Assembly (NCBI GenBank): GCA_900314825.1
Contig: OMWS01000003.1
Location: forward strand, 1 to 64,000
DNA from: an uncultured Veillonellaceae bacterium
GTDB taxonomy: Bacteria > Bacillota > Negativicutes > Selenomonadales > Selenomonadaceae
Direction of reading: 5' to 3'
DNA: 64,000 nucleotides
The position numbers and the translations under genes were made by a program. Below are positions 1-64,000 of this stretch, in pieces; the stretch's first letter is position 1, and each line of letters starts with the position of its first letter. Below the pieces are notes generated by a model. That model had not been told where the DNA came from, did no database searches, and saw only the letters and a list, made by a program, of their open reading frames with translations.

Positions 1-116
1 AAATTTTACCAACTGCCAGGTCAGTAAGATTTGAATTTACACGAGGTGCGTTTTTTCGTCAACTCCCTGCGCTCAATTCATAGTATACAGGAAGCTTTCT
101 GTATGCAATTTATTGC

Positions 117-145
117 TGGACAAGCTGAATTGTGCAACATATAAT
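117..145 (+). promoter_or_regulatory. Promoter of the DUF4258/YgiT-type pair
   Basis: TGGACA at 117-122 and TATAAT at 140-145 are separated by 17 bases, a near-consensus sigma-70 promoter. It decides the downstream start: the in-frame GTG at 132 and ATG at 144 lie inside the promoter, so translation most likely begins at the ATG at 162. Confidence 0.7.
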
Positions 146-161
146 GAAGTTGGTGATATGC

Positions 162-470
162 ATGGAAATCGAGGATATTCGCAAGGTCTACGCTGATCAC
201 GGTATGAAGATTGTCGGACATGCAGAACGCAGGATGCGAGAGCGGCATATCGAATTATATGAAATTCGTGATGCCATCCTGCATGGAGAAATCATTGAAG
301 CCAGATATGACGAAGAACCGCGTCCACGATACCTCATCTTGAAGGCTGCTAAAGGATGTGCACCTCTTCATGTGATTCTTGGCGTGGATTGGAGAACGGT
401 TGATGTCATAACGGCATATCGCCCTAATCCACAGAAATGGGACAGTACGTTCCGCTACAGGAGGGATTGA
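162..470 (+). CDS. DUF4258 domain protein, putative toxin partner of a YgiT-type pair
   Basis: About 102 residues from the ATG at 162, a start forced by the promoter that covers the earlier candidates. The residues around HAERRMRER and the C-terminal TAYRPNPQKW segment fit the DUF4258 family, small basic proteins often encoded just before a YgiT-type zinc-finger protein. The next gene begins 2 bases after the stop, so the two are co-transcribed and probably co-translated. By family and context this is likely a toxin-antitoxin-like pair, with this basic protein as the presumed effector. No catalytic residues can be assigned by eye, and the toxin role is inference. Confidence 0.65.
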   Translation: MEIEDIRKVYADHGMKIVGHAERRMRERHIELYEIRDAILHGEIIEARYDEEPRPRYLILKAAKGCAPLHVILGVDWRTVDVITAYRPNPQKWDSTFRYRRD

Positions 471-472
471 TT

Positions 473-676
473 ATGAAAAGAACGCTTGACAACGAAATCA
501 CTTGCATGGTGTGTGGCGGCGATGCCATCTTGAAATATGGTGATTACGAACGTAATGGAATAGTTCATCATGATTTTCCCTATTGGGAGTGCTCACAGTG
601 TGGAGAAAAGCATTACGATATTGATATGTTGATTGAGCTTGATGAAAGGGAGAAGAAGGTCAAGGCGACCGCTTGA
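473..676 (+). CDS. YgiT-type zinc finger protein, putative antitoxin
   Basis: A 67-residue acidic protein. The start at 473 is set by an AGGAGGG ribosome site 6-7 bases upstream; an earlier in-frame ATG at 437 lies inside the preceding gene and has no such site. Two CxxC pairs (CMVCGG near residue 8 and CSQCGEKH near residue 40) form the zinc ribbon seen at the N terminus of MqsA/YgiT antitoxins. The DNA-binding HTH half of MqsA is absent, as is usual for the DUF4258-linked short form. Likely the antitoxin of the preceding gene. Confidence 0.7.
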   Translation: MKRTLDNEITCMVCGGDAILKYGDYERNGIVHHDFPYWECSQCGEKHYDIDMLIELDEREKKVKATA

Positions 677-718
677 TATAAGAGTAATTTTATTGGATAT
701 GGAAAGGCGGCGCGGCGC

Positions 719-1774
719 GTGAAAAAGTTTTGGAGTATTGGAATTTTGGCTGTTGCGTTGGCAGCAGTGCAAATGTCATGGGCAGAGGCAGTACCGCAAG
801 AGTTTTCGGCGCAGGAAGAGTATGACTATACGGATGGAAAGCTGGGGCCGGATGAGGCGAAAGAGGAAGTGCGCAAGCGGGCATTGCGTAGTATTTCCGA
901 ACAGGCGGGCGTTTATGTGTCGGGCATTTCCGAGGTGAAAAACGGGATGCTCACCCGCGATGAGATCAAGACGATCACGTCGGCCATCATCAAGGTCGAG
1001 AACGGTTATTATGACTACGATGATATGGGTCACACAGGAATGAAAGTTCGGTACTATGTGACAGCAACGGTCGATCCCGATGACCTGCAGAAGATTCTGA
1101 AGGACAGCGGCGTTCAGAAGATGCAGTCGGAAAACGAGCGTATGAAAGAGCTCTTAGCGAATACGCAGTTAATCATACAGCAGTATGAAAATGATTTGCG
1201 TACTTACGGAAATGGTGAATTAGCGAAAGACTATCTTGATCCTGCGAGTGCTGTATATCGTTTATTGTTGCTTGACCCGAAGAATAAATATGCATGGGGC
1301 GTCATTGGTTTTGTGTCGTCGTATGGAAGCCGTTTCAAAGATGAACGTCATTTGAATTTTCTCAAGAAGGAAGTTCAGAAATATCCGGAGAATCCGTTGA
1401 TTTGGTATGCATTAGCCGAAACACTTGGCAAGGGGCCGAAATCTGTGGAATGGCAAAAAGCGTATGATCTCATTCATCAACAATATATGGAACGAGAATT
1501 TTATGAGGAACAACCTAAAAAGATTACAATTGTCAAGGGTACGAGAGTGTTATCAGAATTTGATCCTTATGCGCTTAGTTTGATGGATGTTTTAGAACAG
1601 GTTAATGGCGTTGACTTTTGGTCGTGGAAACCATTGGAAAAACAGGACAATGGAGATGATGAAGAGATTATCGTGACGATTCCTGTGTTTAATCCTGGTT
1701 CTGGCGCGGATATTTATCAATATTATCCAGAGGAAGAAATTAATAAAATTTATGAGTTCTATCGAAAGAAATAA
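719..1774 (+). CDS. Secreted protein of unknown function with an LPP20/FlgT-N-like region
   Basis: 351 residues starting at a GTG, with a GGAAAGG ribosome site upstream. Residues 1-22 form a typical signal peptide (Lys-Lys, hydrophobic core, SWA cleavage site), so the protein should be exported to the periplasm. Residues about 35-130 (a DEAKEEVRKRALRSISEQAG-type helix followed by alternating strands) resemble the N-terminal domain of FlgT/LPP20-type envelope proteins. A coiled-coil-like stretch follows near 130-160, and residues 160-250 look like TPR helices (LLLLDPKNKYAWGVIGF). The domain assignment is by resemblance only. The codon use is more AT-rich than its neighbours, especially in the second half, which suggests acquisition. 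Confidence 0.5.
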   Translation: MKKFWSIGILAVALAAVQMSWAEAVPQEFSAQEEYDYTDGKLGPDEAKEEVRKRALRSISEQAGVYVSGISEVKNGMLTRDEIKTITSAIIKVENGYYDYDDMGHTGMKVRYYVTATVDPDDLQKILKDSGVQKMQSENERMKELLANTQLIIQQYENDLRTYGNGELAKDYLDPASAVYRLLLLDPKNKYAWGVIGFVSSYGSRFKDERHLNFLKKEVQKYPENPLIWYALAETLGKGPKSVEWQKAYDLIHQQYMEREFYEEQPKKITIVKGTRVLSEFDPYALSLMDVLEQVNGVDFWSWKPLEKQDNGDDEEIIVTIPVFNPGSGADIYQYYPEEEINKIYEFYRKK

Positions 1775-1807
1775 TTCTAGAAGAAATGTATGAAAAGAGA
1801 GATAAAG

Positions 1808-2617
1808 ATGCGGAAACTTACGATGCTCGGCACGGGCTGTGCCATGGTCACGAAATGCTACAATACATGCTTCTTCATTGAAAATGAGGACGGCAGCCTG
1901 TTCCTCACGGACGCGGGCGGCGGCAATACGATCTTGCGGCAGCTCGAGCTCACGGGCTTTGACTATCAGAAATGTCATCACATGTTCGTCACGCACGGCC
2001 ATACGGATCACGTGCTCGGCGTCATCTGGGTCATGCGCAAAGTCGCGGACCTCATGAACAAGGGCAAGTACGAAGGGCAGTTCCACATCTATTGCCACGA
2101 CGTCGTCAAAGACATGCTGCTGACGATGACGAAGATGACGCTGAAGAAAAAAGATTTCGCGCGCGTTGGCGGCGACATCATCCTGCATGAAGCGAAGGAT
2201 GGCGAGGCTGTCGATCTTCCGTTTGCAAAGCTCACGGCCTTCGACATTTGCTCGACGAAGGCGAAGCAGTTCGGCTACGTGCTTGACTACGAGGACGGCT
2301 TGCGCCTGACGTGCCTCGGCGACGAGCCGTACAACGAGCATGACGCGGCCTATGCTGCGCACGCGGACTGGCTGCTCAGCGAGGCGTTCTGCAAGTACGC
2401 CGACCGCGACCGCTTTAAGCCGTACGAGAAGAACCACAGCACGGTCAAGGAAGCGAGCGAGCTCGCAGAATCGCTTGGCGCGAAGAACCTCGTGCTTTAC
2501 CACACGGAAGACAAGACGATCGCGACGCGCAAAGATGATTACACGGCGGAGTCGAAAGCGTACTACCACGGCAACATCTTTGTGCCGGACGATCTCGAGA
2601 CGATCGCGCTCGGCTGA
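1808..2617 (+). CDS. MBL-fold metal-dependent hydrolase, RNase Z-like
   Basis: About 269 residues. The THGHTDH motif near residue 58 is the HxHxDH metal-binding signature of the metallo-beta-lactamase fold; an Asp-Glu segment near 170 and a C-terminal LVLYHTED histidine supply further metal ligands. The overall look is that of the ribonuclease Z-like branch, though the substrate cannot be told. The ATG at 1808 gives an MRKLTMLGTG start typical of the family and has an AGAGAGA ribosome site; an ATG at 1790 is the alternative. A strong terminator follows, so this gene ends its transcription unit. Confidence 0.75.
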   Translation: MRKLTMLGTGCAMVTKCYNTCFFIENEDGSLFLTDAGGGNTILRQLELTGFDYQKCHHMFVTHGHTDHVLGVIWVMRKVADLMNKGKYEGQFHIYCHDVVKDMLLTMTKMTLKKKDFARVGGDIILHEAKDGEAVDLPFAKLTAFDICSTKAKQFGYVLDYEDGLRLTCLGDEPYNEHDAAYAAHADWLLSEAFCKYADRDRFKPYEKNHSTVKEASELAESLGAKNLVLYHTEDKTIATRKDDYTAESKAYYHGNIFVPDDLETIALG

Positions 2618-2630
2618 ATGGCTTTGACGA

Positions 2631-2683
2631 AAAAATCCCCTGGCTGGGAACGCTCTGGAAGCTTCTGGGCAGGGGATTTTTCT
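2631..2683 (+). terminator. Rho-independent terminator after the MBL gene
   Basis: The arms AAAAATCCCCTG and CAGGGGATTTTT pair perfectly and end in a T-run. The hairpin lies 14 bases after the stop of the MBL-fold gene. Confidence 0.8.
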
Positions 2684-2717
2684 ATGGAATCATGAACGTT
2701 TGAAAGGAATCTGTTTG

Positions 2718-3995
2718 ATGGAAAAATCGAATCCGCTGTATGCTGCGTATGTCGCCATCCTGCGGCGCGAGCTCGTGCCGGCCATGGGCTGCACGGAACC
2801 GATCGCCATCGCCTTCGCGGCGGCGAAAGCACGCGCGGTGCTCGGGGCGCTGCCGGACCAAATCGTCGTGCGCGCGTCCGGCAACATCATCAAGAACGTC
2901 AAGAGCGTCATCGTGCCGAACACGAACGGGCGCAAGGGCATCGAAGTCGCGGCGGCCATCGGCGCGCTCGCGGGCGACGCGGACGCTGGTCTTGAAGTCA
3001 TCGCGCACGCGTCAAAGGAAGACGTTGCGAAGCTCGGCGATTATTTGCAGCGCACGGACATCACAGTCGAAGCGAAAGACACGGAGCATGTGCTCGACAT
3101 TTCCGTCGCCGTTTTCGCCGGCAAGCATTCTGCCAACGTCCGCATTGCCGATGAGCATACGAATGTCGTTTACGTGGAAAAAGATAGAGAAACGATCTTC
3201 TCGAAAGCATTGGAAAACGTCAAGACGCCCGGCACGCCGGACTACGAATGTCTGACGATCGACGACATCTATGATTTTGCGACGACGGCTGACCTCGCGG
3301 ATGTGAAAGACATTTTGGACCGCCAGATCGCCTGCAACACGACGATCGCTGACGAAGGGCTCGCGCATGACTACGGCGCAAACATCGGCAAGACGCTCCT
3401 CAAAGCGTACGGCACGGATGTCCACACGCGCGCCCGTGCCCGGGCAGCGGCAGGCAGCGATGCGCGCATGAATGGCTGCAACCTGCCCGTCGTCATCAAT
3501 TCCGGCAGCGGCAACCAGGGCATGACCGTGTCGCTGCCCGTCATCGAGTACGCAAAAGAATATCATGCGACGCAGGAAGAGCTTTACCGTGCGCTGCTCT
3601 TGTCGAACCTCGTGACGCTCCACGAGAAGGAAGGCATCGGCCGCCTCTCGGCGTACTGCGGCGCCGTCAGCGCCGGTGCCGGCGCGGGCGCGGGCATCGC
3701 CTGGATCGTTACGAAAAACTACCAGACCGTCATCCACACGATCGTCAACGCGCTCGCCATCACGTCGGGCATCGTCTGCGACGGCGCGAAAGCCTCGTGC
3801 GCGGCGAAAATCGCGGCCGCCGTCGACGCCGGCATCCTCGGCTTCGAGATGTACCGCAACGGCCAAGAATTCTACGGCGGCGACGGTCTCGTGAAAAAAG
3901 GCGTCGAGAATACGATAAGAAACATCAGCCGCCTCGGCCGTCTCGGCATGAAGGAGACGGATCGCGAGATCATCCGCATGATGATCGAGAAATAA
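2718..3995 (+). CDS. cyuA: L-cysteine desulfidase / L-serine dehydratase family protein (CyuA/YhaM-like)
   Basis: 425 residues. The N-terminal AMGCTEPIAIAFAAAKAR segment, the SGNIIKNVKSVIVPNT segment and the GSGNQGMT and AYCGAVSAGAGAGAG segments match the CyuA/YhaM (UPF0597) family. These iron-sulfur enzymes degrade L-cysteine to pyruvate, ammonia and sulfide, and relatives act on L-serine. The conserved cysteines expected for the cluster are present (GCTEP, a Cys near 263, AYCG, VCDGAKASC). The ATG at 2718 has AAAGGA 9 bases upstream. It is monocistronic, between two terminators. Cysteine as the substrate is the family expectation, not proven here. Confidence 0.8.
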   Translation: MEKSNPLYAAYVAILRRELVPAMGCTEPIAIAFAAAKARAVLGALPDQIVVRASGNIIKNVKSVIVPNTNGRKGIEVAAAIGALAGDADAGLEVIAHASKEDVAKLGDYLQRTDITVEAKDTEHVLDISVAVFAGKHSANVRIADEHTNVVYVEKDRETIFSKALENVKTPGTPDYECLTIDDIYDFATTADLADVKDILDRQIACNTTIADEGLAHDYGANIGKTLLKAYGTDVHTRARARAAAGSDARMNGCNLPVVINSGSGNQGMTVSLPVIEYAKEYHATQEELYRALLLSNLVTLHEKEGIGRLSAYCGAVSAGAGAGAGIAWIVTKNYQTVIHTIVNALAITSGIVCDGAKASCAAKIAAAVDAGILGFEMYRNGQEFYGGDGLVKKGVENTIRNISRLGRLGMKETDREIIRMMIEK

Positions 3996-4006
3996 GTTCA
4001 CGCAAA

Positions 4007-4056
4007 GAGCGAGCCCCTTGCGGAATGCGTGTTCCGCAAGAGGCTCGTTTGCTCAT
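4007..4056. terminator. Bidirectional terminator between convergent genes
   Basis: A long inverted repeat (AGCGAGCCCCTTGCGGAA paired with TTCCGCAAGAGGCTCGTT) sits between the convergent cyuA-like and iclR-like genes and would serve both strands. Confidence 0.75.
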
Positions 4057-4058
4057 CC

Positions 4059-4823
4059 TCACCGTCGGCCGACGATGCCGGCGATTTTTTTTGCGATGTA
4101 GCGGAGCTCGGAGAGGTACTGCTTTTTCATGTACGCGGAGATTGGCTCGTCCGACGCGAGGCCGATGGCGTATACTACGGGCTCGGCGCCGCGGGTGACG
4201 GGAACGGCGATGCTGTGGAGGCTCGCTTGATATTCGCCGTCGGTCGTCGCGCAGCCGTCGTAGATGATGCGCTCGAGCTCTGCGGCGAGCTGCGTGCCGT
4301 CCGTGATGGTCTGCGGCGTGCAAGGGACGAGCTCCTGCGCGCAATAGGCGCGTTTTTCTTCGACGGTCGCGTAGCCGAGCAGGACTTTGCCGAGGCTCGT
4401 CGCGTGGAGCGGGGCGCGTGCGCCGACTTTCGACCAGCTGGCGGCGCTTGGCTGTGAGAGCTCGGCCGAGAGGCAGACGGCGTCGCCTTGGTCGCGCGCA
4501 GCGAAGTAGATGTCCTTGCGGAATTTATCGCGCAGCCCTTGCAGATATTCCGTGATGCGGTAGTCGAGGCGGCGCGTTTCTTTATACCGAGAGAACAGCG
4601 AGACGGCGGCGCTGCCGAGCAGGTAGCGGCTCGTCTCGCTGTCCTGCGTGACGAAGCCGCAGAGCTCAAAGGTCTGCAGGATGTTGTGCACGGAGCTCTT
4701 CAGCATGCCGCTGTACGCGGCGAGCTCCGTCACGCCCGCATCCGGGTGGTCGGCATCAAAATAATCGAGCAGGTGGAGCGCCTTGTAGAGCGATTTGACC
4801 TTCGGCGCCTGCGTGTCTGTCAT
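4059..4823 (-). CDS. IclR-family transcriptional regulator
   Basis: 254 residues. Residues about 10-75 form the IclR winged helix-turn-helix (SLYKALHLLDYF, then VTELAAYSGMLKSSVHNILQ), and the rest is the IclR ligand-binding domain (LHATSLGKVLLGY, YDGCATTDGEYQASLHSIAVPV). The ATG at 4823 is preceded by GAAAGGAAC; an in-frame ATG at 4859 has no ribosome site and would lie in the first operator. The gene is divergent from a hydantoinase-type operon with two matching palindromes between them, so it very likely controls that operon and probably itself. The effector is unknown. Confidence 0.9.
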   Translation of the reverse strand: MTDTQAPKVKSLYKALHLLDYFDADHPDAGVTELAAYSGMLKSSVHNILQTFELCGFVTQDSETSRYLLGSAAVSLFSRYKETRRLDYRITEYLQGLRDKFRKDIYFAARDQGDAVCLSAELSQPSAASWSKVGARAPLHATSLGKVLLGYATVEEKRAYCAQELVPCTPQTITDGTQLAAELERIIYDGCATTDGEYQASLHSIAVPVTRGAEPVVYAIGLASDEPISAYMKKQYLSELRYIAKKIAGIVGRR

Positions 4824-4853
4824 GGGAGATCGTTCCTTTCTTTCCTTCTGCTT

Positions 4854-4870
4854 TTTCATTATAAATGAAC
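4854..4870. promoter_or_regulatory. Operator 1 (probable IclR-family site)
   Basis: TTTCAT-TATAA-ATGAAC is a 6-5-6 palindrome with one mismatch. It lies upstream of the hydantoinase promoter and over the leader of the iclR gene. Its centre is 65 bases from that of operator 2, about six helical turns. Confidence 0.6.
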
Positions 4871-4887
4871 AGAAGTGAAAAAGAAAG

Positions 4888-4916
4888 TTGACAGCGAACG
4901 GAAATTGTGTTATCTT
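4888..4916 (+). promoter_or_regulatory. Sigma-70 promoter of the hydantoinase-type operon
   Basis: TTGACA at 4888-4893 and TATCTT at 4911-4916 with a 17-base spacer. Transcription would begin near 4923, inside operator 2. Confidence 0.75.
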
Positions 4917-4918
4917 AT

Positions 4919-4935
4919 GTTCATCATAAATGAAC
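4919..4935. promoter_or_regulatory. Operator 2 (probable IclR-family site) over the transcription start
   Basis: GTTCAT-CATAA-ATGAAC is a perfect 6-5-6 palindrome with the same half-site as operator 1. It covers the predicted start of transcription, a repressing position. Confidence 0.65.
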
Positions 4936-4946
4936 AGCAAAGCTAC

Positions 4947-4987
4947 AAAGACAACGGTGTCTTCGAAAAAAGCGCCGTTGTCTTTTT
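4947..4987 (+). terminator. Terminator-like hairpin in the hydantoinase leader (possible attenuator)
   Basis: AAAGACAACGG (4947-4957) pairs perfectly with CCGTTGTCTTT (4975-4985), followed by two more T. It lies between the promoter and the first gene, so it would stop transcripts within 70 bases unless antiterminated. A second small hairpin (GTGCAA-GATT-TTGCAC) lies further on, just before the ribosome site. Confidence 0.6.
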
Positions 4988-5076
4988 CTATGCAACGACT
5001 GTCCGTTTATGCTGTCCAACCTGTGCAAGATTTTGCACGGCATGGGCGTTTTCCATACGCAAAGGAGGTTATTTTT

Positions 5077-6909
5077 ATGAGCAAGCCCATCGAACCGTAT
5101 CTGATGTCGGTCCTCTCGAGCCGCCTGTACAGCATCGGCCTCGAGATGACGAATACGTTGATGCGCACGGCGCGCTCGCAGCTGATGAGCGTCTGCCACG
5201 ACCTTTCGACGGCCATCTGCGACCGCAATGGCAAGGTCATCGCGCTTGCCGAGAGCATCCCCGTGCATTGCGCGAACATGGGGCTCACGGTGCGGCCGTG
5301 TTTCGATCATCCCGAGGGCATCCAGCCGGGCGATCTGTTCCTCAATAATTCGCCGTACCATGGCAACACGCATCACGCCGACTACACGTACATCGCGCCC
5401 GTGTTCCACGACGGCGAGCTCATGTTTTTCGCCGTGACGAAAGGCCACCAGGCCGACATCGGAAACTCCATCCCGAGCACGTATGCGCCGACGGCGCGCG
5501 ATATGTTCGAGGAGGGCGCGATTGACTGGCCGTGCATCAAGATCCAGAAGGACTACAAGGACGTGCCGGATATCATCGCCATCGCGCAGATGCACAACCG
5601 CGTGCCGGAGATGTGGTACGGCGATTACCTCGCGTGCGTCGGCTCGTCGCGCGTCGGCGAGAAGCGGCTCGCCGCGCTCTGCGAGGAGTATGGAAACGAC
5701 GTCGTCAAGCGGTTTTGCGAAGCGTATCAAGACTACGGCGCACGCCGCATGAAAGAGGAACTCAAGCAGCTGCCGAAAGGCCATTACGAGTACGACATCA
5801 AGGCGGACGCCATCGAGGGCGTCGTGCCGGAGATCACGATCCACATCGAGTGCGACACGCATCCCGAGGATGGGACGATTGCATTTGATTTCACGAAAAA
5901 TGCGGATTCGCTGCCGTGCGGCCTGAATATGTGTGAAGCGACGACGCTCGCGAGCGCCGTGACGGGCGTGCTGAACCGTATGCCGTGCGACATCCCGTGC
6001 AACGATGGTGCGATGAGCCAGATCCGCGTGAAGATGCGCGAGGGCTGCGTCATCGGCAAGGCAAAGCCTCCGTACTCGTCCTCCATGGCGACGACAAACC
6101 TCGCCGACCGCGTCATTTCGGGCGTGCAGGCGCTCATGAACAAGATCACGTCGAACAAAGGCATGGCGGAGGGCGGCGCGACGCAGTGCCCGGCCGTCGC
6201 CGTCGTCTCGGGCACGGATTGGCGCAAGCATGACGCTCCGTATGTCAACCAGATTTTCTGCGGCATGACGGGCGGCCCGGCCGTGAACGGCTACGACGGC
6301 TGGATCACGTACCAGTACCCCGTCACGGGCGGCGCGATGAACTGGAACTCGACGGAAGTGCTCGAGCAGCAGTATCCGTTCAAGGTCGTGTCGGAGGAAA
6401 TCCTGCCGGATTCCGTCGGCGCAGGCCAGTATGATTCTGCACCGTCGTGCAAGTTCGTCATGACGGCGCGCCACGATCCCGTCGTCTGCGCCTACAGCTG
6501 CGACGGCATCGCGAACCCGCCGAAAGGGGCGGCGGGCGGCCTCGATGGTCACAAGTCGGCGGCGTGGAAGTACCAGCTCGCCGAGGGGGAAGCGTCGCGC
6601 ACGGAGCTGCCGCCGTTCGCGGAGCCCGTCATCACGAAGAAAGAAGCCATTGTCTCGGAAAGCTCGTCGGGCGGCGGCTACGGCGATCCCTTGGAGCGCG
6701 ATCCCGAGCTCGTCTGCCATCGTGTGCGCGAGGAATGGATCACGAAGGAATTCGCCGCGAAGACGTATGGCGTCGTCGTTGACGACAGCCATGAGCACTT
6801 CGTGCCCGATGTGGCTGCGACGAAAAAACTCCGCGCGAAGATGCGCACAGAACGTTCTGTACGTGCGGCCAAGAGCGGCGTCGACGAAACGCTTGCCAAG
6901 GAAGCCTGA
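5077..6909 (+). CDS. hyuB: Hydantoinase B / oxoprolinase-type large subunit
   Basis: 610 residues of the HyuB family, which includes N-methylhydantoinase, 5-oxoprolinase and acetone/acetophenone carboxylase alpha subunits. Family segments include NDPYHG-like FLNNSPYHGNTHHAD near residue 90, VTKGHQADIG near 125, and the C-terminal SSGGGYGDPLERD. The ATG at 5077 has AAAGGAGG 7 bases upstream; the frame stays open to 4930 but that part overlaps operator and hairpin. It pairs with the following HyuA gene (15 bases apart) to make an ATP-dependent amidohydrolase or a carboxylase. There is no carboxylase gamma subunit nearby, which favours a hydantoin- or oxoproline-type substrate. Confidence 0.85.
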   Translation: MSKPIEPYLMSVLSSRLYSIGLEMTNTLMRTARSQLMSVCHDLSTAICDRNGKVIALAESIPVHCANMGLTVRPCFDHPEGIQPGDLFLNNSPYHGNTHHADYTYIAPVFHDGELMFFAVTKGHQADIGNSIPSTYAPTARDMFEEGAIDWPCIKIQKDYKDVPDIIAIAQMHNRVPEMWYGDYLACVGSSRVGEKRLAALCEEYGNDVVKRFCEAYQDYGARRMKEELKQLPKGHYEYDIKADAIEGVVPEITIHIECDTHPEDGTIAFDFTKNADSLPCGLNMCEATTLASAVTGVLNRMPCDIPCNDGAMSQIRVKMREGCVIGKAKPPYSSSMATTNLADRVISGVQALMNKITSNKGMAEGGATQCPAVAVVSGTDWRKHDAPYVNQIFCGMTGGPAVNGYDGWITYQYPVTGGAMNWNSTEVLEQQYPFKVVSEEILPDSVGAGQYDSAPSCKFVMTARHDPVVCAYSCDGIANPPKGAAGGLDGHKSAAWKYQLAEGEASRTELPPFAEPVITKKEAIVSESSSGGGYGDPLERDPELVCHRVREEWITKEFAAKTYGVVVDDSHEHFVPDVAATKKLRAKMRTERSVRAAKSGVDETLAKEA

Positions 6910-6924
6910 GAGGAGGAGACTATC

Positions 6925-9048
6925 ATGTCGAAATATGCTTGTGTCGATGTCGGCGGGACATTCACGGATGCCGCTGTCGTCGATGAAAATGGAAACGTCA
7001 ATGTCTTCAAGTCTCCGACGACGCCGCAGGACTGGACGGAGGGCATCTTAGGCGCCTTGCGCGTCGCGTCGGAGCACTACGAAGAGCCATTTGACGACTT
7101 TTTGAAAGACATCAGCGTCGTGAATGCGGGCCTTTTCACCCATGGCTCGACGATCGCGACGAATGCCGTCGTCGAGAAAAAATGCGGCAAGGTCGGCATC
7201 CTTTGTACGGAGGGCTTCCGCGACGTCTTCCTGTTCCGCGAGGGGCCGAACAAGAACCCGTTTGATATGTTCCTCGACTACCCGGAGCCGTTCGTGCCGC
7301 GCTACCTGACGCTGCCCGTCAAGGAGCGCATCAATTCCGAAGGCGGCATCGACACACCGCTTGACGAGGAGGCCGTGAAAGCGCAGACATTGAAGCTGAA
7401 AGGCTACAACGTCGAGGCCATCGCCGTCTGCTTCCTCTGGTCGACGGTGAACCCCGCACACGAGCAGCGCGCCGCCGAGCTTATCCACGAGGTCTGGCCC
7501 GAGGTCACAGTCGTGCTCTCGTCGGAAGTCAATCCGAGCAACCGCGAGTATCGCCGTTGGGTCTCGGCCGCCATGGACGCGTCGCTCCGCAAGCTCATCT
7601 CGAGCTATGCGAACGATCTGAACGGACGCCTGAACGACGCGGGTTTCATCGGCAAGGTCGGCATGCTGAATTCCGCCGGCGGCGTCATGAGCACGAATGA
7701 GATCGTGAACCGCCCGCTGTATTCCGTCGATTCCGGCCCCTCGATGGCGCCGATCGCCGGCCGCAAGTACGCGGAGGACGACCTCGGCGAGCAGAACGCC
7801 GTCGTGCTCGACATGGGCGGCACGACGTTCGACGTCAGCTGCGTCATCAACGACGAGATTTCCGTGTCGAAAGAAGCCATCATCGGCGACGAAATCCCAG
7901 GCATCTCGCGCGTCAACGTTCACAGCATCGGCGCGGGCGGCGGCTCGATCGCCTGGGTCGACAACGGCGGCATGCTCCGCGTCGGCCCCAGGAGCGCCGG
8001 CTCCGTGCCAGGCCCTGCCTGCTACAACCGCGGCGGCACGCTGCCGACCGTCACGGACGCGAACTGCGTGCTCGGCTATCTGAATCCGGATTTCTTCAAC
8101 GACGGCCGCATGAAGCTCTATCCGGAGCTTGCGCGCGAGGCCATCAAGAAGCACGTCGCCGAGCCGCTCGGCATCACGGTTATGGAGGCGGCGTACTCCA
8201 TCTGGGCGACGGTCAATGTCAACATGATTGCGGCCATCAAGGACATCACGATCTGGCAGGGCATCGACCCGCGTTCGTACGCCATGGTCGCGGGCGGCGG
8301 CGCCTGCGGCCTGCACGCCATCGCGCTCGCCGAAGGCCTCGAGATGCAGCGCCTCCTGATCCCGCGCACGGCGGGCGGCCTTTCCGCCGCCGGCGGCCTG
8401 TTCTCCGACATCGTCTCCGAGTACAGCGCCAGTCACTATACGACGACGGCACAGTTCGACTACGAAGGCGTCGCGAAAGTCCTGCAGAAACTGCGTGCGA
8501 AAGCGGAAAAATTCTTCGCGCGCAACAAGATCGCGCCGGAGCGCCAGCGCCTCGAAGTCTACATGGAAGCGCACTATCCGTTCCAGGTCTACGAGCTCCC
8601 CGTGAACGTCACGCCGTTCGTGAATGATGACTTCACGATCACGCCGGCCGGCGTCGCGGCCATGGAGGAAGCATTCCACAAAGAGCATGAGCGCACGTTC
8701 TCCATCCGCGACAACACGTTCATCGAGTGCGTGACGTGGCGCGTCAAGGCCATCGGCAAGCACGAGCGCGAAGCCGTGCTGCCGAGCGCCGAGCTCCCCG
8801 AAAACCGCGACCTCGCGTACGAGGATGCGCTCTCCTCGTCGTTCCGCAAAGTCTTCTTCAAGGAATACGACGACCTCAAGATGACGCCGGTCTTCCACGG
8901 CGACCGCCTCTACTACGGCATCACCGTCCACGGCCCGGCCATCATCGAAGAACCGACGACGACGATCGTCGTCCTGCCCGGCTACTGCGCGAAAGTCACG
9001 CAGCACAACAGTTATTGCATCGAGAAAGAGACGCTCAAGAAACGCTGA
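6925..9048 (+). CDS. hyuA: Hydantoinase A / oxoprolinase-type ATPase subunit
   Basis: 707 residues, the usual HyuA length. The N terminus has VDVGGTFTDAAVVDENG, a phosphate-binding motif of the ASKHA ATPase fold; HGSTIATNAVVEKK follows near residue 75, then LDMGGTTFDVS near 295 and the GAGGGSIAW and GPRSAGSVPGPACY segments near 335-360. These are diagnostic of the HyuA/oxoprolinase/acetone carboxylase beta family, the subunit that uses ATP to activate the ring or ketone. AGGAGGAG precedes the ATG. It is the second gene of the operon controlled by the divergent IclR gene, and no transporter is attached. Confidence 0.88.
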   Translation: MSKYACVDVGGTFTDAAVVDENGNVNVFKSPTTPQDWTEGILGALRVASEHYEEPFDDFLKDISVVNAGLFTHGSTIATNAVVEKKCGKVGILCTEGFRDVFLFREGPNKNPFDMFLDYPEPFVPRYLTLPVKERINSEGGIDTPLDEEAVKAQTLKLKGYNVEAIAVCFLWSTVNPAHEQRAAELIHEVWPEVTVVLSSEVNPSNREYRRWVSAAMDASLRKLISSYANDLNGRLNDAGFIGKVGMLNSAGGVMSTNEIVNRPLYSVDSGPSMAPIAGRKYAEDDLGEQNAVVLDMGGTTFDVSCVINDEISVSKEAIIGDEIPGISRVNVHSIGAGGGSIAWVDNGGMLRVGPRSAGSVPGPACYNRGGTLPTVTDANCVLGYLNPDFFNDGRMKLYPELAREAIKKHVAEPLGITVMEAAYSIWATVNVNMIAAIKDITIWQGIDPRSYAMVAGGGACGLHAIALAEGLEMQRLLIPRTAGGLSAAGGLFSDIVSEYSASHYTTTAQFDYEGVAKVLQKLRAKAEKFFARNKIAPERQRLEVYMEAHYPFQVYELPVNVTPFVNDDFTITPAGVAAMEEAFHKEHERTFSIRDNTFIECVTWRVKAIGKHEREAVLPSAELPENRDLAYEDALSSSFRKVFFKEYDDLKMTPVFHGDRLYYGITVHGPAIIEEPTTTIVVLPGYCAKVTQHNSYCIEKETLKKR

Positions 9049-9065
9049 ACTGTACACAAATAGAC

Positions 9066-9106
9066 GAGGCTGCCGCCGTCAGCAATCTGCTGGCGGTAGC
9101 AGCCTC
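9066..9106. terminator. Hairpin between convergent hyuA and the Uma2 gene
   Basis: GAGGCTGCCGCC pairs with GGCGGTAGCAGCCTC with one bulge. The following T-run is weak, but the position between convergent genes supports a shared terminator. Confidence 0.5.
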
Positions 9107-9124
9107 ATTCGTTTGCACGAGAAA

Positions 9125-9706
9125 TCACGAAACGATGATATCTTTGAACACGTTCTTGACGTTCACGCGGAAGTCTTTGTAGAGCGAGACGGGAATGTCA
9201 TAGCGGATGGCGTTGCGCTCGTCGTCATCCATGCGTTCGAGATCCCGATCTGAGTAGACCGTATAAGCGGCATCGAGCATGAAAAAGCCGTCGTGATTGT
9301 AGTAAACCTCAACGGATTGTCCGATGGGAGACACGATCCAATATTCCTTGACGCCGGCAGCGGCGTAATGCCGCATCTTCGGCCCGCGATCGTTCTGCAT
9401 CGCCGAAGGCGACAAGACCTCAACGACGAGATCAGGCGCGCCATAAATGCCGTCGTCCTGGATGATCGAGCGGTCGCAGACAATCATCGCGTCGGGAATG
9501 TACGTGTTTTCATTGTCGAGATGCACGTCCGTGCCGTCAGCGAAAGGCACGCAGGTCTTTCCTTCGAGGTAGTTTGCAAAAATGTGTGCGATGCGGAACG
9601 CGACGCGGTTGTGGCTGACACGCGGCCGCGGCGACATCAGATACGTCTTTCCTTCAATGCGCTCGACGCGCGGCGGGTCTTTGTACGCGAGATTGCTCGT
9701 TTCCAT
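9125..9706 (-). CDS. Uma2-family (DUF820) putative endonuclease
   Basis: 193 residues. The segments RPRVSHNRVAFRI, IPDAMIVCDRS, GAPDLVVEVLSPS and KMRHYAAAGVKEYWIV are the standard Uma2/DUF820 motifs. The fold is that of PD-(D/E)XK nucleases, and the VVEVLSPS stretch carries the core acidic residue. Members are widespread in multi-copy, and their role is unknown. The start has GGAAGTG upstream on the minus strand. It is monocistronic and convergent with hyuA. Confidence 0.8.
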   Translation of the reverse strand: METSNLAYKDPPRVERIEGKTYLMSPRPRVSHNRVAFRIAHIFANYLEGKTCVPFADGTDVHLDNENTYIPDAMIVCDRSIIQDDGIYGAPDLVVEVLSPSAMQNDRGPKMRHYAAAGVKEYWIVSPIGQSVEVYYNHDGFFMLDAAYTVYSDRDLERMDDDERNAIRYDIPVSLYKDFRVNVKNVFKDIIVS

Positions 9707-9793
9707 AGCGGCACTTCCTTTCGTATGAGTCTGTTCTAATTATAAACGTTTTTGCGACAAAAGGACATCAAAAAACGGAATCCAAGGACATAT

Positions 9794-9822
9794 TTGACAT
9801 GAGGGAATGGATTTGGCATAAT
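9794..9822 (+). promoter_or_regulatory. Strong promoter left without an intact gene
   Basis: TTGACA at 9794-9799 and CATAAT at 9817-9822 with a 17-base spacer. Only a 36-codon frame and an insertion-sequence remnant follow. Confidence 0.6.
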
Positions 9823-9828
9823 CTGATC

Positions 9829-9939
9829 ATGAAAACACTTACCGATTTGGTAATTTTAGTGGGCGGTTTTGATGAAGTGGTTTTGACGGAACATCCGGGG
9901 CTTGAACTGGAAAAAGGGATTGTCAATAGTTTTGTGTAA
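9829..9939 (+). pseudogene. Short open frame, probably the 5' end of a gene cut by an insertion sequence
   Basis: The frame encodes 36 residues (MKTLTDLVILVGGFDEVVLT and on) and starts about at the predicted transcription start of the promoter at 9794, with no ribosome site. Its last codons run into the GGGATTGTCAATAG stretch, which looks like the end of an IS256-family element. I read it as a truncated remnant. The original product is not recognised. Confidence 0.3.
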
Positions 9940-9944
9940 ATTTT

Positions 9945-10200
9945 TCAATCAGCCTTGTCGTACTTATGCATCAAGGCCGACATACGCTCGTCCATTTCTA
10001 GCTGGTTGCGCACATTCGACCATCCAGGAATCATTCGGTTGTTCCATTTCGCATAGAGTTCCTGCACGCGCAGGTAAAGCAGCTTGAACACGGCAGTCTC
10101 GTTCGGGAACGCACCTTGCTTCGTCACCTTGCGGAAGCTGGAGTTCACGCTCTCGATGGCGTTCGTCGTATACATCAGCTTCAAGCGATTGAAGTTGGTT
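9945..10200 (-). pseudogene. IS256-family transposase, C-terminal remnant
   Basis: On the minus strand about 80 residues match the end of mutator-type (IS256) transposases: YTTNAIESVNSSFRKVTKQG, then FPNETAVFKLLYLRVQELY, then KWNNRMIPGW. The catalytic DDE domain is missing, and the similarity ends near 10200 where the sequence passes into the gdhA promoter region. The adjoining GTCAATAGTTTTGTGTAAAT sequence at about 9919-9941 probably is the surviving terminal inverted repeat. A dead element. Confidence 0.75.
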
Positions 10201-10282
10201 TACCATATTTCTGCGATGGAGGCGGGGAAGTCCTGCAAATGGACGGATTTTGATTTCTGTACTTTGGTAGAGGATTTTGGAA

Positions 10283-10311
10283 TTTACAAGGGCGTTAAGA
10301 TACTGTATACT
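10283..10311 (+). promoter_or_regulatory. gdhA promoter
   Basis: TTTACA at 10283-10288 and TATACT at 10306-10311 with a 17-base spacer. It sits only about 80 bases from the edge of the IS256 remnant. Confidence 0.7.
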
Positions 10312-10341
10312 GTATAGAGCATTGAAAGGGAGTGTTTCATC

Positions 10342-11691
10342 TTGTCAACCAGCAAAGCGTACATCCAAGCCGTCCTCGACCTCGTCGCGCAGAAAGATCC
10401 GGATCAGCATCAGTTCCATGACACCGTCACGGAAGTGCTGAAGACGGTCGCGCCCGTGCTCGACCATCACCCCGAGTACGAGCAGCAGAAGCTTCTCGAG
10501 CGCATGGTGGAGCCGGAGCGCGTCGTGCAGTTCCGCGTGCCGTGGCAGGACGACAAGGGCGTCGTGCAAGTGAACCGTGGCTTCCGCGTGCAGATGAGCA
10601 GCGCCATCGGCCCGTACAAAGGTGGTCTGCGCTTCCATCCGAGCGTGAACCTCGACATCTTGAAATTCCTCGCGTTCGAGCAGGTCTTCAAGAACGCTTT
10701 GACGGGCCTCCCCATCGGCGGCGCGAAAGGCGGCTCGGACTTCGATCCGCATGGCAAGTCCGACAATGAAGTCATGCATTTCTGCCAGAGCTTCATGACG
10801 GAGCTCTATCGCCACATCGGCCCGGACGTCGACGTGCCGGCTGGTGACATCGGCGTCGGCGGCCGCGAGATCGGCTACCTCTTCGGGCAGTACAAGCGCA
10901 TCCGCGACAGCTACGATGCGGGCGTGCTGACGGGCAAGCGCGTCGACTACTGGGGCTCGCTCGCGCGTACCGAGGCGACGGGCTACGGCCTGCTCTATTT
11001 CGTGAAAAATATGCTCGACGCGAAAGGCATCGATCTCAAGGGCAAGACGCTCGTCGTCTCCGGCGCGGGCAACGTCGCGCAGTACGCCATCGAGAAAGCG
11101 CAGCAGTTCGGCGCGAAAGTCGTGACGTGCTCCGACTCGAACGGCTATGTCTACGATCCGGACGGCATCGACCTCGATGCGGTCAAGGAGATCAAGCAGG
11201 TCCGCCGCGGCCGCATCAAAGAATACGTCGAGACGCACAAGAACGCCGAGTACCACGAAGGCTGCAAAGGCGTCTGGACGGTGAAGTGCGACGTGGCGCT
11301 GCCGTGCGCGACGCAGGGCGAGATCGACCTTACGAGCGCGAAAGCACTCGTGGCAAACGGCGTGACGGCTGTCGGCGAAGGCGCGAACATGCCGTCGACG
11401 CTCGACGCCATCGCTTACTTCCAGGAGCACAAGATCCTCCTTGCCCCGGCGAAAGCCGCAAATGCGGGCGGCGTCGCCGTCTCCGCGCTCGAAATGGCGC
11501 AGAACTCCGAGCGCTTGCAGTGGACGTTCGAAGAAGTCGACCAGAAGCTCCAGGGCATCATGAAGAACATCTACACGAGCGCGAAGAAAAACGCCGAGAA
11601 ATACGCCGATCCTGACGACCTCGTCTCGGGCGCGAACATCACGGCGTTCGAAAAAGTCGCGGAAGTCATGATGGCCCAGGGCCTCGTGTAA
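10342..11691 (+). CDS. gdhA: NADP-type glutamate dehydrogenase
   Basis: 449 residues, the length of the hexameric small-type enzyme. It makes glutamate from 2-oxoglutarate and ammonia. GYKGGLRFHP-like GPYKGGLRFHPSVN carries the substrate-binding lysine (residue about 92), GGAKGGSDFDP the catalytic loop lysine, and VSGAGNVAQYAIEKA the dinucleotide fold; a Ser-Asp pair in TCSDSNG after the second strand fits NADP(H). The start is a TTG with AGGGAG 9 bases upstream. It has its own promoter and terminator. A central ammonia-assimilation enzyme in anaerobes of this group. Confidence 0.95.
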   Translation: MSTSKAYIQAVLDLVAQKDPDQHQFHDTVTEVLKTVAPVLDHHPEYEQQKLLERMVEPERVVQFRVPWQDDKGVVQVNRGFRVQMSSAIGPYKGGLRFHPSVNLDILKFLAFEQVFKNALTGLPIGGAKGGSDFDPHGKSDNEVMHFCQSFMTELYRHIGPDVDVPAGDIGVGGREIGYLFGQYKRIRDSYDAGVLTGKRVDYWGSLARTEATGYGLLYFVKNMLDAKGIDLKGKTLVVSGAGNVAQYAIEKAQQFGAKVVTCSDSNGYVYDPDGIDLDAVKEIKQVRRGRIKEYVETHKNAEYHEGCKGVWTVKCDVALPCATQGEIDLTSAKALVANGVTAVGEGANMPSTLDAIAYFQEHKILLAPAKAANAGGVAVSALEMAQNSERLQWTFEEVDQKLQGIMKNIYTSAKKNAEKYADPDDLVSGANITAFEKVAEVMMAQGLV

Positions 11692-11707
11692 TCGCATCTA
11701 TTTGCAG

Positions 11708-11750
11708 CAGTTTGCAGCCTGCCGAAAATGGCAGACTGTATTTTTTTTTG
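11708..11750 (+). terminator. gdhA terminator
   Basis: A hairpin built on CTGCC-GAAAAT-GGCAG with a partly paired lower stem, followed by nine or more T. Confidence 0.6.
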
Positions 11751-11761
11751 CGTAAGTGAAA

Positions 11762-11812
11762 AATTTTGTGATAAGACGGGAAATTTTCGTCGAAAAAATG
11801 TGATAAGATAGA
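11762..11812. repeat. Repeats upstream of the DUF4143 ATPase gene
   Basis: TTTTGTGATAAGA and AAAATGTGATAAGA occur about 31 bases apart. Between them lies a palindrome (GACGGGAAA / TTTTCGTC, one mismatch). The GAAATTTTCGTCGAAAAAAT stretch resembles the two repeats found downstream of the same gene. Confidence 0.5.
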
Positions 11813-11834
11813 GAAAAACGAGGTGATTTTTGTG

Positions 11835-13187
11835 ATGGAACGTTTACGCCGCAAGGTGGACACGAAGCTCGTGGCGTGGAAAGCGGACGCGCATCGCCTG
11901 CCGCTCATCGTGAAGGGCGCGCGGCAGATCGGGAAGACGGAGGCGGTCGAGCACTTTGCACGGGGCTCGTATGCGCACGTCGTGGAGATCAATTTTGCGC
12001 TCCAGCAGGCGTATCGCGATATTTTTGACGGCGGGCTCACGGTCGATGCGATTGTGCAGGCGATTTCGTTCCACGACCCTGCCCTGGTGTTCGTGCCGCA
12101 TGAGACGTTGATTTTTTTCGACGAGCTTCAAGCCTGTCCGCAATGCGCTGCGAGCCTCAAGGCGTTTGCGCTCGATGGGCGTTATGATGTCATCTGCTCC
12201 GGCTCGCTCATGGGCATCAGCTACCAGGAAATCGAATCGAACAGCGTCGGGTACAAGGAAGATTATACGATGCGCCCGCTCGATTTCGAAGAATTTCTCT
12301 GGGCGAAAGGTTACCGCGCCGAGCAGATCGAGGCGCTGTACCGTCACATGGCGGAGCTCACGCCACTGACGTCGGCGGAGATGACGGCGCTCGGCGCGGC
12401 GTTCCGCGAATACCTCGTGCTCGGCGGCATGCCGGCCGTCGTCTGGCGCTTCATCGAGCGTGGGAATTACAGCGGCAGCCTTGCGCTCCAACGGCAGCTG
12501 CTTGCGGATTACGAGGAAGACATCACGAAATACGCGGGCGGCCTCGACAAGGGACGCATCCTCGCGGTCTATCGCAAGGTGCCGGTCTTCCTCGGCAAGG
12601 ACAACAAGAAATTCCAGATTTCAAAAGTCGCGCACGGTGCGCGGCGGCGCGAGTACGTTGGCGTGACGGATTGGCTCTCGGATGCTGGAATCGTGCTGCT
12701 GTCGTACGCGATGGAGCATCCGGAACTGCCGCTCCGCGGCAACTACGATCCCGAGAACTATCGCATCTACTACGGCGACACCGGCCTGCTCGTCGCCGCG
12801 CTCGACGAGGAAGCGCAAGACGACCTGCGCGCGAATCGAAACTTCGGCGTCTACAAAGGCGCGCTCTTTGAGAACATCGTCGCGCAGATGCTCGTCGCGC
12901 AAGGCTACGGCCTCTATTTCTATCGCAACAAGGATGGCACGCTCGAAATGGATTTTTTCGTGCGCGACAAAGATTCGCTCGTCCCCGTCGAAGTCAAAGC
13001 GGAAAACGGCACAGCAAAAAGCCTGCGCCGCCTCGTAGAAGACACGCGCTACCCCGACATCCGCTACGGTATCAAGCTCGGCGCGGCAAACATCGGCTGG
13101 GACGGCACGTTCTACACGTTTCCGTATGCGCTGACGTTCTTGCTCAAGCGCTGGCTGCGGGAACGGCCTGAAAATGTTAAAATATAA
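11835..13187 (+). CDS. AAA ATPase with DUF4143 domain
   Basis: About 450 residues. A P-loop (KGARQIGKTEAV, residues about 28-39), Walker B (LIFFDELQ, near 95) and sensor region (ICSGSLMGISYQE) make an AAA-type ATPase. The C-terminal half is DUF4143, with a PD-(D/E)XK-like pattern: GALFENIVAQML, then EMDFFV, then VPVEVKAE, the Asp and Glu-x-Lys of a restriction-type nuclease. Such proteins occur in many copies in anaerobes and are thought to be linked to mobile DNA or defence, but the function is unknown. The ATG at 11835 follows an AGG; a GTG at 11832 is possible. Related repeats flank both ends of the gene. Confidence 0.8.
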   Translation: MERLRRKVDTKLVAWKADAHRLPLIVKGARQIGKTEAVEHFARGSYAHVVEINFALQQAYRDIFDGGLTVDAIVQAISFHDPALVFVPHETLIFFDELQACPQCAASLKAFALDGRYDVICSGSLMGISYQEIESNSVGYKEDYTMRPLDFEEFLWAKGYRAEQIEALYRHMAELTPLTSAEMTALGAAFREYLVLGGMPAVVWRFIERGNYSGSLALQRQLLADYEEDITKYAGGLDKGRILAVYRKVPVFLGKDNKKFQISKVAHGARRREYVGVTDWLSDAGIVLLSYAMEHPELPLRGNYDPENYRIYYGDTGLLVAALDEEAQDDLRANRNFGVYKGALFENIVAQMLVAQGYGLYFYRNKDGTLEMDFFVRDKDSLVPVEVKAENGTAKSLRRLVEDTRYPDIRYGIKLGAANIGWDGTFYTFPYALTFLLKRWLRERPENVKI

Positions 13188-13225
13188 AAATCATATCATT
13201 TTTCAGAAAAAGTGTTGTGATGCAT

Positions 13226-13280
13226 CGAAATTTCCCTTGAAAAAATGTAAAAATCTCCGAAATTTCCCTTGAAAAAGTGT
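13226..13280. repeat. Two direct repeats downstream of the DUF4143 ATPase gene
   Basis: CGAAATTTCCCTTGAAAAA occurs at 13226 and at 13258 (32-base period); each copy continues with ATGT or GTGT. A partial third AGAAAAAGTGT lies at about 13205. The unit resembles the one upstream of the ATPase gene. Confidence 0.65.
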
Positions 13281-13292
13281 GAACTATCACAT

Positions 13293-13485
13293 ATGGCAAG
13301 ATTCTTTCCGAACAGCTTCGAAAAGTTTCTTATGCAAGACAGTCGTGATTTCGCCCGGCTGCCGCTCGGTAGCCTCATTGTGCGCTGCGCGCTGCCGGCC
13401 CTCAACCTCGTGTTCCCGATGTTCATGATGTTCTCGTCCGTCATCGATATGCTCGCGGCCGGTTCGTCCGTGCAGATTGCGACGC
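13293..13485 (+). pseudogene. MATE-family transporter remnant with an internal deletion
   Basis: The frame reads RLPLGSLIVRCALPALN, like the first membrane helix of MATE drug/sodium antiporters, and then jumps to FPMFMMFSSVIDMLAAGSSVQIAT, like a later helix and loop. The helix-loop-helix between them and everything after are missing. The open frame runs on into the next gene by chance. I see nothing else coding between this and 13725. Confidence 0.45.
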
Positions 13486-13619
13486 GGAAACGCGTTTGCT
13501 GTGCGATAGACTTTTGGCGTTGGCCGGTTTGGGTCGTGAACGATTTTCCGAACAAGATGAAATTGCGGCGAGCTCTTCGAGTGCGGGGGGCTTCGGCGTA
13601 TTGCGGATATTCTTTTTTG

Positions 13620-13648
13620 TTCCAAACGGCCTTCCGATATGATACAAT
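13620..13648 (+). promoter_or_regulatory. Promoter of the sugar-binding lipoprotein gene
   Basis: TACAAT at 13643-13648 is preceded by TG-A, an extended -10. A weak TTCCAA -35 lies at the 17-base distance. Confidence 0.5.
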
Positions 13649-13724
13649 CATCGTATTGGGAGGTTGTGATTTTTTTGCCGATAGAGCAACACGACGCATC
13701 CCTTGGGGGGAAAGGGGAAAAACT

Positions 13725-14735
13725 ATGATGTGGAAACCGAAAAAGTTTCTGGCGATGGTAGCATCGCTTTGCCTTGTCGTTGGCATGTTCTCAGGTTGCG
13801 GCGGCGAGCAGGCCGCGAAGACATCTTCGTCCGCGAGCTCGTCCTCGCTGGCGCTCAAAGGGGGCGGGGCGAATATCATCTACATCATCACGCCGTCGCA
13901 CAGTAATCCATTTTTCAAGACGGAGACAGAGGTCGCTTCGGCGAAGGCGAAAGCCTTGGGCTACGAGGTGAAGACGGGCTCGCATGATGATGATGCGATG
14001 AAGCAGGCCGAGCTTTTCGATCAGGCGATTTCCGATCGGGCGGCCGCCATCATCTGCGACAATGCAGGCTCGGATGCTACGGTCGCGGTCGTCCAGAAAG
14101 CCCGCGATGCCGGCATTCCGACGTTCCTCATCGATCGTGAGATCAATGGCAGCGGCATCGCCATTTCCCAGATCATCGCGAACAATCACCAGGGCGCGAA
14201 AGCCATCGCTGAGAAGTTCGTCGAAGTCATGGGCGGGAAGGGCGAATATGCCGAGCTCCTCGGCAGGGGATCCGACACGAACGCAACCGTCCGATCCAGT
14301 GCGTTCCATGAAGTCATCGACCAGTATCCCGACATGAAGATGGTCGCGCAGCAGACAGCAAACTGGGAGCAGGCGGAAGCGAACCAGAAGACGGAGATGA
14401 TCCTCCAGTCGAACCCGAATATCAAGGGCCTCGTCTGCGGCAATGACACGATGGCCATGGGTGCGCTCGCAGCCATCAAGGACACCGGTCTCACTGGCAA
14501 GATCGCCGTCGTCAGCGTCGATGGCTCCGACGAAGCAGCTGCCGCCATTGAGGAGGGCATCATGACGGGCACGGCGCTCCAGCAGGCCGCCCGCATGGCT
14601 GAGATGGCGGTCGAGCAAGCGGACAAATATCTCAAAGAAGGCACGACGGGCCTCGATGAGCGGCAGCTCGTCGATTGCATCGTGATCACGAAAGACAACG
14701 TCGCGAACCTCAAGTCGTTCGTTTACAAGCAGTAA
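13725..14735 (+). CDS. Ribose/galactose-type periplasmic substrate-binding lipoprotein (orphan)
   Basis: 336 residues. The N terminus is a lipoprotein signal ending in the lipobox FSGC (Cys at about residue 25). The mature part has the RbsB-type fold: IIYIITPSHSNPFFKTETEV, AAIICDNAGSDATV, IPTFLIDREI, ELLGRGSDTNATVRS, KGLVCGNDTMAMGALAAIKD and VVSVDGSDEAAAAI. Members bind ribose, galactose, autoinducer-2 or polyols. No ABC permease or ATPase gene is adjacent. The next gene is a chemoreceptor, so it may feed that receptor or a transporter encoded elsewhere. The ATG at 13725 follows AAAGGGGAAA; the frame is open far upstream, but that part is the MATE remnant. Confidence 0.85.
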   Translation: MMWKPKKFLAMVASLCLVVGMFSGCGGEQAAKTSSSASSSSLALKGGGANIIYIITPSHSNPFFKTETEVASAKAKALGYEVKTGSHDDDAMKQAELFDQAISDRAAAIICDNAGSDATVAVVQKARDAGIPTFLIDREINGSGIAISQIIANNHQGAKAIAEKFVEVMGGKGEYAELLGRGSDTNATVRSSAFHEVIDQYPDMKMVAQQTANWEQAEANQKTEMILQSNPNIKGLVCGNDTMAMGALAAIKDTGLTGKIAVVSVDGSDEAAAAIEEGIMTGTALQQAARMAEMAVEQADKYLKEGTTGLDERQLVDCIVITKDNVANLKSFVYKQ

Positions 14736-14753
14736 GGTCCGAGGAACCTACAA

Positions 14754-14782
14754 GCGGAGTCATCACAGGGCTCCGTTTTTGT
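14754..14782 (+). terminator. Terminator of the binding-protein gene
   Basis: CGGAG and CTCCG pair across an 11-base loop, followed by TTTTT. It separates this gene from the chemoreceptor gene. Confidence 0.5.
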
Positions 14783-14919
14783 ATGCAATCGAGGGCATTT
14801 CATCGAGAAAAATTTTCTCTGCGAGCGATTCCGGTGGCAGGAATTTTTTATTGCGTTGTTGAACATAAAAACAGAAAGAACGTCAGAGAAACCGACGGAA
14901 CGGGGAAGGGGCGATCGAT

Positions 14920-16509
14920 ATGAATCCGAGAGAACTTTTGCAAGGGGGCGGAAACGACGGGATGCTGAGCACGTTCATCCATTCGCGGCTGCGGGCGATT
15001 TCATTCCTCGTCGGCGGAGCGTGCGTCGTTATTGCGTTCAGCCTGTACCTTTTCGTGAGCTACGCCGGCGTCGTGAATGATGCGGGCGTCGTGCGCGGCG
15101 GCAGCCAGCGCGTCGTAAAGCAGGTTTTCGCGGGCGAGGAAGCCACGAAGACGATCACGGCCGTCGAGGGCAAGCTCACGTCCATCGGCGAGCGCATGCA
15201 CCTCGGCAGCTTCCCGGAAAAGCGCGATGCGTGCGAAGCATATTGGAACGGCACGGTGAAGCCGGCCATCGCGGCTTATCAGGCGGGCGGCGAGGAAAAG
15301 CCGCTCTATGAGGCGAGCGAGGAATACTTCGCGAAGACGAACGCGATGGTCGAGGCCGCGGAAGTCCTCGTGAACTTCATGGCGGGCCTTTTGGCCGTTC
15401 TGCTCATCGCGCTCGTCGCCATCGTCGGGGCCGTGCTGAAGGGCGTGGACAATATCTTCGTCGAGCGCGTCGTCTCCCCGATCGACACGCTGGAGGAAGC
15501 CGTCACGCGGCTCGCGCGCGGCGCGCTCGGCAAAAAATTCGAATATCCACGTCATGACGAGATCGGCCGCGTCTATGACGTGCTCGAAGCGATGCGCGTG
15601 CGCCTGCAGGGCTACGTGCAGGACATCGATGCGAACCTCGGCAGCATGGCGGGCGGCGACTTCGTCACGGAGACGACGACGGAGTATCAGGGCGATTTCC
15701 AGCCCATCCGCGACAATATCCAGCGCATCCGCGCCGCGATGAAAGAGGCGTTCCAGTCCGTCGAGAAGATGGCGGAGGAAGTCGCCGTCAGCGCGGGCGA
15801 GGTCTCGAAGGTCTCGCAGAGCCTCGCCGAGGGCGCGATGTCGCAGAACGAGAGCGTGCAGGATCTCGGCACGCACATCGAGCAGACCATGACGCAGATG
15901 GAAGGCTCGGAGCAATTCGTCACGGACGCGGCTGCCGGCAGCGAAGCGACGCGCAAGAGCGTCGACGCGAGCCGCGCCGAGATGGATCGCGTCGTTGAAG
16001 CGATGAAAAACATTCAGGAGACAGCCGCGAGCGTGCGCGGCATCCTCGACACGCTCGATGCGATCACGGATCAGACCGGCCTCCTCGCGCTCAATGCCTC
16101 GATCGAAGCCGCGCGTGCCGGCGAAGCGGGTCGCGGCTTTGCCGTCGTCGCGGACGAAGTGCGCAAGCTCGCCGAGGAATCGTCGCAGTCGTCGAAAGAA
16201 ATCGGCACGCTCATCGGCAAGGCCATCGATGCCATCGAAGAGGGTACGGCCGTCGTGCGCGATGCCTCCACGGCGCTTTCGGACATCACGCAGCATGCCG
16301 ACCACGCGGCAGAGCTCGTCACGCGCATCGGTGAGGGAAGCCGCGAAGAAGTCGAGAAGATGAAGGAAGTCCAGCGCCTTGCCAATGACATCCTCGCCGT
16401 CGTCACGGACAACTCTGCGATCTCCGAAGAATGCGCGGCCTCGAGCAGCCAGCTCTCGTCGTACTCCGATGCGCTCAAAGAAAACGTCGGACGCTTCCAG
16501 ACGCGGTGA
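14920..16509 (+). CDS. Methyl-accepting chemotaxis protein
   Basis: 529 residues. A membrane helix at about 27-50 is followed by a short extracytoplasmic part of about 95 residues and a second helix at about 148-172. A HAMP domain comes next ([20 protein letters not shown]), then a signalling domain whose tip region reads [20 protein letters not shown] and [20 protein letters not shown]. The sensor part is much shorter than a Cache domain. GGAAGGGG precedes the ATG. The gene before it encodes an orphan periplasmic sugar-binding protein, a possible ligand carrier. It would signal through CheA to the flagella encoded at the end of this window. Confidence 0.92.
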
Positions 16510-16642
16510 CGGCGCGGCTGAGTGGAACTGAAGCGCTCAAACGAAGTATGCGTTCCGAATGACAGAGAAACAAAAATGGCGCTGTTGCAGTTACTAGACC
16601 GATTCCATATGCATCTGTTGCCGAGCATAACGATTGCATCAG

Positions 16643-16910
16643 CCTTTCCCTCTGGGAAAGGGGGACCGCGAAGCGGTGGAAAGGTAAGCAGGCTCTTAGC
16701 GCTTTAGCGCTTAGAGCTCGCTTATGCCGACGAAGTCGGCTGTACAAGGGTGCGATAGCGGAACAAAAAATAAGAAGTCTTCAAAGCATCGAGTTGTTTG
16801 AGTTCAAACGATATGCTTTGAAGACTTCTTTGTATTTGGGACAAATCGCACCCTTGTACCCTCTCAGTCGCGCTACGCCTGCTGTAAGCGTTACGCTTAG
16901 CAATCTTATG
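16643..16910. repeat. MITE-like intergenic element, copy 1, with a long internal hairpin
   Basis: It begins with the same GAAAGGGGGACCGCGAAGCGG-type sequence (positions 16654-16675) found at 45697. Inside, TGTACAAGGGTGCGAT at 16741 pairs with ATCGCACCCTTGTAC at 16844-16858, and AAGAAGTCTTCAAAGCAT pairs with ATGCTTTGAAGACTTCTT, giving a stem-loop of about 118 bases. It fills the gap between the convergent chemoreceptor and threonine deaminase genes and may act as their terminator. No gene lies in it. Confidence 0.7.
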
Positions 16911-16957
16911 AAACCGTTCCAGTAAGTGCAACACTCCCATTTACTGTGTTTCAACGC

Positions 16958-18202
16958 TTAATAGATGCGTTCGACTTCATACCCGTGTTTCCCGAGCGCA
17001 CGGATGATGCGCTGGACGTGTTCTTCGTTGTGCGTCTCGCACGTGACCTCGAGCACGACCTTCTTGAAGCTGTCCGTGACTTTCGCCTGGTTGTGATTGA
17101 GCTCGATGACGTTCGCGTTTTCCGTCGCGAGGATGTGCGCGATGAGTTCGAGCTGGCCGGGCTTGTCCGGGAGCTGCACGGCAAAGCAGAACACGCGGCT
17201 GCGGGCGATGAGCGCTTTGTCGATGAGCGCGGAGATCGTCGAGATGTCGATGTTGCCGCCCGAGACGATGGCCGCGACCTTCTTGCCCTTGAACGGCAGC
17301 TTCTGGAGCGCCGCAAGCGACAGCACGCCCGCGCCTTCGGCGATGAGCTTGTGCTTCTCGATGAGCGAGAGGAGCGCGCCCATGATTTCCATCTCGGAGA
17401 CCGTGATGATGCCGTCGAGGTATTTTTTGCAGAACGCAAACGTGAGGTCGCCGGCCGTCTTCACGGCGCAGCCGTCGGCCACCGTGTCCGCCGACGGGAG
17501 CGTGACGATCTTGTCGGCTTTGAGCGCCGCTTTCATGCAGGCCGCGTTCGCCGGCTCGACACCGTAGACTTTGACGTTCGGGTTCACGAGCTTCGTCGCG
17601 AGCGCGACGCCCGACGCGAAGCCGCCGCCGCCGATCGGCACGAGGATCGCGTCGATGTCTTTCTGCGCGTCGATGATCTCGAGCGCCGTCGTGCCTTGGC
17701 CGAGCAGCACTTCGCGGTCGTTGAAGGGATGGATATAGACGTAGCCTTTTTCCTTCTGGAGCTTCAAGCTGTGCGCGTACGCGTCATCAAAGCCGTCGCC
17801 ATGCAGCACGACCTCGGCGCCGAGCGCCTTCGTGCCCTCGACTTTGAGGATCGGCGTCGTCGCGGGCATGCAGATGACGGCTTTGACGCCGAGCTTCTTC
17901 GCCGCGTAGGCGACGCCCTGCGCGTGGTTGCCGGCCGACGCCGTGATGACGCCTTTCGCTTTTTCCGCGTCCGTGAGCTGGCTGATCTTGTTGTAGGCGC
18001 CGCGTAGCTTGAACGCGCCCGTGTGCTGCAGGTTCTCCGGCTTCAGGTACACGTCGTTGCCCGAGAGCTCGGAAAAATAATCGCTGTGGATGAGCCGCGT
18101 CTTGCGCGCGACGCCTTCGAGCTGCTTCGCGGCGCGGTAGACGTCGGCGATCGTCGTCGACGCGACGATGTCGTCGACGGATTTCACTTTTTCTTCTGGC
18201 AT
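16958..18202 (-). CDS. ilvA: Threonine ammonia-lyase with C-terminal ACT domain
   Basis: 414 residues. It converts threonine to 2-oxobutyrate and ammonia, the first step toward isoleucine. Residues about 60-75 (LQHTGAFKLRGAYNKI) hold the PLP lysine, ASAGNHAQGVAYAA the phosphate loop, and PIGGGGFASGVALA the second glycine-rich loop. Residues about 335-414 are an ACT-like domain (RVFCFAVQLPDKPGQLELIA). At this length it is the short form with one ACT domain, related to TdcB-type enzymes, rather than the 510-residue biosynthetic form. Isoleucine feedback therefore cannot be assumed. The ilvBN genes are 32 kb away. Confidence 0.9.
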   Translation of the reverse strand: MPEEKVKSVDDIVASTTIADVYRAAKQLEGVARKTRLIHSDYFSELSGNDVYLKPENLQHTGAFKLRGAYNKISQLTDAEKAKGVITASAGNHAQGVAYAAKKLGVKAVICMPATTPILKVEGTKALGAEVVLHGDGFDDAYAHSLKLQKEKGYVYIHPFNDREVLLGQGTTALEIIDAQKDIDAILVPIGGGGFASGVALATKLVNPNVKVYGVEPANAACMKAALKADKIVTLPSADTVADGCAVKTAGDLTFAFCKKYLDGIITVSEMEIMGALLSLIEKHKLIAEGAGVLSLAALQKLPFKGKKVAAIVSGGNIDISTISALIDKALIARSRVFCFAVQLPDKPGQLELIAHILATENANVIELNHNQAKVTDSFKKVVLEVTCETHNEEHVQRIIRALGKHGYEVERIY

Positions 18203-18246
18203 GAAAAAATCCCTCAGCTTTCTACATAAATAGGATGTCTGCTTCC

Positions 18247-18275
18247 AGTCTATCGAAGCGCGCGAATCCTGTCAA
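18247..18275 (-). promoter_or_regulatory. ilvA promoter
   Basis: On the minus strand TTGACA (18275-18270) and TAGACT (18252-18247) with a 17-base spacer. Confidence 0.65.
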
Positions 18276-18333
18276 TCAAGAAATGTGCGGCGCGCGCAAG
18301 AATTTTTTGGAATTTTGTTTTTCTGAAAAGGGT

Positions 18334-18362
18334 TTTTGGCAAAACATAGCGAATGATACAAT
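18334..18362 (+). promoter_or_regulatory. Promoter of the universal stress protein genes
   Basis: TACAAT at 18357-18362 preceded by TG-A (extended -10); the -35 (TTTTGG) is weak. Confidence 0.45.
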
Positions 18363-18391
18363 ATCAGAGGAGCACACGAGGAGGGGTGTCC

Positions 18392-18832
18392 ATGGAAGCA
18401 TGGGAAGGCGTCACGAGGATCCTCGTGCCCGTGGATGGTTCCGCCGGCTCGCTCAAGGCGCTCGACACGGCCATCTTGCTCGCGCGGTCGAGCGGCGCGA
18501 CGATCGACATCCTCTACGTCTCGTATTTCGCGTCGGAGACGGACACGGCGAACCTCGTCAGCTGGCTGCCGGAGCGCCTCACGCGCCCCGTCGCGCCGGC
18601 CGTGCACCATGCGCTCGGGACGGCGGAGGAACGCGTCAAGGGCGTCGTGCCGTACGAGCTGCACGAGCGGACGGGCAACCCGCCGCGCGAGATCCTGCGC
18701 TTTGCAGAGGAGCATGACGCGCCCATCGTCATCGGCGGGCGCGGGCTCAGCCGCGTCGAAGGATTCTTCCTGGGGAGCGTCAGCCAGGAGATCATGGAAA
18801 AAGCCAAGGGCACGGTGCTCATCGTCAAATGA
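18392..18832 (+). CDS. Universal stress protein (UspA family)
   Basis: 146 residues of a single UspA domain: RILVPVDGSAGSLKALDTAI at the N terminus and APIVIGGRGLSRVEGFFLGS near 120. The second segment carries the G-2x-G-9x-G(S) ATP-binding pattern, so it is an ATP-binding type. The ATG at 18392 has GAGGAGGGG just upstream; the frame is open to 18353 but without a ribosome site. A second, different Usp gene follows after 15 bases, so they form one operon. Confidence 0.88.
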   Translation: MEAWEGVTRILVPVDGSAGSLKALDTAILLARSSGATIDILYVSYFASETDTANLVSWLPERLTRPVAPAVHHALGTAEERVKGVVPYELHERTGNPPREILRFAEEHDAPIVIGGRGLSRVEGFFLGSVSQEIMEKAKGTVLIVK

Positions 18833-18847
18833 TAGGAGGTTTTCATC

Positions 18848-19267
18848 ATGGAAATCAAGAACATTCTCGTCCCGGTCGATGGATCGGAAGGCTCGGACCG
18901 CGCGGTCACGCAGGCCATCGCGCTCGCGGAGGCGTGCGACGCGAAGCTGAATTTCCTCTACGTCGCGAACATCAACCAGCTCGCGATCAACGCGTGCCTG
19001 TCGGACGCGATCCTCGATGCCGTGACGAAAGCCGGCAACGTCATCCTCGACCGCGTCATGGACATGGTGCCGACGGGCGTGGAGAAGGAAGCGTTCTCCG
19101 AGACGGGCTCGCCCGCCGTCGTCATCCTCGACTTCGCGGCGGACAACGCCATGGACATGATTGTCATGGGGAGCCGCGGCCTCGGCGTCGTCAAGGGCGT
19201 GCTCCTCGGCAGCGTCAGCCAGTACATCGTCGAGCAGTCGAAATGCCCGGTGCTCGTCGTCAAATAA
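18848..19267 (+). CDS. Universal stress protein (UspA family)
   Basis: 139 residues, again one UspA domain: NILVPVDGSEGSDRAVTQAI and, near the end, MDMIVMGSRGLGVVKGVLLG with the ATP-binding glycine pattern. AGGAGG lies 8 bases before the ATG. It diverges clearly from the preceding Usp in the middle third, so this is an old duplication, not a recent one. The degenerate GGDEF gene follows 60 bases later and may be co-transcribed. Confidence 0.9.
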   Translation: MEIKNILVPVDGSEGSDRAVTQAIALAEACDAKLNFLYVANINQLAINACLSDAILDAVTKAGNVILDRVMDMVPTGVEKEAFSETGSPAVVILDFAADNAMDMIVMGSRGLGVVKGVLLGSVSQYIVEQSKCPVLVVK

Positions 19268-19327
19268 CGTTTTCACAGGGATTTGGGGCGTCCCGCATAC
19301 GCAGATACTAAGGAGAACTGAAAGGAT

Positions 19328-20398
19328 ATGGCAGAAACGGCAGCAGAAACGCAGGCAGGCGTGCCGGCGGAGGCGCAGAAGGAAACGCCGACGGGCATGA
19401 CGATGGAGATCCCGTCCGAGGGATTCTCGAAAGTGCTGTTCAGCGGCGTCGGCATGACGCTCGACGCGTCGCTGACGCGCGGGGCGGGCATCCGCCTCAT
19501 GCAGGAGCGCGAGCAGGCGCTCGAGATGATGCTCGAGAAGACGGCCGTGACGATCTTCACGTACGACATCGAGGAGGACACGCTGTACTTCCAGCGCGTG
19601 CTGTCCGACCGCACGCGCGAGGAGCGCAAAGTCCGCAACTTCCACGCCGTGCTCGACATGGCGGCGCACGGCAAGGAGCCGGAGGGCCGCCGCATGGCCG
19701 AGGCGATGCGCGAAGCCATCCGCGGGCCGAAGGAGGACACCGTCGAGTTCTACGGCAGCCTGTTTTACGACCGGCCGCATTGGAACCGCGTCGAGTACCG
19801 CAGCGTGCCGGCGGCCGACGGCATCGTCGCCTGCATCGTCGGCTTCAGCCGCGTCGTCGATGCCGAGCACCATGGCGAGACGACGCTCGCCTCCGCGAGC
19901 CCGTCGTACACGTCGAACGCGCGCGCGCCGCGCGGCGCGGAGATCGAGACGGACATCAACCGCCGCCTGCGCAGCCTCCAGACGGGCGAGAAGGGCACGG
20001 TCTTCCTCATCGAGCTGCCGAACTACCACGACCTCCTGCAGAACCATCCGATGGCGAACGCCGGCGGCTTCCTGCGCGCCGTGACGGAGAGCATCCTCTC
20101 GGACTTCCGCGGCGAGGACATCCTCGGCCAGGTCGCGGAGAACGTCTTCGTGCTGTTCATCTGCGGCCGCACGTCGCTCGACATCATCGAGCGCCGCGCA
20201 CAGCGCGTCATCGAGCTCGTGCAGAAAGTCTCCATGCACGGCTTCGAAGACATCCGCGTCAGCGTCGGCGTCGCGGCGACTGGCACGGCAGGCAGCCTCT
20301 ACACGACGCTCTACCACCGCGCCGAGGCCGCGCTCGCGACCGCGAAAGCGCACGGGGAGAACAACTACCGCGTGTATTTTGAAGAAGAAAAAATCTGA
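19328..20398 (+). CDS. Degenerate GGDEF-domain protein with PAS-like N-terminal part
   Basis: 356 residues, soluble. Residues about 65-185 look like a PAS-type sensor (VTIFTYDIEEDTLYFQRV and onward to IVGFSRVVD). Residues about 210-350 follow the diguanylate cyclase fold, ending with VSVGVAATG and a YHRAEAALATAKAHGENNYR segment. The signature GGDEF is replaced: DILGQVAENVFVLFI stands where a Gly-Gly-Asp-Glu-Phe loop should be, so catalysis is not expected. It may bind a ligand or partner instead. It lies downstream of two stress-protein genes, and a strong terminator follows. Confidence 0.7.
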   Translation: MAETAAETQAGVPAEAQKETPTGMTMEIPSEGFSKVLFSGVGMTLDASLTRGAGIRLMQEREQALEMMLEKTAVTIFTYDIEEDTLYFQRVLSDRTREERKVRNFHAVLDMAAHGKEPEGRRMAEAMREAIRGPKEDTVEFYGSLFYDRPHWNRVEYRSVPAADGIVACIVGFSRVVDAEHHGETTLASASPSYTSNARAPRGAEIETDINRRLRSLQTGEKGTVFLIELPNYHDLLQNHPMANAGGFLRAVTESILSDFRGEDILGQVAENVFVLFICGRTSLDIIERRAQRVIELVQKVSMHGFEDIRVSVGVAATGTAGSLYTTLYHRAEAALATAKAHGENNYRVYFEEEKI

Positions 20399-20412
20399 TT
20401 GCGTGCATGAAA

Positions 20413-20449
20413 GCGGCGGCCTGCGATTTTGCAGGCCGCCGCTGTTTTT
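20413..20449 (+). terminator. Strong terminator after the degenerate GGDEF gene
   Basis: GCGGCGGCCTGC pairs perfectly with GCAGGCCGCCGC across a six-base loop, followed by TGTTTTT. Confidence 0.85.
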
Positions 20450-20516
20450 CTCCCAATATGCGTTGCCTTTCTCCCAAAATGGATATGGATTTGGGAGAAA
20501 GAAGGATACATGCGTG

Positions 20517-20852
20517 TTATTTTTGCGCAACATCGAAAAGCTGGCCAGTGATATTGCAGCATTTTTCGATGAAGTCTTCGGGTGCGTGCTCGATGAATTT
20601 CGCATTGCGTTGGCGCAGGTCAAGGGAGCGCACTTGGAAGGGCAGGGCAAAGCCGGTAGTCATCATGCCCTGCGGCAATGGAAATTCCAAAACGAAGCCG
20701 TGCTTGTGGCTGGTGATGGGAATTACAATCTGCAAGCCGCCAGGAAGCGACACGTCATCTCGGCTGACAATCATGACCGGGCGGTAGTTCCCTTGTTCAT
20801 GTCCCGCAACAGGATTCAAGTTCACTTTGCAAATATCGCCTTGCTGGAACAT
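20517..20852 (-). CDS. mazF: MazF/PemK-family toxin (mRNA interferase)
   Basis: 111 residues. GDICKVNLNPVAGHEQGNYR followed by RPVMIVSRD is the MazF N-terminal signature, with the conserved Gly-Asp and Arg-Pro. VIPITSHKH and ALPFQVRSLD complete the fold. MazF proteins cut mRNA at short sequence motifs. The start follows the antitoxin stop directly (TGA then ATG), so translation is coupled. A MazE-type antitoxin gene lies upstream. Confidence 0.88.
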   Translation of the reverse strand: MFQQGDICKVNLNPVAGHEQGNYRPVMIVSRDDVSLPGGLQIVIPITSHKHGFVLEFPLPQGMMTTGFALPFQVRSLDLRQRNAKFIEHAPEDFIEKCCNITGQLFDVAQK

Positions 20853-21116
20853 TCAATCGATCACCTCCGCGCCGACATCTCCGCCCCAATCCATTTCTTT
20901 GGAATTTCCGACATCGTTCGCCGTGATTTCCGACAGAGGTTTATGATAGTAGCTTTCATACATTTCTTTGAGGTCATACCTGGGCTGAATGACGATCTGG
21001 TTGCGATGCGAACGGAGTTCCACTTTCGAGCCGGCATGAAAGCCAATCTCTGATGCCATTTGGCTGGGAATCCGGACTCCGATGCTGTTGCCCCATTTCG
21101 TTAGTGTTGCCTCCAT
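20853..21116 (-). CDS. mazE: MazE-type AbrB-fold antitoxin
   Basis: 87 residues. ATLTKWGNSIGVRIPSQMAS at the N terminus is the swapped-hairpin AbrB/MazE DNA-binding domain; the acidic C terminus (about residues 50-87) is the expected toxin-binding tail. It neutralises the MazF-type protein encoded next and should repress the pair by binding the palindrome in its promoter. The start is preceded by GGAGG-like sequence on the minus strand. Confidence 0.88.
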   Translation of the reverse strand: MEATLTKWGNSIGVRIPSQMASEIGFHAGSKVELRSHRNQIVIQPRYDLKEMYESYYHKPLSEITANDVGNSKEMDWGGDVGAEVID

Positions 21117-21135
21117 GAGGAATCAACTCCCTTCT

Positions 21136-21175
21136 GTTGATATACATTGTATATCAACATTTTTTTGCTGTCAAT
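21136..21175 (-). promoter_or_regulatory. mazEF promoter with overlapping palindromic operator
   Basis: On the minus strand TTGACA (21175-21170) and TACAAT (21151-21146) have an 18-base spacer. A perfect palindrome with half-sites GTTGATATACA and TGTATATCAAC around one base covers 21136-21158, on top of the -10. Repressor binding there would block polymerase. Confidence 0.8.
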
Positions 21176-21303
21176 GAAGTATTTTTTATCAGCCACGATG
21201 AGCAAAACGCCGCGAGTGGGACGGTGAGGATGACGCCGATGCCGCCGGAGAGGCCTTGCATGAGGACGATGCCCACGCCGTTCGAGTTCAGGAACTGCAA
21301 AAT
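21154..21303 (-). pseudogene. C-terminal remnant of a multipass membrane protein (YibE/F-like)
   Basis: The minus-strand frame reads FLNSNGVGIVLMQGLSGGIG and then VILTVPLAAFCSSWLI. This resembles the last helix of YibE/F-type membrane proteins. The frame begins after a stop codon and ends inside the mazEF promoter. It has no start and nothing upstream, so I take it as a fragment. The assignment is uncertain. Confidence 0.35.
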
Positions 21304-21315
21304 GTTTTACAAAAA

Positions 21316-21343
21316 GCTGCCTCCCTCGGAAAAGGGAGGCAGC
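21316..21343 (-). terminator. Terminator of the phosphoesterase fragment
   Basis: GCTGCCTCCC and GGGAGGCAGC pair perfectly. The T-run is on the minus strand side (TTTTTGTAAAAC). Confidence 0.75.
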
Positions 21344-21363
21344 CCCGTTATGGAATGATATCG

Positions 21364-21861
21364 TCAGTCCTTGATGATGCTGTACGATTCATCAATCGGC
21401 TTGCCGGTTTCCACATCGTACGTGTCGATCGTGAAGCTCGTCTTCGTGATGCGGATGACGGAGTACGTCGGACGCCAATCCTGGTTGCGCGCCGCGATGT
21501 AGTCCTGCTGCTGCGGGATGAGCTCGTAGAACTTCGAGCCCGTCGCGGAGTTCGACGACATGTAGAACACGCCTTTCGGGTTGCGGAGCGTGCCTTGCTT
21601 CATGTCGGCGATCGTGTAGCAGAGGTTCTGGCTTTCGTAGACGGCCTTCTTGATGAGCGCTTCGTGGTCGGCTGCGTTGTAGTTGTTCGCGTTGATCATG
21701 ATGAAGAGCGCGTTGCCGTACGTGTAGAAATAGCCGTGGCCGGCCGTCGTCGGCGTCGCTTCCTCCGTGAACGGGTTCGGCGTGTGGAAGTGGTTCTGAT
21801 AGCCCGTCGTCATGCTGTCATGGTTCCAATTGTACGCATCGTTGTGCGGCGCGCAGGCACA
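21364..21861 (-). pseudogene. Metallophosphoesterase, C-terminal fragment
   Basis: The minus-strand frame encodes NWNHDSMTTGYQNHFHTPNP followed by a GHGYFYTYGNALFIMINANN segment. The first is like the Asn-His-Asp block and substrate loop of calcineurin-like phosphoesterases, the second like the strand before their last metal ligands. The N-terminal metal-binding half is absent: the frame opens abruptly about 21860 next to the nrdG terminator. An ATG at 21813 exists, but a protein from there would lack the Asn-His-Asp block too. Most likely broken. Confidence 0.65.
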
Positions 21862-21870
21862 ACAAAAAAA

Positions 21871-21902
21871 CGTGCGAGGGAAGCGGGTGCTTCCTTCGCA
21901 CG
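21871..21902. terminator. nrdG terminator
   Basis: CGTGCGAGGGAAGC and GCTTCCTTCGCACG pair perfectly. On the minus strand the hairpin is followed by TTTTTTT, so it ends the nrdG transcript. Confidence 0.85.
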
Positions 21903-21909
21903 TAAAAAT

Positions 21910-22416
21910 TCAGTCCGTATACAGCAGGACGACGCGTCCTGCTTTTCTCGTCTTCTGCATGTCGATGACGCGCTGGTTGCGCGAGCCGCGGAAATGGAGC
22001 GTGAGGTCGCGCTCCGCCTCCTCGTACGGCCCGTCGACAAGCACGTCGACCTCTGCGAGCAGCGCCCGCGTCGCCCGGTCTGCCTGCGCGCGCGCTTGGA
22101 GCTCCTCGAGCGTGTAGCCGCTGTAGCTCCAGACGTCGAGCCCGCGCGCGTGGAGCTGTTTCGCGAGGTCTGCGAGCGGGGCGGGCTGGAGGAACGGCTC
22201 GCCGCCGGAGAACGTCACGCCCGTGAGAAGCGGATTTTCCGTGACTTCCTCGAGGATTTTCTCTGTGTCGATGACGTGTCCGCCCTCCATCGGCTGCGTC
22301 TCGGGGTTCTGGCAGCCGCGGCAGCGATGCGCGCAACCTTGCGTGAAGACCGTCAGCCGCACGCCATCACCGTCGACGACGCTCTCATCGAGGATGCCCG
22401 CAATCCGCAGGTTCAC
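21910..22416 (-). CDS. nrdG: Anaerobic ribonucleotide reductase activating protein
   Basis: 168 residues, a small radical-SAM enzyme. CAHRCRGC near residue 28 is the CxxxCxxC cluster motif, GVTFSGGEPFLQ near 68 the SAM-binding GGEP loop, and VDVLVDGPYEEAERD near 124 is typical of NrdG. It makes a glycyl radical on the class III reductase. The start overlaps the stop of the previous gene by 4 bases (ATGA). That partner gene carries only the glycyl-radical end of NrdD; a full nrdD is not in this window. Confidence 0.92.
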   Translation of the reverse strand: MNLRIAGILDESVVDGDGVRLTVFTQGCAHRCRGCQNPETQPMEGGHVIDTEKILEEVTENPLLTGVTFSGGEPFLQPAPLADLAKQLHARGLDVWSYSGYTLEELQARAQADRATRALLAEVDVLVDGPYEEAERDLTLHFRGSRNQRVIDMQKTRKAGRVVLLYTD

Positions 22417-22709
22417 GCGTGCGCCGCCATCAGGCCGTGCTTCACGCGGTCATGCTCCTCGGCGCGCTTCGCATCATTCCAACGGTCGATCGTGCCGACG
22501 AGGTAGCCCGTGATGCGGCGGATGCGCTCGAACTTCTGTGGGCGCAGCTGATAGTCGAGCGCGACCGTGCCGTCCGGGCGGCAGGCGATCGAGATGCTGT
22601 CGACCGGCTCGTGCGTCTGCTCCTTGACGTACGAGATGTAGTTCGTGATTTCCTGCTCGGACATATCCGCGATGCCCTTGACGCTGACTTCCGTTCCGTT
22701 GACGACCAT
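22413..22709 (-). CDS. Stand-alone NrdD-type glycyl-radical C-terminal domain
   Basis: 98 residues from the ATG at 22709. The end reads ERIRRITGYLVGTIDRWNDA followed by KRAEEHDRVKH, which is the C-terminal radical segment of class III ribonucleotide reductase. Gly68 in RITGY is the expected radical site. The roughly 600-residue catalytic part and the CxxC zinc pairs that precede this segment in NrdD are missing. It overlaps nrdG by 4 bases. It is either a split NrdD or a spare radical domain, as YfiD is for pyruvate formate-lyase. The family call is confident; the role is inference. Confidence 0.7.
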   Translation of the reverse strand: MVVNGTEVSVKGIADMSEQEITNYISYVKEQTHEPVDSISIACRPDGTVALDYQLRPQKFERIRRITGYLVGTIDRWNDAKRAEEHDRVKHGLMAAHA

Positions 22710-22777
22710 GATGACCAGTTCCTTTCGTATCAAAGGGCGCAACCGCCCCCAAGATGTCGGTGTGTTTCTGTTTCTGT

Positions 22778-22807
22778 AGTATACAACATCTAGGAACGAT
22801 TCGTCAA
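22778..22807 (-). promoter_or_regulatory. Promoter of the nrd pair
   Basis: On the minus strand TTGACG (22807-22802) and TATACT (22783-22778) with an 18-base spacer. Confidence 0.65.
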
Positions 22808-22820
22808 GATGTGCACAAGA

Positions 22821-22841
22821 TGTTGATAAATTTGTGGATAA
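22821..22841. promoter_or_regulatory. DnaA-box-like sites upstream of the nrd promoter
   Basis: TGTGGATAA at 22833-22841 is a perfect DnaA box (reverse of TTATCCACA); TGTTGATAA at 22821-22829 differs by one base. They lie 15-35 bases upstream of the nrd -35. Confidence 0.4.
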
Positions 22842-22943
22842 ATGCCAATTAGCACGGTTTTCTCAGGGAAAAAAAGGAAAATCCGCCCGGCATCGCGAAT
22901 ATAAACAAAAACGACCGAAGATGGAGAGGGAGCGGGGAAGAAG

Positions 22944-25061
22944 ATGACGGAAACATTCGATCGCCTGCTCGCCAAGCGGGAGCGGGAAGCATTTGATGAC
23001 GAATATCTGCAGCTGGCCGAGACATATGAAGCGGAGCATCCGTATTCTGAGGCGCCGGCGGTTTTTCGCGGTGCGTATGCGCTGGCGCACGGCGATGTGC
23101 AGGAGGCGCTGGCGCAGGCAAGGCAGGCATTTTCCTTGCGGCCGCTGAATTTCGAAGTCTGGCAGCTGCTCGTCCGTTGCTATGAGGCGCTGGGCGACGG
23201 GCGGCGCTTGGCGTATTTCGAAGCGCTCTGCAAGAAATTTTATGAAGTCCCGCTCCACTTGGAGATGAAGCAGGAGACGATCGATGCGCAGCTCGCGATG
23301 CTCACACTCGGCCTCGGCATCGGAAATTATGCACCGTTCGCCAAAGCGCGCGTGCAGCTCCGGGATGGGAAACTCCAGACGCAGCGCGGGCTCTATGCGG
23401 GCGAGTTCTGGCCGCGCTTCTATGAGCGGCCGGCGTTCTGGTTCTGGGTCGGCTGCTATGAAGAGCGCGAGGATCTGGAGGCGAAGGGCTGGCTCGCGGA
23501 ACGCGGCAAGGGAGATCCCGGATTCATCGATCGTTGCGGCGCGGAGTTCGTCTTTGACACGATGAAGGCGCAGGAAGTGCAGGACGTGACGATCGAGCCG
23601 GACGGCGCACCGGTCCTCGTGCCGCTGGCGGGAAAAGAAGCCGGCGCGTCTGTCCGGTTTTCCCATGCAGATGGCAGCGATCTCGGTGTCGGTGAAGATG
23701 CGACGAGCCGGCTGGGCAAGTGGAGCTTTGACTTTTATCGGCTCGAGGCGCCGACACGCATCCGGTCGGAGCGTCCGTTTGTGCTCGGCGCGCCGGTCGA
23801 GCTCCGCCACAGCCCGCGCCGTCATCCCGTCGTCATCGACATCCTCGTGGATGCGCTCAGTTGGAGCGTCGTGCGGGATCGCGGCTACCGGGATGTGCCG
23901 AACATCTTGCGCTTCTTCGGGCAGGGCGTCGTTTTTGACCAGAATTTTTCGACGAGCGAGTACACATTTCCGTCGCTCGTTGCCATCATGACCGGGATGT
24001 ATCCGCATCATAACCAGATTTTCAATGAATATGCGGGTTACGAGTTGGCGCCGGACATCCTGACGGCGTCGGAGCAGATGAAGAAGCTCGGCTATTATTG
24101 TACGAATGTGGTCGGCATGAATGACGGCATCTATACGGGGGCCGCGCGTGGCTTTGACCGCATCATCGGCAATGGGTACAATACACCGACGTACCTCGGC
24201 GTGGAGCGTGCCATCCGCCAGCTGGAAGCGTTTGACGAATGTGACCAATATCTGTTCCTGCACACGATGGATGTGCACGTCTGGTCCGCGCGGGCGTACC
24301 ACCTGCCGCTTCCCGTGCAGACGAAGCAGCCGCTTGCGGAGCGGCTCCGGGGCGGCAACTGCGCGGATGCAAGCGTCTATATCGCCGGTTATGACGTCTA
24401 CCGTGCGGCGAATCTCGCAGGCATCCATGCGGCGGACCGCAGTCTCGGTGTGCTCTTTTCGTACCTGGAGTCGCATTACGCGCCCGGGGATTACGTCGTG
24501 AATCTTTATTCGGATCATGGGGCGTCGATCTTCGACGATGCGCCGTATCTCTTGAGCGACCATCATGTCGGCGCGGCGCTCATGGCGCGCGGCGCGGGCA
24601 TCCCACAGCTTGGCATCGTGCGCGATGAGGTCACGAGCAGTATCGATCTCTATGCCATCCTCGCGAAGGAAGCGGGCTTCGACGTGCCGGAGACGGCGGA
24701 TGCGAATCTTCCTGCGGCGCTCGGCGGGACGGCGCGCCGTTATGCCATCAGCAACACGCTGTATCCGGGACAGGTCTACCGCTGCGCGATCCGCACGCTT
24801 TCGCATGAATTCCAGGCGCGATCGCAGGAATTTGTCGATGAGGACGGGACGGTGGATCTGCAGGGGCTGGAATACGAGCTCTACCGGAGGAACGGTCACG
24901 AGCGCATCGAGGATGCAGCGATCCAGGAGGAATTCCTCCGCGTCCTGCGCGCGCATACGGCGCGCATCGATCGCGGCGGTGACGCCTGGCCGTCGATGCG
25001 GGCGGCGCGTCCGGACTGGTTTGCGAAGACAGAACGAAAGGAACGGCGAGGCGGCAAATGA
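22944..25061 (+). CDS. Cytoplasmic sulfatase-fold (alkaline phosphatase superfamily) protein with TPR-like N terminus
   Basis: 705 residues without signal peptide or membrane helices. Residues about 1-110 look like TPR helices (GDVQEALAQARQAFSLRPLN). Residues about 290-640 have the sulfatase/phosphotransferase fold: HPVVIDILVDALSWS with metal-binding Asp, STSEYTFPSLVAIMTGMYPH with the presumed nucleophile Thr/Ser, and VVNLYSDHGASIFDD with the Asp-His pair. Relatives that modify surface polymers are membrane-bound, so a soluble form is unusual. GGGGAAG precedes the ATG. It overlaps the next gene by 4 bases and heads a four-gene cassette. It could be a hydrolase or a phosphoalcohol transferase; the substrate is unknown. 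Confidence 0.7.
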   Translation: MTETFDRLLAKREREAFDDEYLQLAETYEAEHPYSEAPAVFRGAYALAHGDVQEALAQARQAFSLRPLNFEVWQLLVRCYEALGDGRRLAYFEALCKKFYEVPLHLEMKQETIDAQLAMLTLGLGIGNYAPFAKARVQLRDGKLQTQRGLYAGEFWPRFYERPAFWFWVGCYEEREDLEAKGWLAERGKGDPGFIDRCGAEFVFDTMKAQEVQDVTIEPDGAPVLVPLAGKEAGASVRFSHADGSDLGVGEDATSRLGKWSFDFYRLEAPTRIRSERPFVLGAPVELRHSPRRHPVVIDILVDALSWSVVRDRGYRDVPNILRFFGQGVVFDQNFSTSEYTFPSLVAIMTGMYPHHNQIFNEYAGYELAPDILTASEQMKKLGYYCTNVVGMNDGIYTGAARGFDRIIGNGYNTPTYLGVERAIRQLEAFDECDQYLFLHTMDVHVWSARAYHLPLPVQTKQPLAERLRGGNCADASVYIAGYDVYRAANLAGIHAADRSLGVLFSYLESHYAPGDYVVNLYSDHGASIFDDAPYLLSDHHVGAALMARGAGIPQLGIVRDEVTSSIDLYAILAKEAGFDVPETADANLPAALGGTARRYAISNTLYPGQVYRCAIRTLSHEFQARSQEFVDEDGTVDLQGLEYELYRRNGHERIEDAAIQEEFLRVLRAHTARIDRGGDAWPSMRAARPDWFAKTERKERRGGK

Positions 25062-25669
25062 AACAGGAACGCACGCACTTCATCTTCGATCTCGATGGGA
25101 CGATCACACGGGAAGAGACGCTGCCCATCATCGCACAGCATTTCGGCGTGACGGCGGAAATCGAAGCATTGACGCAAAAGACGGTGCAGGGCAATATCCC
25201 GTTCATCGAATCCTTCATCCGGCGCATCTATATCCTCGGGAAGCTCCCCGTCCGCGAGGTCGCGCAGCTGCTCAGCAGCGTGCCGCTGCATGAAGGCGTC
25301 CTGCAGTTCATCCGGGAACACGCGGAGGCGTGCAGCATCGCGACGGGCAACCTTTCCCCATGGATCGAGAAACTCGTGGCGCGCATCGGCTGCGCCTGTG
25401 ACGCCTCGGAAGCCGTGATCGAAGACGGCCGCGTGGCGAAGCTCGCGCACATCCTCCGCAAGGAGGACGTCGTGCGCCGCTATCAGAGCCTCGGACAGCG
25501 CGTCGTCTTCATCGGTGACGGCAACAATGACGTCGAGGCCATGCGCACGGCAGACATCGCGATCGCCTCGGCGCTGACGCACGACCCCGTGCCGGGCGTG
25601 CTGACGGTCGCAGATTATCTCGTATTACAGGAGGCGGCACTATGCAGGCAACTCCATCAATTGTCCTGA
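25058..25669 (+). CDS. HAD-superfamily phosphatase (phosphoserine-phosphatase-like)
   Basis: 203 residues. FIFDLDGTITREETLP has the nucleophile and acid Asp of the HAD fold (residues 11 and 13), SIATGNLSPWIEKL the second motif, and VVFIGDGNNDVEAMRTADIA the metal-binding motif. The helical insert after motif I is of the HAD-IB type. It is translationally coupled to both neighbours: its start overlaps the sulfatase-fold gene by 4 bases, and its end overlaps the nucleotidyltransferase gene by 28. It most likely dephosphorylates an intermediate of the same pathway; the substrate is not predictable by eye. Confidence 0.82.
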   Translation: MKQERTHFIFDLDGTITREETLPIIAQHFGVTAEIEALTQKTVQGNIPFIESFIRRIYILGKLPVREVAQLLSSVPLHEGVLQFIREHAEACSIATGNLSPWIEKLVARIGCACDASEAVIEDGRVAKLAHILRKEDVVRRYQSLGQRVVFIGDGNNDVEAMRTADIAIASALTHDPVPGVLTVADYLVLQEAALCRQLHQLS

Positions 25670-26286
25670 GCTGTGCGGGCATCGGCTCGCGCCTCGGGCT
25701 CGGCAAGACCAAGGCCCTCATCGATATCGGCGGCAAGACGCTGATCCATTGGCAACTCGAACTTTTCCGTGACGTTCCAGATGTCCGCATCGTCGTCGGC
25801 TTCCAGGCGCATGATGTCATTGAGGAAGTGCGCAAATATCGTCCGGACGCCATCTTTGTGTATAACCATAATTATTTTGAGACGAAGACGGGAGCCAGCT
25901 ATTATTATGGCGCGCGTCATGGCGGCGACTACGCCATCGAGTACGACGGCGACCTGCTGATCCATCCTGCGGATATGCAGAGGCTCCTGAGGACGCCGGG
26001 CGAGTGGATCGCCTATGCGGACAAGATGTCCGAGGATGGCGTCTATGTGAAGACGGACGAAGCGGGGCAGGTGCTGGCCTTTTCGCGGCGCGAAGGCGAC
26101 TATGAATGGACGGGGCCGTGCTGCCTCCGGCGCGATCATGTGCGGTATACATCAGAAAACGTGTACAATCAACTCGAGCCCCTGCTGCCGATGCGGGGCA
26201 TCCATGTGCGGGCCTGCGATATCGACACGATCGAGGATTATCGTCGCGCGCTCGCGTTCGTCGCGTCATTTTCTACGGAGGGATGA
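25642..26286 (+). CDS. Nucleotidyltransferase, LicC/cytidylyltransferase-like
   Basis: 214 residues. The N terminus, SIVLSCAGIGSRLGLGKTKA followed by LIDIGGKTLIHWQLEL, is the nucleotide-binding signature of sugar-phosphate and phosphocholine nucleotidyltransferases (Gly-x-Gly-x-Arg-Leu and a Lys). The IEYDGDLLIHPADM segment near 95 gives the metal-binding Asp. The size fits small LicC-like enzymes that make CDP-alcohols or NDP-sugars. AGGAGGC lies before the ATG inside the HAD gene. With the phosphatase and methyltransferase it suggests synthesis of an activated, methylated small molecule. Confidence 0.78.
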   Translation: MQATPSIVLSCAGIGSRLGLGKTKALIDIGGKTLIHWQLELFRDVPDVRIVVGFQAHDVIEEVRKYRPDAIFVYNHNYFETKTGASYYYGARHGGDYAIEYDGDLLIHPADMQRLLRTPGEWIAYADKMSEDGVYVKTDEAGQVLAFSRREGDYEWTGPCCLRRDHVRYTSENVYNQLEPLLPMRGIHVRACDIDTIEDYRRALAFVASFSTEG

Positions 26287-26289
26287 AGG

Positions 26290-27066
26290 ATGGCCAAGAG
26301 AGAGGAACAGGGCGCGCGCGTCAAAAGCCGGCGCGTCGCGATTGATGAAGCAGCTGTGAAATCGTTTTTCGCGCATCGCCACGAAAAGAAGCTGCCATAC
26401 CGGCTGAATTATACGAATTACCAAGATGCGCATCCGGAACTGGCTTTGGCGCGGGATGCGGCAGAAAAGGAAAACATCCTGCCGCTCCTCGCCTTGCGGC
26501 CGGGGATGCGTGTGCTCGACATCGGTTGCGGCGTCGGCCGCTGGAGCAGGACGGTCCTCGCAGCAGGCGCGGATTACGTCGGGGCGGACTATACGCAGAG
26601 CTTCCTCGATCTTGCGGCAGAAGCGCAGCCGGCCGGCCCGCATTGCGCATGGGTCTGCGCCGACTTCCGGCAAATCGGGAGCGCCTTGCAGTCCGCCGGC
26701 ATTCCCACGCGCTTTGATCGCATCTTTGTCAATGGTGTCTTCGTGTACCTCAATGATGACGATCTCCCCGCCTGCTTGTCACAGGTCGATCAGCTGCTGG
26801 CGCCGGGCGGCATGCTCTACCTCAAAGAATCTGTCGCCCGGACCACACGTCTGACGCTGGACGGCATCTATTCCGAAGAGCTCGCGAGCGACTACAGCGC
26901 GATCTATCGCAGCATCGGGGAATATGCCGCCTGCTGGAAGGCGCACCTGCCCGCCTTCCGTACGCTCTATGAAGGGGAGCCTTGGCAGGATCTCGCGATC
27001 CGGGAGGAAACGACGGCGTATGCCTGGATCTTGCAGAAAGACGGCGGACATGGATGTGGTATTTAA
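26290..27066 (+). CDS. Class I SAM-dependent methyltransferase
   Basis: 258 residues. GMRVLDIGCGVGRWSRTVLA near residue 73 is SAM-binding motif I, VGADYTQSFLDLA motif II, and FDRIFVNGVFVYLNDDDL and LLAPGGMLYLKES are motifs III-IV. The acceptor cannot be told from the sequence. It is the last gene of the four-gene cassette (4 bases after the nucleotidyltransferase gene) and is followed by a terminator. An N-terminal basic helix (about 1-45) precedes the fold. Confidence 0.85.
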   Translation: MAKREEQGARVKSRRVAIDEAAVKSFFAHRHEKKLPYRLNYTNYQDAHPELALARDAAEKENILPLLALRPGMRVLDIGCGVGRWSRTVLAAGADYVGADYTQSFLDLAAEAQPAGPHCAWVCADFRQIGSALQSAGIPTRFDRIFVNGVFVYLNDDDLPACLSQVDQLLAPGGMLYLKESVARTTRLTLDGIYSEELASDYSAIYRSIGEYAACWKAHLPAFRTLYEGEPWQDLAIREETTAYAWILQKDGGHGCGI

Positions 27067-27070
27067 TACG

Positions 27071-27100
27071 AAAGCACTTGCGGGCGGGCAAGTGCTTTTT
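27071..27100. terminator. Bidirectional terminator between the cassette and mscS
   Basis: AAAGCACTTGC and GCAAGTGCTTT pair perfectly, with T-runs on both strands. Confidence 0.85.
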
Positions 27101-27106
27101 CATGCG

Positions 27107-28177
27107 TTATTTTTCTGTCGGTACATCTCCGTGCATCACCGTGCGGATCGGATACGGGATGTCGATGCCTTCTTCGCGGTAGCGGCGCGTGAGGGCTTTG
27201 ATGAACTCGTGCTTCAGGAGGAACTGCGAGTCGAACGCGCTGCTGTGCAGGATGACGTTGAAGTTGATGCTGGAGTCCGCGAACTCCGTGTAGCGCACGA
27301 GCGGTGACTGCTCGACGTTTTCGTCGACGCGGGCGAGGACTTCGTTCGCGACCTCGAGCGTGACCTTTTCGACGAACTCGAGGTCGCTGTCGTACGCGAC
27401 GCCGACGGGGATGCTGATCGCCATATCGCGGCGCGGCAGGCTGAAATTCGTGATGATGGACGACGCGATCTTCTGGTTCGGGATGACGACCATGTTGCTT
27501 TCGCCGGCCGGCACGATCGTCGTGAAGCGCCACGTGATGTCCGTGACGCGGCCTTGCTCGCCGGTGCTGAGCTTGATGTAGTCGTCGATGCGCAGCTGGC
27601 GCGAGAGGATGAGGTGCAGGCCGGAGAAGATGTTCGCGAGCGTTTCCTGGAGCGCGAGGGCGACGGCCATACCACCGACGCCCATGGCGGTGAGGATCGG
27701 CGCGATGGAGATGCCGTAGTATTGCAGCACGACGAGCACGCCCATGGCGTAGATGACGACCATGAGGATCGTCGACAGGAGCGTCGTCTTCGGCAGCTTT
27801 TCCTCCGAGCGCTCGATGCGCATCTCGACGACGCCGTTCACCGTGCGCGCGATGACGCGCGTGATGGAAAAGACGATGACGGTGAAGAGCACGTAGGAAA
27901 AAAGCTTCGTGAGCTGCGGCGGGATGTCGATCGTGCCGACGATCCAGTACAGGCCGACGACGAGCGTCAGAGAGATCGGCACGCCCTTCAGCGCGTGGAT
28001 GAAGACGTAATGCCACGTGCCTTCCTCGATATCGACATGCGTCTCGATGCGGCGGTTGATGAGCTTGTTCAGCGCGATGCCGACGGCGAACGCGCCGATG
28101 AGGATGCACAGCGGCACAAAGAGCGGCTCGACGAAAAATTTCCAATCCGCGAGGCTCGTCCAGTCAAAATTCGGCAA
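27107..28177 (-). CDS. mscS: Small-conductance mechanosensitive channel (MscS family)
   Basis: 356 residues. Four hydrophobic helices lie in the first 190 residues; the last, GVGGMAVALALQETLANIFS, is the glycine/alanine-rich pore helix of MscS. The beta domain follows (LRIDDYIKLSTGEQGRVTDI), then a cytoplasmic alpha/beta vestibule. It opens under membrane tension to release solutes in hypo-osmotic shock. The start is a TTG with AAGGAGG 9 bases upstream on the minus strand. It is somewhat longer than E. coli MscS because of one extra N-terminal helix. Confidence 0.9.
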   Translation of the reverse strand: MPNFDWTSLADWKFFVEPLFVPLCILIGAFAVGIALNKLINRRIETHVDIEEGTWHYVFIHALKGVPISLTLVVGLYWIVGTIDIPPQLTKLFSYVLFTVIVFSITRVIARTVNGVVEMRIERSEEKLPKTTLLSTILMVVIYAMGVLVVLQYYGISIAPILTAMGVGGMAVALALQETLANIFSGLHLILSRQLRIDDYIKLSTGEQGRVTDITWRFTTIVPAGESNMVVIPNQKIASSIITNFSLPRRDMAISIPVGVAYDSDLEFVEKVTLEVANEVLARVDENVEQSPLVRYTEFADSSINFNVILHSSAFDSQFLLKHEFIKALTRRYREEGIDIPYPIRTVMHGDVPTEK

Positions 28178-28223
28178 GTTGGGATTCCTCCTTGGTTCGT
28201 GATTCCTTCAGTGATCCGGTCGC

Positions 28224-28252
28224 TTGCAGAGAACCTGCCCGCCCATTATACT
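28224..28252 (+). promoter_or_regulatory. Promoter of the GNAT/esterase genes
   Basis: TTGCAG at 28224-28229 and TATACT at 28247-28252 with a 17-base spacer. Confidence 0.7.
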
Positions 28253-28298
28253 ATAGGCAAAGCGTTGGAACAATGAAAAATGCAAAGGAGAACCTGTC

Positions 28299-28838
28299 AT
28301 GCAAGAAATTCTCGCCGAAGGCCCGCGCCTGCGCCTGCGCCGTGCGGACAAAAGCGACCTCGATTACATCCTGAAGCTCGAATATGAGCCGGAAAACGTG
28401 AAGTTTATCGTGCCGTTCGACAAGGATTTTCACACGAAGATCCTCGAAGGCGCCGTGGAAGAATCCATGGACGTGCTCGCCGAGGAAAAAGAGACAGGCG
28501 AGCGCGTCGGCTATTTCCTCATCAATGGACTCAAGACGGACGCGCACGAAATGGAGTGGACGCACGTCGTCATCCAGAAAAAGGGCATGGGCTACGGCCA
28601 TGAAGCGATGAAGCTTCTCAAAAAATACTGCTTCGATGTCAAGAAATTCCATCGCGCTTGGCTGGATTGCAAAGACTACAATGACCGTGCGCTGCACCTC
28701 TACGAGAGCGAAGGCATGCTGCGCGAAGGCCTGTTCCGCGAGACGATCATCACGAATGGCGTCTATGAAAACCTCGTCGTGCTCGCGATCCTCGACCGCG
28801 AGTACGCCGCACGGAAAGCGGCAGGACAGGAATTATGA
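28299..28838 (+). CDS. GNAT-family N-acetyltransferase
   Basis: 179 residues of the RimJ/RimL-like GNAT type: LRLRRADKSDLDYILKLEYE at the N terminus, WTHVVIQKKGMGYGHEAMKL with the acetyl-CoA loop near 87-105, and DYNDRALHLYESEGMLREGL near the C terminus. The acceptor is unknown. AAAGGAG lies 8 bases before the ATG. It overlaps the next gene by 4 bases (ATGA), so the two are coupled. Confidence 0.85.
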   Translation: MQEILAEGPRLRLRRADKSDLDYILKLEYEPENVKFIVPFDKDFHTKILEGAVEESMDVLAEEKETGERVGYFLINGLKTDAHEMEWTHVVIQKKGMGYGHEAMKLLKKYCFDVKKFHRAWLDCKDYNDRALHLYESEGMLREGLFRETIITNGVYENLVVLAILDREYAARKAAGQEL

Positions 28839-29506
28839 TGACCTTGAACGTTTGCGGGAAAACCATCACGTTGTTTGACAGCGGCCGGAACGACGTGCCG
28901 ACCGTGTACCTCAACACGGTGCAGGGCGAGGGCGCGTCCGTTTGGGCGGCCTGCCAGGCTGCAGGCGCACCGCCGTTCACGCTCGTGGCAATCGATGGCA
29001 TTGACTGGAACCGCGAGATGTCGCCGTGGGCAGCACCAGCCGTCATGCGCGGAGATGACGCATTCACGGGCGGCGCGGACGATTATCTTAAAGCCTTGAC
29101 GGAACAGATCATCCCGACCGTTGAAGGCGCAATCGGCGCGCCGACCTTCCGCGCGCTCGCAGGATATTCTTTGGCCGGACTGTTCGCCGTGTACGCTGCA
29201 TATCAGACGGATGCGTTTTCCAGAATCGCCAGCGCCTCGGGCTCGTTCTGGTTTCCGAAGTTCTTGGAATACGCCCGGACGCACGAACTCAAAAGCGGTG
29301 TTTCGCACATCTATTTTTCCCTCGGAGACAAAGAAAGCCGCGCGCGTAACCAGACGCTCGCGGCTGTGCAGGAACATACGGAACAGATCGTCCGACATAT
29401 GAAGGAAAACGGAATCGATACGACGTTCGTGCTCCATCCGGGCAATCACTTCCATCATCCCGAAGAACGGATGGCGGCGGGGATTGCATGGATGCTGGAC
29501 GCATGA
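28835..29506 (+). CDS. Alpha/beta-hydrolase, esterase D / IroE-like
   Basis: 223 residues. The nucleophile elbow is GYSLAG (Ser near residue 110), with an Asp expected near SLGDKES and the catalytic His in HPGNHFHHPEER near the end. The arrangement is that of small esterases related to S-formylglutathione hydrolase and the siderophore esterase IroE. No signal peptide is seen, so it is cytoplasmic. It is translationally coupled to the preceding acetyltransferase gene. The natural ester is unknown. Confidence 0.75.
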   Translation: MMTLNVCGKTITLFDSGRNDVPTVYLNTVQGEGASVWAACQAAGAPPFTLVAIDGIDWNREMSPWAAPAVMRGDDAFTGGADDYLKALTEQIIPTVEGAIGAPTFRALAGYSLAGLFAVYAAYQTDAFSRIASASGSFWFPKFLEYARTHELKSGVSHIYFSLGDKESRARNQTLAAVQEHTEQIVRHMKENGIDTTFVLHPGNHFHHPEERMAAGIAWMLDA

Positions 29507-29511
29507 AATCG

Positions 29512-29772
29512 TTATCGGACATGGTACCTCGGCAACGCGGGACGCTGCTGTGCAGGAAGAAGCGCAGCGGTGTCCCGCTTCATTTTTCCCGCGTGCTGGA
29601 TGCCGTGCAGCACGGAGAGCGCGAGCCAGGCGATGCCGAAGATCACGTGGTAGCGCTTGCCGAACGCGAGCGCCGTGACCGTCCCGACAGCAGCGGCCGC
29701 GAGCGGCAGGCCGAGCGGGAGGGTTTTGAAGTTCGTCGGTTTTTTGACGAGCTGTGGTTTGTACATCATCAT
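29512..29772 (-). CDS. Small membrane protein of unknown function
   Basis: 86 residues with two hydrophobic helices (about 18-37 and 42-61). The second contains VIFGIAWLALSVLHGIQHAG with two histidines and a following basic tail. GGAGG lies 7 bases before the first of three ATG codons on the minus strand, which supports a real gene. It is convergent with the esterase gene, with only 5 bases between stops. No family is recognised. Confidence 0.5.
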   Translation of the reverse strand: MMMYKPQLVKKPTNFKTLPLGLPLAAAAVGTVTALAFGKRYHVIFGIAWLALSVLHGIQHAGKMKRDTAALLPAQQRPALPRYHVR

Positions 29773-29863
29773 GGGATGCCTCCAATCAATAGAATAATTC
29801 TCATGATGGATAATTTCTACAAGCGAGAGGCGTTTTCCTTTGCCAGAAAAAATTTTTGCGTAC

Positions 29864-29892
29864 TGTTAAAGCTCGCTGGAATAGGGTATAAT
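29864..29892 (+). promoter_or_regulatory. Promoter of the helicase-HNH gene
   Basis: TATAAT at 29887-29892 with TGTTAA 17 bases upstream. Confidence 0.6.
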
Positions 29893-29929
29893 CATTTTGT
29901 ATCAGTGATTTTTAACGTAGAAAGGATGA

Positions 29930-32206
29930 ATGGCTATGTCGAGCGTTGCGGAGACGGAAATCGAAGTGCTTTCGCACGGCACAGTGACCCCAAAGAACGG
30001 GATGAATGTGCGACAGCCGTACCAGCATCAGAAAAACGCCATGGCGAATCTGGATTTGATGGATAAGGCAGATGCTTATAGCACGCTCGTCGTCTTGCCG
30101 ACGGGCGGCGGGAAGACGTATACGGCATCCCTGTGGCTCTTGAAGCATGCACTGAATCGTCGTAAGAAAATCCTCTGGATCGCGCACCGGCAGATGCTCC
30201 TCGACCAAGCAGCGGTGTCGTTCCAGGAGTACGCCTATGCAGAATCCCTTCCGAACATCACGGCGTTTCGCTATCGCATCGTTTCTGGCGCACCCTCGCA
30301 TGACCGCAGCATCGACATCGTCCCGACGGATGACCTCGTGATTGCGAGCAAAGACAGCATCGGTCGCAATCTCGGCGCGCTTGATGCATGGCTTGCGGGG
30401 ACGGATGAAGTGTATCTCGTGGTTGACGAGGCGCATCATGCGACAGCGAAAACATATCGCAAGATCATCGACTACGTGGAAGCGCGCGTGAAGCACACAA
30501 AGCTCATCGGCCTGACCGCGACGCCGTTCCGCACGGCGGAGCAGGAGCGCGGGCTGCTCGCACGGATTTTCCGCGACGGCGTGCGGGGCGGGCGGCGCGT
30601 TGCGGGCGACATCGGCATCACGTACCAGATCGGGCTGAAGGATCTGATCAACCGCCAGATTCTTTCCCAGCCGATTTTTGAAAGCTGCTATACGGAAGAG
30701 GATTATGGCGCAGCACTCGGCAAGGACGATTGGGAACGCATCATGCAGCTCGACACGCTCCCCGATGACTTGGCGTCGCAAATCGCCGACAGCGCCCCAC
30801 GCAACCGACTGATTGTCGAGACCTACAAGAAGAAAGCGAAAACCTACGGACAGACAATCGTCTTTGCTGTCAATGTCGTCCATGCCATCACGCTCGCGAA
30901 ACTCTTCAACCATGCGGGCATCTCAGCGAATTTCATCGTGTCCGATGTCCGAGATATGGTGACAGGCGTCCGCATCAGCCGCGAAATCATCAAACAGAGG
31001 ATAAAGGAGTTCCGTGAAGGGAAGCTCAAAGTTCTCGTGAATGTCAACATCTTGACGGAAGGCGTGGACTTGCCGCAGACGAAGACCGTGTTTTTGGCGC
31101 GCCCGACTGTTTCGACCATCCTCATGACGCAGATGATCGGCCGTGCCCTGCGCGGCACCGCGGCGGGCGGCACGTCCGAGGCGTACATCGTTTCGTTCGT
31201 CGATGATTGGAATGAGCACATCGCGTGGGTCAATCCGGAGAGCATCTTCACAGGCGACGGGAATGATTTTGTTGACAATCCCTTGACACGTCAGCAACAC
31301 GAAATCCGGCTGATTGCCATTTCGAAGATCGAGGAATTTGCCTCCATCGTGGATGCCTCCATCGATACGACAGCGCTCGAAGCCGTGCCGTTCGAGAAGC
31401 GCATCCCGCTCGGCATGTACGCGTTCACATGGCTGGAGGAAAACGGCATGGATCATTCGTACCAGGTTATGGTCTATGACAGTACGCAGGCGGCTTATGC
31501 CGAGATGATGGACGCGTTGCCGAAACTTTTTGAGACGTTCGGCAGCGATGACGAATATCTTTCGGATGAGGTGCTGCACGATATGGCGACGCAGTGCCGC
31601 GATACGTTCTTCCTCGGCGAAATGATTCCGTCGTATGATGAGCAGGACATCATCCATGTCTTGCAGTATTACGCGCAGAAAGAATCCGCACCGGAGTTTT
31701 ACACGTTCGATGCGATCAATCGCGGGAAGCTCGATGTTGCCGCGATTGCAAGGCAGATTTTTGACGAGGACATGGGGCCGAGAAAGAAAGCAGAGTATGT
31801 AAATGACCTCTGGGATCGTTCAGACGACAATATGCTTCGGTTGTTCTTCGGAAGGAAACAGTATTTTTGGAAACAACTGGATATTGAACTCATGAAGTTG
31901 TCGGGGGTCGGTATTGGTGGTGGAGAGACAAACGTAACGTACGGGAAGAAGAAGTTGGGAGAGATGGCTCTCAGCGAAATCGCACGTTACAATCCCGCGT
32001 ATGAAAAAGAACTTCGCGATGGAGCGTTTGCAGCTGCCAAGGACGAGGAAGGGTATTATACGTGTGCGGCCTGTGGTAGGCGCGACAAATCGCGCATCCC
32101 GTTCCAGGTCGACCATATCGTGCCAATGAACCGCGGCGGCAAAAGCGTGCCCGAAAACCTCCAGATTCTCTGCCGCTCGTGCAATGGCAGGAAAGGCGAC
32201 CGATGA
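29930..32206 (+). CDS. Superfamily 2 helicase with C-terminal HNH nuclease domain
   Basis: 758 residues. Helicase motifs in order: LVVLPTGGGKTYTASLW (I, near 50), VYLVVDEAHHATAKTY (II, DEAH, near 165), LIGLTATPFRT (III), NILTEGVDLPQTK (V) and TQMIGRALRGTA (VI, near 400). A region of about 270 residues of unknown fold follows, then an HNH domain: CAACGRRD, QVDHIVPMNRGGK, and LCRSCNGRKG with two zinc-binding Cys pairs. It should translocate on and cut DNA. The ATG at 29936 has better ribosome-site spacing than that at 29930. The stop overlaps the next start (ATGA). A defence role is inference. Confidence 0.82.
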   Translation: MAMSSVAETEIEVLSHGTVTPKNGMNVRQPYQHQKNAMANLDLMDKADAYSTLVVLPTGGGKTYTASLWLLKHALNRRKKILWIAHRQMLLDQAAVSFQEYAYAESLPNITAFRYRIVSGAPSHDRSIDIVPTDDLVIASKDSIGRNLGALDAWLAGTDEVYLVVDEAHHATAKTYRKIIDYVEARVKHTKLIGLTATPFRTAEQERGLLARIFRDGVRGGRRVAGDIGITYQIGLKDLINRQILSQPIFESCYTEEDYGAALGKDDWERIMQLDTLPDDLASQIADSAPRNRLIVETYKKKAKTYGQTIVFAVNVVHAITLAKLFNHAGISANFIVSDVRDMVTGVRISREIIKQRIKEFREGKLKVLVNVNILTEGVDLPQTKTVFLARPTVSTILMTQMIGRALRGTAAGGTSEAYIVSFVDDWNEHIAWVNPESIFTGDGNDFVDNPLTRQQHEIRLIAISKIEEFASIVDASIDTTALEAVPFEKRIPLGMYAFTWLEENGMDHSYQVMVYDSTQAAYAEMMDALPKLFETFGSDDEYLSDEVLHDMATQCRDTFFLGEMIPSYDEQDIIHVLQYYAQKESAPEFYTFDAINRGKLDVAAIARQIFDEDMGPRKKAEYVNDLWDRSDDNMLRLFFGRKQYFWKQLDIELMKLSGVGIGGGETNVTYGKKKLGEMALSEIARYNPAYEKELRDGAFAAAKDEEGYYTCAACGRRDKSRIPFQVDHIVPMNRGGKSVPENLQILCRSCNGRKGDR

Positions 32207-32733
32207 AGCGGTCATACTTTTACGATGACCTCGGCATCGCGACCGTCCTCCTGAGCCACGGCCTCGGCATCCGCACGATGATGGATGTCTTGGGGCGCAT
32301 CTATGAAACGGATCGGCTGTTGCTCGAACCAGAGTACAAGAATGACAAGAGGGCATTCTTTTCTGCCGTGCTGTATTGGACAGATTACCTCGTGGACAAA
32401 GTGCAGTTCGACCGCGAATTTCCAGCTGTCCGAAAAGATTTGGAACACGTTGGGGCGTCCTCCAATCAAGTCTGGCAAGACGACTATGATGTCGAACTCT
32501 TCTTCTTGAACGTGCGCCTGCGCATCTTGTATCTCGATGCGCAAGACTTCGTCCGCATCAAGCTGCGGACGCTCCTCGCGCGCTACGGCTACCGCCGCCG
32601 CAGCCCGCAGCTGATGGATCACCTGCAGGTCTGCATGGAAGCGTACCAAATCCAGCCGTACCTCAAAGGCGGGATACCGTGCGACTTGAGGAATATTCGC
32701 TTGGATGACATGATTTCGTTTCGTGTGAGATAG
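32203..32733 (+). CDS. Uncharacterised protein coupled to the helicase-HNH gene
   Basis: 176 residues from the ATG at 32203, which overlaps the helicase stop in ATGA; the frame is open to 32179 but the overlap favours this start. It is soluble and mostly helical, with conserved-looking segments MKRSYFYDDLGIATVLLSHG and LARYGYRRRSPQLMDHL followed by YLKGGIPCDLRNIRLDDMIS. I do not recognise a family. The strict coupling says it works with the helicase-HNH protein, perhaps as a specificity, inhibitor or accessory subunit. Confidence 0.7.
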   Translation: MKRSYFYDDLGIATVLLSHGLGIRTMMDVLGRIYETDRLLLEPEYKNDKRAFFSAVLYWTDYLVDKVQFDREFPAVRKDLEHVGASSNQVWQDDYDVELFFLNVRLRILYLDAQDFVRIKLRTLLARYGYRRRSPQLMDHLQVCMEAYQIQPYLKGGIPCDLRNIRLDDMISFRVR

Positions 32734-32772
32734 AACGTGCAGGCAAAAGTACGGCATGAAACGATGAAAACG

Positions 32773-32810
32773 AAAAGATCCTGCTCACAGGTTCGTGAGC
32801 AGGATCTTTT
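32773..32810. terminator. Terminator hairpin, copy 1
   Basis: AAAAGATCCTGCTCAC and GTGAGCAGGATCTTTT pair perfectly around AGGTTC. It serves the ParE-type toxin gene and, from the other side, the coupled gene. Nearly identical to the hairpin at 33406. Confidence 0.8.
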
Positions 32811-33150
32811 ACGCATTATCATCCGTTGGTAGCGATTGCAAAAAGTCCAGCTGGTCGCGGCGTGCGTACACGACAGCGATTACTTGGACAATCTTGCGAT
32901 CTTCGTCAATCCAGAAATAAACATAAAAATTGTGTACGACCATGCGGCGCACGCCTTCGGAACGCCACGGTTCTTCGTCTGTGCGGCGAATGCGCTCCGG
33001 CATCGTGGAGAGGCTGCCGATGGCACCGCGCAAAGCATCAATCGTGTCGATGGCAGCCTGCGGAGCCAGAAGAACATCTTGGATGTAGTTGCTGATGCCG
33101 ATTAGATGTTTCTGCGCTTGCTTGGTGATTTTCACGCGATACGTCTGCAT
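32809..33150 (-). CDS. RelE/ParE-family toxin
   Basis: 113 residues. YRVKITKQAQKHLIGISNYI followed by LSTMPERIR and RRMVVHNFYVYFWIDEDRK is the RelE/ParE fold, closest in look to ParE-type plasmid-stabilisation toxins. Family toxins act on mRNA at the ribosome (RelE) or on gyrase (ParE); the HNFYVYFWID strand with VIAVVYARRDQ leans to ParE. The start shares one base with the stop of the antitoxin gene (TGATG). Confidence 0.85.
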   Translation of the reverse strand: MQTYRVKITKQAQKHLIGISNYIQDVLLAPQAAIDTIDALRGAIGSLSTMPERIRRTDEEPWRSEGVRRMVVHNFYVYFWIDEDRKIVQVIAVVYARRDQLDFLQSLPTDDNA

Positions 33151-33326
33151 CAGGCTCTCCTTCGCATGGCGTCATCGATGAAACACAACCTCTGTGCCAA
33201 TTGATCAAAGAAAGCATCTGCATCCGTCGAATCATCGGCTTTTGCTTGTGCGAGACCCGTTTGCATCATCTGATGGAACGCTTCGTCTGTCATTGTATCT
33301 CTTGTCAATAGTTCTGTAGATTCCAT
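33150..33326 (-). CDS. Antitoxin of the RelE/ParE-type pair
   Basis: 58 residues, acidic, from the ATG at 33326 with AAGGAGG 8 bases upstream; upstream frame to 33407 lacks a ribosome site. The segment DEAFHQMMQTGLAQAKADDS followed by DADAFFDQLAQRL resembles the C-terminal part of small ParD/RelB-like antitoxins. The N-terminal part is too short for a full ribbon-helix-helix, so it may be a shortened form. It is coupled to the toxin gene by a one-base overlap. Confidence 0.7.
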   Translation of the reverse strand: MESTELLTRDTMTDEAFHQMMQTGLAQAKADDSTDADAFFDQLAQRLCFIDDAMRRRA

Positions 33327-33405
33327 GTTAGATGCCTCCTTTTCCTTGGAGAGAGGGTGGTTTTTTCTTGCTTCCATTATATGCGTTCGCAAGACATCCT
33401 GCAAC

Positions 33406-33442
33406 AAAAAATCCTGCTCACAGGTTCGTGAGCAGGATTTTT
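33406..33442. terminator. Terminator hairpin, copy 2
   Basis: AAAAATCCTGCTCAC and GTGAGCAGGATTTTT pair perfectly around AGGTTC, the same loop and core stem as the hairpin at 32773. It ends the XRE gene. Confidence 0.8.
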
Positions 33443-33747
33443 AGTGCGATTTTTTTGTCGGGTGGCAGGTCGTGGACGAGCTTTGCAAGATGCTCGTCGA
33501 TTTCTTCGGACTCGTCTTTCCATCGCTTTCCCGAGATCGAGCCGGTCTCCGAGATCTGTTCGAGGTCTTCGATGCGGATGGAGAGGGCGTTGCAGATTTT
33601 GAGCACATTGTCCATGGCGGCGCCGCCGATGGAACCATTCAAAATGGAAAGCAGCGTCGTGTACGGCATGGAGATTTGTTGCGCGAATGCCTTGAGCGTG
33701 TATCCATGGGACTTGATGAGCGATTTGATGTAGTCTTCGCGTGTCAC
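33418..33747 (-). CDS. XRE-family helix-turn-helix regulator
   Basis: 109 residues from a GTG with AAGGAGGG 6 bases upstream. Residues about 5-60 are a Cro/C1-type HTH: YIKSLIKSHGYTLKAFAQQI followed by SMPYTTLLSILNGSIGG and VLKICNALSIRIEDL. The C-terminal part (about 65-109) is acidic then helical. It could be the regulator of the neighbouring toxin-antitoxin or helicase genes, or itself part of a pair. Its stop codon lies within the terminator hairpin. Confidence 0.82.
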   Translation of the reverse strand: MTREDYIKSLIKSHGYTLKAFAQQISMPYTTLLSILNGSIGGAAMDNVLKICNALSIRIEDLEQISETGSISGKRWKDESEEIDEHLAKLVHDLPPDKKIALKILLTNL

Positions 33748-33887
33748 CTTCGTCCCTCCTTTGCTGGTCTGGCTTTGCAGGGCGTGCGACGATGGTACTA
33801 TGAGTTCGAATCCACTCGAAAATCATAAAATTTCGTGTCGCGAGATTTCGTGCTCCCTGACAAAACGAGAATGATATTTCGAATTTC

Positions 33888-33916
33888 ATTATACACACCA
33901 TTTCACGGGAATGCAA
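33888..33916 (-). promoter_or_regulatory. Promoter of the XRE gene
   Basis: On the minus strand TTGCAT (33916-33911) and TATAAT (33893-33888) with a 17-base spacer. ATTTCG repeats between it and the gene (33834-33883) are possible operator half-sites. Confidence 0.7.
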
Positions 33917-34108
33917 TGAAAAATCGTTGACAAACACAAGAAAATTTGTCTGCAATAATAGAAAACATGGAAAAAGAAGTTGGTTAACAGAATTACAGTG
34001 ATGGAGTTTCGTTTTGCAGAAAGGATATTTCATATAGAGAAAACAGCGCAAGTTTTCTGACAAAATCTTTGAACACGAAAAATCATGATTAAAAAATCAA
34101 ATTTCGTA

Positions 34109-34137
34109 TTGACGGAGCGTTTCATATCGTGTATCAT
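34109..34137 (+). promoter_or_regulatory. Promoter of the glpABC operon
   Basis: TTGACG at 34109-34114 and TATCAT at 34132-34137 with a 17-base spacer. The rest of the 33920-34280 gap is AT-rich and I see no gene in it. Confidence 0.65.
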
Positions 34138-34280
34138 AGTCCATGTAAACGAAATAACGTTCTGGAAATCCCGTGAAAAAGAAAACGCGATTTGCAATCA
34201 TAAGTATTCATCGAATTACACGAATCGACAGACGATTTCAGACATCATAGAGAACAGGACGGGAAAAGGGGAGTTTCACG

Positions 34281-35918
34281 ATGGAAAAAGCAACAGTCGT
34301 TGTCATCGGCGGCGGCGCGACGGGCGTTGGCATCCTGCGCGACCTCGCGATGCGTGGCGTGGATGTCATGCTCGTCGAGAAGTGCGACCTCATCAACGGC
34401 GCCAGCTCGCGTTACCATGGCCTGCTGCACAGCGGCGGACGCTACGCCGTGAAAGATCAGGAAGCCGCGAAGGAGTGTATTGAAGAAAATACGATCCTCC
34501 GCAAGATCGGCAAGAGCTGCGTCGAGGCATCAGGCGGCATGTTCGTCCGCCTCGACAGCGATGACCCGGACTATGAGCAGGCCTGGGTCGAGGGCTGCAA
34601 GGTCAGCGGCATCGAGGCGAAGCACATCGACCTCGACGAGGCGTTCCGCCTGGAGCCGCGCCTGTCGAAACACGTCGTCTCCGCGTACCTCGTGCCAGAC
34701 GCTGCGATCGACGGCTTCCGCATGAGCTGGCAGAATGTCGACAGCGCGAAGCGCTACGGCGGCCGCCTGAAGACGTACACGGAAGTCATCGGCATCCTCA
34801 AGGATGGCGACGAAGTTCACGGCATCAAAGTTCGCGACGCGTTCACAGGCGAGGAATACGAGATCGGCTGCGATATCCTCATCAATGCCGGCGGCGGCTG
34901 GGCAGGCAAGATTGCTGAGATGGCCGGCCTCGAAGTCGGCGTCCAGCCGGACAAGGGCACGCTCCTCGCGTTCAACCAGCGCATCGCGAACCACGTCGTC
35001 AACCGCCTGCACAAATCGTCGGACGGCGACATTTTCGTGCCGCATGGCTCCATCACGATCCTCGGCACGACGTCGATGAGCATCCCCGATGCGGAAGACA
35101 CGAGCACGTCGCGCGAAGAAGTTGAAAAGCTCTTGTCCATCGGCGAGCAGACGTTCGAGCATCTGCGCGATTACCGCTTGCTCCGTTGCTTCGCCGGCTC
35201 GCGTCCGCTCTACATCCCGCCCGGAGGCGTCAAAGGTCGCGGCGCGTCGCGCGGATTCGCGATTGTCGATCACGCGGAGCAGGACGGCCTCAAAGGTATG
35301 CTGACCATCGTCGGCGGCAAGTTCACGACGTACCGCCTCATGGCGGAGCGCATGGCTGACAAGGTCTGCGAGAAGCTCGGCAATCACGAGAAATGCCGCA
35401 CGGCGGAAGAGCCGCTCGTGCCGCAAGTGTCTGAACAAGAGAAAGAGCAAGCCCGCAAATACTTCCCGTCCTACGGCACGAACCTCGCGGCGACGCGTCT
35501 CGGCCCCGAGCGCTTCGCGCGCGTCGTCGACGTGCTGAAGCGTGAGCCGGAGAAGCGCGAGGTCGTCTGCGAATGCGAGAACGTCACGCGCGCCGAGGTC
35601 GAAGAAATCGCCCGCGAGCTTTCGAGCTACAAGATCAACGATGTCCGCCGTCGCACGCGCCTCGGCATGGGCACGTGCCAGGCAAACTTCTGCGCGCTCC
35701 GCAGCGCGTCCGTCTTCGCGAAGTGCGGCCGCGCCGACATCGCAAAGAACTCGCTCGAGCAGATGCGCGAGTTCCTGCAAGGCCGCTGGAAGGGCATCCG
35801 CCCCGTGCTGATGGGCCGGACGCTCCGCGAGGCAGAAATGACGCGCGGCCTGTACGAACTGAATTTCAACGTCACGGGCGATTTGAAGTTTGAGGAAAAG
35901 GAAGGAGCAGCGAAATGA
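34281..35918 (+). CDS. glpA: Anaerobic glycerol-3-phosphate dehydrogenase subunit A
   Basis: 545 residues. ATVVVIGGGATGVGILRDLA is the FAD-binding N terminus. The middle follows the DAO/GlpD fold, with PHGSITILGTTSMS near 255. The C-terminal about 90 residues carry a BFD-like [2Fe-2S] part: VVCECENVTRAEVEE and GMGTCQANFCALRS. It oxidises glycerol-3-phosphate to dihydroxyacetone phosphate at the membrane with GlpB and GlpC, passing electrons to menaquinone-type acceptors. AAAGGGGAG precedes the ATG. The stop overlaps glpB by 4 bases. Confidence 0.95.
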   Translation: MEKATVVVIGGGATGVGILRDLAMRGVDVMLVEKCDLINGASSRYHGLLHSGGRYAVKDQEAAKECIEENTILRKIGKSCVEASGGMFVRLDSDDPDYEQAWVEGCKVSGIEAKHIDLDEAFRLEPRLSKHVVSAYLVPDAAIDGFRMSWQNVDSAKRYGGRLKTYTEVIGILKDGDEVHGIKVRDAFTGEEYEIGCDILINAGGGWAGKIAEMAGLEVGVQPDKGTLLAFNQRIANHVVNRLHKSSDGDIFVPHGSITILGTTSMSIPDAEDTSTSREEVEKLLSIGEQTFEHLRDYRLLRCFAGSRPLYIPPGGVKGRGASRGFAIVDHAEQDGLKGMLTIVGGKFTTYRLMAERMADKVCEKLGNHEKCRTAEEPLVPQVSEQEKEQARKYFPSYGTNLAATRLGPERFARVVDVLKREPEKREVVCECENVTRAEVEEIARELSSYKINDVRRRTRLGMGTCQANFCALRSASVFAKCGRADIAKNSLEQMREFLQGRWKGIRPVLMGRTLREAEMTRGLYELNFNVTGDLKFEEKEGAAK

Positions 35919-37162
35919 TTCGTTCAGATGTTGTCGTCATCGGCGGCGGTTTCGCAGGCCTCACGGCAGCGCTCGCAGCCGCAAAACGCGGCCAGAGCGT
36001 CACGCTCCTGACGTATGGCGAAGGCACGCTGCCGCTCAACAGCGGCGTGATCGACGTGCTCGGCTATGACGAAAACCATAAATTCGTAGAGAATCCGCTG
36101 GCAGCCATCGAAAACCTGCCGAAAGATCATCCTTATAAAAAAATCGGCACGAAAGCGCTGAAAGAAGCCGTCGATTTCTTCTGCGGCGTGGCGCGCAAGA
36201 ACCACATCCCGTATCATGGTTCGCTCGACCGTCAGATGCTCGTGCCAACGGCCATCGGCACGCTGAAGCCGACCTGCCTGACGCCGCATTCGCTGTCAGG
36301 GTCGGAAGTCCTGCCGGGCAAGCACAAGATCATTGTCGTCGGCATCAAGGGGCTCAAGGACTTCTACGGCGACATCATGGTCGAGAACCTGAAAAAAGCG
36401 CTCGGTGCAGACAAAGAATACCAGGTCGTCGAAGTCGATACGGGCCTCACGGGCGGCCGCGACATCACGACACAGGATGTCGCGCGCTGGATGGATACGG
36501 ATGCTGGCACGAGCTCGTTCACGAAACAACTGAAATCGTATGGCGGTGCGACGGACGTGCTCTTCATCGTCCCGCAGGTGCTCGGCACGAAAGGCCATGC
36601 CTGCTACCAGACGATTGCGAGCCGCCTCGGCGCGGACGTCCTCGAGACGACGTGCCTGCCGCCTTCCGTCAATGGCTTGCGCCTCCAGCACGTGCTGATC
36701 GACAGCCTGCGCGAGTGCAATGTGGACATCGTTGAAAATACGGAAGTCATCGGCTGCGAAAAGAAGGACAAGCAGGTGACCGCCGTCATCGCGAAAGCCG
36801 CGTCGAACGAACGCAAATACTACGCGAAGAAATTCATCCTCGCAACGGGCGGCTTCTACAGCGGCGGCCTCACGATGCGCGATTTCGAGCAGCCGAAAGA
36901 GCCGATCTTCGATCTGCCAGTGTTCTTCGTCAAAGGCGAGGACAACTGGACGAACAAAGAACTCTTCAGCGACGCGCCGCAAGGCTTTGCGAAGACGGGC
37001 ATCCTCACAGACGAAAGCCTGCGCCCCGTCGATGAGAGCGGCACGGTCGTCCTCGAAAATGTCCACGTCGTCGGACGCAACCTCGGCGGCTATGATTTCT
37101 GCTTTGAGCACTCCGGCAACGGCGTTGCCCTGGCATCGGCTTACAAAGCCGCGATGGTGTGA
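35915..37162 (+). CDS. glpB: Anaerobic glycerol-3-phosphate dehydrogenase subunit B
   Basis: 415 residues. DVVVIGGGFAGLTAALAAAK at the N terminus is the dinucleotide-binding motif and FILATGGFYSGGLTMRD near 310 a second flavin-contact segment. GlpB is the flavoprotein subunit that links GlpA to the iron-sulfur subunit. It is coupled to glpA (4-base overlap). The family is variable, and the length agrees with E. coli GlpB (419). Confidence 0.93.
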   Translation: MIRSDVVVIGGGFAGLTAALAAAKRGQSVTLLTYGEGTLPLNSGVIDVLGYDENHKFVENPLAAIENLPKDHPYKKIGTKALKEAVDFFCGVARKNHIPYHGSLDRQMLVPTAIGTLKPTCLTPHSLSGSEVLPGKHKIIVVGIKGLKDFYGDIMVENLKKALGADKEYQVVEVDTGLTGGRDITTQDVARWMDTDAGTSSFTKQLKSYGGATDVLFIVPQVLGTKGHACYQTIASRLGADVLETTCLPPSVNGLRLQHVLIDSLRECNVDIVENTEVIGCEKKDKQVTAVIAKAASNERKYYAKKFILATGGFYSGGLTMRDFEQPKEPIFDLPVFFVKGEDNWTNKELFSDAPQGFAKTGILTDESLRPVDESGTVVLENVHVVGRNLGGYDFCFEHSGNGVALASAYKAAMV

Positions 37163-37176
37163 GAGAGGGGAGTACG

Positions 37177-38403
37177 ATGAGCGATAAGAAAATGCTGGAA
37201 GAAGAGGAACGCGCCATTTACACGGGCGACCACTGCCTCTCCTGCACCTCGTGCATGTCGAACTGCCCCGTCATGGCGGCCACGAAAGAATATCGCGGGC
37301 CGAAACTCGTAGCGCCGGCGCATGGCCGCATGCACTTTGCTGAAGATGATACGGAGCTCTCGCTCGACTTTTGCTCGAACTGCAAGACGTGCGATCGTGC
37401 CTGCCCGTCCGGCGTCGCTGTTTCGACGCTGAATATGCTGCAGCGCGGCGAGTACTACCGCCACCATCCGCATACGCAGCGCGACGATATGCTCGCCCAT
37501 GCGGAAAAGACAGCGAAGCTCGTGACGTCCCTGCCGCTCGGCACGACGTTCGCGAACCTCGGCATGACGATCGGCAAGGCCATCGGCATGTTCAGCTCCA
37601 TGGGCATCGCCGGCGAGCGCGAAATGCCGAAATACGCATCCTCGACGTTTGCACAGGAATTCAAAAAGATCAACCAGCCGAAATCCGACAAAAAAGTCGT
37701 GTTTTATCCCGGCTGCTCCATCAATTACAATGAGCCGCACATCGGCGTCGCGTTCGTGAAAGTCATGAACAAGAACGGCTACGAAGTGCTGCTCGACGAG
37801 AAGTTCAACTGCTGCGGCTCGCCGCTCGTCGTCACGGGCTACCTCGACGAAGCGCACGAGCACGCGGAGAACAACACGGAGCGTATCCTCTACTGGAAAC
37901 AGCAGGGCATCCCCGTCGTCGTCTGCTGCACAAGCTGCTCGCTCATGCTCCGCAAGGAATATGAAGAGCTCTTCGGCGAAGCGGCGATGAAGGAAGCGGG
38001 CGAGAACGTCTACGATGCGTTCGAGTTCCTCGAAATGCTCGATGCGGAAGGCAAGTTCAACACGAATTTCAACGCCGTCAACGAGCGCTTCATGTACCAT
38101 GTCCCGTGCCATCTGAAGACGCAGGGCATCGGCACGCCGGCCGTCTCGATCTTCCGTCATCTGCCGGGCGCGAAAGTGGAGCTGGCGGATGCCGGCTGCT
38201 GCGGCATCAGCGGCAACTACGGCTTCAAGAAGGAAAAATACGAGATTTCCATGAAGATCGGCGAAAAGCTCTTCACGCGCATCAAGGCGGCAGCGCCGGA
38301 CGACGTGATCTGCGACTGCCCAACCTGCCGCATGCAGATCGCCCACGGCACGCCGAAGAAGCCCGTGCATCCCATCGAGGTTTTGGCGAAAGCTTACAAA
38401 TAA
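37177..38403 (+). CDS. glpC: Anaerobic glycerol-3-phosphate dehydrogenase subunit C
   Basis: 408 residues. Two [4Fe-4S] motifs at the N terminus (CLSCTSCMSNCPVM and CSNCKTCDRACP) are followed by two CCG domains with FYPGCSINYNEPH, FNCCGSPLV and AGCCGISGNYGFKK. The protein anchors the GlpAB dimer to the membrane and carries electrons to the quinone pool. The ATG at 37177 follows GAGGGGAG; a GTG at 37159 overlaps the glpB stop but is less likely. Confidence 0.93.
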   Translation: MSDKKMLEEEERAIYTGDHCLSCTSCMSNCPVMAATKEYRGPKLVAPAHGRMHFAEDDTELSLDFCSNCKTCDRACPSGVAVSTLNMLQRGEYYRHHPHTQRDDMLAHAEKTAKLVTSLPLGTTFANLGMTIGKAIGMFSSMGIAGEREMPKYASSTFAQEFKKINQPKSDKKVVFYPGCSINYNEPHIGVAFVKVMNKNGYEVLLDEKFNCCGSPLVVTGYLDEAHEHAENNTERILYWKQQGIPVVVCCTSCSLMLRKEYEELFGEAAMKEAGENVYDAFEFLEMLDAEGKFNTNFNAVNERFMYHVPCHLKTQGIGTPAVSIFRHLPGAKVELADAGCCGISGNYGFKKEKYEISMKIGEKLFTRIKAAAPDDVICDCPTCRMQIAHGTPKKPVHPIEVLAKAYK

Positions 38404-38445
38404 ACCTACAAGCATCATCATTTCACAGAGAAAGGGGGTGCTACG

Positions 38446-38766
38446 ATGGAAGAAAAAAAGGTGCGGAGGATCGTCCTCCTCTGCTCCGCCGGTGTTTCCA
38501 CGAATCTCTTGGTGCGCAAGATGGAAGCAGAAGCTGCCCGGCTCGGCTATCCGTGCTCGGTGAGCTTCTACCCCGTCAATGAAGTGCGTGAGGCGGCGAA
38601 TTTCGCTGATGTCATGCTCCTCGCGCCGCAGGCGGCGTCGAACTTGCCGGAGATTCAGGTCAAGTACCCGAATGTGAAGTCGGCGGTCATCCCGAAAGAT
38701 CTCTATGCGACGATTGACGCGGACAAGATCCTCGACCTCGCGCAGAAGATTTCGGGCGACTACTGA
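38446..38766 (+). CDS. Stand-alone PTS EIIB component, lactose/cellobiose family
   Basis: 106 residues. RRIVLLCSAGVSTNLLVRKM at the N terminus is the phosphorylation loop of the Lac-family EIIB (Cys13 is the phosphate carrier), and MLLAPQAASNLPEIQVKYP plus VIPKDLYATIDADKIL fit the fold. No EIIA or EIIC gene is nearby. It lies between glpC and glpK, 43 bases after glpC, with AAAGGGGG before the ATG. It either serves a transporter encoded elsewhere or works as a phosphate-relay sensor for glycerol metabolism; the second idea is inference. Confidence 0.85.
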   Translation: MEEKKVRRIVLLCSAGVSTNLLVRKMEAEAARLGYPCSVSFYPVNEVREAANFADVMLLAPQAASNLPEIQVKYPNVKSAVIPKDLYATIDADKILDLAQKISGDY

Positions 38767-38810
38767 TCACCGCATCAAACGTTTCCACAATCTCACAGGG
38801 GTTTTTACGG

Positions 38811-38846
38811 AATCCAGAGGTGGGGGCCTCGGTAAAGATTCCGAAG
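38811..38846 (+). promoter_or_regulatory. Hairpin in the glpK leader
   Basis: GGAATC pairs with GATTCC and, inside it, GAGG with CCTC. No T-run follows, so it looks like an RNA control or stability element rather than a terminator. Confidence 0.4.
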
Positions 38847-38873
38847 AAACATATTTCACACTACACACAGTAG

Positions 38874-40397
<1,524 letters not shown>

Positions 40398-40436
40398 TTC
40401 CTCCCGCATAGACACAGCTTTTCACAAACATGTCAG

Positions 40437-40478
40437 GAACAATCGCTCGGCCGCAAGGTCGGCCGGGCCGGTTGTTTC
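40437..40478 (+). promoter_or_regulatory. Intercistronic hairpin between glpK and glpF
   Basis: GGCCG and CGGCC form a GC-rich core with a partly paired lower stem (AACAA with TTGTT). There is only a short T-run, so partial termination or transcript protection are both possible. Confidence 0.45.
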
Positions 40479-40547
40479 AGATATCATACGTTACGTTCCT
40501 ATTTAGCGTTCTAAGTTTTTGTATGAATTCCGAAGGAGGAAATTCAA

Positions 40548-41309
40548 ATGGTCAACGGTACCGAAAACCTGCTGGGCGAGTTCGTCGGCACGATGGTGCT
40601 GCTCGTCTTCGGCTGCGGCGTCTGCGCAAACCTGACGCTGGAAAAATCGAAAGGCCAGGGTTCTGGCTGGGTCAACATTGCCATCGGATGGGGTTTCGCC
40701 GTCACGCTCGGCGTCTTCACGGCGACGACGCTCGGCGCTCCGCAGGGCGACCTGAATCCGTCCGTCACGTTCGCGAAGATGCTCGTCGGCATCTACACGT
40801 TCCCGCAGTTCCTCATGACGTCCGTCGTGCAGATCCTCGGCGGCATCGTCGGCGCAGCCATCGTCTGGCTGGCCTATCTCCCGCATTGGGAAGTCACGAA
40901 AGATCCGGCAGCGAAGCTCGGCATCTTCTGCACGGCTCCGGCCATCCGCAAGATGGGCCCGGCGTTCCTCTGCGAGTTCATCGCTACGTTCTTCCTCGTG
41001 TTCGTCATCTGGATGATCTTCTCCTCGAAGTTCGCATATGGCTTCCCGGGCCTCAACGGTGCTGCTGACGGCCTTGGCCCGTACATCGTCGGTGTCCTCA
41101 TCTGGGCGCTCGGCCTTTCGCTCGGCGGCCCGACGGGTTATGCTATGAACCCCGCCCGTGACCTCGGTCCTCGTATCGCGCATGCGATCCTCCCGATCGC
41201 TGGCAAAGGCGGCTCCGACTGGGAGTACGCTTGGGTTCCTATCCTTGCTCCGCTCTGCGGCGCAGGCTTTGCGTATGTCGTCGCCTCGGCGCTCGGCGCA
41301 TTCGCGTAA
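40548..41309 (+). CDS. glpF: Glycerol uptake facilitator (aquaglyceroporin)
   Basis: 253 residues with six membrane helices. The two half-helix motifs are LNPSVTF near residue 67 and AMNPARDLGPR near 198; the first is NPS instead of NPA, a variant also known in other MIP proteins. GEFVGTMVLLVFGCG and FLCEFIATFFLVFVIW are the matching helices of each repeat. It lets glycerol diffuse in for trapping by GlpK. AAGGAGG lies 8 bases before the ATG. Confidence 0.94.
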   Translation: MVNGTENLLGEFVGTMVLLVFGCGVCANLTLEKSKGQGSGWVNIAIGWGFAVTLGVFTATTLGAPQGDLNPSVTFAKMLVGIYTFPQFLMTSVVQILGGIVGAAIVWLAYLPHWEVTKDPAAKLGIFCTAPAIRKMGPAFLCEFIATFFLVFVIWMIFSSKFAYGFPGLNGAADGLGPYIVGVLIWALGLSLGGPTGYAMNPARDLGPRIAHAILPIAGKGGSDWEYAWVPILAPLCGAGFAYVVASALGAFA

Positions 41310-41440
41310 TCTCTTGTTAGCTTGACTCTCTTGGGTCTGCTATAGTTTCCATTCTCCTGAGGATGCTCGTTCGCTGAGCATTCTCAAGGCTTGATTACCC
41401 CTCTTTTATCCCTTGTTGTTTTGAGGTAGAACATTCCTCC

Positions 41441-41477
41441 GGGCGTTCCGATTGTTATCGGAACGCCCTATTTTTTT
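41441..41477 (+). terminator. Terminator of the glp operon
   Basis: GGGCGTTCCGAT and ATCGGAACGCCC pair perfectly across a four-base loop, followed by TATTTTTTT. Confidence 0.9.
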
Positions 41478-41484
41478 GTTTTCT

Positions 41485-41513
41485 TTGAAAGTGAGTTCTA
41501 TTCATGCTATAAT
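41485..41513 (+). promoter_or_regulatory. Promoter of the second glycerol-kinase-like gene
   Basis: TTGAAA at 41485-41490 and TATAAT at 41508-41513 with a 17-base spacer, immediately after the glp operon terminator. The gene is thus controlled separately. Confidence 0.75.
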
Positions 41514-41588
41514 ACGTAGAGTTATGGGATGCATACAGAATCCATGGGGCTTGCGGATTCTGAATTTTTTAGGGAGCAGGCAAGGGGT

Positions 41589-43079
41589 ATGCAGAAAAAA
41601 TATATTTTGGCGCTCGACTCGGGCACGGTGAAGAACCGCTCCGTCATCTTCAACCGCAGCGGCGAGATGATCTCGTATGCGGAGAAGAAGATCAGCACGT
41701 TCAAGCCGCACGAGGATTGGATCGAGCAGGACGCGGAAGAAATCTGGAGCACGCAGCTCTGGACGGCGCGCGAGGCGATCCGCCTGGCAGCCGTGGATTT
41801 CCGCGAGATCGCGGCCGTCGCCGTGACGAACCAGCGCGAGACGACGGTCATGTGGAACCGCTCGACGGGGCGGCCGATTTATCCGGCGATCAGCTGGCAG
41901 TCACGCCAGACGGAGCCGATTTGCGAATACTTGAAGCAGCAGGGCTACCAGGAAGAAATCCGGCAGAAGACGTCGCTCGTGCTCAACCCGTATTTCTCGG
42001 GCACGAAGATCGTCTGGCTGCTCGACAACGTGCTCGGCGCGCGGGAAATGGCGGAGAAAGGCGAGCTCTGCTTCGGCACGATCGACACGTGGCTCATGTG
42101 GAAGCTGTCGGGCGGCACGATTTTTGCGACGGACTATTCGAATGCGTCGCGCACGATGCTGTTTCATCTCAAGCATCTCTGCTGGGATGACGAAATCCTC
42201 AAGCACCTGCGCATCCCGAAGGCGATGCTGCCGGATGTCTATCCGTCGAGCCACCTCTTCGGCTACACGGACGCGACGCGCTTCGGCGCAGCCATTCCAA
42301 TCGCCGCGTGCATCGGCAACCAGCAGGCGGACCTCTTCGGTCAGGCGTGCTTCGCGCCGGGCGATGCGAAAAATTCCTATGGCGAGGGCTCGTTCTTCCT
42401 CATGAATACGGGGAGCGAGCGCGTGCAGTCGCAGAACGGCCTCATCACGACGATCGCCTGGGGCATCGGCGACGAGGTGACGTATGCGCTCGAAGGCTCG
42501 ATGCTCGTCTCGGGCTCGAGCCTCGAATGGCTGAAGCACGGCCTTGGCATCTTGAAGTCGATGCCGGATTCCGAGTGGGTGTCAAAGCTCGTGCCGGACG
42601 CGGGCGGCGTCTATTTCGTGCCGTCGTTCCGCGGGCTGTCCGCGCCGTATTGGGACACGAAGACGAGCGGCATGATCATTGGGCTCAAAGAGGACACGCA
42701 GCGCGCGCACATCATCCGCGCGGCGCTCGCGGCGCTCGCGTATCAGGTGCGCGACGTCTACGAGGCCATTGCGTCCGATGTCAAACGCACGATTCCGGCG
42801 CTGAAAGTCGACGGCGGCGCAGCGCAAAATAATCTCCTGATGCAGTTCCAAGCTGACATCCTGAACATGCCCGTCATCCGCGCTTACACGACGGAGACGA
42901 CGGGCCTGGGTGCCGCGTACCTCGCCGGCCTCGCGCTCGGCATCTGGAAAGACATCGACGAGCTCCGCTCGCTCTGGCGTGAAGGCGTCCGCTACGAACC
43001 GCAGATGAGCGAAGCGATGCGCACACAGCTCTACGACGGCTGGCAGGCGGCCGTCTCGAAAGTGCTCGGGTGGGATTAG
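41589..43079 (+). CDS. Glycerol kinase paralogue with altered active site (predicted pseudokinase)
   Basis: 496 residues, aligning with the neighbouring GlpK without gaps through at least residue 270. Glycerol contacts are kept (NQRE at 81-84, YFSGTK near 135). Catalytic and nucleotide positions are changed: DAGTTSNR becomes DSGTVKNR, the catalytic Asp244 becomes Asn (IGNQQADLFGQ), and Thr266 becomes Glu (NSYGEGSF). It should bind glycerol but phosphorylate poorly or not at all. The ATG at 41589 matches the GlpK start; an ATG at 41529 is too close to the promoter. It could be a glycerol sensor, a partner of GlpK, or a kinase for another polyol. Confidence 0.85.
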   Translation: MQKKYILALDSGTVKNRSVIFNRSGEMISYAEKKISTFKPHEDWIEQDAEEIWSTQLWTAREAIRLAAVDFREIAAVAVTNQRETTVMWNRSTGRPIYPAISWQSRQTEPICEYLKQQGYQEEIRQKTSLVLNPYFSGTKIVWLLDNVLGAREMAEKGELCFGTIDTWLMWKLSGGTIFATDYSNASRTMLFHLKHLCWDDEILKHLRIPKAMLPDVYPSSHLFGYTDATRFGAAIPIAACIGNQQADLFGQACFAPGDAKNSYGEGSFFLMNTGSERVQSQNGLITTIAWGIGDEVTYALEGSMLVSGSSLEWLKHGLGILKSMPDSEWVSKLVPDAGGVYFVPSFRGLSAPYWDTKTSGMIIGLKEDTQRAHIIRAALAALAYQVRDVYEAIASDVKRTIPALKVDGGAAQNNLLMQFQADILNMPVIRAYTTETTGLGAAYLAGLALGIWKDIDELRSLWREGVRYEPQMSEAMRTQLYDGWQAAVSKVLGWD

Positions 43080-43088
43080 TCACCATAT

Positions 43089-43590
43089 GCCGCCCCCTCT
43101 GGGGGCAATGTCATTAAGTTAGGAGACAGCCCTCCTCCTTGGAGGAGGGACAGGGCCGGTAGGCCCAGGGAGGAGGGGCTTGTAGGGCAAAACAAAACGC
43201 TCGCCGTCACTCAGCGCCCGTGCGCGCACGCCACCACAATATGTTACGACGTGCGGCCACGGGGCCTGAGCTTTGTTGTACGCATTGGTATGACCTACAG
43301 GCCGCTCCCTCCTGGCGCTGCGCTTCGCTCCGCGCCTGTCCTCCCTCCAAGGAGGGAGGCTGAGGTGCGAGCCGCTTAACTTAATGACATTACCTCTGGG
43401 GGGGTGGCCCCGAAGGGGTCGGAGAGGGTAGCGGCTGACGTTGATTTCCTATACTTTCGATAGAATCGAGAATCTCGTAACTGCGTGACCCTCCGCCGCA
43501 AGCGGCATAAGCGACCGCATCGGCGCTAAAGCGCCGTACGTCTGCTTATCCGCCTCGCATTCGCTCGGCACCTCCCCCAGAGGGGGAGGC
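43089..43590. repeat. MITE-like intergenic element, copy 2, interrupted by another element
   Basis: The outer parts match the copy at 47724: CTGGGGG then TGGCCCCGAAGGGG on the left, and the CCTCCGCCGCAAGCGGCATA region through CCTCCCCCAGAGGGGGAGGC on the right. An element of about 287 bases is inserted near its left end. The 43081-43785 gap holds this element, the terminator at 43638 and a promoter; I see no gene in it. Confidence 0.75.
43106..43392. mobile_element. Second MITE-like element nested in the first, with target duplication
   Basis: The ends AATGTCATTAAGTTA (43107-43121) and TAACTTAATGACATT (43377-43391) are perfect inverted repeats, and GGAGGAGG-type hairpins lie just inside each end. 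CCTCTGGGGG occurs on both sides (43096-43105 and 43393-43402), a 10-base target duplication. There is no coding region, so it must have moved with a transposase from elsewhere. Confidence 0.75.
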
Positions 43591-43637
43591 TTTGCTTGTA
43601 GTAATTCGATAAGAACTATAGAAATGAATCAAATTTT

Positions 43638-43669
43638 GGACACGTTAAGACACGTGTCCTTTATTTTTT
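43638..43669 (+). terminator. Terminator before deoC
   Basis: GGACACG and CGTGTCC pair across a short loop, followed by TTTATTTTTT. It ends transcription coming from the kinase paralogue. Confidence 0.8.
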
Positions 43670-43688
43670 GTCCGCAAATCGATACAAT
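43660..43688 (+). promoter_or_regulatory. Possible deoC promoter
   Basis: TACAAT at 43683-43688 with TTTATT 17 bases upstream; the -35 coincides with the T-run of the preceding terminator. Confidence 0.4.
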
Positions 43689-43785
43689 AAATTCGTAATC
43701 GGAACAAATACTGAAATCCGTCAGACAATTCCCAAAAGAATCGTCAGTTCAGCAATCGGATAGAACTCGAGAAAGAGGGACGAAC

Positions 43786-44454
43786 ATGAAAGCAAAGGAC
43801 ATCCTCTCGCATGTCGACCACACGCTCCTCAAGCAGACGGCGACGTGGCAGGACATCGTGCGCGTCTGCGACGAGGCCGTGGCGTATCATACGGCGACGA
43901 TCATGGTGCCGTCGTGCTATGTGCGGCGCATTCATGAAAAATATGGTGCAGCGCTGAAAGTCGCGACGGTCGTCGGCTTCCCGAACGGCAACGCGAATAC
44001 GGCAGCCAAGCTCGCTGAGACGGCGCAAGCGCTCGCGGATGGCGCGGAAGAGATCGACATGGTGATCAACATCGGTGATCTCAAAGCCGGCGAGACGCAG
44101 GCCGTGACGGATGAGATTCGTGCGCTGAAATCCCTCTGCGGCGAGCGCGTGCTCAAGGTCATCGTCGAGACGTGCTTCCTGACGGAAGAGGAAAAGATCG
44201 CGGCTTGCAAATGCGTGACGGAGGGCGGCGCCGACTACATCAAGACGTCGACGGGCTTTGGCACGGCGGGCGCAACGCTCGCGGACATCGAGCTTTTCCA
44301 GCAGCACATCGGCCCGAACGTCAAAATGAAAGCCGCCGGCGGCATCCATACGCGCGAAGAGATGGAAGCATTCCTCGCGGCGGGCTGCGACCGCCTCGGC
44401 GCGAGCGCAGCGGTCAAGGTTTTGAAAGACGCGTTTGCGAAGGAGGAGAATTGA
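43786..44454 (+). CDS. deoC: Deoxyribose-phosphate aldolase
   Basis: 222 residues. It splits deoxyribose-5-phosphate into glyceraldehyde-3-phosphate and acetaldehyde. HVDHTLLKQTATWQDI at the N terminus, LKVIVETCFLTEEEK near 125-140 and YIKTSTGFGTAGAT near 150 are family segments; the Lys in YIKTSTGF forms the Schiff base. AAAGAGGG precedes the ATG. It is followed after 1 base by deoB, and together they lead deoxynucleosides into glycolysis. Confidence 0.95.
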   Translation: MKAKDILSHVDHTLLKQTATWQDIVRVCDEAVAYHTATIMVPSCYVRRIHEKYGAALKVATVVGFPNGNANTAAKLAETAQALADGAEEIDMVINIGDLKAGETQAVTDEIRALKSLCGERVLKVIVETCFLTEEEKIAACKCVTEGGADYIKTSTGFGTAGATLADIELFQQHIGPNVKMKAAGGIHTREEMEAFLAAGCDRLGASAAVKVLKDAFAKEEN

Positions 44455-44455
44455 G

Positions 44456-45640
44456 ATGAAAGACACAGGCATCAAGAGAGCCTTTATCATCGTGCTCGAC
44501 AGCTTCGGCATCGGGCAGGAGCCGGACGCAGCGGAGTTCGGCGACGGCGCGTGCAACACGTTGCGTTCCATCGCGGGCGCGAAAGAGTATGACACGCCGA
44601 ATCTTGCAAAGCTCGGTATGTTCAACATCGACGGCGTCGGCTGCGGCACGCCGGCCCTCCAGCCACTCGGTTCGTTTGCAAGACTGCGCGAGCTGTCGCG
44701 CGGCAAGGATACGACGACGGGCCATTGGGAGATTGCGGGCATCGTCAGCGAGCATCCGATGCCGACGTACCCGGACGGTTTCCCGCCCGAAGTGATTGCC
44801 GAACTTGAAAAGGCGTTCGGCAAGAAAATCCTTTGCAACAAGCCGTACTCCGGCACGGCGGTCATCCACGATTATGGCCGCGAGCAGAAGGAGACGGGCG
44901 GCCTCATCGTCTACACGTCGGCGGACAGCGTGCTGCAGATCGCCGCGCACGAAGATGACGTGCCGGTCGAGCAGCTGTACGATTATTGCCGCACGGCGCG
45001 CAAGATCATGCAGGGCGAGCATGGCGTCGGCCGCATCATCGCGCGCCCGTACGTCGGCGAATATCCGAACTACACGCGCACGCCGCGCCGTCATGATTTT
45101 TCGCTCGATCCGACGGGCGATACGATGATGGATGCGCTCGCGCGCAAGGGTCTCGCGACGATTGGCGTCGGCAAGATCTCGGACATCTTCGCCGGCCGCA
45201 GCATTAGCCGCACGCTCGGTGTCAATAAAGACAACAACGACGGCATGGAAAAGACGCTGAAGGTCATGGACGAAGATTTCACGGGCCTCTGCTTTGTGAA
45301 TCTCGTCGACTTCGATATGCAGTACGGCCATCGCCGCGACATCCCGGGCTACGCGCAGGCGGCCACGGACTTTGACAAGCAGCTCGGCGAATTCATGGCG
45401 AAAATGAAGGACGACGATGTCCTCATGATCACGGCCGACCACGGCTGCGACCCCGGTGCGCCCGGCACGGATCACACCCGCGAATACGTCCCGCTGCTCG
45501 TCTATGGTAATCGCATCAAGGCAAACAACAACCTCGGCACGTATCCGACGTTCGCCATGATCGGCGCGACGGTCGCGGATATGTTCGATGCAGACCTCAC
45601 GACAAAAGGCGAAAGCCTGCTGCCAAGACTATTGAAATAA
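44456..45640 (+). CDS. deoB: Phosphopentomutase
   Basis: 394 residues. AFIIVLDSFGIGQEPDAAEF at the N terminus supplies metal-binding Asp residues. TTTGHWEIAG near 90 contains the phosphorylated Thr of the family, and ADHGCDPGAPGTDHTREYVP near 325 holds the second metal site. It interconverts (deoxy)ribose-1-phosphate and 5-phosphate, feeding DeoC. The ATG at 44456 follows AAGGAGG by 9 bases. A MITE-like element separates it from the nucleoside phosphorylase gene. Confidence 0.95.
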   Translation: MKDTGIKRAFIIVLDSFGIGQEPDAAEFGDGACNTLRSIAGAKEYDTPNLAKLGMFNIDGVGCGTPALQPLGSFARLRELSRGKDTTTGHWEIAGIVSEHPMPTYPDGFPPEVIAELEKAFGKKILCNKPYSGTAVIHDYGREQKETGGLIVYTSADSVLQIAAHEDDVPVEQLYDYCRTARKIMQGEHGVGRIIARPYVGEYPNYTRTPRRHDFSLDPTGDTMMDALARKGLATIGVGKISDIFAGRSISRTLGVNKDNNDGMEKTLKVMDEDFTGLCFVNLVDFDMQYGHRRDIPGYAQAATDFDKQLGEFMAKMKDDDVLMITADHGCDPGAPGTDHTREYVPLLVYGNRIKANNNLGTYPTFAMIGATVADMFDADLTTKGESLLPRLLK

Positions 45641-45677
45641 AAAAGAAGTAACATCTGTTGCGAACGTAGCACATACA

Positions 45678-45878
45678 GCAGCCTTCCCCTCAGGGGAAGG
45701 GGGACCGCGAAGCGGTGGAAAGGGTACTTCGGTGCGAAAGCTGAGCGAGATTATCATAATTTCGAAGCAGTACATACTACGATTTGCTTCGAAAAATATT
45801 ACTCGTTGTTCGGCACTCGCACCCTAGTACCCGCTCCGTCGCGCTACGCGCGCCACCTCTCCCAGAGGGAGAGGCTGC
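45678..45878. repeat. MITE-like intergenic element, copy 3
   Basis: The ends GCAGCCTTCCCCTCAGGGGA and CTCTCCCAGAGGGAGAGGCTGC form an imperfect inverted repeat; ACCGCGAAGCGG and GCGCTACGCG-type hairpins lie inside, and a stem TTTCGAAGCA/TTGCTTCGAAA in the centre. It fills the gap between deoB and pdp. No gene is seen in it. Confidence 0.7.
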
Positions 45879-45952
45879 TCATGGAGTTACGTTTTGCAAT
45901 AGAACGAAATAAATTGATAGATTGAAGCATTTCTAGGAGGAATTGTTTTCCC

Positions 45953-47275
45953 ATGCGTATGTACGATCTTATTACCAAGAAGAAGCACAAAGAAGCCCTG
46001 ACGGACGAAGAAATCCAGTTCATGGTGGGTGGCTATGTCAAAGGCGACATCCCGGACTATCAGATGTCCTCGATGCTCATGGCCATTTGGTTCAATGGCA
46101 TGAACGACCATGAAATCACTGAGCTCACGAAAGTCATGGCGAAGTCCGGCGACATGATCGACCTCTCGGCCATCGCGGGCAAGAAGGTGGACAAGCATTC
46201 GACGGGCGGCGTCGGCGACAAGACGACGCTGATCGTCGCGCCGATCGTCGCGGCGTGCGGCGGCAAGGTCGCGAAGATGTCCGGCCGCGGCCTCGGCCAC
46301 ACGGGCGGCACGGTCGACAAGCTCGAGTCCATTCCGGGGTATCGCACGGTGCTCGACCGCAAGGAATTCTTCGATACGGTCAACAAATGTGGCGTGTCCC
46401 TCATCGGACAGTCCGGCAACCTCGCGCCAGCCGATAAAAAGCTCTACGCGCTGCGTGATGTCACGGCGACGGTTGATTGCATTCCTCTGATTGCTTCGTC
46501 CATCATGAGCAAAAAACTTGCAGCGGGCTCCGACTGCATTCTCTTGGATGTCAAGACGGGCTCGGGCGCGTTCATGAAGACGCTCGACGACTCCATCAAG
46601 CTCGCGCAGACGATGGTGAACATCGGCGAGGGCGCCGGCCGCCGCACGGTCGCGCTGATCACGGACATGGACACGCCGCTCGGCTACGGCATCGGCAACA
46701 GCATCGAAGTCATGGAGTCCATGGATGTGCTGAAGGGCCACGGCCCCGCGGATCTCACGGAGGTCTCGCTCCAGCTCGCGGCGAATATGCTGTATCTCGT
46801 AGGCCTTGGCACGCCGGAGGAATGCCGCAAGATGGCGGAAGCATCCATTGCAGATGGTTCTGCCTTTGAGACATTCTGCACGATGGTGCGCGCCCAGGGC
46901 GGCGACGACAGCGTGCTGCGCGACTACGCGAAGTTCCCGAAAGCGCCGTACACGTACGATATCGTCGCGACGGAATCCGGCTACATCGAGCATCAGAACG
47001 CCGAAGAGATCGGCGAAGTCTCCGTCGTGCTCGGCGCCGGCCGCGAGACGAAAGAAAGCGACATCGATTTCTCGGCGGGCATCATCCTGCACAAAAAATT
47101 CGGCGACAAGGTTGAGAAGGGCGACAGCCTCGCGACGCTCTACACGTCGAAAGAAGCTGCGTTGAAAGAAGCAGAAAAAATGTACCGCGATGCGACGCGC
47201 ATCGGTACTGTTGCGCCGAAGAAAGAGCCGCTCGTTTACGCGCGTGTCGAAAAAGACAAAGTCGAGAAATACTGA
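45953..47275 (+). CDS. pdp: Pyrimidine-nucleoside phosphorylase
   Basis: 440 residues. KKVDKHSTGGVGDKTTLIVA near residue 80 carries the phosphate-binding residues and KMSGRGLGHTGGTVDKLESI near 110 the family signature. LMAIWFNGMNDHEITELTKV belongs to the helical domain. It cleaves thymidine, deoxyuridine and uridine with phosphate to base and (deoxy)ribose-1-phosphate, the substrate of DeoB. The length and the KHS motif fit the Firmicutes type that also accepts uridine. TAGGAGG lies upstream of the ATG. Confidence 0.93.
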   Translation: MRMYDLITKKKHKEALTDEEIQFMVGGYVKGDIPDYQMSSMLMAIWFNGMNDHEITELTKVMAKSGDMIDLSAIAGKKVDKHSTGGVGDKTTLIVAPIVAACGGKVAKMSGRGLGHTGGTVDKLESIPGYRTVLDRKEFFDTVNKCGVSLIGQSGNLAPADKKLYALRDVTATVDCIPLIASSIMSKKLAAGSDCILLDVKTGSGAFMKTLDDSIKLAQTMVNIGEGAGRRTVALITDMDTPLGYGIGNSIEVMESMDVLKGHGPADLTEVSLQLAANMLYLVGLGTPEECRKMAEASIADGSAFETFCTMVRAQGGDDSVLRDYAKFPKAPYTYDIVATESGYIEHQNAEEIGEVSVVLGAGRETKESDIDFSAGIILHKKFGDKVEKGDSLATLYTSKEAALKEAEKMYRDATRIGTVAPKKEPLVYARVEKDKVEKY

Positions 47276-47293
47276 GCAGGAGGATTTGCGAAC

Positions 47294-47680
47294 ATGACAG
47301 ACGAAGAACTCGTGCAGGAAGCCATCAAATACCGCGAGCACTCCTATAGCCCGTATTCCCATTTCGCTGTCGGCGCCGCCGTGCTGACGAAATCCGGCAA
47401 GGTCTACGGCGGCTGCAATATCGAGAACGCCAGCTATCCTGTCGGCATCTGCGCCGAGCGCACGGCCATCGTGAAGGCCGTGTCCGAGGGGGAGCGCGAC
47501 ATCGTCGCTCTCGCCGTCGTCGGCGACACGCCGGGCTCGTGCAGCCCGTGCGGCATGTGCCGCCAGTTCATCGGCGAGTTCAAGATTCCGAAGATCATCA
47601 TGGCGAACATGCATGGCGCCCGCAAGACCGTGACGCTCGAAGAACTCCTGCCGTTTGCCTTTACGGACAGCGATATGTGA
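47294..47680 (+). CDS. cdd: Cytidine deaminase
   Basis: 128 residues, the homotetrameric small type. NIENASYPVGICAERTAIVK contains the catalytic Glu and first zinc Cys (CAE), and CSPCGMCRQFIGEF the other two zinc ligands (PCxxC). It converts cytidine and deoxycytidine to the uridines used by the phosphorylase encoded just before. AGGAGG precedes the ATG, 18 bases after pdp, so it is in the same operon. Confidence 0.95.
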   Translation: MTDEELVQEAIKYREHSYSPYSHFAVGAAVLTKSGKVYGGCNIENASYPVGICAERTAIVKAVSEGERDIVALAVVGDTPGSCSPCGMCRQFIGEFKIPKIIMANMHGARKTVTLEELLPFAFTDSDM

Positions 47681-47723
47681 GTTATAATCAAGAAATTAAG
47701 GTTGGTGAGCGCACGAACTCAAA

Positions 47724-47928
47724 GCCTCCCCCTCTGGGGGAGGTGGCCCCGCAGGGTTCGGAGAGGGTAGCGCAGTAGGTCGATTCGCAATTCTTTCGAT
47801 AAGGATACAGAATGCGTTTATACGCTACCCTCCGCCGCAAGCGGCATAAGCGACCTCTAGGCGCTAAAGCGCCGTGCGTCTGCTTATCCGCCTCGCATTC
47901 ACTCGGCACCTCCCCCAGAGGGGGAGGC
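47724..47928. repeat. MITE-like intergenic element, copy 4 (most intact)
   Basis: GCCTCCCCCTCTGGGGGAGG at the left end and CCTCCCCCAGAGGGGGAGGC at the right end are perfect 20-base inverted repeats. Inside are GGAGAGGGTAGC, CCGCCGCAAGCGGC and GGCGCTAAAGCGCC hairpins. It fills the gap between cdd and the transporter gene. No gene is seen in it. Confidence 0.8.
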
Positions 47929-47985
47929 ACAAGTTCGTGGCTTGCAACCTATCCTGTTATTATTTATGGTAGATAGGAGTTTTTC

Positions 47986-49185
47986 ATGTATCTCGTCATC
48001 AACATCCTGGGCGTCATCGTCTTCCTCGCCCTCGGCGTGCTGCTCTCGAAGCGGCGCAAGGAAATCCAATGGCGCGGCGTCGGCACGCTGCTCGTCATGA
48101 ACATCATCCTCGCCTGGTTCCTCACGACGTTCCCGATCGGGCGCGACATCGTGCAGGGCGCGGCGGCGGCGTTCGTCGGCCTCGTCAATGTCGCGTACGA
48201 AGGCATCGCGTTCGCGTTCCCCGACTGGGTCCACGTGAAGCAGATGAATTTCTTCACGTCCGCGCTGCTGCCGATCCTCTTCGTCGTGCCGCTCTTCGAC
48301 ATCCTGACGTACATCGGCCTTTTGCCATTCGTCATCAAGTACATCGGCAAGGCGCTCGCGTTCCTCACGCACGAGCCGAAGTTCGAATCGTTCTTCGCCA
48401 TCGAAATGATGTTCCTCGGCAATACGGAAGCGCTCGCCGTCTCGAACCTCCAGCTGAAGCGCATGAAGGCGGACCGCTGCCTGACGCTCGCCATGATGTC
48501 CATGAGCTGCGTCACGGCAGGCCTGATCGGCGTCTACACGACGATGATGCCGGCGGAGTTCATCCTGACCGCCGTGCCGCTGAACGTCGTGAACGCGCTC
48601 ATCGTCACGAACATCCTCCATCCTGTGAAAATTTCGCCGGAAGAAGACACCGTCGCCACGCTGAAAGATGGCGGCAAAGAACGCGAGCCGTTCTTCTCGT
48701 TCCTCGGCTCGTCCATCCTCGGCGCCGGCCGCCTCGTGCTGATCATCTGCGCGAACGTCATCGCGTTCGTCGCGCTCGCGAAATTCATTGATCTCCTCTT
48801 GGGCTTCATCCACCCGGCCGTCTCGCTCGAGTCCATCCTCGGCGTCATCATGTTCCCATTTGCCTGGCTCATGGGTCTCGATGCCACGGAAGCGTTCACG
48901 CTCGCACAGAACATGGGCACGAAGCTCGTCACGAACGAATTCGTCGTCATGCTCGGCGTGCAGGACACGTTCAGTACGTTCAGCCGCCATCTCCAGGGCG
49001 TCCTGACCGTCTTCGTCACGTCGTTCGCGAACTTCGGCACGCTCGGCATGATCATCGGCTTCTTCAAGGGCACGGTCGACGAAAGCAAGAACGAGCTCAT
49101 CAGCCGCAACGTCGGCTACATGCTCCTCTCCGGCATCCTCGTCTCGCTGCTCTCTGCCGGCATCGCTGGTATCTTTATTTGGTAA
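47986..49185 (+). CDS. Concentrative nucleoside transporter (CNT/NupC family)
   Basis: 399 residues and eight to ten hydrophobic helices. FFAIEMMFLGNTEALAVSNL near residue 140 and MGLDATEAFTLAQNMGTKLV near 300 are the paired re-entrant motifs of CNT proteins that bind the nucleoside (Asn-Thr-Glu and Thr-Glu). The gene belongs with the deoC-deoB-pdp-cdd catabolic set, which supports a proton- or sodium-driven nucleoside importer. TAGGAG precedes the ATG. A MITE-like element separates it from cdd. Confidence 0.85.
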   Translation: MYLVINILGVIVFLALGVLLSKRRKEIQWRGVGTLLVMNIILAWFLTTFPIGRDIVQGAAAAFVGLVNVAYEGIAFAFPDWVHVKQMNFFTSALLPILFVVPLFDILTYIGLLPFVIKYIGKALAFLTHEPKFESFFAIEMMFLGNTEALAVSNLQLKRMKADRCLTLAMMSMSCVTAGLIGVYTTMMPAEFILTAVPLNVVNALIVTNILHPVKISPEEDTVATLKDGGKEREPFFSFLGSSILGAGRLVLIICANVIAFVALAKFIDLLLGFIHPAVSLESILGVIMFPFAWLMGLDATEAFTLAQNMGTKLVTNEFVVMLGVQDTFSTFSRHLQGVLTVFVTSFANFGTLGMIIGFFKGTVDESKNELISRNVGYMLLSGILVSLLSAGIAGIFIW

Positions 49186-49191
49186 AGCAGA

Positions 49192-49235
49192 AAATGACTT
49201 CCGCGGGTGCGGCCACGCATCCACGGAAGTCATTT
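49192..49235. terminator. Bidirectional terminator between the transporter and comF
   Basis: AAATGACTTCCG and CGGAAGTCATTT pair perfectly across a 20-base loop, between convergent genes. Confidence 0.75.
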
Positions 49236-49935
49236 ATTTTTGTCCGCTTGTTAATGCCAATACAATAACACGTCGCGCTCCTGCCGTTTTCAGCGCCCGC
49301 GCACATTCTGCACACGTCACGCCTGTCGTGTAGATGTCGTCAAGCAAGAGAATGTCGCGGCCTTGCACGTCACGTCGTTTTTCTTCCGGCACGAGGAATG
49401 CGCCACGCATATTTTCTTTGCGCTCGTCTTTCGACAGCCCGTACTGCGGCCGCGTTGCGCGCGTGCGGATGAGCAGGCGCTCCATCGCGATGCCATGCGC
49501 GGCGAGCCAGTCGCGGAACAGCAGTTCGGTTTGATTGAAGCCGCGCTGCTGTTCTTTTTTGTGGTAGAGTGGCACGGGGACGGCGAGGAGCGTTGCGTTG
49601 CTATTCGTTTTTTGCGCGGCGAGCAAACTTTTTTGGAAGAAGTCGTGCTCGACGGAGCGCAGGAATGTCTGTACGTATGGCAGCGTCGCCATGCGCTTCT
49701 GATATTTGAGTCGCTGCACGAGCATCTTGAGCGCGCCATCATAAATGCCGAGCGCCCAAGCTTCTGTGACGACCTCGCGCTCTTCCAGTGTCATGCGCAG
49801 CCGCCGCACGGCATTCGCCCGGGCGAGGCAATCCGCGCACCACGCGCCGTGCCTTTCCAAATAGTTCCCGCACGCCGGGCAATGGGGCGGGTAGAGGAAC
49901 AACATCAGCGCTTCATAGATCCTTCGCAAGCTCAC
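49234..49935 (-). CDS. comF: ComF-family protein
   Basis: 233 residues. The N terminus has a four-Cys zinc site (PHCPACGNYLERHGAWCADC), and the C terminus a phosphoribosyltransferase-type loop (DILLLDDIYTTGVTCAECAR). ComF is a cytoplasmic protein needed for DNA uptake in naturally competent bacteria, acting with the ComFA helicase. No comFA or other competence gene is in the window, so its use here is open. The start is a GTG with AAGGTG upstream on the minus strand. Confidence 0.88.
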   Translation of the reverse strand: MSLRRIYEALMLFLYPPHCPACGNYLERHGAWCADCLARANAVRRLRMTLEEREVVTEAWALGIYDGALKMLVQRLKYQKRMATLPYVQTFLRSVEHDFFQKSLLAAQKTNSNATLLAVPVPLYHKKEQQRGFNQTELLFRDWLAAHGIAMERLLIRTRATRPQYGLSKDERKENMRGAFLVPEEKRRDVQGRDILLLDDIYTTGVTCAECARALKTAGARRVIVLALTSGQK

Positions 49936-50001
49936 GCGATCACCTTCTTTTTTTCATTATACAACAACGCGAAAAAATTTTCGGTATCCAATAAAAAAGA
50001 C

Positions 50002-50030
50002 TTGCACAAACACGTCGCAGGTGTTAAAAT
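50002..50030 (+). promoter_or_regulatory. Promoter of the structured RNA
   Basis: TTGCAC at 50002-50007 and TAAAAT at 50025-50030 with a 17-base spacer. No translatable gene follows. Confidence 0.65.
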
Positions 50031-50036
50031 GTAAAC

Positions 50037-50490
50037 CAAAGAAGGGAAGAGCAAACCACCAGAGGCTCGGAGTCCTGGAGGGCGATGATTCTGGAAGGTG
50101 CCTGCCGAAACAGGCTCTCTTCAAATCTATCGGAAAGGATGTGGATTGTTCTGCAGAAACACTTCACCATTCTTTCGCGTCCCTTTGAGACCTAGATGCA
50201 GCGGTGAAGAAAAACACAAGCCAGCGAGGCACAGTGAGATGATACGATGATGGCTCAGGGCTATCGCCGGTCGTACTCGAAGCTATCTGGCAGGTTACGT
50301 AAGACGCATCGAGCTCAAAGAAACGAAGAATGTCCAGCCGTTTTTCACCATCTATGGTTTCTAGAACCACGTCGCCACGTTCCGGCGCTGCTCGAGAGGC
50401 TTCGGGACAGACAAGAGAATACGAGGTATCCGACTATATGTTGATAGTCACGACGTAACGCCCCTGCAGGAATCTGCGGGGGCGTTGCTG
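50037..50490 (+). ncRNA. Probable structured non-coding RNA of unidentified class
   Basis: About 450 bases with its own promoter at 50002 and terminator at 50457, and no open frame with a ribosome site. Visible pairings include ACC-CAGA with TCTG-GGT (50055-50100), CCTG with CAGG at 50101-50114, GATGGC with GCTATC near 50248-50266, GGTT with AACC near 50356-50368, and a long-range stem of GGTGAA-AAAAAC (about 50202-50215) with GTTTTTCACC (about 50340-50349). I could not match it to RNase P, tmRNA, SRP or 6S RNA, a T-box or a known riboswitch. The downstream ilvB has its own promoter. Confidence 0.5.
50457..50488 (+). terminator. Terminator of the structured RNA
   Basis: AACGCCCCTGCA and TGCGGGGGCGTT pair around a short loop. 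The T-run is imperfect (TGTGTTTGGTTTTT). Confidence 0.7.
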
Positions 50491-50528
50491 TGTTTGGTTT
50501 TTAGCCTCTCCTCTTTCAAAATCTTTGC

Positions 50529-50557
50529 TTGTAACTCTGTATACAATCCGATATAAT
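50529..50557 (+). promoter_or_regulatory. ilvBN promoter
   Basis: TTGTAA at 50529-50534 and TATAAT at 50552-50557 with a 17-base spacer. Confidence 0.75.
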
Positions 50558-50611
50558 AGAAGAAATGTGTTTATCAGTATTCAAACCCAGAGGAACAAGG
50601 GGGATTTTATT

Positions 50612-52321
50612 TTGTTGATGAATGGCGCGCAGGCGGTCTTGGAGAGCCTGAAGAAGGAGGGCGTCGATGTCGTGTTCGGATATCCGGGCGGCGCGGTGCT
50701 CACGCTTTACGATGCAGTATACCAGATGAATTTCCCGCATGTCCTGACGCGGCATGAGCAGGGCGCCGTGCATGCGGCGGACGGCTATGCGCGCGCGACA
50801 GGCAAAGTCGGCGTCGTGTTCGCTACGTCGGGCCCAGGCGCGGGGAACCTCATCACGGGCATCGCGACGGCGAATATCGATTCCATCCCGCTCGTCTGCA
50901 TCACGGGACAGGTCGCAAATCCTTATATCGGAAAGGATTCGTTCCAGGAGGCGGACATCGTCGGCATCACGACGCCGATCACGAAGCACAATTACCTCGT
51001 GAAAGACGTGAACGACCTGCCGCGCATTCTCAAAGAAGCGTTCTTCATCGCGCGCACGGGCCGCCCCGGCCCGGTCGTCATCGACGTGGCGAAAGACGTG
51101 TTCGATACGAAATTCGACTACAAATATCCGGAAGACGTCACGCTGAAAGGCTACACGGGCGATTATCCGACCGATGAGAAGAAGGTCGATGAGGTCGTGC
51201 GCCTCCTCGATGCGGCGGAACAGCCGCTGATCTTCGTCGGCGGCGGCGTGACGCTGTCCGATACGGCGGAGCTCGTGCGGAAGCTCCAGTCCGGCCTCGG
51301 CGCACCAGCCGTCTCGACGCTCATGGGCCTCGGCTGCCTCGCGGCCGGCACGGAAGGCTACTTGGGCTTTGCTGGCATGCATGGCGCGTATGCGTCGAAC
51401 ATGGCGATCCAGCAGTGCGACCTGCTCCTCTGCCTCGGCATGCGCTTCAGCGACCGCGTGACGGGCAAGGTCGCGGAGTTTGCGCCGCACGCGAAAATCG
51501 TCCATTTCGAAATCGATGCGGCGGAAGTCAACAAGAACGTGCCGGCCGACCTCTGCGTGCCGGGCGACTTGCGTGCGTCGCTGCCGCTCCTTTTGCAAAA
51601 GCTCGAAGCGTCGCCGACGGACTACCGCGAGCAGTTCCAGTCGTGGCTGCGCCATGTCACGGCGCTTGCCGACGCGCATCCATTCTCGTACGAGCCGCCA
51701 AAAAGTGCGGAGGATGTCATCCGTCCCGAAGCGCTGATTGCGAAGGTCAGCGAGCTCGCGCCGGACGACACGATCGCCGTCACGGACGTCGGCCAGCACC
51801 AGATGTGGGCGGCACAATTTTATGAAGCGAAGAAACCGCGCCATTTCCTCACGTCGGGCGGCCTCGGCACGATGGGCTTTGGCCTGCCGGCCGCGCTCGG
51901 CGCGAAAGTCGGGAAGCCCGAGCAGCCCGTCATCCTTTTCACGGGCGACGGCAGCATCATGATGAACTGCCAGGAATTTGCGACGCTCGCGGACAATGAC
52001 ATTGACGTCAAAGTCATCGTTGTGCACAATTTCATCCTCGGCATGGTCGGCCAGTGGCAGCGTCTCTTTTACAACCACCACTACGCGCAGTCGGAGCTCA
52101 AGGGCAAGACGGATTTCGTGAAGCTCGCGGAGTCCATGGGCTGCAAGGGCTACCGCCTGACGAAGGCGGGCGAGCTTGAGACGAAGCTGCCGGAGATCCT
52201 CAAGGAAAAAGGCACGACGCTCATCGACGTCTATGTGCCGGAAGAAGAAGACGTCCTGCCGATGGTGCCGGGCGGCAAGCGCCTCGACCAGATGGTGCTC
52301 GGGAAAGGAGTTCGGAAATGA
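50612..52321 (+). CDS. ilvB: Acetolactate synthase, large (catalytic) subunit
   Basis: About 569 residues. VDVVFGYPGGAVLTLYDAVY at the N terminus includes the glycine-rich entry and HEQGAVHAADGYARATG the catalytic Glu of TPP enzymes. Near 440 GDGSIMMNCQEFATL is the TPP/Mg motif. It joins two pyruvates or pyruvate with 2-oxobutyrate, the first shared step of branched-chain amino acid synthesis. The TTG at 50612 has AAGGGGG 8 bases upstream; the ATG at 50618 is the alternative. It overlaps ilvN by 4 bases. Confidence 0.95.
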   Translation: MLMNGAQAVLESLKKEGVDVVFGYPGGAVLTLYDAVYQMNFPHVLTRHEQGAVHAADGYARATGKVGVVFATSGPGAGNLITGIATANIDSIPLVCITGQVANPYIGKDSFQEADIVGITTPITKHNYLVKDVNDLPRILKEAFFIARTGRPGPVVIDVAKDVFDTKFDYKYPEDVTLKGYTGDYPTDEKKVDEVVRLLDAAEQPLIFVGGGVTLSDTAELVRKLQSGLGAPAVSTLMGLGCLAAGTEGYLGFAGMHGAYASNMAIQQCDLLLCLGMRFSDRVTGKVAEFAPHAKIVHFEIDAAEVNKNVPADLCVPGDLRASLPLLLQKLEASPTDYREQFQSWLRHVTALADAHPFSYEPPKSAEDVIRPEALIAKVSELAPDDTIAVTDVGQHQMWAAQFYEAKKPRHFLTSGGLGTMGFGLPAALGAKVGKPEQPVILFTGDGSIMMNCQEFATLADNDIDVKVIVVHNFILGMVGQWQRLFYNHHYAQSELKGKTDFVKLAESMGCKGYRLTKAGELETKLPEILKEKGTTLIDVYVPEEEDVLPMVPGGKRLDQMVLGKGVRK

Positions 52322-52818
52322 AAAAATATCTGCTGGCCGTCCTCGTCGACAACAAGCCGGGCGTCCTCACGCACGTCGCCGGCCTCATCAGCCGCCGCGC
52401 CTTCAACATCGAGAGCATTTCCGCCGGCTACACGGAAGAGCCTGACGTCACGCGCATCAACATCGTCGTCTCCGTCGAGGACAAGCAGGAGCTCTCGCAG
52501 GTCGTGAACCAGCTCGGCAAGCTCATCGACGTCATCAAGATCGTGAACCTCACGCTCGAGGACTCCATCGAGCGCGAGCTCGTGCTGATCAAAGTGCAAG
52601 CGTCGAAGGAATCGCGTGCCGACATCATCAACGTCGTGAACATCTTCCGCGCGAACATCGTCGATGTGAACCCCGACGACATCGTCATCGAGCTCACGGG
52701 CGGCGAGAGCAAGATCGACGCGCTCTGCGAGGTGCTGAAAGAATACGGCATCATCGAGATCGCGCGCACGGGCGCCATCGCCATCTCGCGCGGCCCCGTG
52801 CCGGTCAAGGCGATGTGA
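52318..52818 (+). CDS. ilvN: Acetolactate synthase, small (regulatory) subunit
   Basis: 166 residues with an ACT domain at the N terminus: VLVDNKPGVLTHVAGLISRR followed by FNIESISAGYTEEPDVTRIN. The C-terminal half is of the IlvN/IlvH type (ELVLIKVQASKESRADIINV, GIIEIARTGAIAISRG). It binds valine and activates and regulates IlvB. It is coupled to ilvB through an ATGA overlap. Confidence 0.95.
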   Translation: MKKYLLAVLVDNKPGVLTHVAGLISRRAFNIESISAGYTEEPDVTRINIVVSVEDKQELSQVVNQLGKLIDVIKIVNLTLEDSIERELVLIKVQASKESRADIINVVNIFRANIVDVNPDDIVIELTGGESKIDALCEVLKEYGIIEIARTGAIAISRGPVPVKAM

Positions 52819-52879
52819 CGCAGGCGTTCTCCAGGCCGTTTTGAGAATCGTATGCGCATAGAAAGAAGGTACATTCTCA

Positions 52880-52908
52880 TTGACAGTCCCATGCGCGTTT
52901 GTTATAAT
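52880..52908 (+). promoter_or_regulatory. Consensus promoter of the metal ATPase operon
   Basis: TTGACA at 52880-52885 and TATAAT at 52903-52908 with a 17-base spacer, a full consensus match. Confidence 0.85.
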
Positions 52909-52914
52909 ATGAAA

Positions 52915-52939
52915 CGGAATGATAGTAACTATCGTTCCG
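52915..52939. promoter_or_regulatory. Fur-family-like operator at the transcription start
   Basis: Half-sites CGGAATGATAGT and ACTATCGTTCCG surround a single A and form a 12-1-12 palindrome with one mismatch. The core TGATAGT-A-ACTATCG fits the 7-1-7 pattern of Fur-type boxes. It starts about at +1. Confidence 0.7.
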
Positions 52940-53016
52940 CACTTTTGTGTCGGGAAGCCCGGTCCCTTTGTGGGCTGGGCTTCCTGTCATTATGATGGTC
53001 AGAGGAGGGAATCCAT

Positions 53017-53220
53017 ATGTTCCAGAAAACCGATTTTTGGATCGGCCTCGCCGTTGGCGCCGTCGCCGGCATCTTCGGCTACCGCTTCATGCAGGAACGC
53101 GAGCAGCAGCTCGCCGCCCTGCAGCCGGCAGCCCCGACGGCCGAGCTTCCGCTCGCTGAACTCCAGCGCCAGAAGGAAGAGCTCGAGGACCTGATCGCAG
53201 CACAGGAAGCGAAGAAATAA
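53017..53220 (+). CDS. Small single-helix membrane protein of the metal ATPase operon
   Basis: 67 residues. One membrane helix (about 7-25, FWIGLAVGAVAGIFGYRFM) is followed by a charged coiled-coil-like tail (LAELQRQKEELEDLIAAQEA). GAGGAGGG lies before the ATG. The layout is like the small membrane partners that accompany P1B ATPases in other bacteria (the mycobacterial PacL proteins), but it lacks an obvious metal-binding tail. It is the first gene after a Fur-family-like box. Homology to any named family is not established by eye. Confidence 0.6.
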   Translation: MFQKTDFWIGLAVGAVAGIFGYRFMQEREQQLAALQPAAPTAELPLAELQRQKEELEDLIAAQEAKK

Positions 53221-53245
53221 TTCGTGACACCTGTCTGTAGACGGA

Positions 53246-53274
53246 AGAGAGGGTGTCGAGCCCTCTCTTTTTTC
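53246..53274 (+). terminator. Internal terminator after the first gene of the metal operon
   Basis: AGAGAGGG and CCCTCTCT pair across seven bases, followed by TTTTTT. It should lower expression of the three downstream genes relative to the first. Confidence 0.8.
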
Positions 53275-53288
53275 GAGGTGAATTGATA

Positions 53289-53588
53289 ATGAATATTATG
53301 AGCACTTTACAGATCCCGACGACGAAGCTCGACCTCTTCATCCGTTCCGTCGAGATCTCGTCCTACCTCCCGGGACGCGTGAGGCTCTATACGAAACAGC
53401 TCGTGGGAAACCCCGCGCTCGAAGTCGAGGTGCAGGCGCAGCTCGGCGCGTTCCCCGAGATCACGAGCGTCGAGACGAGCACGGTCACAGGTTCCATCCT
53501 CATCAAATACGCGCCGGAGGTCTTGCGCAAAAACGCAGAGCTCCGCAAGGTCGAAGAATATATCATGACACATGCAAAGAGGAGATGA
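53289..53588 (+). CDS. HMA_2-like small protein without metal-binding cysteines
   Basis: 99 residues from the ATG at 53289, with GAGGTGA 8 bases upstream. SSYLPGRVRLYTKQLVGNPA and PEITSVETSTVTGSILIKY follow the ferredoxin-like fold of heavy-metal-associated domains (the HMA_2 branch). The usual CxxC is absent, and the protein has no cysteine at all. A similar pattern (VSSVTGSMLFTY) occurs in the next gene. It is likely a soluble or membrane-surface partner of the P-type ATPase, perhaps binding its regulatory region. Confidence 0.6.
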   Translation: MNIMSTLQIPTTKLDLFIRSVEISSYLPGRVRLYTKQLVGNPALEVEVQAQLGAFPEITSVETSTVTGSILIKYAPEVLRKNAELRKVEEYIMTHAKRR

Positions 53589-53592
53589 CGAG

Positions 53593-54276
53593 ATGTCCTA
53601 CGTATCTGGTTTCATGATGGGTGCGGCCATCGGCAAGAGCATCCACCAGATGATGTTCGGCAGAGGCGCAAAGCAGGCGGTGCCGCGCTTCCAGAATCCT
53701 GTGCCGCATGCAACGGCAGGGATTCGTACCGCTGGCGCACGCGTGCAACAATTCGGTACGCAAGCTGCGGCGGCACTGCACCTCACGGCAGGCTTCACCT
53801 GCGCGAGCAAATTGCCGGGGCGCCGCCGCTATCGGGCGGCGATGTCCCGGGAGCTCGCGGCGTTGCTGGAAAGCAAGCTCTCGCAGCTCGCGTTTCTCAC
53901 GGGCGTCGAGGTCAGTTCCGTGACAGGCAGTATGCTCTTCACATACAATCCTGCCGACGAGGCGAAAATGGACGTGCTCGCGGACTTCCTGGAAGACAGC
54001 ATCTTCCGCCGGGAGTGGCGGCAAAAGGTCGCGGATGTGGCAGAACCCCTTGAGGCGCATGCCGGCGCGCTGACGAAGAGCGTGCGCGGCACGGTGCGCG
54101 ATTTTTCCAAGTGGGTGCGCCACGCGACGAATGGCTGGCTCGACATCAGCTCGGCCGCGTTCCTCATCTTCCTGCTGCGCGGCCTCCGAAAGATGATCTT
54201 GATGAAGCAGTATCCGTCCGGCTCGCAGATGCTCTGGTGGGCCGTTTCGCTCATGAGAGGATGGCGGACTGTATGA
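53593..54276 (+). CDS. HMA_2-like protein with C-terminal membrane segment
   Basis: 227 residues. The N terminus (GFMMGAAIGKSIHQMMFGRG) is glycine-rich and hydrophobic. Residues about 70-140 repeat the HMA_2-like pattern (KLPGRRRYRAAMSRELAAL and VEVSSVTGSMLFTYNPAD) without CxxC. Residues about 183-200 (ISSAAFLIFLLRGLRKMIL) form a membrane segment. AGAGGAG precedes the ATG, and the gene overlaps the ATPase start by 4 bases. By context it is an accessory subunit of the ATPase. Confidence 0.6.
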   Translation: MSYVSGFMMGAAIGKSIHQMMFGRGAKQAVPRFQNPVPHATAGIRTAGARVQQFGTQAAAALHLTAGFTCASKLPGRRRYRAAMSRELAALLESKLSQLAFLTGVEVSSVTGSMLFTYNPADEAKMDVLADFLEDSIFRREWRQKVADVAEPLEAHAGALTKSVRGTVRDFSKWVRHATNGWLDISSAAFLIFLLRGLRKMILMKQYPSGSQMLWWAVSLMRGWRTV

Positions 54277-56375
54277 TGTACGGGCGTTTGAATTACCTCC
54301 TTCCCGTCGCGCTTCCCCGGGAGAAGCGCGCAGAGCTCGCGGCGGTCATCCGCCGGTATCCTTCCGTCAAGGCCGTGCTCGTCGATGAAAAGCAGATCCG
54401 CCTCTGGTATGTCGGCACGCTGCCGGCCCAGGAAATCCAGCAGCTCGCGATTGCAGCTGTGCGCGAGGCGAAAGAGGCGGCCATCACGCCGGCCGAGCGC
54501 CTCGCCGAGTATCGCCGCGACGCGCTCGTGTCGCTCGCGGGCTTTGCCGCCGTGCAGATCCTGCGCAAGACATCGCCGGAACTCTTTGCCGCGACGAAGA
54601 TCGCGCGGAGCCTCCTGACCGTCTTCCTCGCGCGCAAATTCATTGTGAACGGCATCAAGGGGCCTTTGAATGACCGACAGCTCAACGCCGATACGCTGAC
54701 AGCGACGGCGGTCATCGCGTCCGTGCTCGCGGGCAAGCCCGAGTCGAGCCTCACGCTCCTCACGCTCTCGAATGGTGCGGAGATGCTGACGAGCTACGCC
54801 GCCGAGCGCGCGCGCACGCAGATCTCCGGCCTCTTGTCGCTCGACCAACGCTATGTCTGGCGCGTCGAGAACGGCGTCGAGCGGAAGATCCCGGTGGAAG
54901 AGGTGCATGCGGGCGACACGATCGCAGCGCATACGGGCGAAAAGATCGTCATCGACGGACGCGTGCTCGCAGGCTCGGCCGCCGTGAACCAGGCGTCGAT
55001 CACGGGCGAGTCGAATCCTGCCATGAAGCACAAGGATTCGCCCGTCTACGCGGGCTCGGTCGTCGAGGCCGGCGAGCTCGTCATCGAGGTCGAAAAAGTC
55101 GGCAAGGACACGAGCCTCGCGCACATCGTCCATCTCGTCGAGGAAGCGCAGAACCGCAAGGCGCCCGTGCAGAATTTCGCCGACCAGATGGCGAACTTCC
55201 TCGTGCCCGTGTCGTTCCTCGGCGCGGCCATCGTCTACGGCGCGACGCGCGATTGGCAGCGCGTGCTGAATCTTCTCTTCATTGATTTCTCCTGCGGCCT
55301 GAAGCTTTCGACGGCTACGGCCATCTCGGCGGCCATCAGCGCGGCCGCGAAGCGCGGCATCCTCGTCAAAGGCGGCAACTACATCGAAGCGCTTGCCGAG
55401 ACGGATACCGTCGTGCTCGACAAGACGGGCACGCTGACCGTCGGCATCCCGCAGATCTCGTTCACGCGCATGGCGAAAGGCGTTGATGAGAAAGAAATGA
55501 TCTTGCTCGCGGCCTCCGCGGAGCAGCATTCCGTCCATCCGCTCGCCGTCGCCATCCAAAAATATGTGAAAGAACACGAGTGGACGACGCCGCAGCACAT
55601 CGACAGCAAGACGATCATCGCGCGCGGCATGCTCGCGGAAGTGCCGGATTTTGACGTCTATAAAGGCGGCACGATCCGCGTCGGCAGCAAGAAATTCCTC
55701 GCCGAAAACGGCGTACAGGACACAGGAGGCATCGTCGACAGCAGCCTCGACGGGAAAAATCTCCTCTACGTCGCGCGTGACAACGAACTCCTTGGTGTCA
55801 TCGGCATCGAGGATCCGATCCGCCCGGCGATGAAGAAGACGCTGAACCAGATGCGCCGCTACGGCATCGACGAGATCGTCATGCTGACGGGCGACAGCAA
55901 GGCCGTCGCCGAGCGCGTCGCGCAGGACATGGACATCGACGCCTACCACGCGGAGATCCTGCCGGAGGACAAATCCGACTACGTGAACAAGCTGAAGCAG
56001 CGCGGCACGGTCATGATGGTCGGCGACGGCATCAACGATGCGCCGGCGCTCGCGTTTGCCGACGTCGGCGTCTCCCTCGGTGGCCGCCAGACGGACATCG
56101 CGGCGGAGTCGTCGGCTGTCACGATCCATGGCGAAGACCCGGCGCGCCTCATGGAGGCGCTCGCGCTCGGCCGCCGCACGATGCGCCTCGTGCACCAGAA
56201 TTTCATGGCGACGATCCTCGTCAACAGCGCGGCGATGCTCCTCGGCGCGCTCGGCCGCATCAGCCCGCTCTACGCCGCCGTCATCCACAATACGGCGACG
56301 CTCGCCGTCGTGCTGAACAGCTGCCGCATCCTGAAGACGGCGCAGCCCGGCATGTTTTCCGTGCGCCGCAGATGA
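54273..56375 (+). CDS. P1B-type metal-transporting ATPase with an SCG membrane motif
   Basis: 700 residues from the ATG at 54273 that overlaps the previous stop; an ATG at 54261 is possible. Residues about 1-60 are a third HMA-like segment without CxxC. VNQASITGESNPAMKHK is the actuator loop, LDKTGTLTVG holds the phosphorylated Asp383, and MMVGDGINDAPALAFADVGV is the hinge. The membrane metal site reads FIDFSCGLKLSTA (Ser-Cys-Gly, Cys341) where Cu/Zn pumps have CPC, which points to another metal. Mn or Fe export is an inference from the motif and the Fur-type box upstream. Confidence 0.85.
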   Translation: MMYGRLNYLLPVALPREKRAELAAVIRRYPSVKAVLVDEKQIRLWYVGTLPAQEIQQLAIAAVREAKEAAITPAERLAEYRRDALVSLAGFAAVQILRKTSPELFAATKIARSLLTVFLARKFIVNGIKGPLNDRQLNADTLTATAVIASVLAGKPESSLTLLTLSNGAEMLTSYAAERARTQISGLLSLDQRYVWRVENGVERKIPVEEVHAGDTIAAHTGEKIVIDGRVLAGSAAVNQASITGESNPAMKHKDSPVYAGSVVEAGELVIEVEKVGKDTSLAHIVHLVEEAQNRKAPVQNFADQMANFLVPVSFLGAAIVYGATRDWQRVLNLLFIDFSCGLKLSTATAISAAISAAAKRGILVKGGNYIEALAETDTVVLDKTGTLTVGIPQISFTRMAKGVDEKEMILLAASAEQHSVHPLAVAIQKYVKEHEWTTPQHIDSKTIIARGMLAEVPDFDVYKGGTIRVGSKKFLAENGVQDTGGIVDSSLDGKNLLYVARDNELLGVIGIEDPIRPAMKKTLNQMRRYGIDEIVMLTGDSKAVAERVAQDMDIDAYHAEILPEDKSDYVNKLKQRGTVMMVGDGINDAPALAFADVGVSLGGRQTDIAAESSAVTIHGEDPARLMEALALGRRTMRLVHQNFMATILVNSAAMLLGALGRISPLYAAVIHNTATLAVVLNSCRILKTAQPGMFSVRRR

Positions 56376-56485
56376 AATGGAATTTCAGCAATCCCTAACA
56401 AGGAATTTCGCAAAACGCGTCGAATACCATAAAAGATAACAGAGATTCCGAGACATGAGGACATGAGATTGAAGGAGTGTCTTTT

Positions 56486-56998
56486 ATGGCAGCAAAAATG
56501 AAAAATTGCCCGTCGTGCGGGCGCATCTTCGTCCCGATGAACGCGACGCAGAAGCTTTGCCCCGATTGCATGGACAAGCTTCGCGAGAAGGAGCACGAGG
56601 TCGTCGAGTACGTGCGCGACCATCCGAAAGTCAAGATCGCGGAGCTCATCGAGGCGACAGGCGCGTCGGAGAACATGATCAAGCGCATGATCCGCGAAGG
56701 TCGCTTCGTCCAGACGGGCGTCGAGATGACGTATCCGTGCGAGAAGTGCGGCGCGCCGATCACGACGGGCAAGCTCTGCCCGAAATGCGCGGGCGCGCTC
56801 AAGAAAGATCTCGCGGGCGCGGCGCAGAAGATCGCGGAGAACCGCGAAAGGAAGCTTGCAGAGCGCCCGTCGTCGTTCCGCTCCGAGCGCACCACGCAGG
56901 GCGGAGGAAGTGGCGCGAAGACCGCCAGCCCGACGGCGTCGAAGCCGAAAAAATATGCCGGCGACGGGCTGTCGCACCGCTATCGCGGCCTGCGGTGA
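56486..56998 (+). CDS. Flagellar operon protein, YvyF/TIGR03826-like
   Basis: 170 residues. The N terminus is a zinc ribbon (NCPSCGRIFVPMNATQKLCP followed by DC), a helix-turn-helix-like middle (VKIAELIEATGASENMIKRM) follows, and then a second four-Cys site (YPCEKCGAPITTGKLCPKC). This arrangement is that of the YvyF-type proteins encoded before flgM in Firmicutes flagellar clusters; their role, probably regulatory, is poorly known. AAGGAG lies 8 bases before the ATG at 56486. The C-terminal 50 residues are disordered and basic. Confidence 0.82.
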   Translation: MAAKMKNCPSCGRIFVPMNATQKLCPDCMDKLREKEHEVVEYVRDHPKVKIAELIEATGASENMIKRMIREGRFVQTGVEMTYPCEKCGAPITTGKLCPKCAGALKKDLAGAAQKIAENRERKLAERPSSFRSERTTQGGGSGAKTASPTASKPKKYAGDGLSHRYRGLR

Positions 56999-57106
56999 AC
57001 GCTAAAAACGTTCTTGTCGTCCGCGAAAGAATAAAAAAGGCAGAAAACGCTCCATTTGCGAGCAATCCAAAGAAAATTGAAGATAATCTCTGATAACGGC
57101 GAAAAA

Positions 57107-57135
57107 GCAAGAGTTAAGTCTCTTGCTTTTTTTTT
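57107..57135 (+). terminator. Terminator before flgM
   Basis: GCAAGAG and CTCTTGC pair across six bases, followed by nine T. Confidence 0.8.
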
Positions 57136-57141
57136 CGATAG
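57115..57141 (+). promoter_or_regulatory. Possible sigma-28 promoter of flgM overlapping the terminator
   Basis: TAAG at 57115-57118 and TTCGATAG at 57134-57141 have the 15-base spacing of sigma-28 promoters (TAAA, then GCCGATAA). The -35 lies in the terminator loop and the spacer in its T-run. Confidence 0.4.
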
Positions 57142-57220
57142 GAAAAACAGAAGTCAAGGACGATGTAGAAACAGAAACAAGGACGCATAGAGAAGAACGT
57201 ATTCCAAGGTGGTGAAGACC

Positions 57221-57496
57221 ATGATCATCAATAACAGCATCCAGTCCGTCACGTCGCTCTACGGCGCGGCCCAGCCGTCCCGCGCATACCGCGCGAAGCA
57301 GGCAGCGGACGAGGGCATCCGCGACGAGGTCGAGATCTCGGCAGACGGCCAGAATTTCAGCGAAATGCTCCAGAAGCTCCGCGAGACGCCGGACGTCCGC
57401 CAGGACAAAGTCGATTTTTACAGCCAGGCCATCGCGGACGGCACGTACCAGGTGTCCTCGGAGAACCTCGCGGCCGCCATGCTCGGACGTATCTGA
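57221..57496 (+). CDS. flgM: Anti-sigma-28 factor
   Basis: 91 residues. The C-terminal two thirds (DEVEISADGQNFSEMLQKLR, then VRQDKVDFYSQAIADGTYQV) match FlgM, which holds sigma-28 until the hook is complete and FlgM is exported. The ATG at 57221 has AAGGTGG upstream; a GTG at 57209 is in frame but lacks a site. It begins the flgM-flgN-flgK-flgL run of genes. Confidence 0.92.
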   Translation: MIINNSIQSVTSLYGAAQPSRAYRAKQAADEGIRDEVEISADGQNFSEMLQKLRETPDVRQDKVDFYSQAIADGTYQVSSENLAAAMLGRI

Positions 57497-57528
57497 GCAG
57501 GCACATGTTTTGAGAGGAGCAGAAATCC

Positions 57529-58035
57529 ATGACGCAAGCCGGGCTTTCCAGCTGGACGGAGCTCGTCCAGACGCTCAACGAGCTCAACAAGACGTATCGT
57601 GACGTCTGTGAGCTGAGCCGTAAGAAGCACAAGGCGCTCATCGTCATCGACCTCAAGTCCATCGAGGCCATGAACGGGGAAGAGGCACAGCTCACGCAAA
57701 AGATCCGAAAGCTCGAAGAAACGCGGCAGAAACTCTTGATCCGCCTGGCCGTGGAAAACCGGGCGATCAAGAAGGATACGAACATGGCGGATCTTGCAGA
57801 AAAGGCTCCGACGCGAGAGCTACGCATGCTCCTCGAAAAACTCCACCAGGCGCTCGACGCCTCGACGAAGAAAGCCGTGGAGCTCCGCGACAACAACCGC
57901 GTGCTCATCGAGGGCGCGCTCTCGGCCGTGACGTACCATCTGAACCGCCTCGGCGGCTTGCACGTCGAAAATGCCTATGGCAAGGGCGGACAGGAGGTCG
58001 TGAGCCATGCCAGCAAGCTCGAATTTGATGCCTGA
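57529..58035 (+). CDS. flgN: FlgN-family export chaperone
   Basis: 168 residues, all helical. SWTELVQTLNELNKTYRDVC and KHKALIVIDLKSIEAMNGEE followed by LEETRQKLLIRLA are the FlgN pattern. The position between flgM and flgK supports the call: FlgN chaperones the hook-associated proteins FlgK and FlgL to the export gate. GAGAGGAG precedes the ATG. A second related gene overlaps its end by 29 bases. Confidence 0.85.
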   Translation: MTQAGLSSWTELVQTLNELNKTYRDVCELSRKKHKALIVIDLKSIEAMNGEEAQLTQKIRKLEETRQKLLIRLAVENRAIKKDTNMADLAEKAPTRELRMLLEKLHQALDASTKKAVELRDNNRVLIEGALSAVTYHLNRLGGLHVENAYGKGGQEVVSHASKLEFDA

Positions 58036-58516
58036 AGAAGAGCGCTTGCAGGCGATCGCGGCGCTCCTCAAAGAGCAGCTGCTCTGTGGCACGGAAGCGG
58101 CAAAAGCCGTCGCGCAGCTGCGCGGGACGCTCCAGCAGAATCCTTCGGGCAAAGGCGTTGGCGCGGACGTGCAGGCGCTCGAGGCGGCGCTCCAGAAACT
58201 CGGAGCTCTCGATCGGCGCACGGACGCATTCCTCGCAGCCGCAGGCGCAAAAACGCTCATCGATGCCGTGAAGGCGCTTCCGCCTTCTCCGCTCGCGGAA
58301 GGCGTGAACCGTCTCGCCGTCCGCGCCGCGCAGCAGCAGCGCGCGCTCCAGGTCGCCGTCGCATCAGCCAAGGAGCTCTTGGAAAAGAGCCGCGGCTTCA
58401 TCGATTTTCATGTGAACCTCCTGACGCAGACGGCAGCGAGCGATACCTACACGCCGCCGGGCGGCACGGAAGCAGAATTGCGGCGCGGCCGCCGGATGTT
58501 TGATGCAAACGTCTGA
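58007..58516 (+). CDS. Second FlgN-like / flagellar helical protein
   Basis: 169 residues, helical. The tail (SRGFIDFHVNLLTQTAASDT, then YTPPGGTEAELRRGRRMFDA) resembles the C-terminal end of FlgN proteins in Firmicutes, whereas the preceding FlgN lacks such a tail. The start at 58007 has AGGAGG 9 bases upstream and overlaps flgN by 29 bases. Either FlgN function is split between two proteins, or this is a second chaperone. The assignment rests on the tail and the position. Confidence 0.6.
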   Translation: MPASSNLMPEEERLQAIAALLKEQLLCGTEAAKAVAQLRGTLQQNPSGKGVGADVQALEAALQKLGALDRRTDAFLAAAGAKTLIDAVKALPPSPLAEGVNRLAVRAAQQQRALQVAVASAKELLEKSRGFIDFHVNLLTQTAASDTYTPPGGTEAELRRGRRMFDANV

Positions 58517-58557
58517 ACCTGGAAGAAAACGATCAAAGATAGAGATAAGGTGATCCT

Positions 58558-60384
58558 ATGCGTTCTACATTTTCCGGACTCAATACGATGGTGCGAGGCA
58601 TCTTCTCGAACCAGCTGTCCCTCGATACGACCGGCCACAACATCACGAATGCTTGGACGGAAGGATATTCCCGCCAGGGCGTGAACCTCGCGGCGACGCG
58701 CGGCCAGGCCGTCTCGTCGCTTTACGGCGACGTCATGGTCGGCACGGGCGTCGACTCAACGTCGATCCTGCGCGCGCGTAACGTCTATGCGGACAAGCAA
58801 TACTGGCAGGAGACGTCGCAAAAAGAATATTATTCCACGCAGCAGACGAATTACGACAAGGTCGAGGCCATCTTCGACGATTCGAGCAACACCGGCATCA
58901 AGAACGCGCTCACCGAGTTCTACAATGCGTGGACGGATCTCTCGACGAATGCGTCGACGGCCAGCAACCGCGTCGCTGTCATCGAGAAGTCGAACGTGCT
59001 CGCCGACCGCGTCAAGACGACGGCGCAGCAGCTCCAGTCGCAGATCAACGCGCAGTACGAAGACATGACGGCCAATGTCAAACAGATCAACGACTACACG
59101 GCCGAGCTCACGAAACTCAACCAGAACATCATGCAGAGCGAGGCGTCGGGCGCGAGCGCGAACGATCTCCGCGATCAGCGCGACCTCATCGTCGACAACC
59201 TCTCGAAATACATGAACCTCAACGTCTACGAGGATGAACACGGCATGTACTCCGTCGTGTCGAACGGCATCACGATGGTCAACGGCGTGAACCGCCTGAC
59301 GCTCGAGATGTCGGATGCCATCAACAACAAGAAATACGGCATCAGCGACTACACGGTCAACATCAAGGAGTCCGGCATCGCCTTCGTGCCGACGAATGGC
59401 AGCCTGAAGGCGCAGATGGACACGATCGCCGAGGACAAAGGCTACATTGACAAGCTCGCGAACATGTCCGGCTTCCTCCTGACGACGTTCAACACGATGC
59501 ACCAGCAGGGCGCGGGCATCGACGGCACGGACAGCTCGTTCGGCGACAATCCGCCGGCGTCCGGCACGTATGCGGGCCCGTCGTATGGCCTCAATTATTG
59601 GGGCGACAACGATACGGTCTACACATGGGATGCGACAAACGAGACGGTCGTCGCGACATCGCTCTCGGGCATCCAGCGCACGCTCGACTATACGCAGGCG
59701 ACGAACGCGAATGGTATCACGACCTATACGCCACGCGTGACGCTCACGGGCACGCAGACGAAACAAGATACGCTTGACGGCATGAACATCATCAACGCGC
59801 TCGCTGTCAATAGCGCCATCAAGGAAACGGGGGGCCAGAACCTCATCGCGGCGCGCAAGCTCACCGTCGAGGAGGATGTCTCCAGCTCGGGCGCGAAGCT
59901 CGGCACGCGCAGCGTCAAGGTGAATGGTTCGGGCGATGGCACGAACGCGACGAACATCGCGACGCTCATCAACATGGATCAAGCGAACGTCCATTCGACC
60001 TCGGATATTGTCTACAAGGCGAACACGACCGTAGCAGGTGCGGTTACGACCACAACGCTCATGGACACGAGCAATGCTGCCATCACGACGAACAACATGA
60101 CGGCGCGCGCGCTCGATGTCGATTCGCTCAACGCCTACTATTCTGCCGCCGTCTCGAAGCTCGGCAGCGACTCCGAGTCCGTCGACGACAAGTCCGACGC
60201 GCAGGATGACCTCATCACGCAGATCACGAACTGGCGCTCGTCGACGTCGGGCGTCGACTGGAACGAAGAGCTCTCGAACATGATCATGTTCCAGAAAGGC
60301 TACACAGCTTGCTCGCGCTGCCTCACGACGATGGACGAGATGCTCGACCGCCTCATCAACAACACCGGCATGGTCGGCCGCTGA
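58558..60384 (+). CDS. flgK: Flagellar hook-associated protein 1
   Basis: 608 residues. GLNTMVRGIFSNQLSLDTTG followed by HNITNAWTEGYSRQ is the N-terminal rod/hook signature, and EELSNMIMFQKGYTACSRCL followed by TTMDEMLDRLINNTGMVGR the C-terminal one. FlgK forms the first junction between hook and filament. The helical ends pack in the filament core; the variable middle is exposed. Two Cys residues in the C-terminal helix are unusual in an exported flagellar protein. Confidence 0.95.
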   Translation: MRSTFSGLNTMVRGIFSNQLSLDTTGHNITNAWTEGYSRQGVNLAATRGQAVSSLYGDVMVGTGVDSTSILRARNVYADKQYWQETSQKEYYSTQQTNYDKVEAIFDDSSNTGIKNALTEFYNAWTDLSTNASTASNRVAVIEKSNVLADRVKTTAQQLQSQINAQYEDMTANVKQINDYTAELTKLNQNIMQSEASGASANDLRDQRDLIVDNLSKYMNLNVYEDEHGMYSVVSNGITMVNGVNRLTLEMSDAINNKKYGISDYTVNIKESGIAFVPTNGSLKAQMDTIAEDKGYIDKLANMSGFLLTTFNTMHQQGAGIDGTDSSFGDNPPASGTYAGPSYGLNYWGDNDTVYTWDATNETVVATSLSGIQRTLDYTQATNANGITTYTPRVTLTGTQTKQDTLDGMNIINALAVNSAIKETGGQNLIAARKLTVEEDVSSSGAKLGTRSVKVNGSGDGTNATNIATLINMDQANVHSTSDIVYKANTTVAGAVTTTTLMDTSNAAITTNNMTARALDVDSLNAYYSAAVSKLGSDSESVDDKSDAQDDLITQITNWRSSTSGVDWNEELSNMIMFQKGYTACSRCLTTMDEMLDRLINNTGMVGR

Positions 60385-60423
60385 TCGCGGTAACATTATG
60401 ATGTAATCAAGGGAGGAAACCAT

Positions 60424-61788
60424 ATGTCCATCCGCGTCAGCAGCAACCAGATGATGTACAACTACAAGAAGCAGCTCAACGAGGCGAACAGCGAGAAGGA
60501 CAAGCTCTTGGAACAGGGCGACGGCAACAAGCTGCACCGTCCGTCCGACGACTCCGTCGCCTATACGAAATATCTGCGCTACGATACGTCGAGCCAGGAG
60601 AACACGCAGTATCAGGAAAACGTCAGCACGGGCGTTTCATGGATGAAAGCGTCGGATTCGGCGCTCGTCTCCATGACGAACATCCAGACGACGTTCAAAG
60701 AAAAGACGGTCGCGGCGGCGAACGACACGAACAACACGAGCGACCGCGCCGCCATCGGCAAGGAAATGATGGCGGAAATCCAGGAACTCGTCTCGCTCGG
60801 CAACACGATGCAGGGCGACCGCTACCTCTTTGCCGGACAGAAAGACACGACGATGCCGTTCTCCATGTCTGAAATCCCGGTCACCCGCGGGCAGGCCAAG
60901 ACGCTCGACGACAAGGCCAGCGCCTACTTCAGCGGCACGGGCGCCGCGACGAGCGCCGGCTCCATCAAGCAGATGCTCACGCTGAAGGGCAGCGACGGCA
61001 ACACCTATTATCTCAATACGAAGGACGGCTACATCTACACGCAGAATTTTGTAGAAAAGGGCTACAAGGACAAAGTCGCCGAGAATGCGAATGCCGTTGT
61101 CGATCCAAGCGTGGATTCCGTTGGCCAGCTCTCCGGCTGGGGCGGCAGCACGCCGACAGAAAAAGTTTCGAATTATTTCAAGAACACAGGCGAGATCATC
61201 AATGCGTCGGCAACGTTGTCCGGCGCGACGAACACGGCGGGCAATACGGAAGGCGTGAACGCATCGAGTCTCACGTTCGAGTTCAAGACGCTGGAACAGA
61301 AGATCGTCACGTATCAGGGCGATGCGAAATACATCTCGATGACGAAGAAAAACGGCACGACAGAGCCGACGTCCGATACGGTCAACGTCAATGGCCAGGA
61401 CATCTGGGGCACGGACATCTTCGACAATGCGGACTCCGGCAACACGGCGTCCGGCACGGCCATGCTAAATAGTATGCTGACCGTCCACGCGAAAGTCGTC
61501 GGCGAGGACGTCCTTTACCTCAAGGACGATGCGCAGACGCTCGCGGACGAAGCGCATTCTACGACGGTCAACACGGAGACGAAGCTCGGCGCGCGCCAGC
61601 AGCTTTACGATTCCGTCAAGACGATGCTTGGCAACCAGCAGACGCTCATCCAGGGCGATATCACGGACGTCATGTCCGCCGACGTCGCGCAGCTCGCGAC
61701 GAAGCTCATGGAGCAGCAGACCGTCTACAACATGAGCCTCGCGCTCGGTGCGCGCATCCTGCCGAGCTCGCTTGCCGACTACCTCTGA
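60424..61788 (+). CDS. flgL: Flagellar hook-associated protein 3
   Basis: 454 residues. RVSSNQMMYNYKKQLNEANS with a following HRPSDDSVAYTKYLRYD is the flagellin-type N terminus, and LMEQQTVYNMSLALGARILP the C terminus. FlgL is the second hook-filament junction protein. At 454 residues it is longer than E. coli FlgL (317) because of an enlarged exposed middle region. AGGGAGG precedes the ATG. Confidence 0.93.
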   Translation: MSIRVSSNQMMYNYKKQLNEANSEKDKLLEQGDGNKLHRPSDDSVAYTKYLRYDTSSQENTQYQENVSTGVSWMKASDSALVSMTNIQTTFKEKTVAAANDTNNTSDRAAIGKEMMAEIQELVSLGNTMQGDRYLFAGQKDTTMPFSMSEIPVTRGQAKTLDDKASAYFSGTGAATSAGSIKQMLTLKGSDGNTYYLNTKDGYIYTQNFVEKGYKDKVAENANAVVDPSVDSVGQLSGWGGSTPTEKVSNYFKNTGEIINASATLSGATNTAGNTEGVNASSLTFEFKTLEQKIVTYQGDAKYISMTKKNGTTEPTSDTVNVNGQDIWGTDIFDNADSGNTASGTAMLNSMLTVHAKVVGEDVLYLKDDAQTLADEAHSTTVNTETKLGARQQLYDSVKTMLGNQQTLIQGDITDVMSADVAQLATKLMEQQTVYNMSLALGARILPSSLADYL

Positions 61789-61873
61789 TGTTGGATGAAA
61801 GCGCGGCTAGTTAAATTTTTTATGAAACTCTGCAAGGATGGCAGGAATCTGTCGGGGAGAAGGTGAAATATCT

Positions 61874-62458
61874 ATGTTGTACCTGAATATCCGCATGACG
61901 CAGCCGATGATCGGCATCCACACGCAGCTCGGGCAGCTCGAAGCGCATTCGACGCCCGCGCGCCTTTCGACGGAGAACCGGCAGGCACGCTCGAATGCGG
62001 GCGCGACGCAGGTCACAATCGACATCGATTCGTATCCGAGCCGCCACAGCTACGGCTATACGAATCATGCCGATTTCGCGAAGCAATACGGGCAGCAGGG
62101 ATTTTCCGACTTGAAGTCCACGACATCCGGCCACACGCAGAAAGCTTGGCAGATCATCGACGGCGCAGCGAAGAAAAATGCGAACATGATGCAGAACCTT
62201 GCGAAAGGCGAGATCTCAAACTTCATCAGCAAGGGGAAGAACCGCCATATCGTCACGGAACTCATCCCCGATCCCACGATCACCGTCCATCCTGCCGAGC
62301 TCAAAGGCACGCCGGATCCCGGCGACGTCACGGTGAACATCGACACGGATGCGTTCGCGCAGACGCATTTCACGCCAGGACAGGTACAGACGTATATGCA
62401 ACAGGAAGCGAATGTACGCCAATGGGTCACGGAAGACCATTATGACACGTACGCCTGA
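61874..62458 (+). CDS. DUF6470 family flagellar-cluster protein (YviE-like)
   Basis: 194 residues. The N terminus (MLYLNIRMTQPMIGIHTQLG) and the VTIDIDSYPSRHSYGYTNHA segment are typical of the DUF6470/YviE proteins encoded between flgL and fliW in Firmicutes. Their role is unknown. AAGGTG lies 8 bases before the ATG at 61874; the frame is open to 61838 without a site. Confidence 0.82.
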   Translation: MLYLNIRMTQPMIGIHTQLGQLEAHSTPARLSTENRQARSNAGATQVTIDIDSYPSRHSYGYTNHADFAKQYGQQGFSDLKSTTSGHTQKAWQIIDGAAKKNANMMQNLAKGEISNFISKGKNRHIVTELIPDPTITVHPAELKGTPDPGDVTVNIDTDAFAQTHFTPGQVQTYMQQEANVRQWVTEDHYDTYA

Positions 62459-62497
62459 CGCAAGCGCGACGGGCGCACACAAAATGGAGGCATTTTG

Positions 62498-62950
62498 ATG
62501 AAAAAAGTCGATACCGTGCGGTTTGGCGCCATCGAAGTCGAGGAAGACAAAATCGTGCATTTTGCGCAGGGCATTCCTGCGTTTGAGGACGAACACGAAT
62601 TCGTCATCATTCCTTACGACGAGAAAAGCCCTTACGTATTCCTGCAGAGCCTTCAGACGCCGGATCTCGCGTTTCTCATGACGATCCCGTACATCTTTTT
62701 CAAAGACTACGAATTCGAGATTGACGACGCGACAGAGAAAGCGCTCGCCCTTGCGAGCCCGGACGACGTGCTCGTCTACGTGCTCCTGACGATCCCGCAA
62801 GGCGATGTCGCAGGCATGACGGCGAACCTCATGGCGCCTGTCGTCATCAACCAGCGGACCATGGCGGCGAAGCAGCTCGTGCTCGAAAAGAGCCATTACA
62901 CGACGAAGCATCGCCTGTTTGAGGAAGCCGCTGGAAAGGGGGCGCGCTGA
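62498..62950 (+). CDS. fliW: Flagellar assembly factor FliW
   Basis: 150 residues. FAQGIPAFEDEHEFVIIPYD and FLQSLQTPDLAFLMTIPYIF are FliW signatures. FliW binds flagellin and the global regulator CsrA, linking filament assembly to translation. The next gene is csrA, and its start shares one base with the fliW stop (TGATG), as in other Firmicutes. GGAGG precedes the ATG. Confidence 0.95.
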   Translation: MKKVDTVRFGAIEVEEDKIVHFAQGIPAFEDEHEFVIIPYDEKSPYVFLQSLQTPDLAFLMTIPYIFFKDYEFEIDDATEKALALASPDDVLVYVLLTIPQGDVAGMTANLMAPVVINQRTMAAKQLVLEKSHYTTKHRLFEEAAGKGAR

Positions 62951-63174
62951 TGCTCGTCCTTACGCGAAAACCGAAACAGCAGATCATGATCGGCGACGAT
63001 ATCGTCATCAACATCGTCGAGGTGCAGGGCGACAACGTCCGCATCGCCATTGACGCGCCGCGCGCCATCAAGATTTACCGCGGCGAAATCTACCGCGCTA
63101 TCCAAGAAGAAAACAAGCAGGCCGCGCAGCCCGTGCCGAAGGATCTCGACCTCAGCGGCGCCCTGCCGAAGTGA
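62950..63174 (+). CDS. csrA: Carbon storage regulator CsrA
   Basis: 74 residues. MLVLTRKPKQQIMIGDDIVI is the conserved start, and VRIAIDAPRAIKIYRGEIYR contains the RNA-binding Arg. CsrA binds GGA motifs in leaders such as the flagellin mRNA and is held in check by FliW. It is translationally coupled to fliW. Confidence 0.96.
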   Translation: MLVLTRKPKQQIMIGDDIVINIVEVQGDNVRIAIDAPRAIKIYRGEIYRAIQEENKQAAQPVPKDLDLSGALPK

Positions 63175-63224
63175 CAGCCAGGCATTTAATGGACTGAGAG
63201 AATTTATCTACGGAGGGATACGAA

Positions 63225-63719
63225 ATGATTGGACAGATTCAAGATCTTGTCTCGGCGGCCGTCGTCATCGGCGCGACCGAAGCATCCGCGAGCGTCGGAG
63301 ACGCGACACAGGGCGGCGTAGGAGCCGCGCAAGCTGGAAGCCAGCAGCAGCCAAAGCAGCAGGGTGCGAGCACGCAGGAGACGCCTGCCGCATCCGTCGA
63401 CATCCTGAACCAAGTGAAGAACGCGGCGAATGAGACGGACAAGGCGCAAAACCAGCTGGACAAGAACCAGAAGGACGATGAGGACAAGAAGCTCGATGAG
63501 AAGTCCGTGAGCTACATCACGAAAGAACTTAACGAGCTCATGAGCCGCATCAACTGCGACCTCGAATTCAAGTATCACAAGGAAGTCAACACGATGTCCG
63601 TCAAGATGCTGGACAAGAAGACGGGCGACGTGCTGAAGGAAGTGCCGCCCGAAGATCTCATCAAGCACATGATCAAGGCGAAGGACTGGCTCGGCGCCTT
63701 CCTCGACAAGACCATCTGA
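63225..63719 (+). CDS. flaG: FlaG-family flagellar protein
   Basis: 164 residues. The C-terminal part (LNELMSRINCDLEFKYHKEV, then MLDKKTGDVLKEVPPEDLIK) is the FlaG fold found next to fliD. The N-terminal 90 residues are low-complexity (Gln, Ala, Ser). FlaG influences filament length in some bacteria. ACGGAGGG precedes the ATG. Confidence 0.88.
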   Translation: MIGQIQDLVSAAVVIGATEASASVGDATQGGVGAAQAGSQQQPKQQGASTQETPAASVDILNQVKNAANETDKAQNQLDKNQKDDEDKKLDEKSVSYITKELNELMSRINCDLEFKYHKEVNTMSVKMLDKKTGDVLKEVPPEDLIKHMIKAKDWLGAFLDKTI

Positions 63720-63742
63720 CCTGACCAAAGGAGGAATTTCTC

Positions 63743-64000
63743 ATGTCCACCACCGGCATTTACGGCCTCTCGGGCTCCGGCATCGACGTTGACTCCATGG
63801 TCAAAGTCGGCATGCTGTCGAAGCAGAACCAGTACGACAAGATGTACAAGGAAGAGGTCAAGAACGAATGGAAGAAAGAGGCCTATTCCGACCTCTACAG
63901 CAGCCTCAACACGTTCAACCAGTCGACGCTCTCGAACTACAAAATGAGCGCGACCACGAGCCCGATGCTCGCGAAGAGCGCGAGCGAAGGCATCGTGACG
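63743..64000 (+). CDS. fliD: Flagellar filament cap protein, N-terminal part (runs off the window)
   Basis: 86 residues are visible before the window ends. STTGIYGLSGSGIDVDSMVK is the FliD (HAP2) N terminus, and QYDKMYKEEVKNEWKKEAYS followed by DLYSSLNTFNQSTL the next helix. FliD caps the growing filament and folds flagellin. AAAGGAGG precedes the ATG, 23 bases after flaG. Confidence 0.93.
   Translation, partial: MSTTGIYGLSGSGIDVDSMVKVGMLSKQNQYDKMYKEEVKNEWKKEAYSDLYSSLNTFNQSTLSNYKMSATTSPMLAKSASEGIVT

Follow-up and report, generated by a model that had tools for sequence, protein, structure and literature searches.

A predicted family of independent structured RNAs in the Selenomonadaceae with a mini reading frame at the terminator

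RNAIII of Staphylococcus aureus, an Rfam family, is a dual-function regulatory RNA of about 500 nt that carries a short reading frame. tmRNA is a structured RNA with a very short frame of its own. Leader-peptide attenuators have short frames too, the ilvBNC uORF of Corynebacterium (PMC10272879) being one example. GOLLD, ROOL and OLE are large ornate bacterial RNAs (PMC12286853), and a long RNA has been described from Lactobacillus salivarius (PMC5643018).

The locus described here, at 50002-50492 between comF and ilvB in a 64,000-nt stretch of DNA (the window), is a predicted independent structured RNA gene that resembles each of these systems in part. Like RNAIII, it is about 500 nt long and structured, with its own promoter and terminator, a short frame and apparently an action in trans. 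It has no sequence or covariance match to RNAIII, however; its two frames are much shorter, that at the terminator numbering about five codons, and its peptide is unconserved. A short ORF2 (five to six codons in 52 of 58 relatives) is combined with a covarying fold, as in a dual-function RNA, and if our reading is right it would work like one, RNAIII for instance, with no relation seen between the two. With tmRNA it shares a length class (about 350–460 nt), structure and helices around a very short frame, but it has no match to the tmRNA model and the genome's tmRNA lies elsewhere. Leader-peptide attenuators similarly have a short frame, a stop codon in a helix strand and a terminator, whereas here the frame stands at the 3' end of the RNA and the downstream gene is unconserved. 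Like GOLLD, ROOL and OLE, the RNA spans hundreds of bases, has an elaborate conserved structure and forms an independent transcription unit; unlike them, it is restricted to Selenomonadaceae and has no match in phages, plasmids or viral contigs.

In the Rfam scan that the preliminary description of the locus had proposed, none of 4227 Rfam 15 families reached its gathering score within the RNA in the window (E up to 10), and none did so in 12 relatives (E up to 1); the GOLLD, ROOL and OLE models had no match in the window or in those relatives. Identity with RNase P, 6S RNA or tmRNA was rejected, the genome's own copies lying elsewhere (298, 57 and 106 bits). Pfam searches of the longer mechanical ORFs of the locus returned nothing. 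A fragment of the RNA may already stand in the supplementary tables of motif surveys (e.g. PMC8632094, PMC8040213). Separately, the window genome has two tmRNA matches above the cut-off, G000:C133:2588-2932 (106 bits) and G000:C40:19732-20075 (91 bits), and the relatives searched have one or none; G032 (genus g27), 99% complete, has none above the cut-off and only weak tRNA-length matches, its tmRNA being either absent from the assembly or diverged.

The transcription unit is delimited by the following elements.
50002-50030, plus strand: sigma-70 type promoter, TTGCAC (50002-50007), 17-base spacer, TAAAAT (50025-50030), with an extended -10 (TGT before TAAAAT)
50037-50495, plus strand: RNA of about 455–460 nt, its predicted start 6–7 bases 3' of the -10
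50455-50488, plus strand: GC hairpin of the intrinsic terminator, kept in nearly all relatives

The promoter and terminal GC hairpin are those named in the preliminary description, to which we add a TG lying one base ahead of the -10. In every one of the 52 homologs scanned we find a TTG-type -35, a spacer of exactly 17 bases, TGN and TANNNT. From predicted start to terminator the homologs measure 330–600 nt: two genera have 330–370 nt, most members of the window's genus and one further genus about 450, and most of the rest 520–600. The window terminator has a weak U tail (TGTGTTTGGTTTTT).

Relatives of the RNA occur in at least 57 Selenomonadaceae genomes from about 16 of 30 genera, some genera being without it, and none was found among about 190 other Negativicutes or about 290 other genomes of the phylum. 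A first survey, a DNA search of 100 relatives, showed that the entire genus of the window has the RNA, as do other Selenomonadaceae. A model of the 5' core built from sequence alone matched 53 of 189 family genomes, including a chance match in G210, and outside the family no match withstood inspection: L057, L058, L083, L092 and L093, like G210, appear to be coding sequence without the promoter or other elements and were set aside as chance. A structured model gained G225, and a middle-domain model gained G100 and G047, with nothing outside the family in 380 class genomes or 299 phylum genomes. Anchoring on a convergent radical-SAM gene led to strongly diverged relatives, G020, G029 and G019 among them, and to diverged members in genera g15, g14 and g24; in the remaining genera nothing recognisable appeared among the matches listed. 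Of the members, G019 is the weakest: it was identified only by eye, and the middle-domain model does not match it; genus g19 and G227 (a member of g27) fall below the threshold of that model yet match the 5' model. Named carriers include Selenomonas ruminantium HD4 and ATCC 12561, S. montiformis, S. bovis, S. ruminis, Mitsuokella and Megamonas. The RNA is single-copy in every genome except the metagenome bin G220, whose two copies (L072, L037) probably reflect a mixed metagenome. In one congener only (G004; L050, minus strand), an insertion of about 130 bases interrupts the 5' domain between CTCTCTTC and GAAAGGATG.

The genes beside the RNA change with lineage. The next gene may be ilvB, rpsB, a cheW-like gene or a convergent radical-SAM gene, and in the window comF remains upstream, but yqeB and the radical-SAM gene no longer flank the RNA. 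In many Selenomonadaceae the RNA was observed between a divergent yqeB (TIGR03309) and a convergent radical-SAM gene of TIGR04100/TIGR04038 type (L018:523-1362, L018:2125-2808). A 5' leader of ilvB, whether riboswitch or attenuator, is suggested by the position of the RNA upstream of that gene in the window, yet ilvB follows it in no other lineage inspected, which contradicts this as a general explanation; ilvB also has its own promoter (TTGTAA-17-TATAAT, 50529-50557) 3' of the RNA terminator, as the preliminary description had proposed, and no Rfam leader matches. The conserved site upstream of a regulated gene that would mark a cis-acting ilv leader or riboswitch was not found among the relatives. 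We consider such a leader barely credible, and the earlier judgement that the RNA is not simply an ilv leader stands. Since the neighbours change with lineage, a function in cis is unlikely and a trans-acting reading is natural; we infer that the RNA probably acts in trans.

The predicted fold, whose 5' domain is a three-way junction in which P1 encloses P2 and the hairpin P3, has these helices.
50041-50047 / 50116-50122, plus strand: helix P1, GAAGGGA / TCTCTTC, closing the junction
50048-50103, plus strand: helix P2, ACC (50055-50057) / GGT (50097-50099) and CCAGA (50059-50063) / TCTGG (50090-50094)
50072-50083, plus strand: inner hairpin of P2, GTCC-TGGA-GGGC
50104-50115, plus strand: hairpin P3, GCC-GAAACA-GGC, nearly invariant
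50124-50127 / 50144-50147, plus strand: helix P4, AATC / GATT, its loop holding a Shine-Dalgarno-like element
50184-50319, plus strand: long-range helix P5, TTTGAG (50184-50189) / CTCAAA (50314-50319) and GATGC (50195-50199) / GCATC (50306-50310)
50220-50291, plus strand: helix P6, GCCAG (50220-50224) / CTGGC (50287-50291), UCCAU/AUGGA in other genera
50241-50278, plus strand: hairpin P7, GATACGATGATGGC...GCCGGTCGTACTC

Compensatory base changes, the second check proposed earlier, were present among the relatives. In P1, 98.9% of cells are paired and six of seven pairs have two-sided changes in a model-fitted alignment of 51 distinct sequences; on the sequence-only alignment pairing is 94.9%. 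The P2 stem shows two-sided changes in 7 of 10 pairs (MAFFT alignment A3), its CCAGA/TCTGG part being judged by eye. P3 reads GCC-GAAAVA-GGC across relatives, with a GACC-GAAAGA-GGTC variant in G049, and P4 is less strong in the window's genus than in other genera. For P1–P4 together, sequence-only alignment A3 gives 28 two-sided cells against 11.1 ± 2.6 in shuffles, and alignment A4, a model-fitted set biased toward the structure, gives 124 against 37.6. P5 reads CUGAC..GUGC / GCAC..GUCAG in most genera and is 95–100% paired in 22 sequences, with two-sided changes in eight of nine pairs; such changes affect all four pairs of P6 and eight of nine in P7, that is, 20 of 22 pairs in P5–P7, the helices of the middle domain. 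In these three helices 55 cells show two-sided changes; shuffles, which ignore the relatedness of the sequences, give 16.5 ± 3.5, and slid versions, which the structure tends to beat because it was derived from the same sequences, at most 21. Despite these limits of the controls we regard the predicted fold as secure, because all kinds of bases have been exchanged across genera. The comparative evidence for it is much stronger than the folding-energy signal of the window RNA (z = -2.8 relative to shuffles). The long-range pairing of GGTGAA with TTTTTCACC suggested in the preliminary description is unconserved among relatives: GGTGAAGAAAAAC (50203-50215) can pair with GTTTTTCACC (50340-50349) only in the window, congeners having GCCGCGTTCCCATC at the second site. 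The broader claim made there, of a structured RNA outside the known classes, gains support from the kept promoter and terminator, compensatory changes far above both controls, the lack of any known family at the locus and a downstream gene that varies between lineages.

The absence of a long frame also agrees with that description, which had seen no credible frame at all; two short frames at conserved positions (one of them only probable) modify this.
50133-50143, plus strand: GAAAGGATGTG in the P4 loop, complementary to the 16S rRNA 3' end save one base
50151-50195, plus strand: ORF1, probable, CTG start, 14 codons, TAG stop at the foot of P5
50423-50428, plus strand: GAGGTA, Shine-Dalgarno-like element of ORF2 (SD2), predicted at -13 kcal/mol in the window
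50432-50449, plus strand: hairpin GACTAT-ATGTTG-ATAGTC with the ORF2 start in its loop, in the window's genus only
50438-50458, plus strand: ORF2, ATG TTG ATA GTC ACG ACG TAA, six codons, the stop overlapping the terminator stem

Within the P4 loop, 5' of the likely ORF1, GAAAGGAUGUG is invariant, with the forms AAAGGAGGUG and GAGGAGGUG in diverged relatives; for the whole element, G029, a diverged relative, has AAAGGAGGTG, and G019 has GAGGAGGTG. Of the anti-Shine-Dalgarno pairings predicted along the RNA, that of GAAAGGAUGUG is the strongest in most of 29 lineages (-11 to -17 kcal/mol), the 16S rRNA 3' tail, CACCUCCUUUCU, having been read in two relatives. ORF1 starts 16–19 bases 3' of it, with UUG in other genera and CUG in the window's genus, and an in-frame start and stop are present in 55 relatives, mostly 12–14 codons apart, the stop falling within the P5 strand or shortly 5' of it. 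Substitutions by codon position number 65/47/81, and 58 codon changes are silent against 101 that replace the residue; a conserved ORF1 peptide is thus unsupported, with no clear purifying selection. ORF1 is probably a real frame, on evidence that is moderate because the peptide is unconserved, and given its UUG/CUG start and a UGACUAG that closes two frames at once it may be partly chance.

ORF2, like the promoter, terminator and fold, emerges from comparison of the relatives. Of the 58, 49 have it at exactly five codons and three (the window, G227 and G029) at six; its ATG lies about 16 bases 5' of the terminator stem. Among lineage representatives, 23 of 30 have exactly five codons, whereas shuffling the bases 3' of the ATG gives an expectation of 1.3. 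All three stop codons are used (TAA 44, TAG 7, TGA 4), and they overlap the terminator stem in most relatives. By comparison, only 4 of 136 other terminators, about 3%, have an ATG frame of 4–6 codons ending at the hairpin; the control began as 5 of 137 terminator-like hairpins of the same DNA, from which one family member (G047) was removed. Five relatives found after the rule had been seen serve as a small independent test: G020, G047 and G100 have exactly five codons, G225 two and G029 six. Exceptions are genus g19, which lacks ORF2 or has it out of frame, and G017, G019, G023 and G225, where it is altered. SD2 is weak in many genera. The start-codon hairpin at 50432-50449 keeps its pairing in G005 by compensatory change (GATTG-AATGT-CAATC, judged by eye).

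That a frame of some five codons abuts the terminator suggests that ribosomes help operate the RNA. Were the RNA instead a plain structural one acting in trans, as a scaffold or an RNP with an unknown protein, the frames would be incidental and the 3' AUG and stop kept for stability or as a motif. Fold and promoter are indeed the strongest signals, the ORF1 peptide is unconstrained and ORF2 is absent in g19; but the use of three stops at a single site, the variability of the codons that follow an invariant AUG and a 3% background are hard to obtain without translation, and we judge this explanation rather unlikely. The overlap of the ORF2 stop with the terminator stem in most relatives, and the placing of the ORF1 stop on one strand of a helix, which leader-peptide attenuators share, would also suit a translation-controlled attenuator, in which the 5' arm of the terminator is masked by a ribosome at the ORF2 stop, letting polymerase continue into the neighbouring gene. 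This seems distinctly unlikely to us, as the next gene varies by lineage, ilvB has its own promoter and readthrough would often yield only antisense RNA. Start, length class and stop are kept in both frames, which would be expected of a messenger for micropeptides (9–18 aa from ORF1, about 5 aa from ORF2), for example signals, with the structure controlling translation. The peptides, however, differ widely between genera (for ORF2, MLIVTT, MVINK, MNIHK, MVYTV and MANQK) and no clear excess of silent changes is seen, making such a messenger improbable in our estimation.

We therefore favour, at about an even chance, a new Selenomonadaceae family of independent structured RNAs that would act in trans, with shape or partners set by ribosome occupancy; the ribosome's part in this we infer. 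The P4 loop would offer a near-perfect Shine-Dalgarno sequence to the short ORF1, and since ORF1 stops at the foot of P5, a ribosome translating it would open P4 and the foot of P5. A second ribosome could start on ORF2, where, given the generally known length of a ribosome footprint, its leading edge, some 16 bases beyond the start, would just meet the terminator stem, and the ribosome would fit between the upstream structure and that stem. The RNA might, for instance, sense free initiating ribosomes. More tentatively still, the internal Shine-Dalgarno element and footprint-sized terminal minigene may serve to capture or sense initiating ribosomes with no useful peptide made, a kind of RNA not described before; we hold this version to be possible and somewhat doubtful.

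The analysis adds to common rumen and gut bacteria a lineage-wide family of predicted long RNAs with a covariation-supported fold, and some of its carriers are in culture (Selenomonas ruminantium HD4 and ATCC 12561, and Mitsuokella). New here is the terminal mini frame of a structured, otherwise noncoding RNA. A five-codon frame whose length is kept while its peptide is free to vary is an unusual sign, suggesting that translation itself, and not its product, is what is used.
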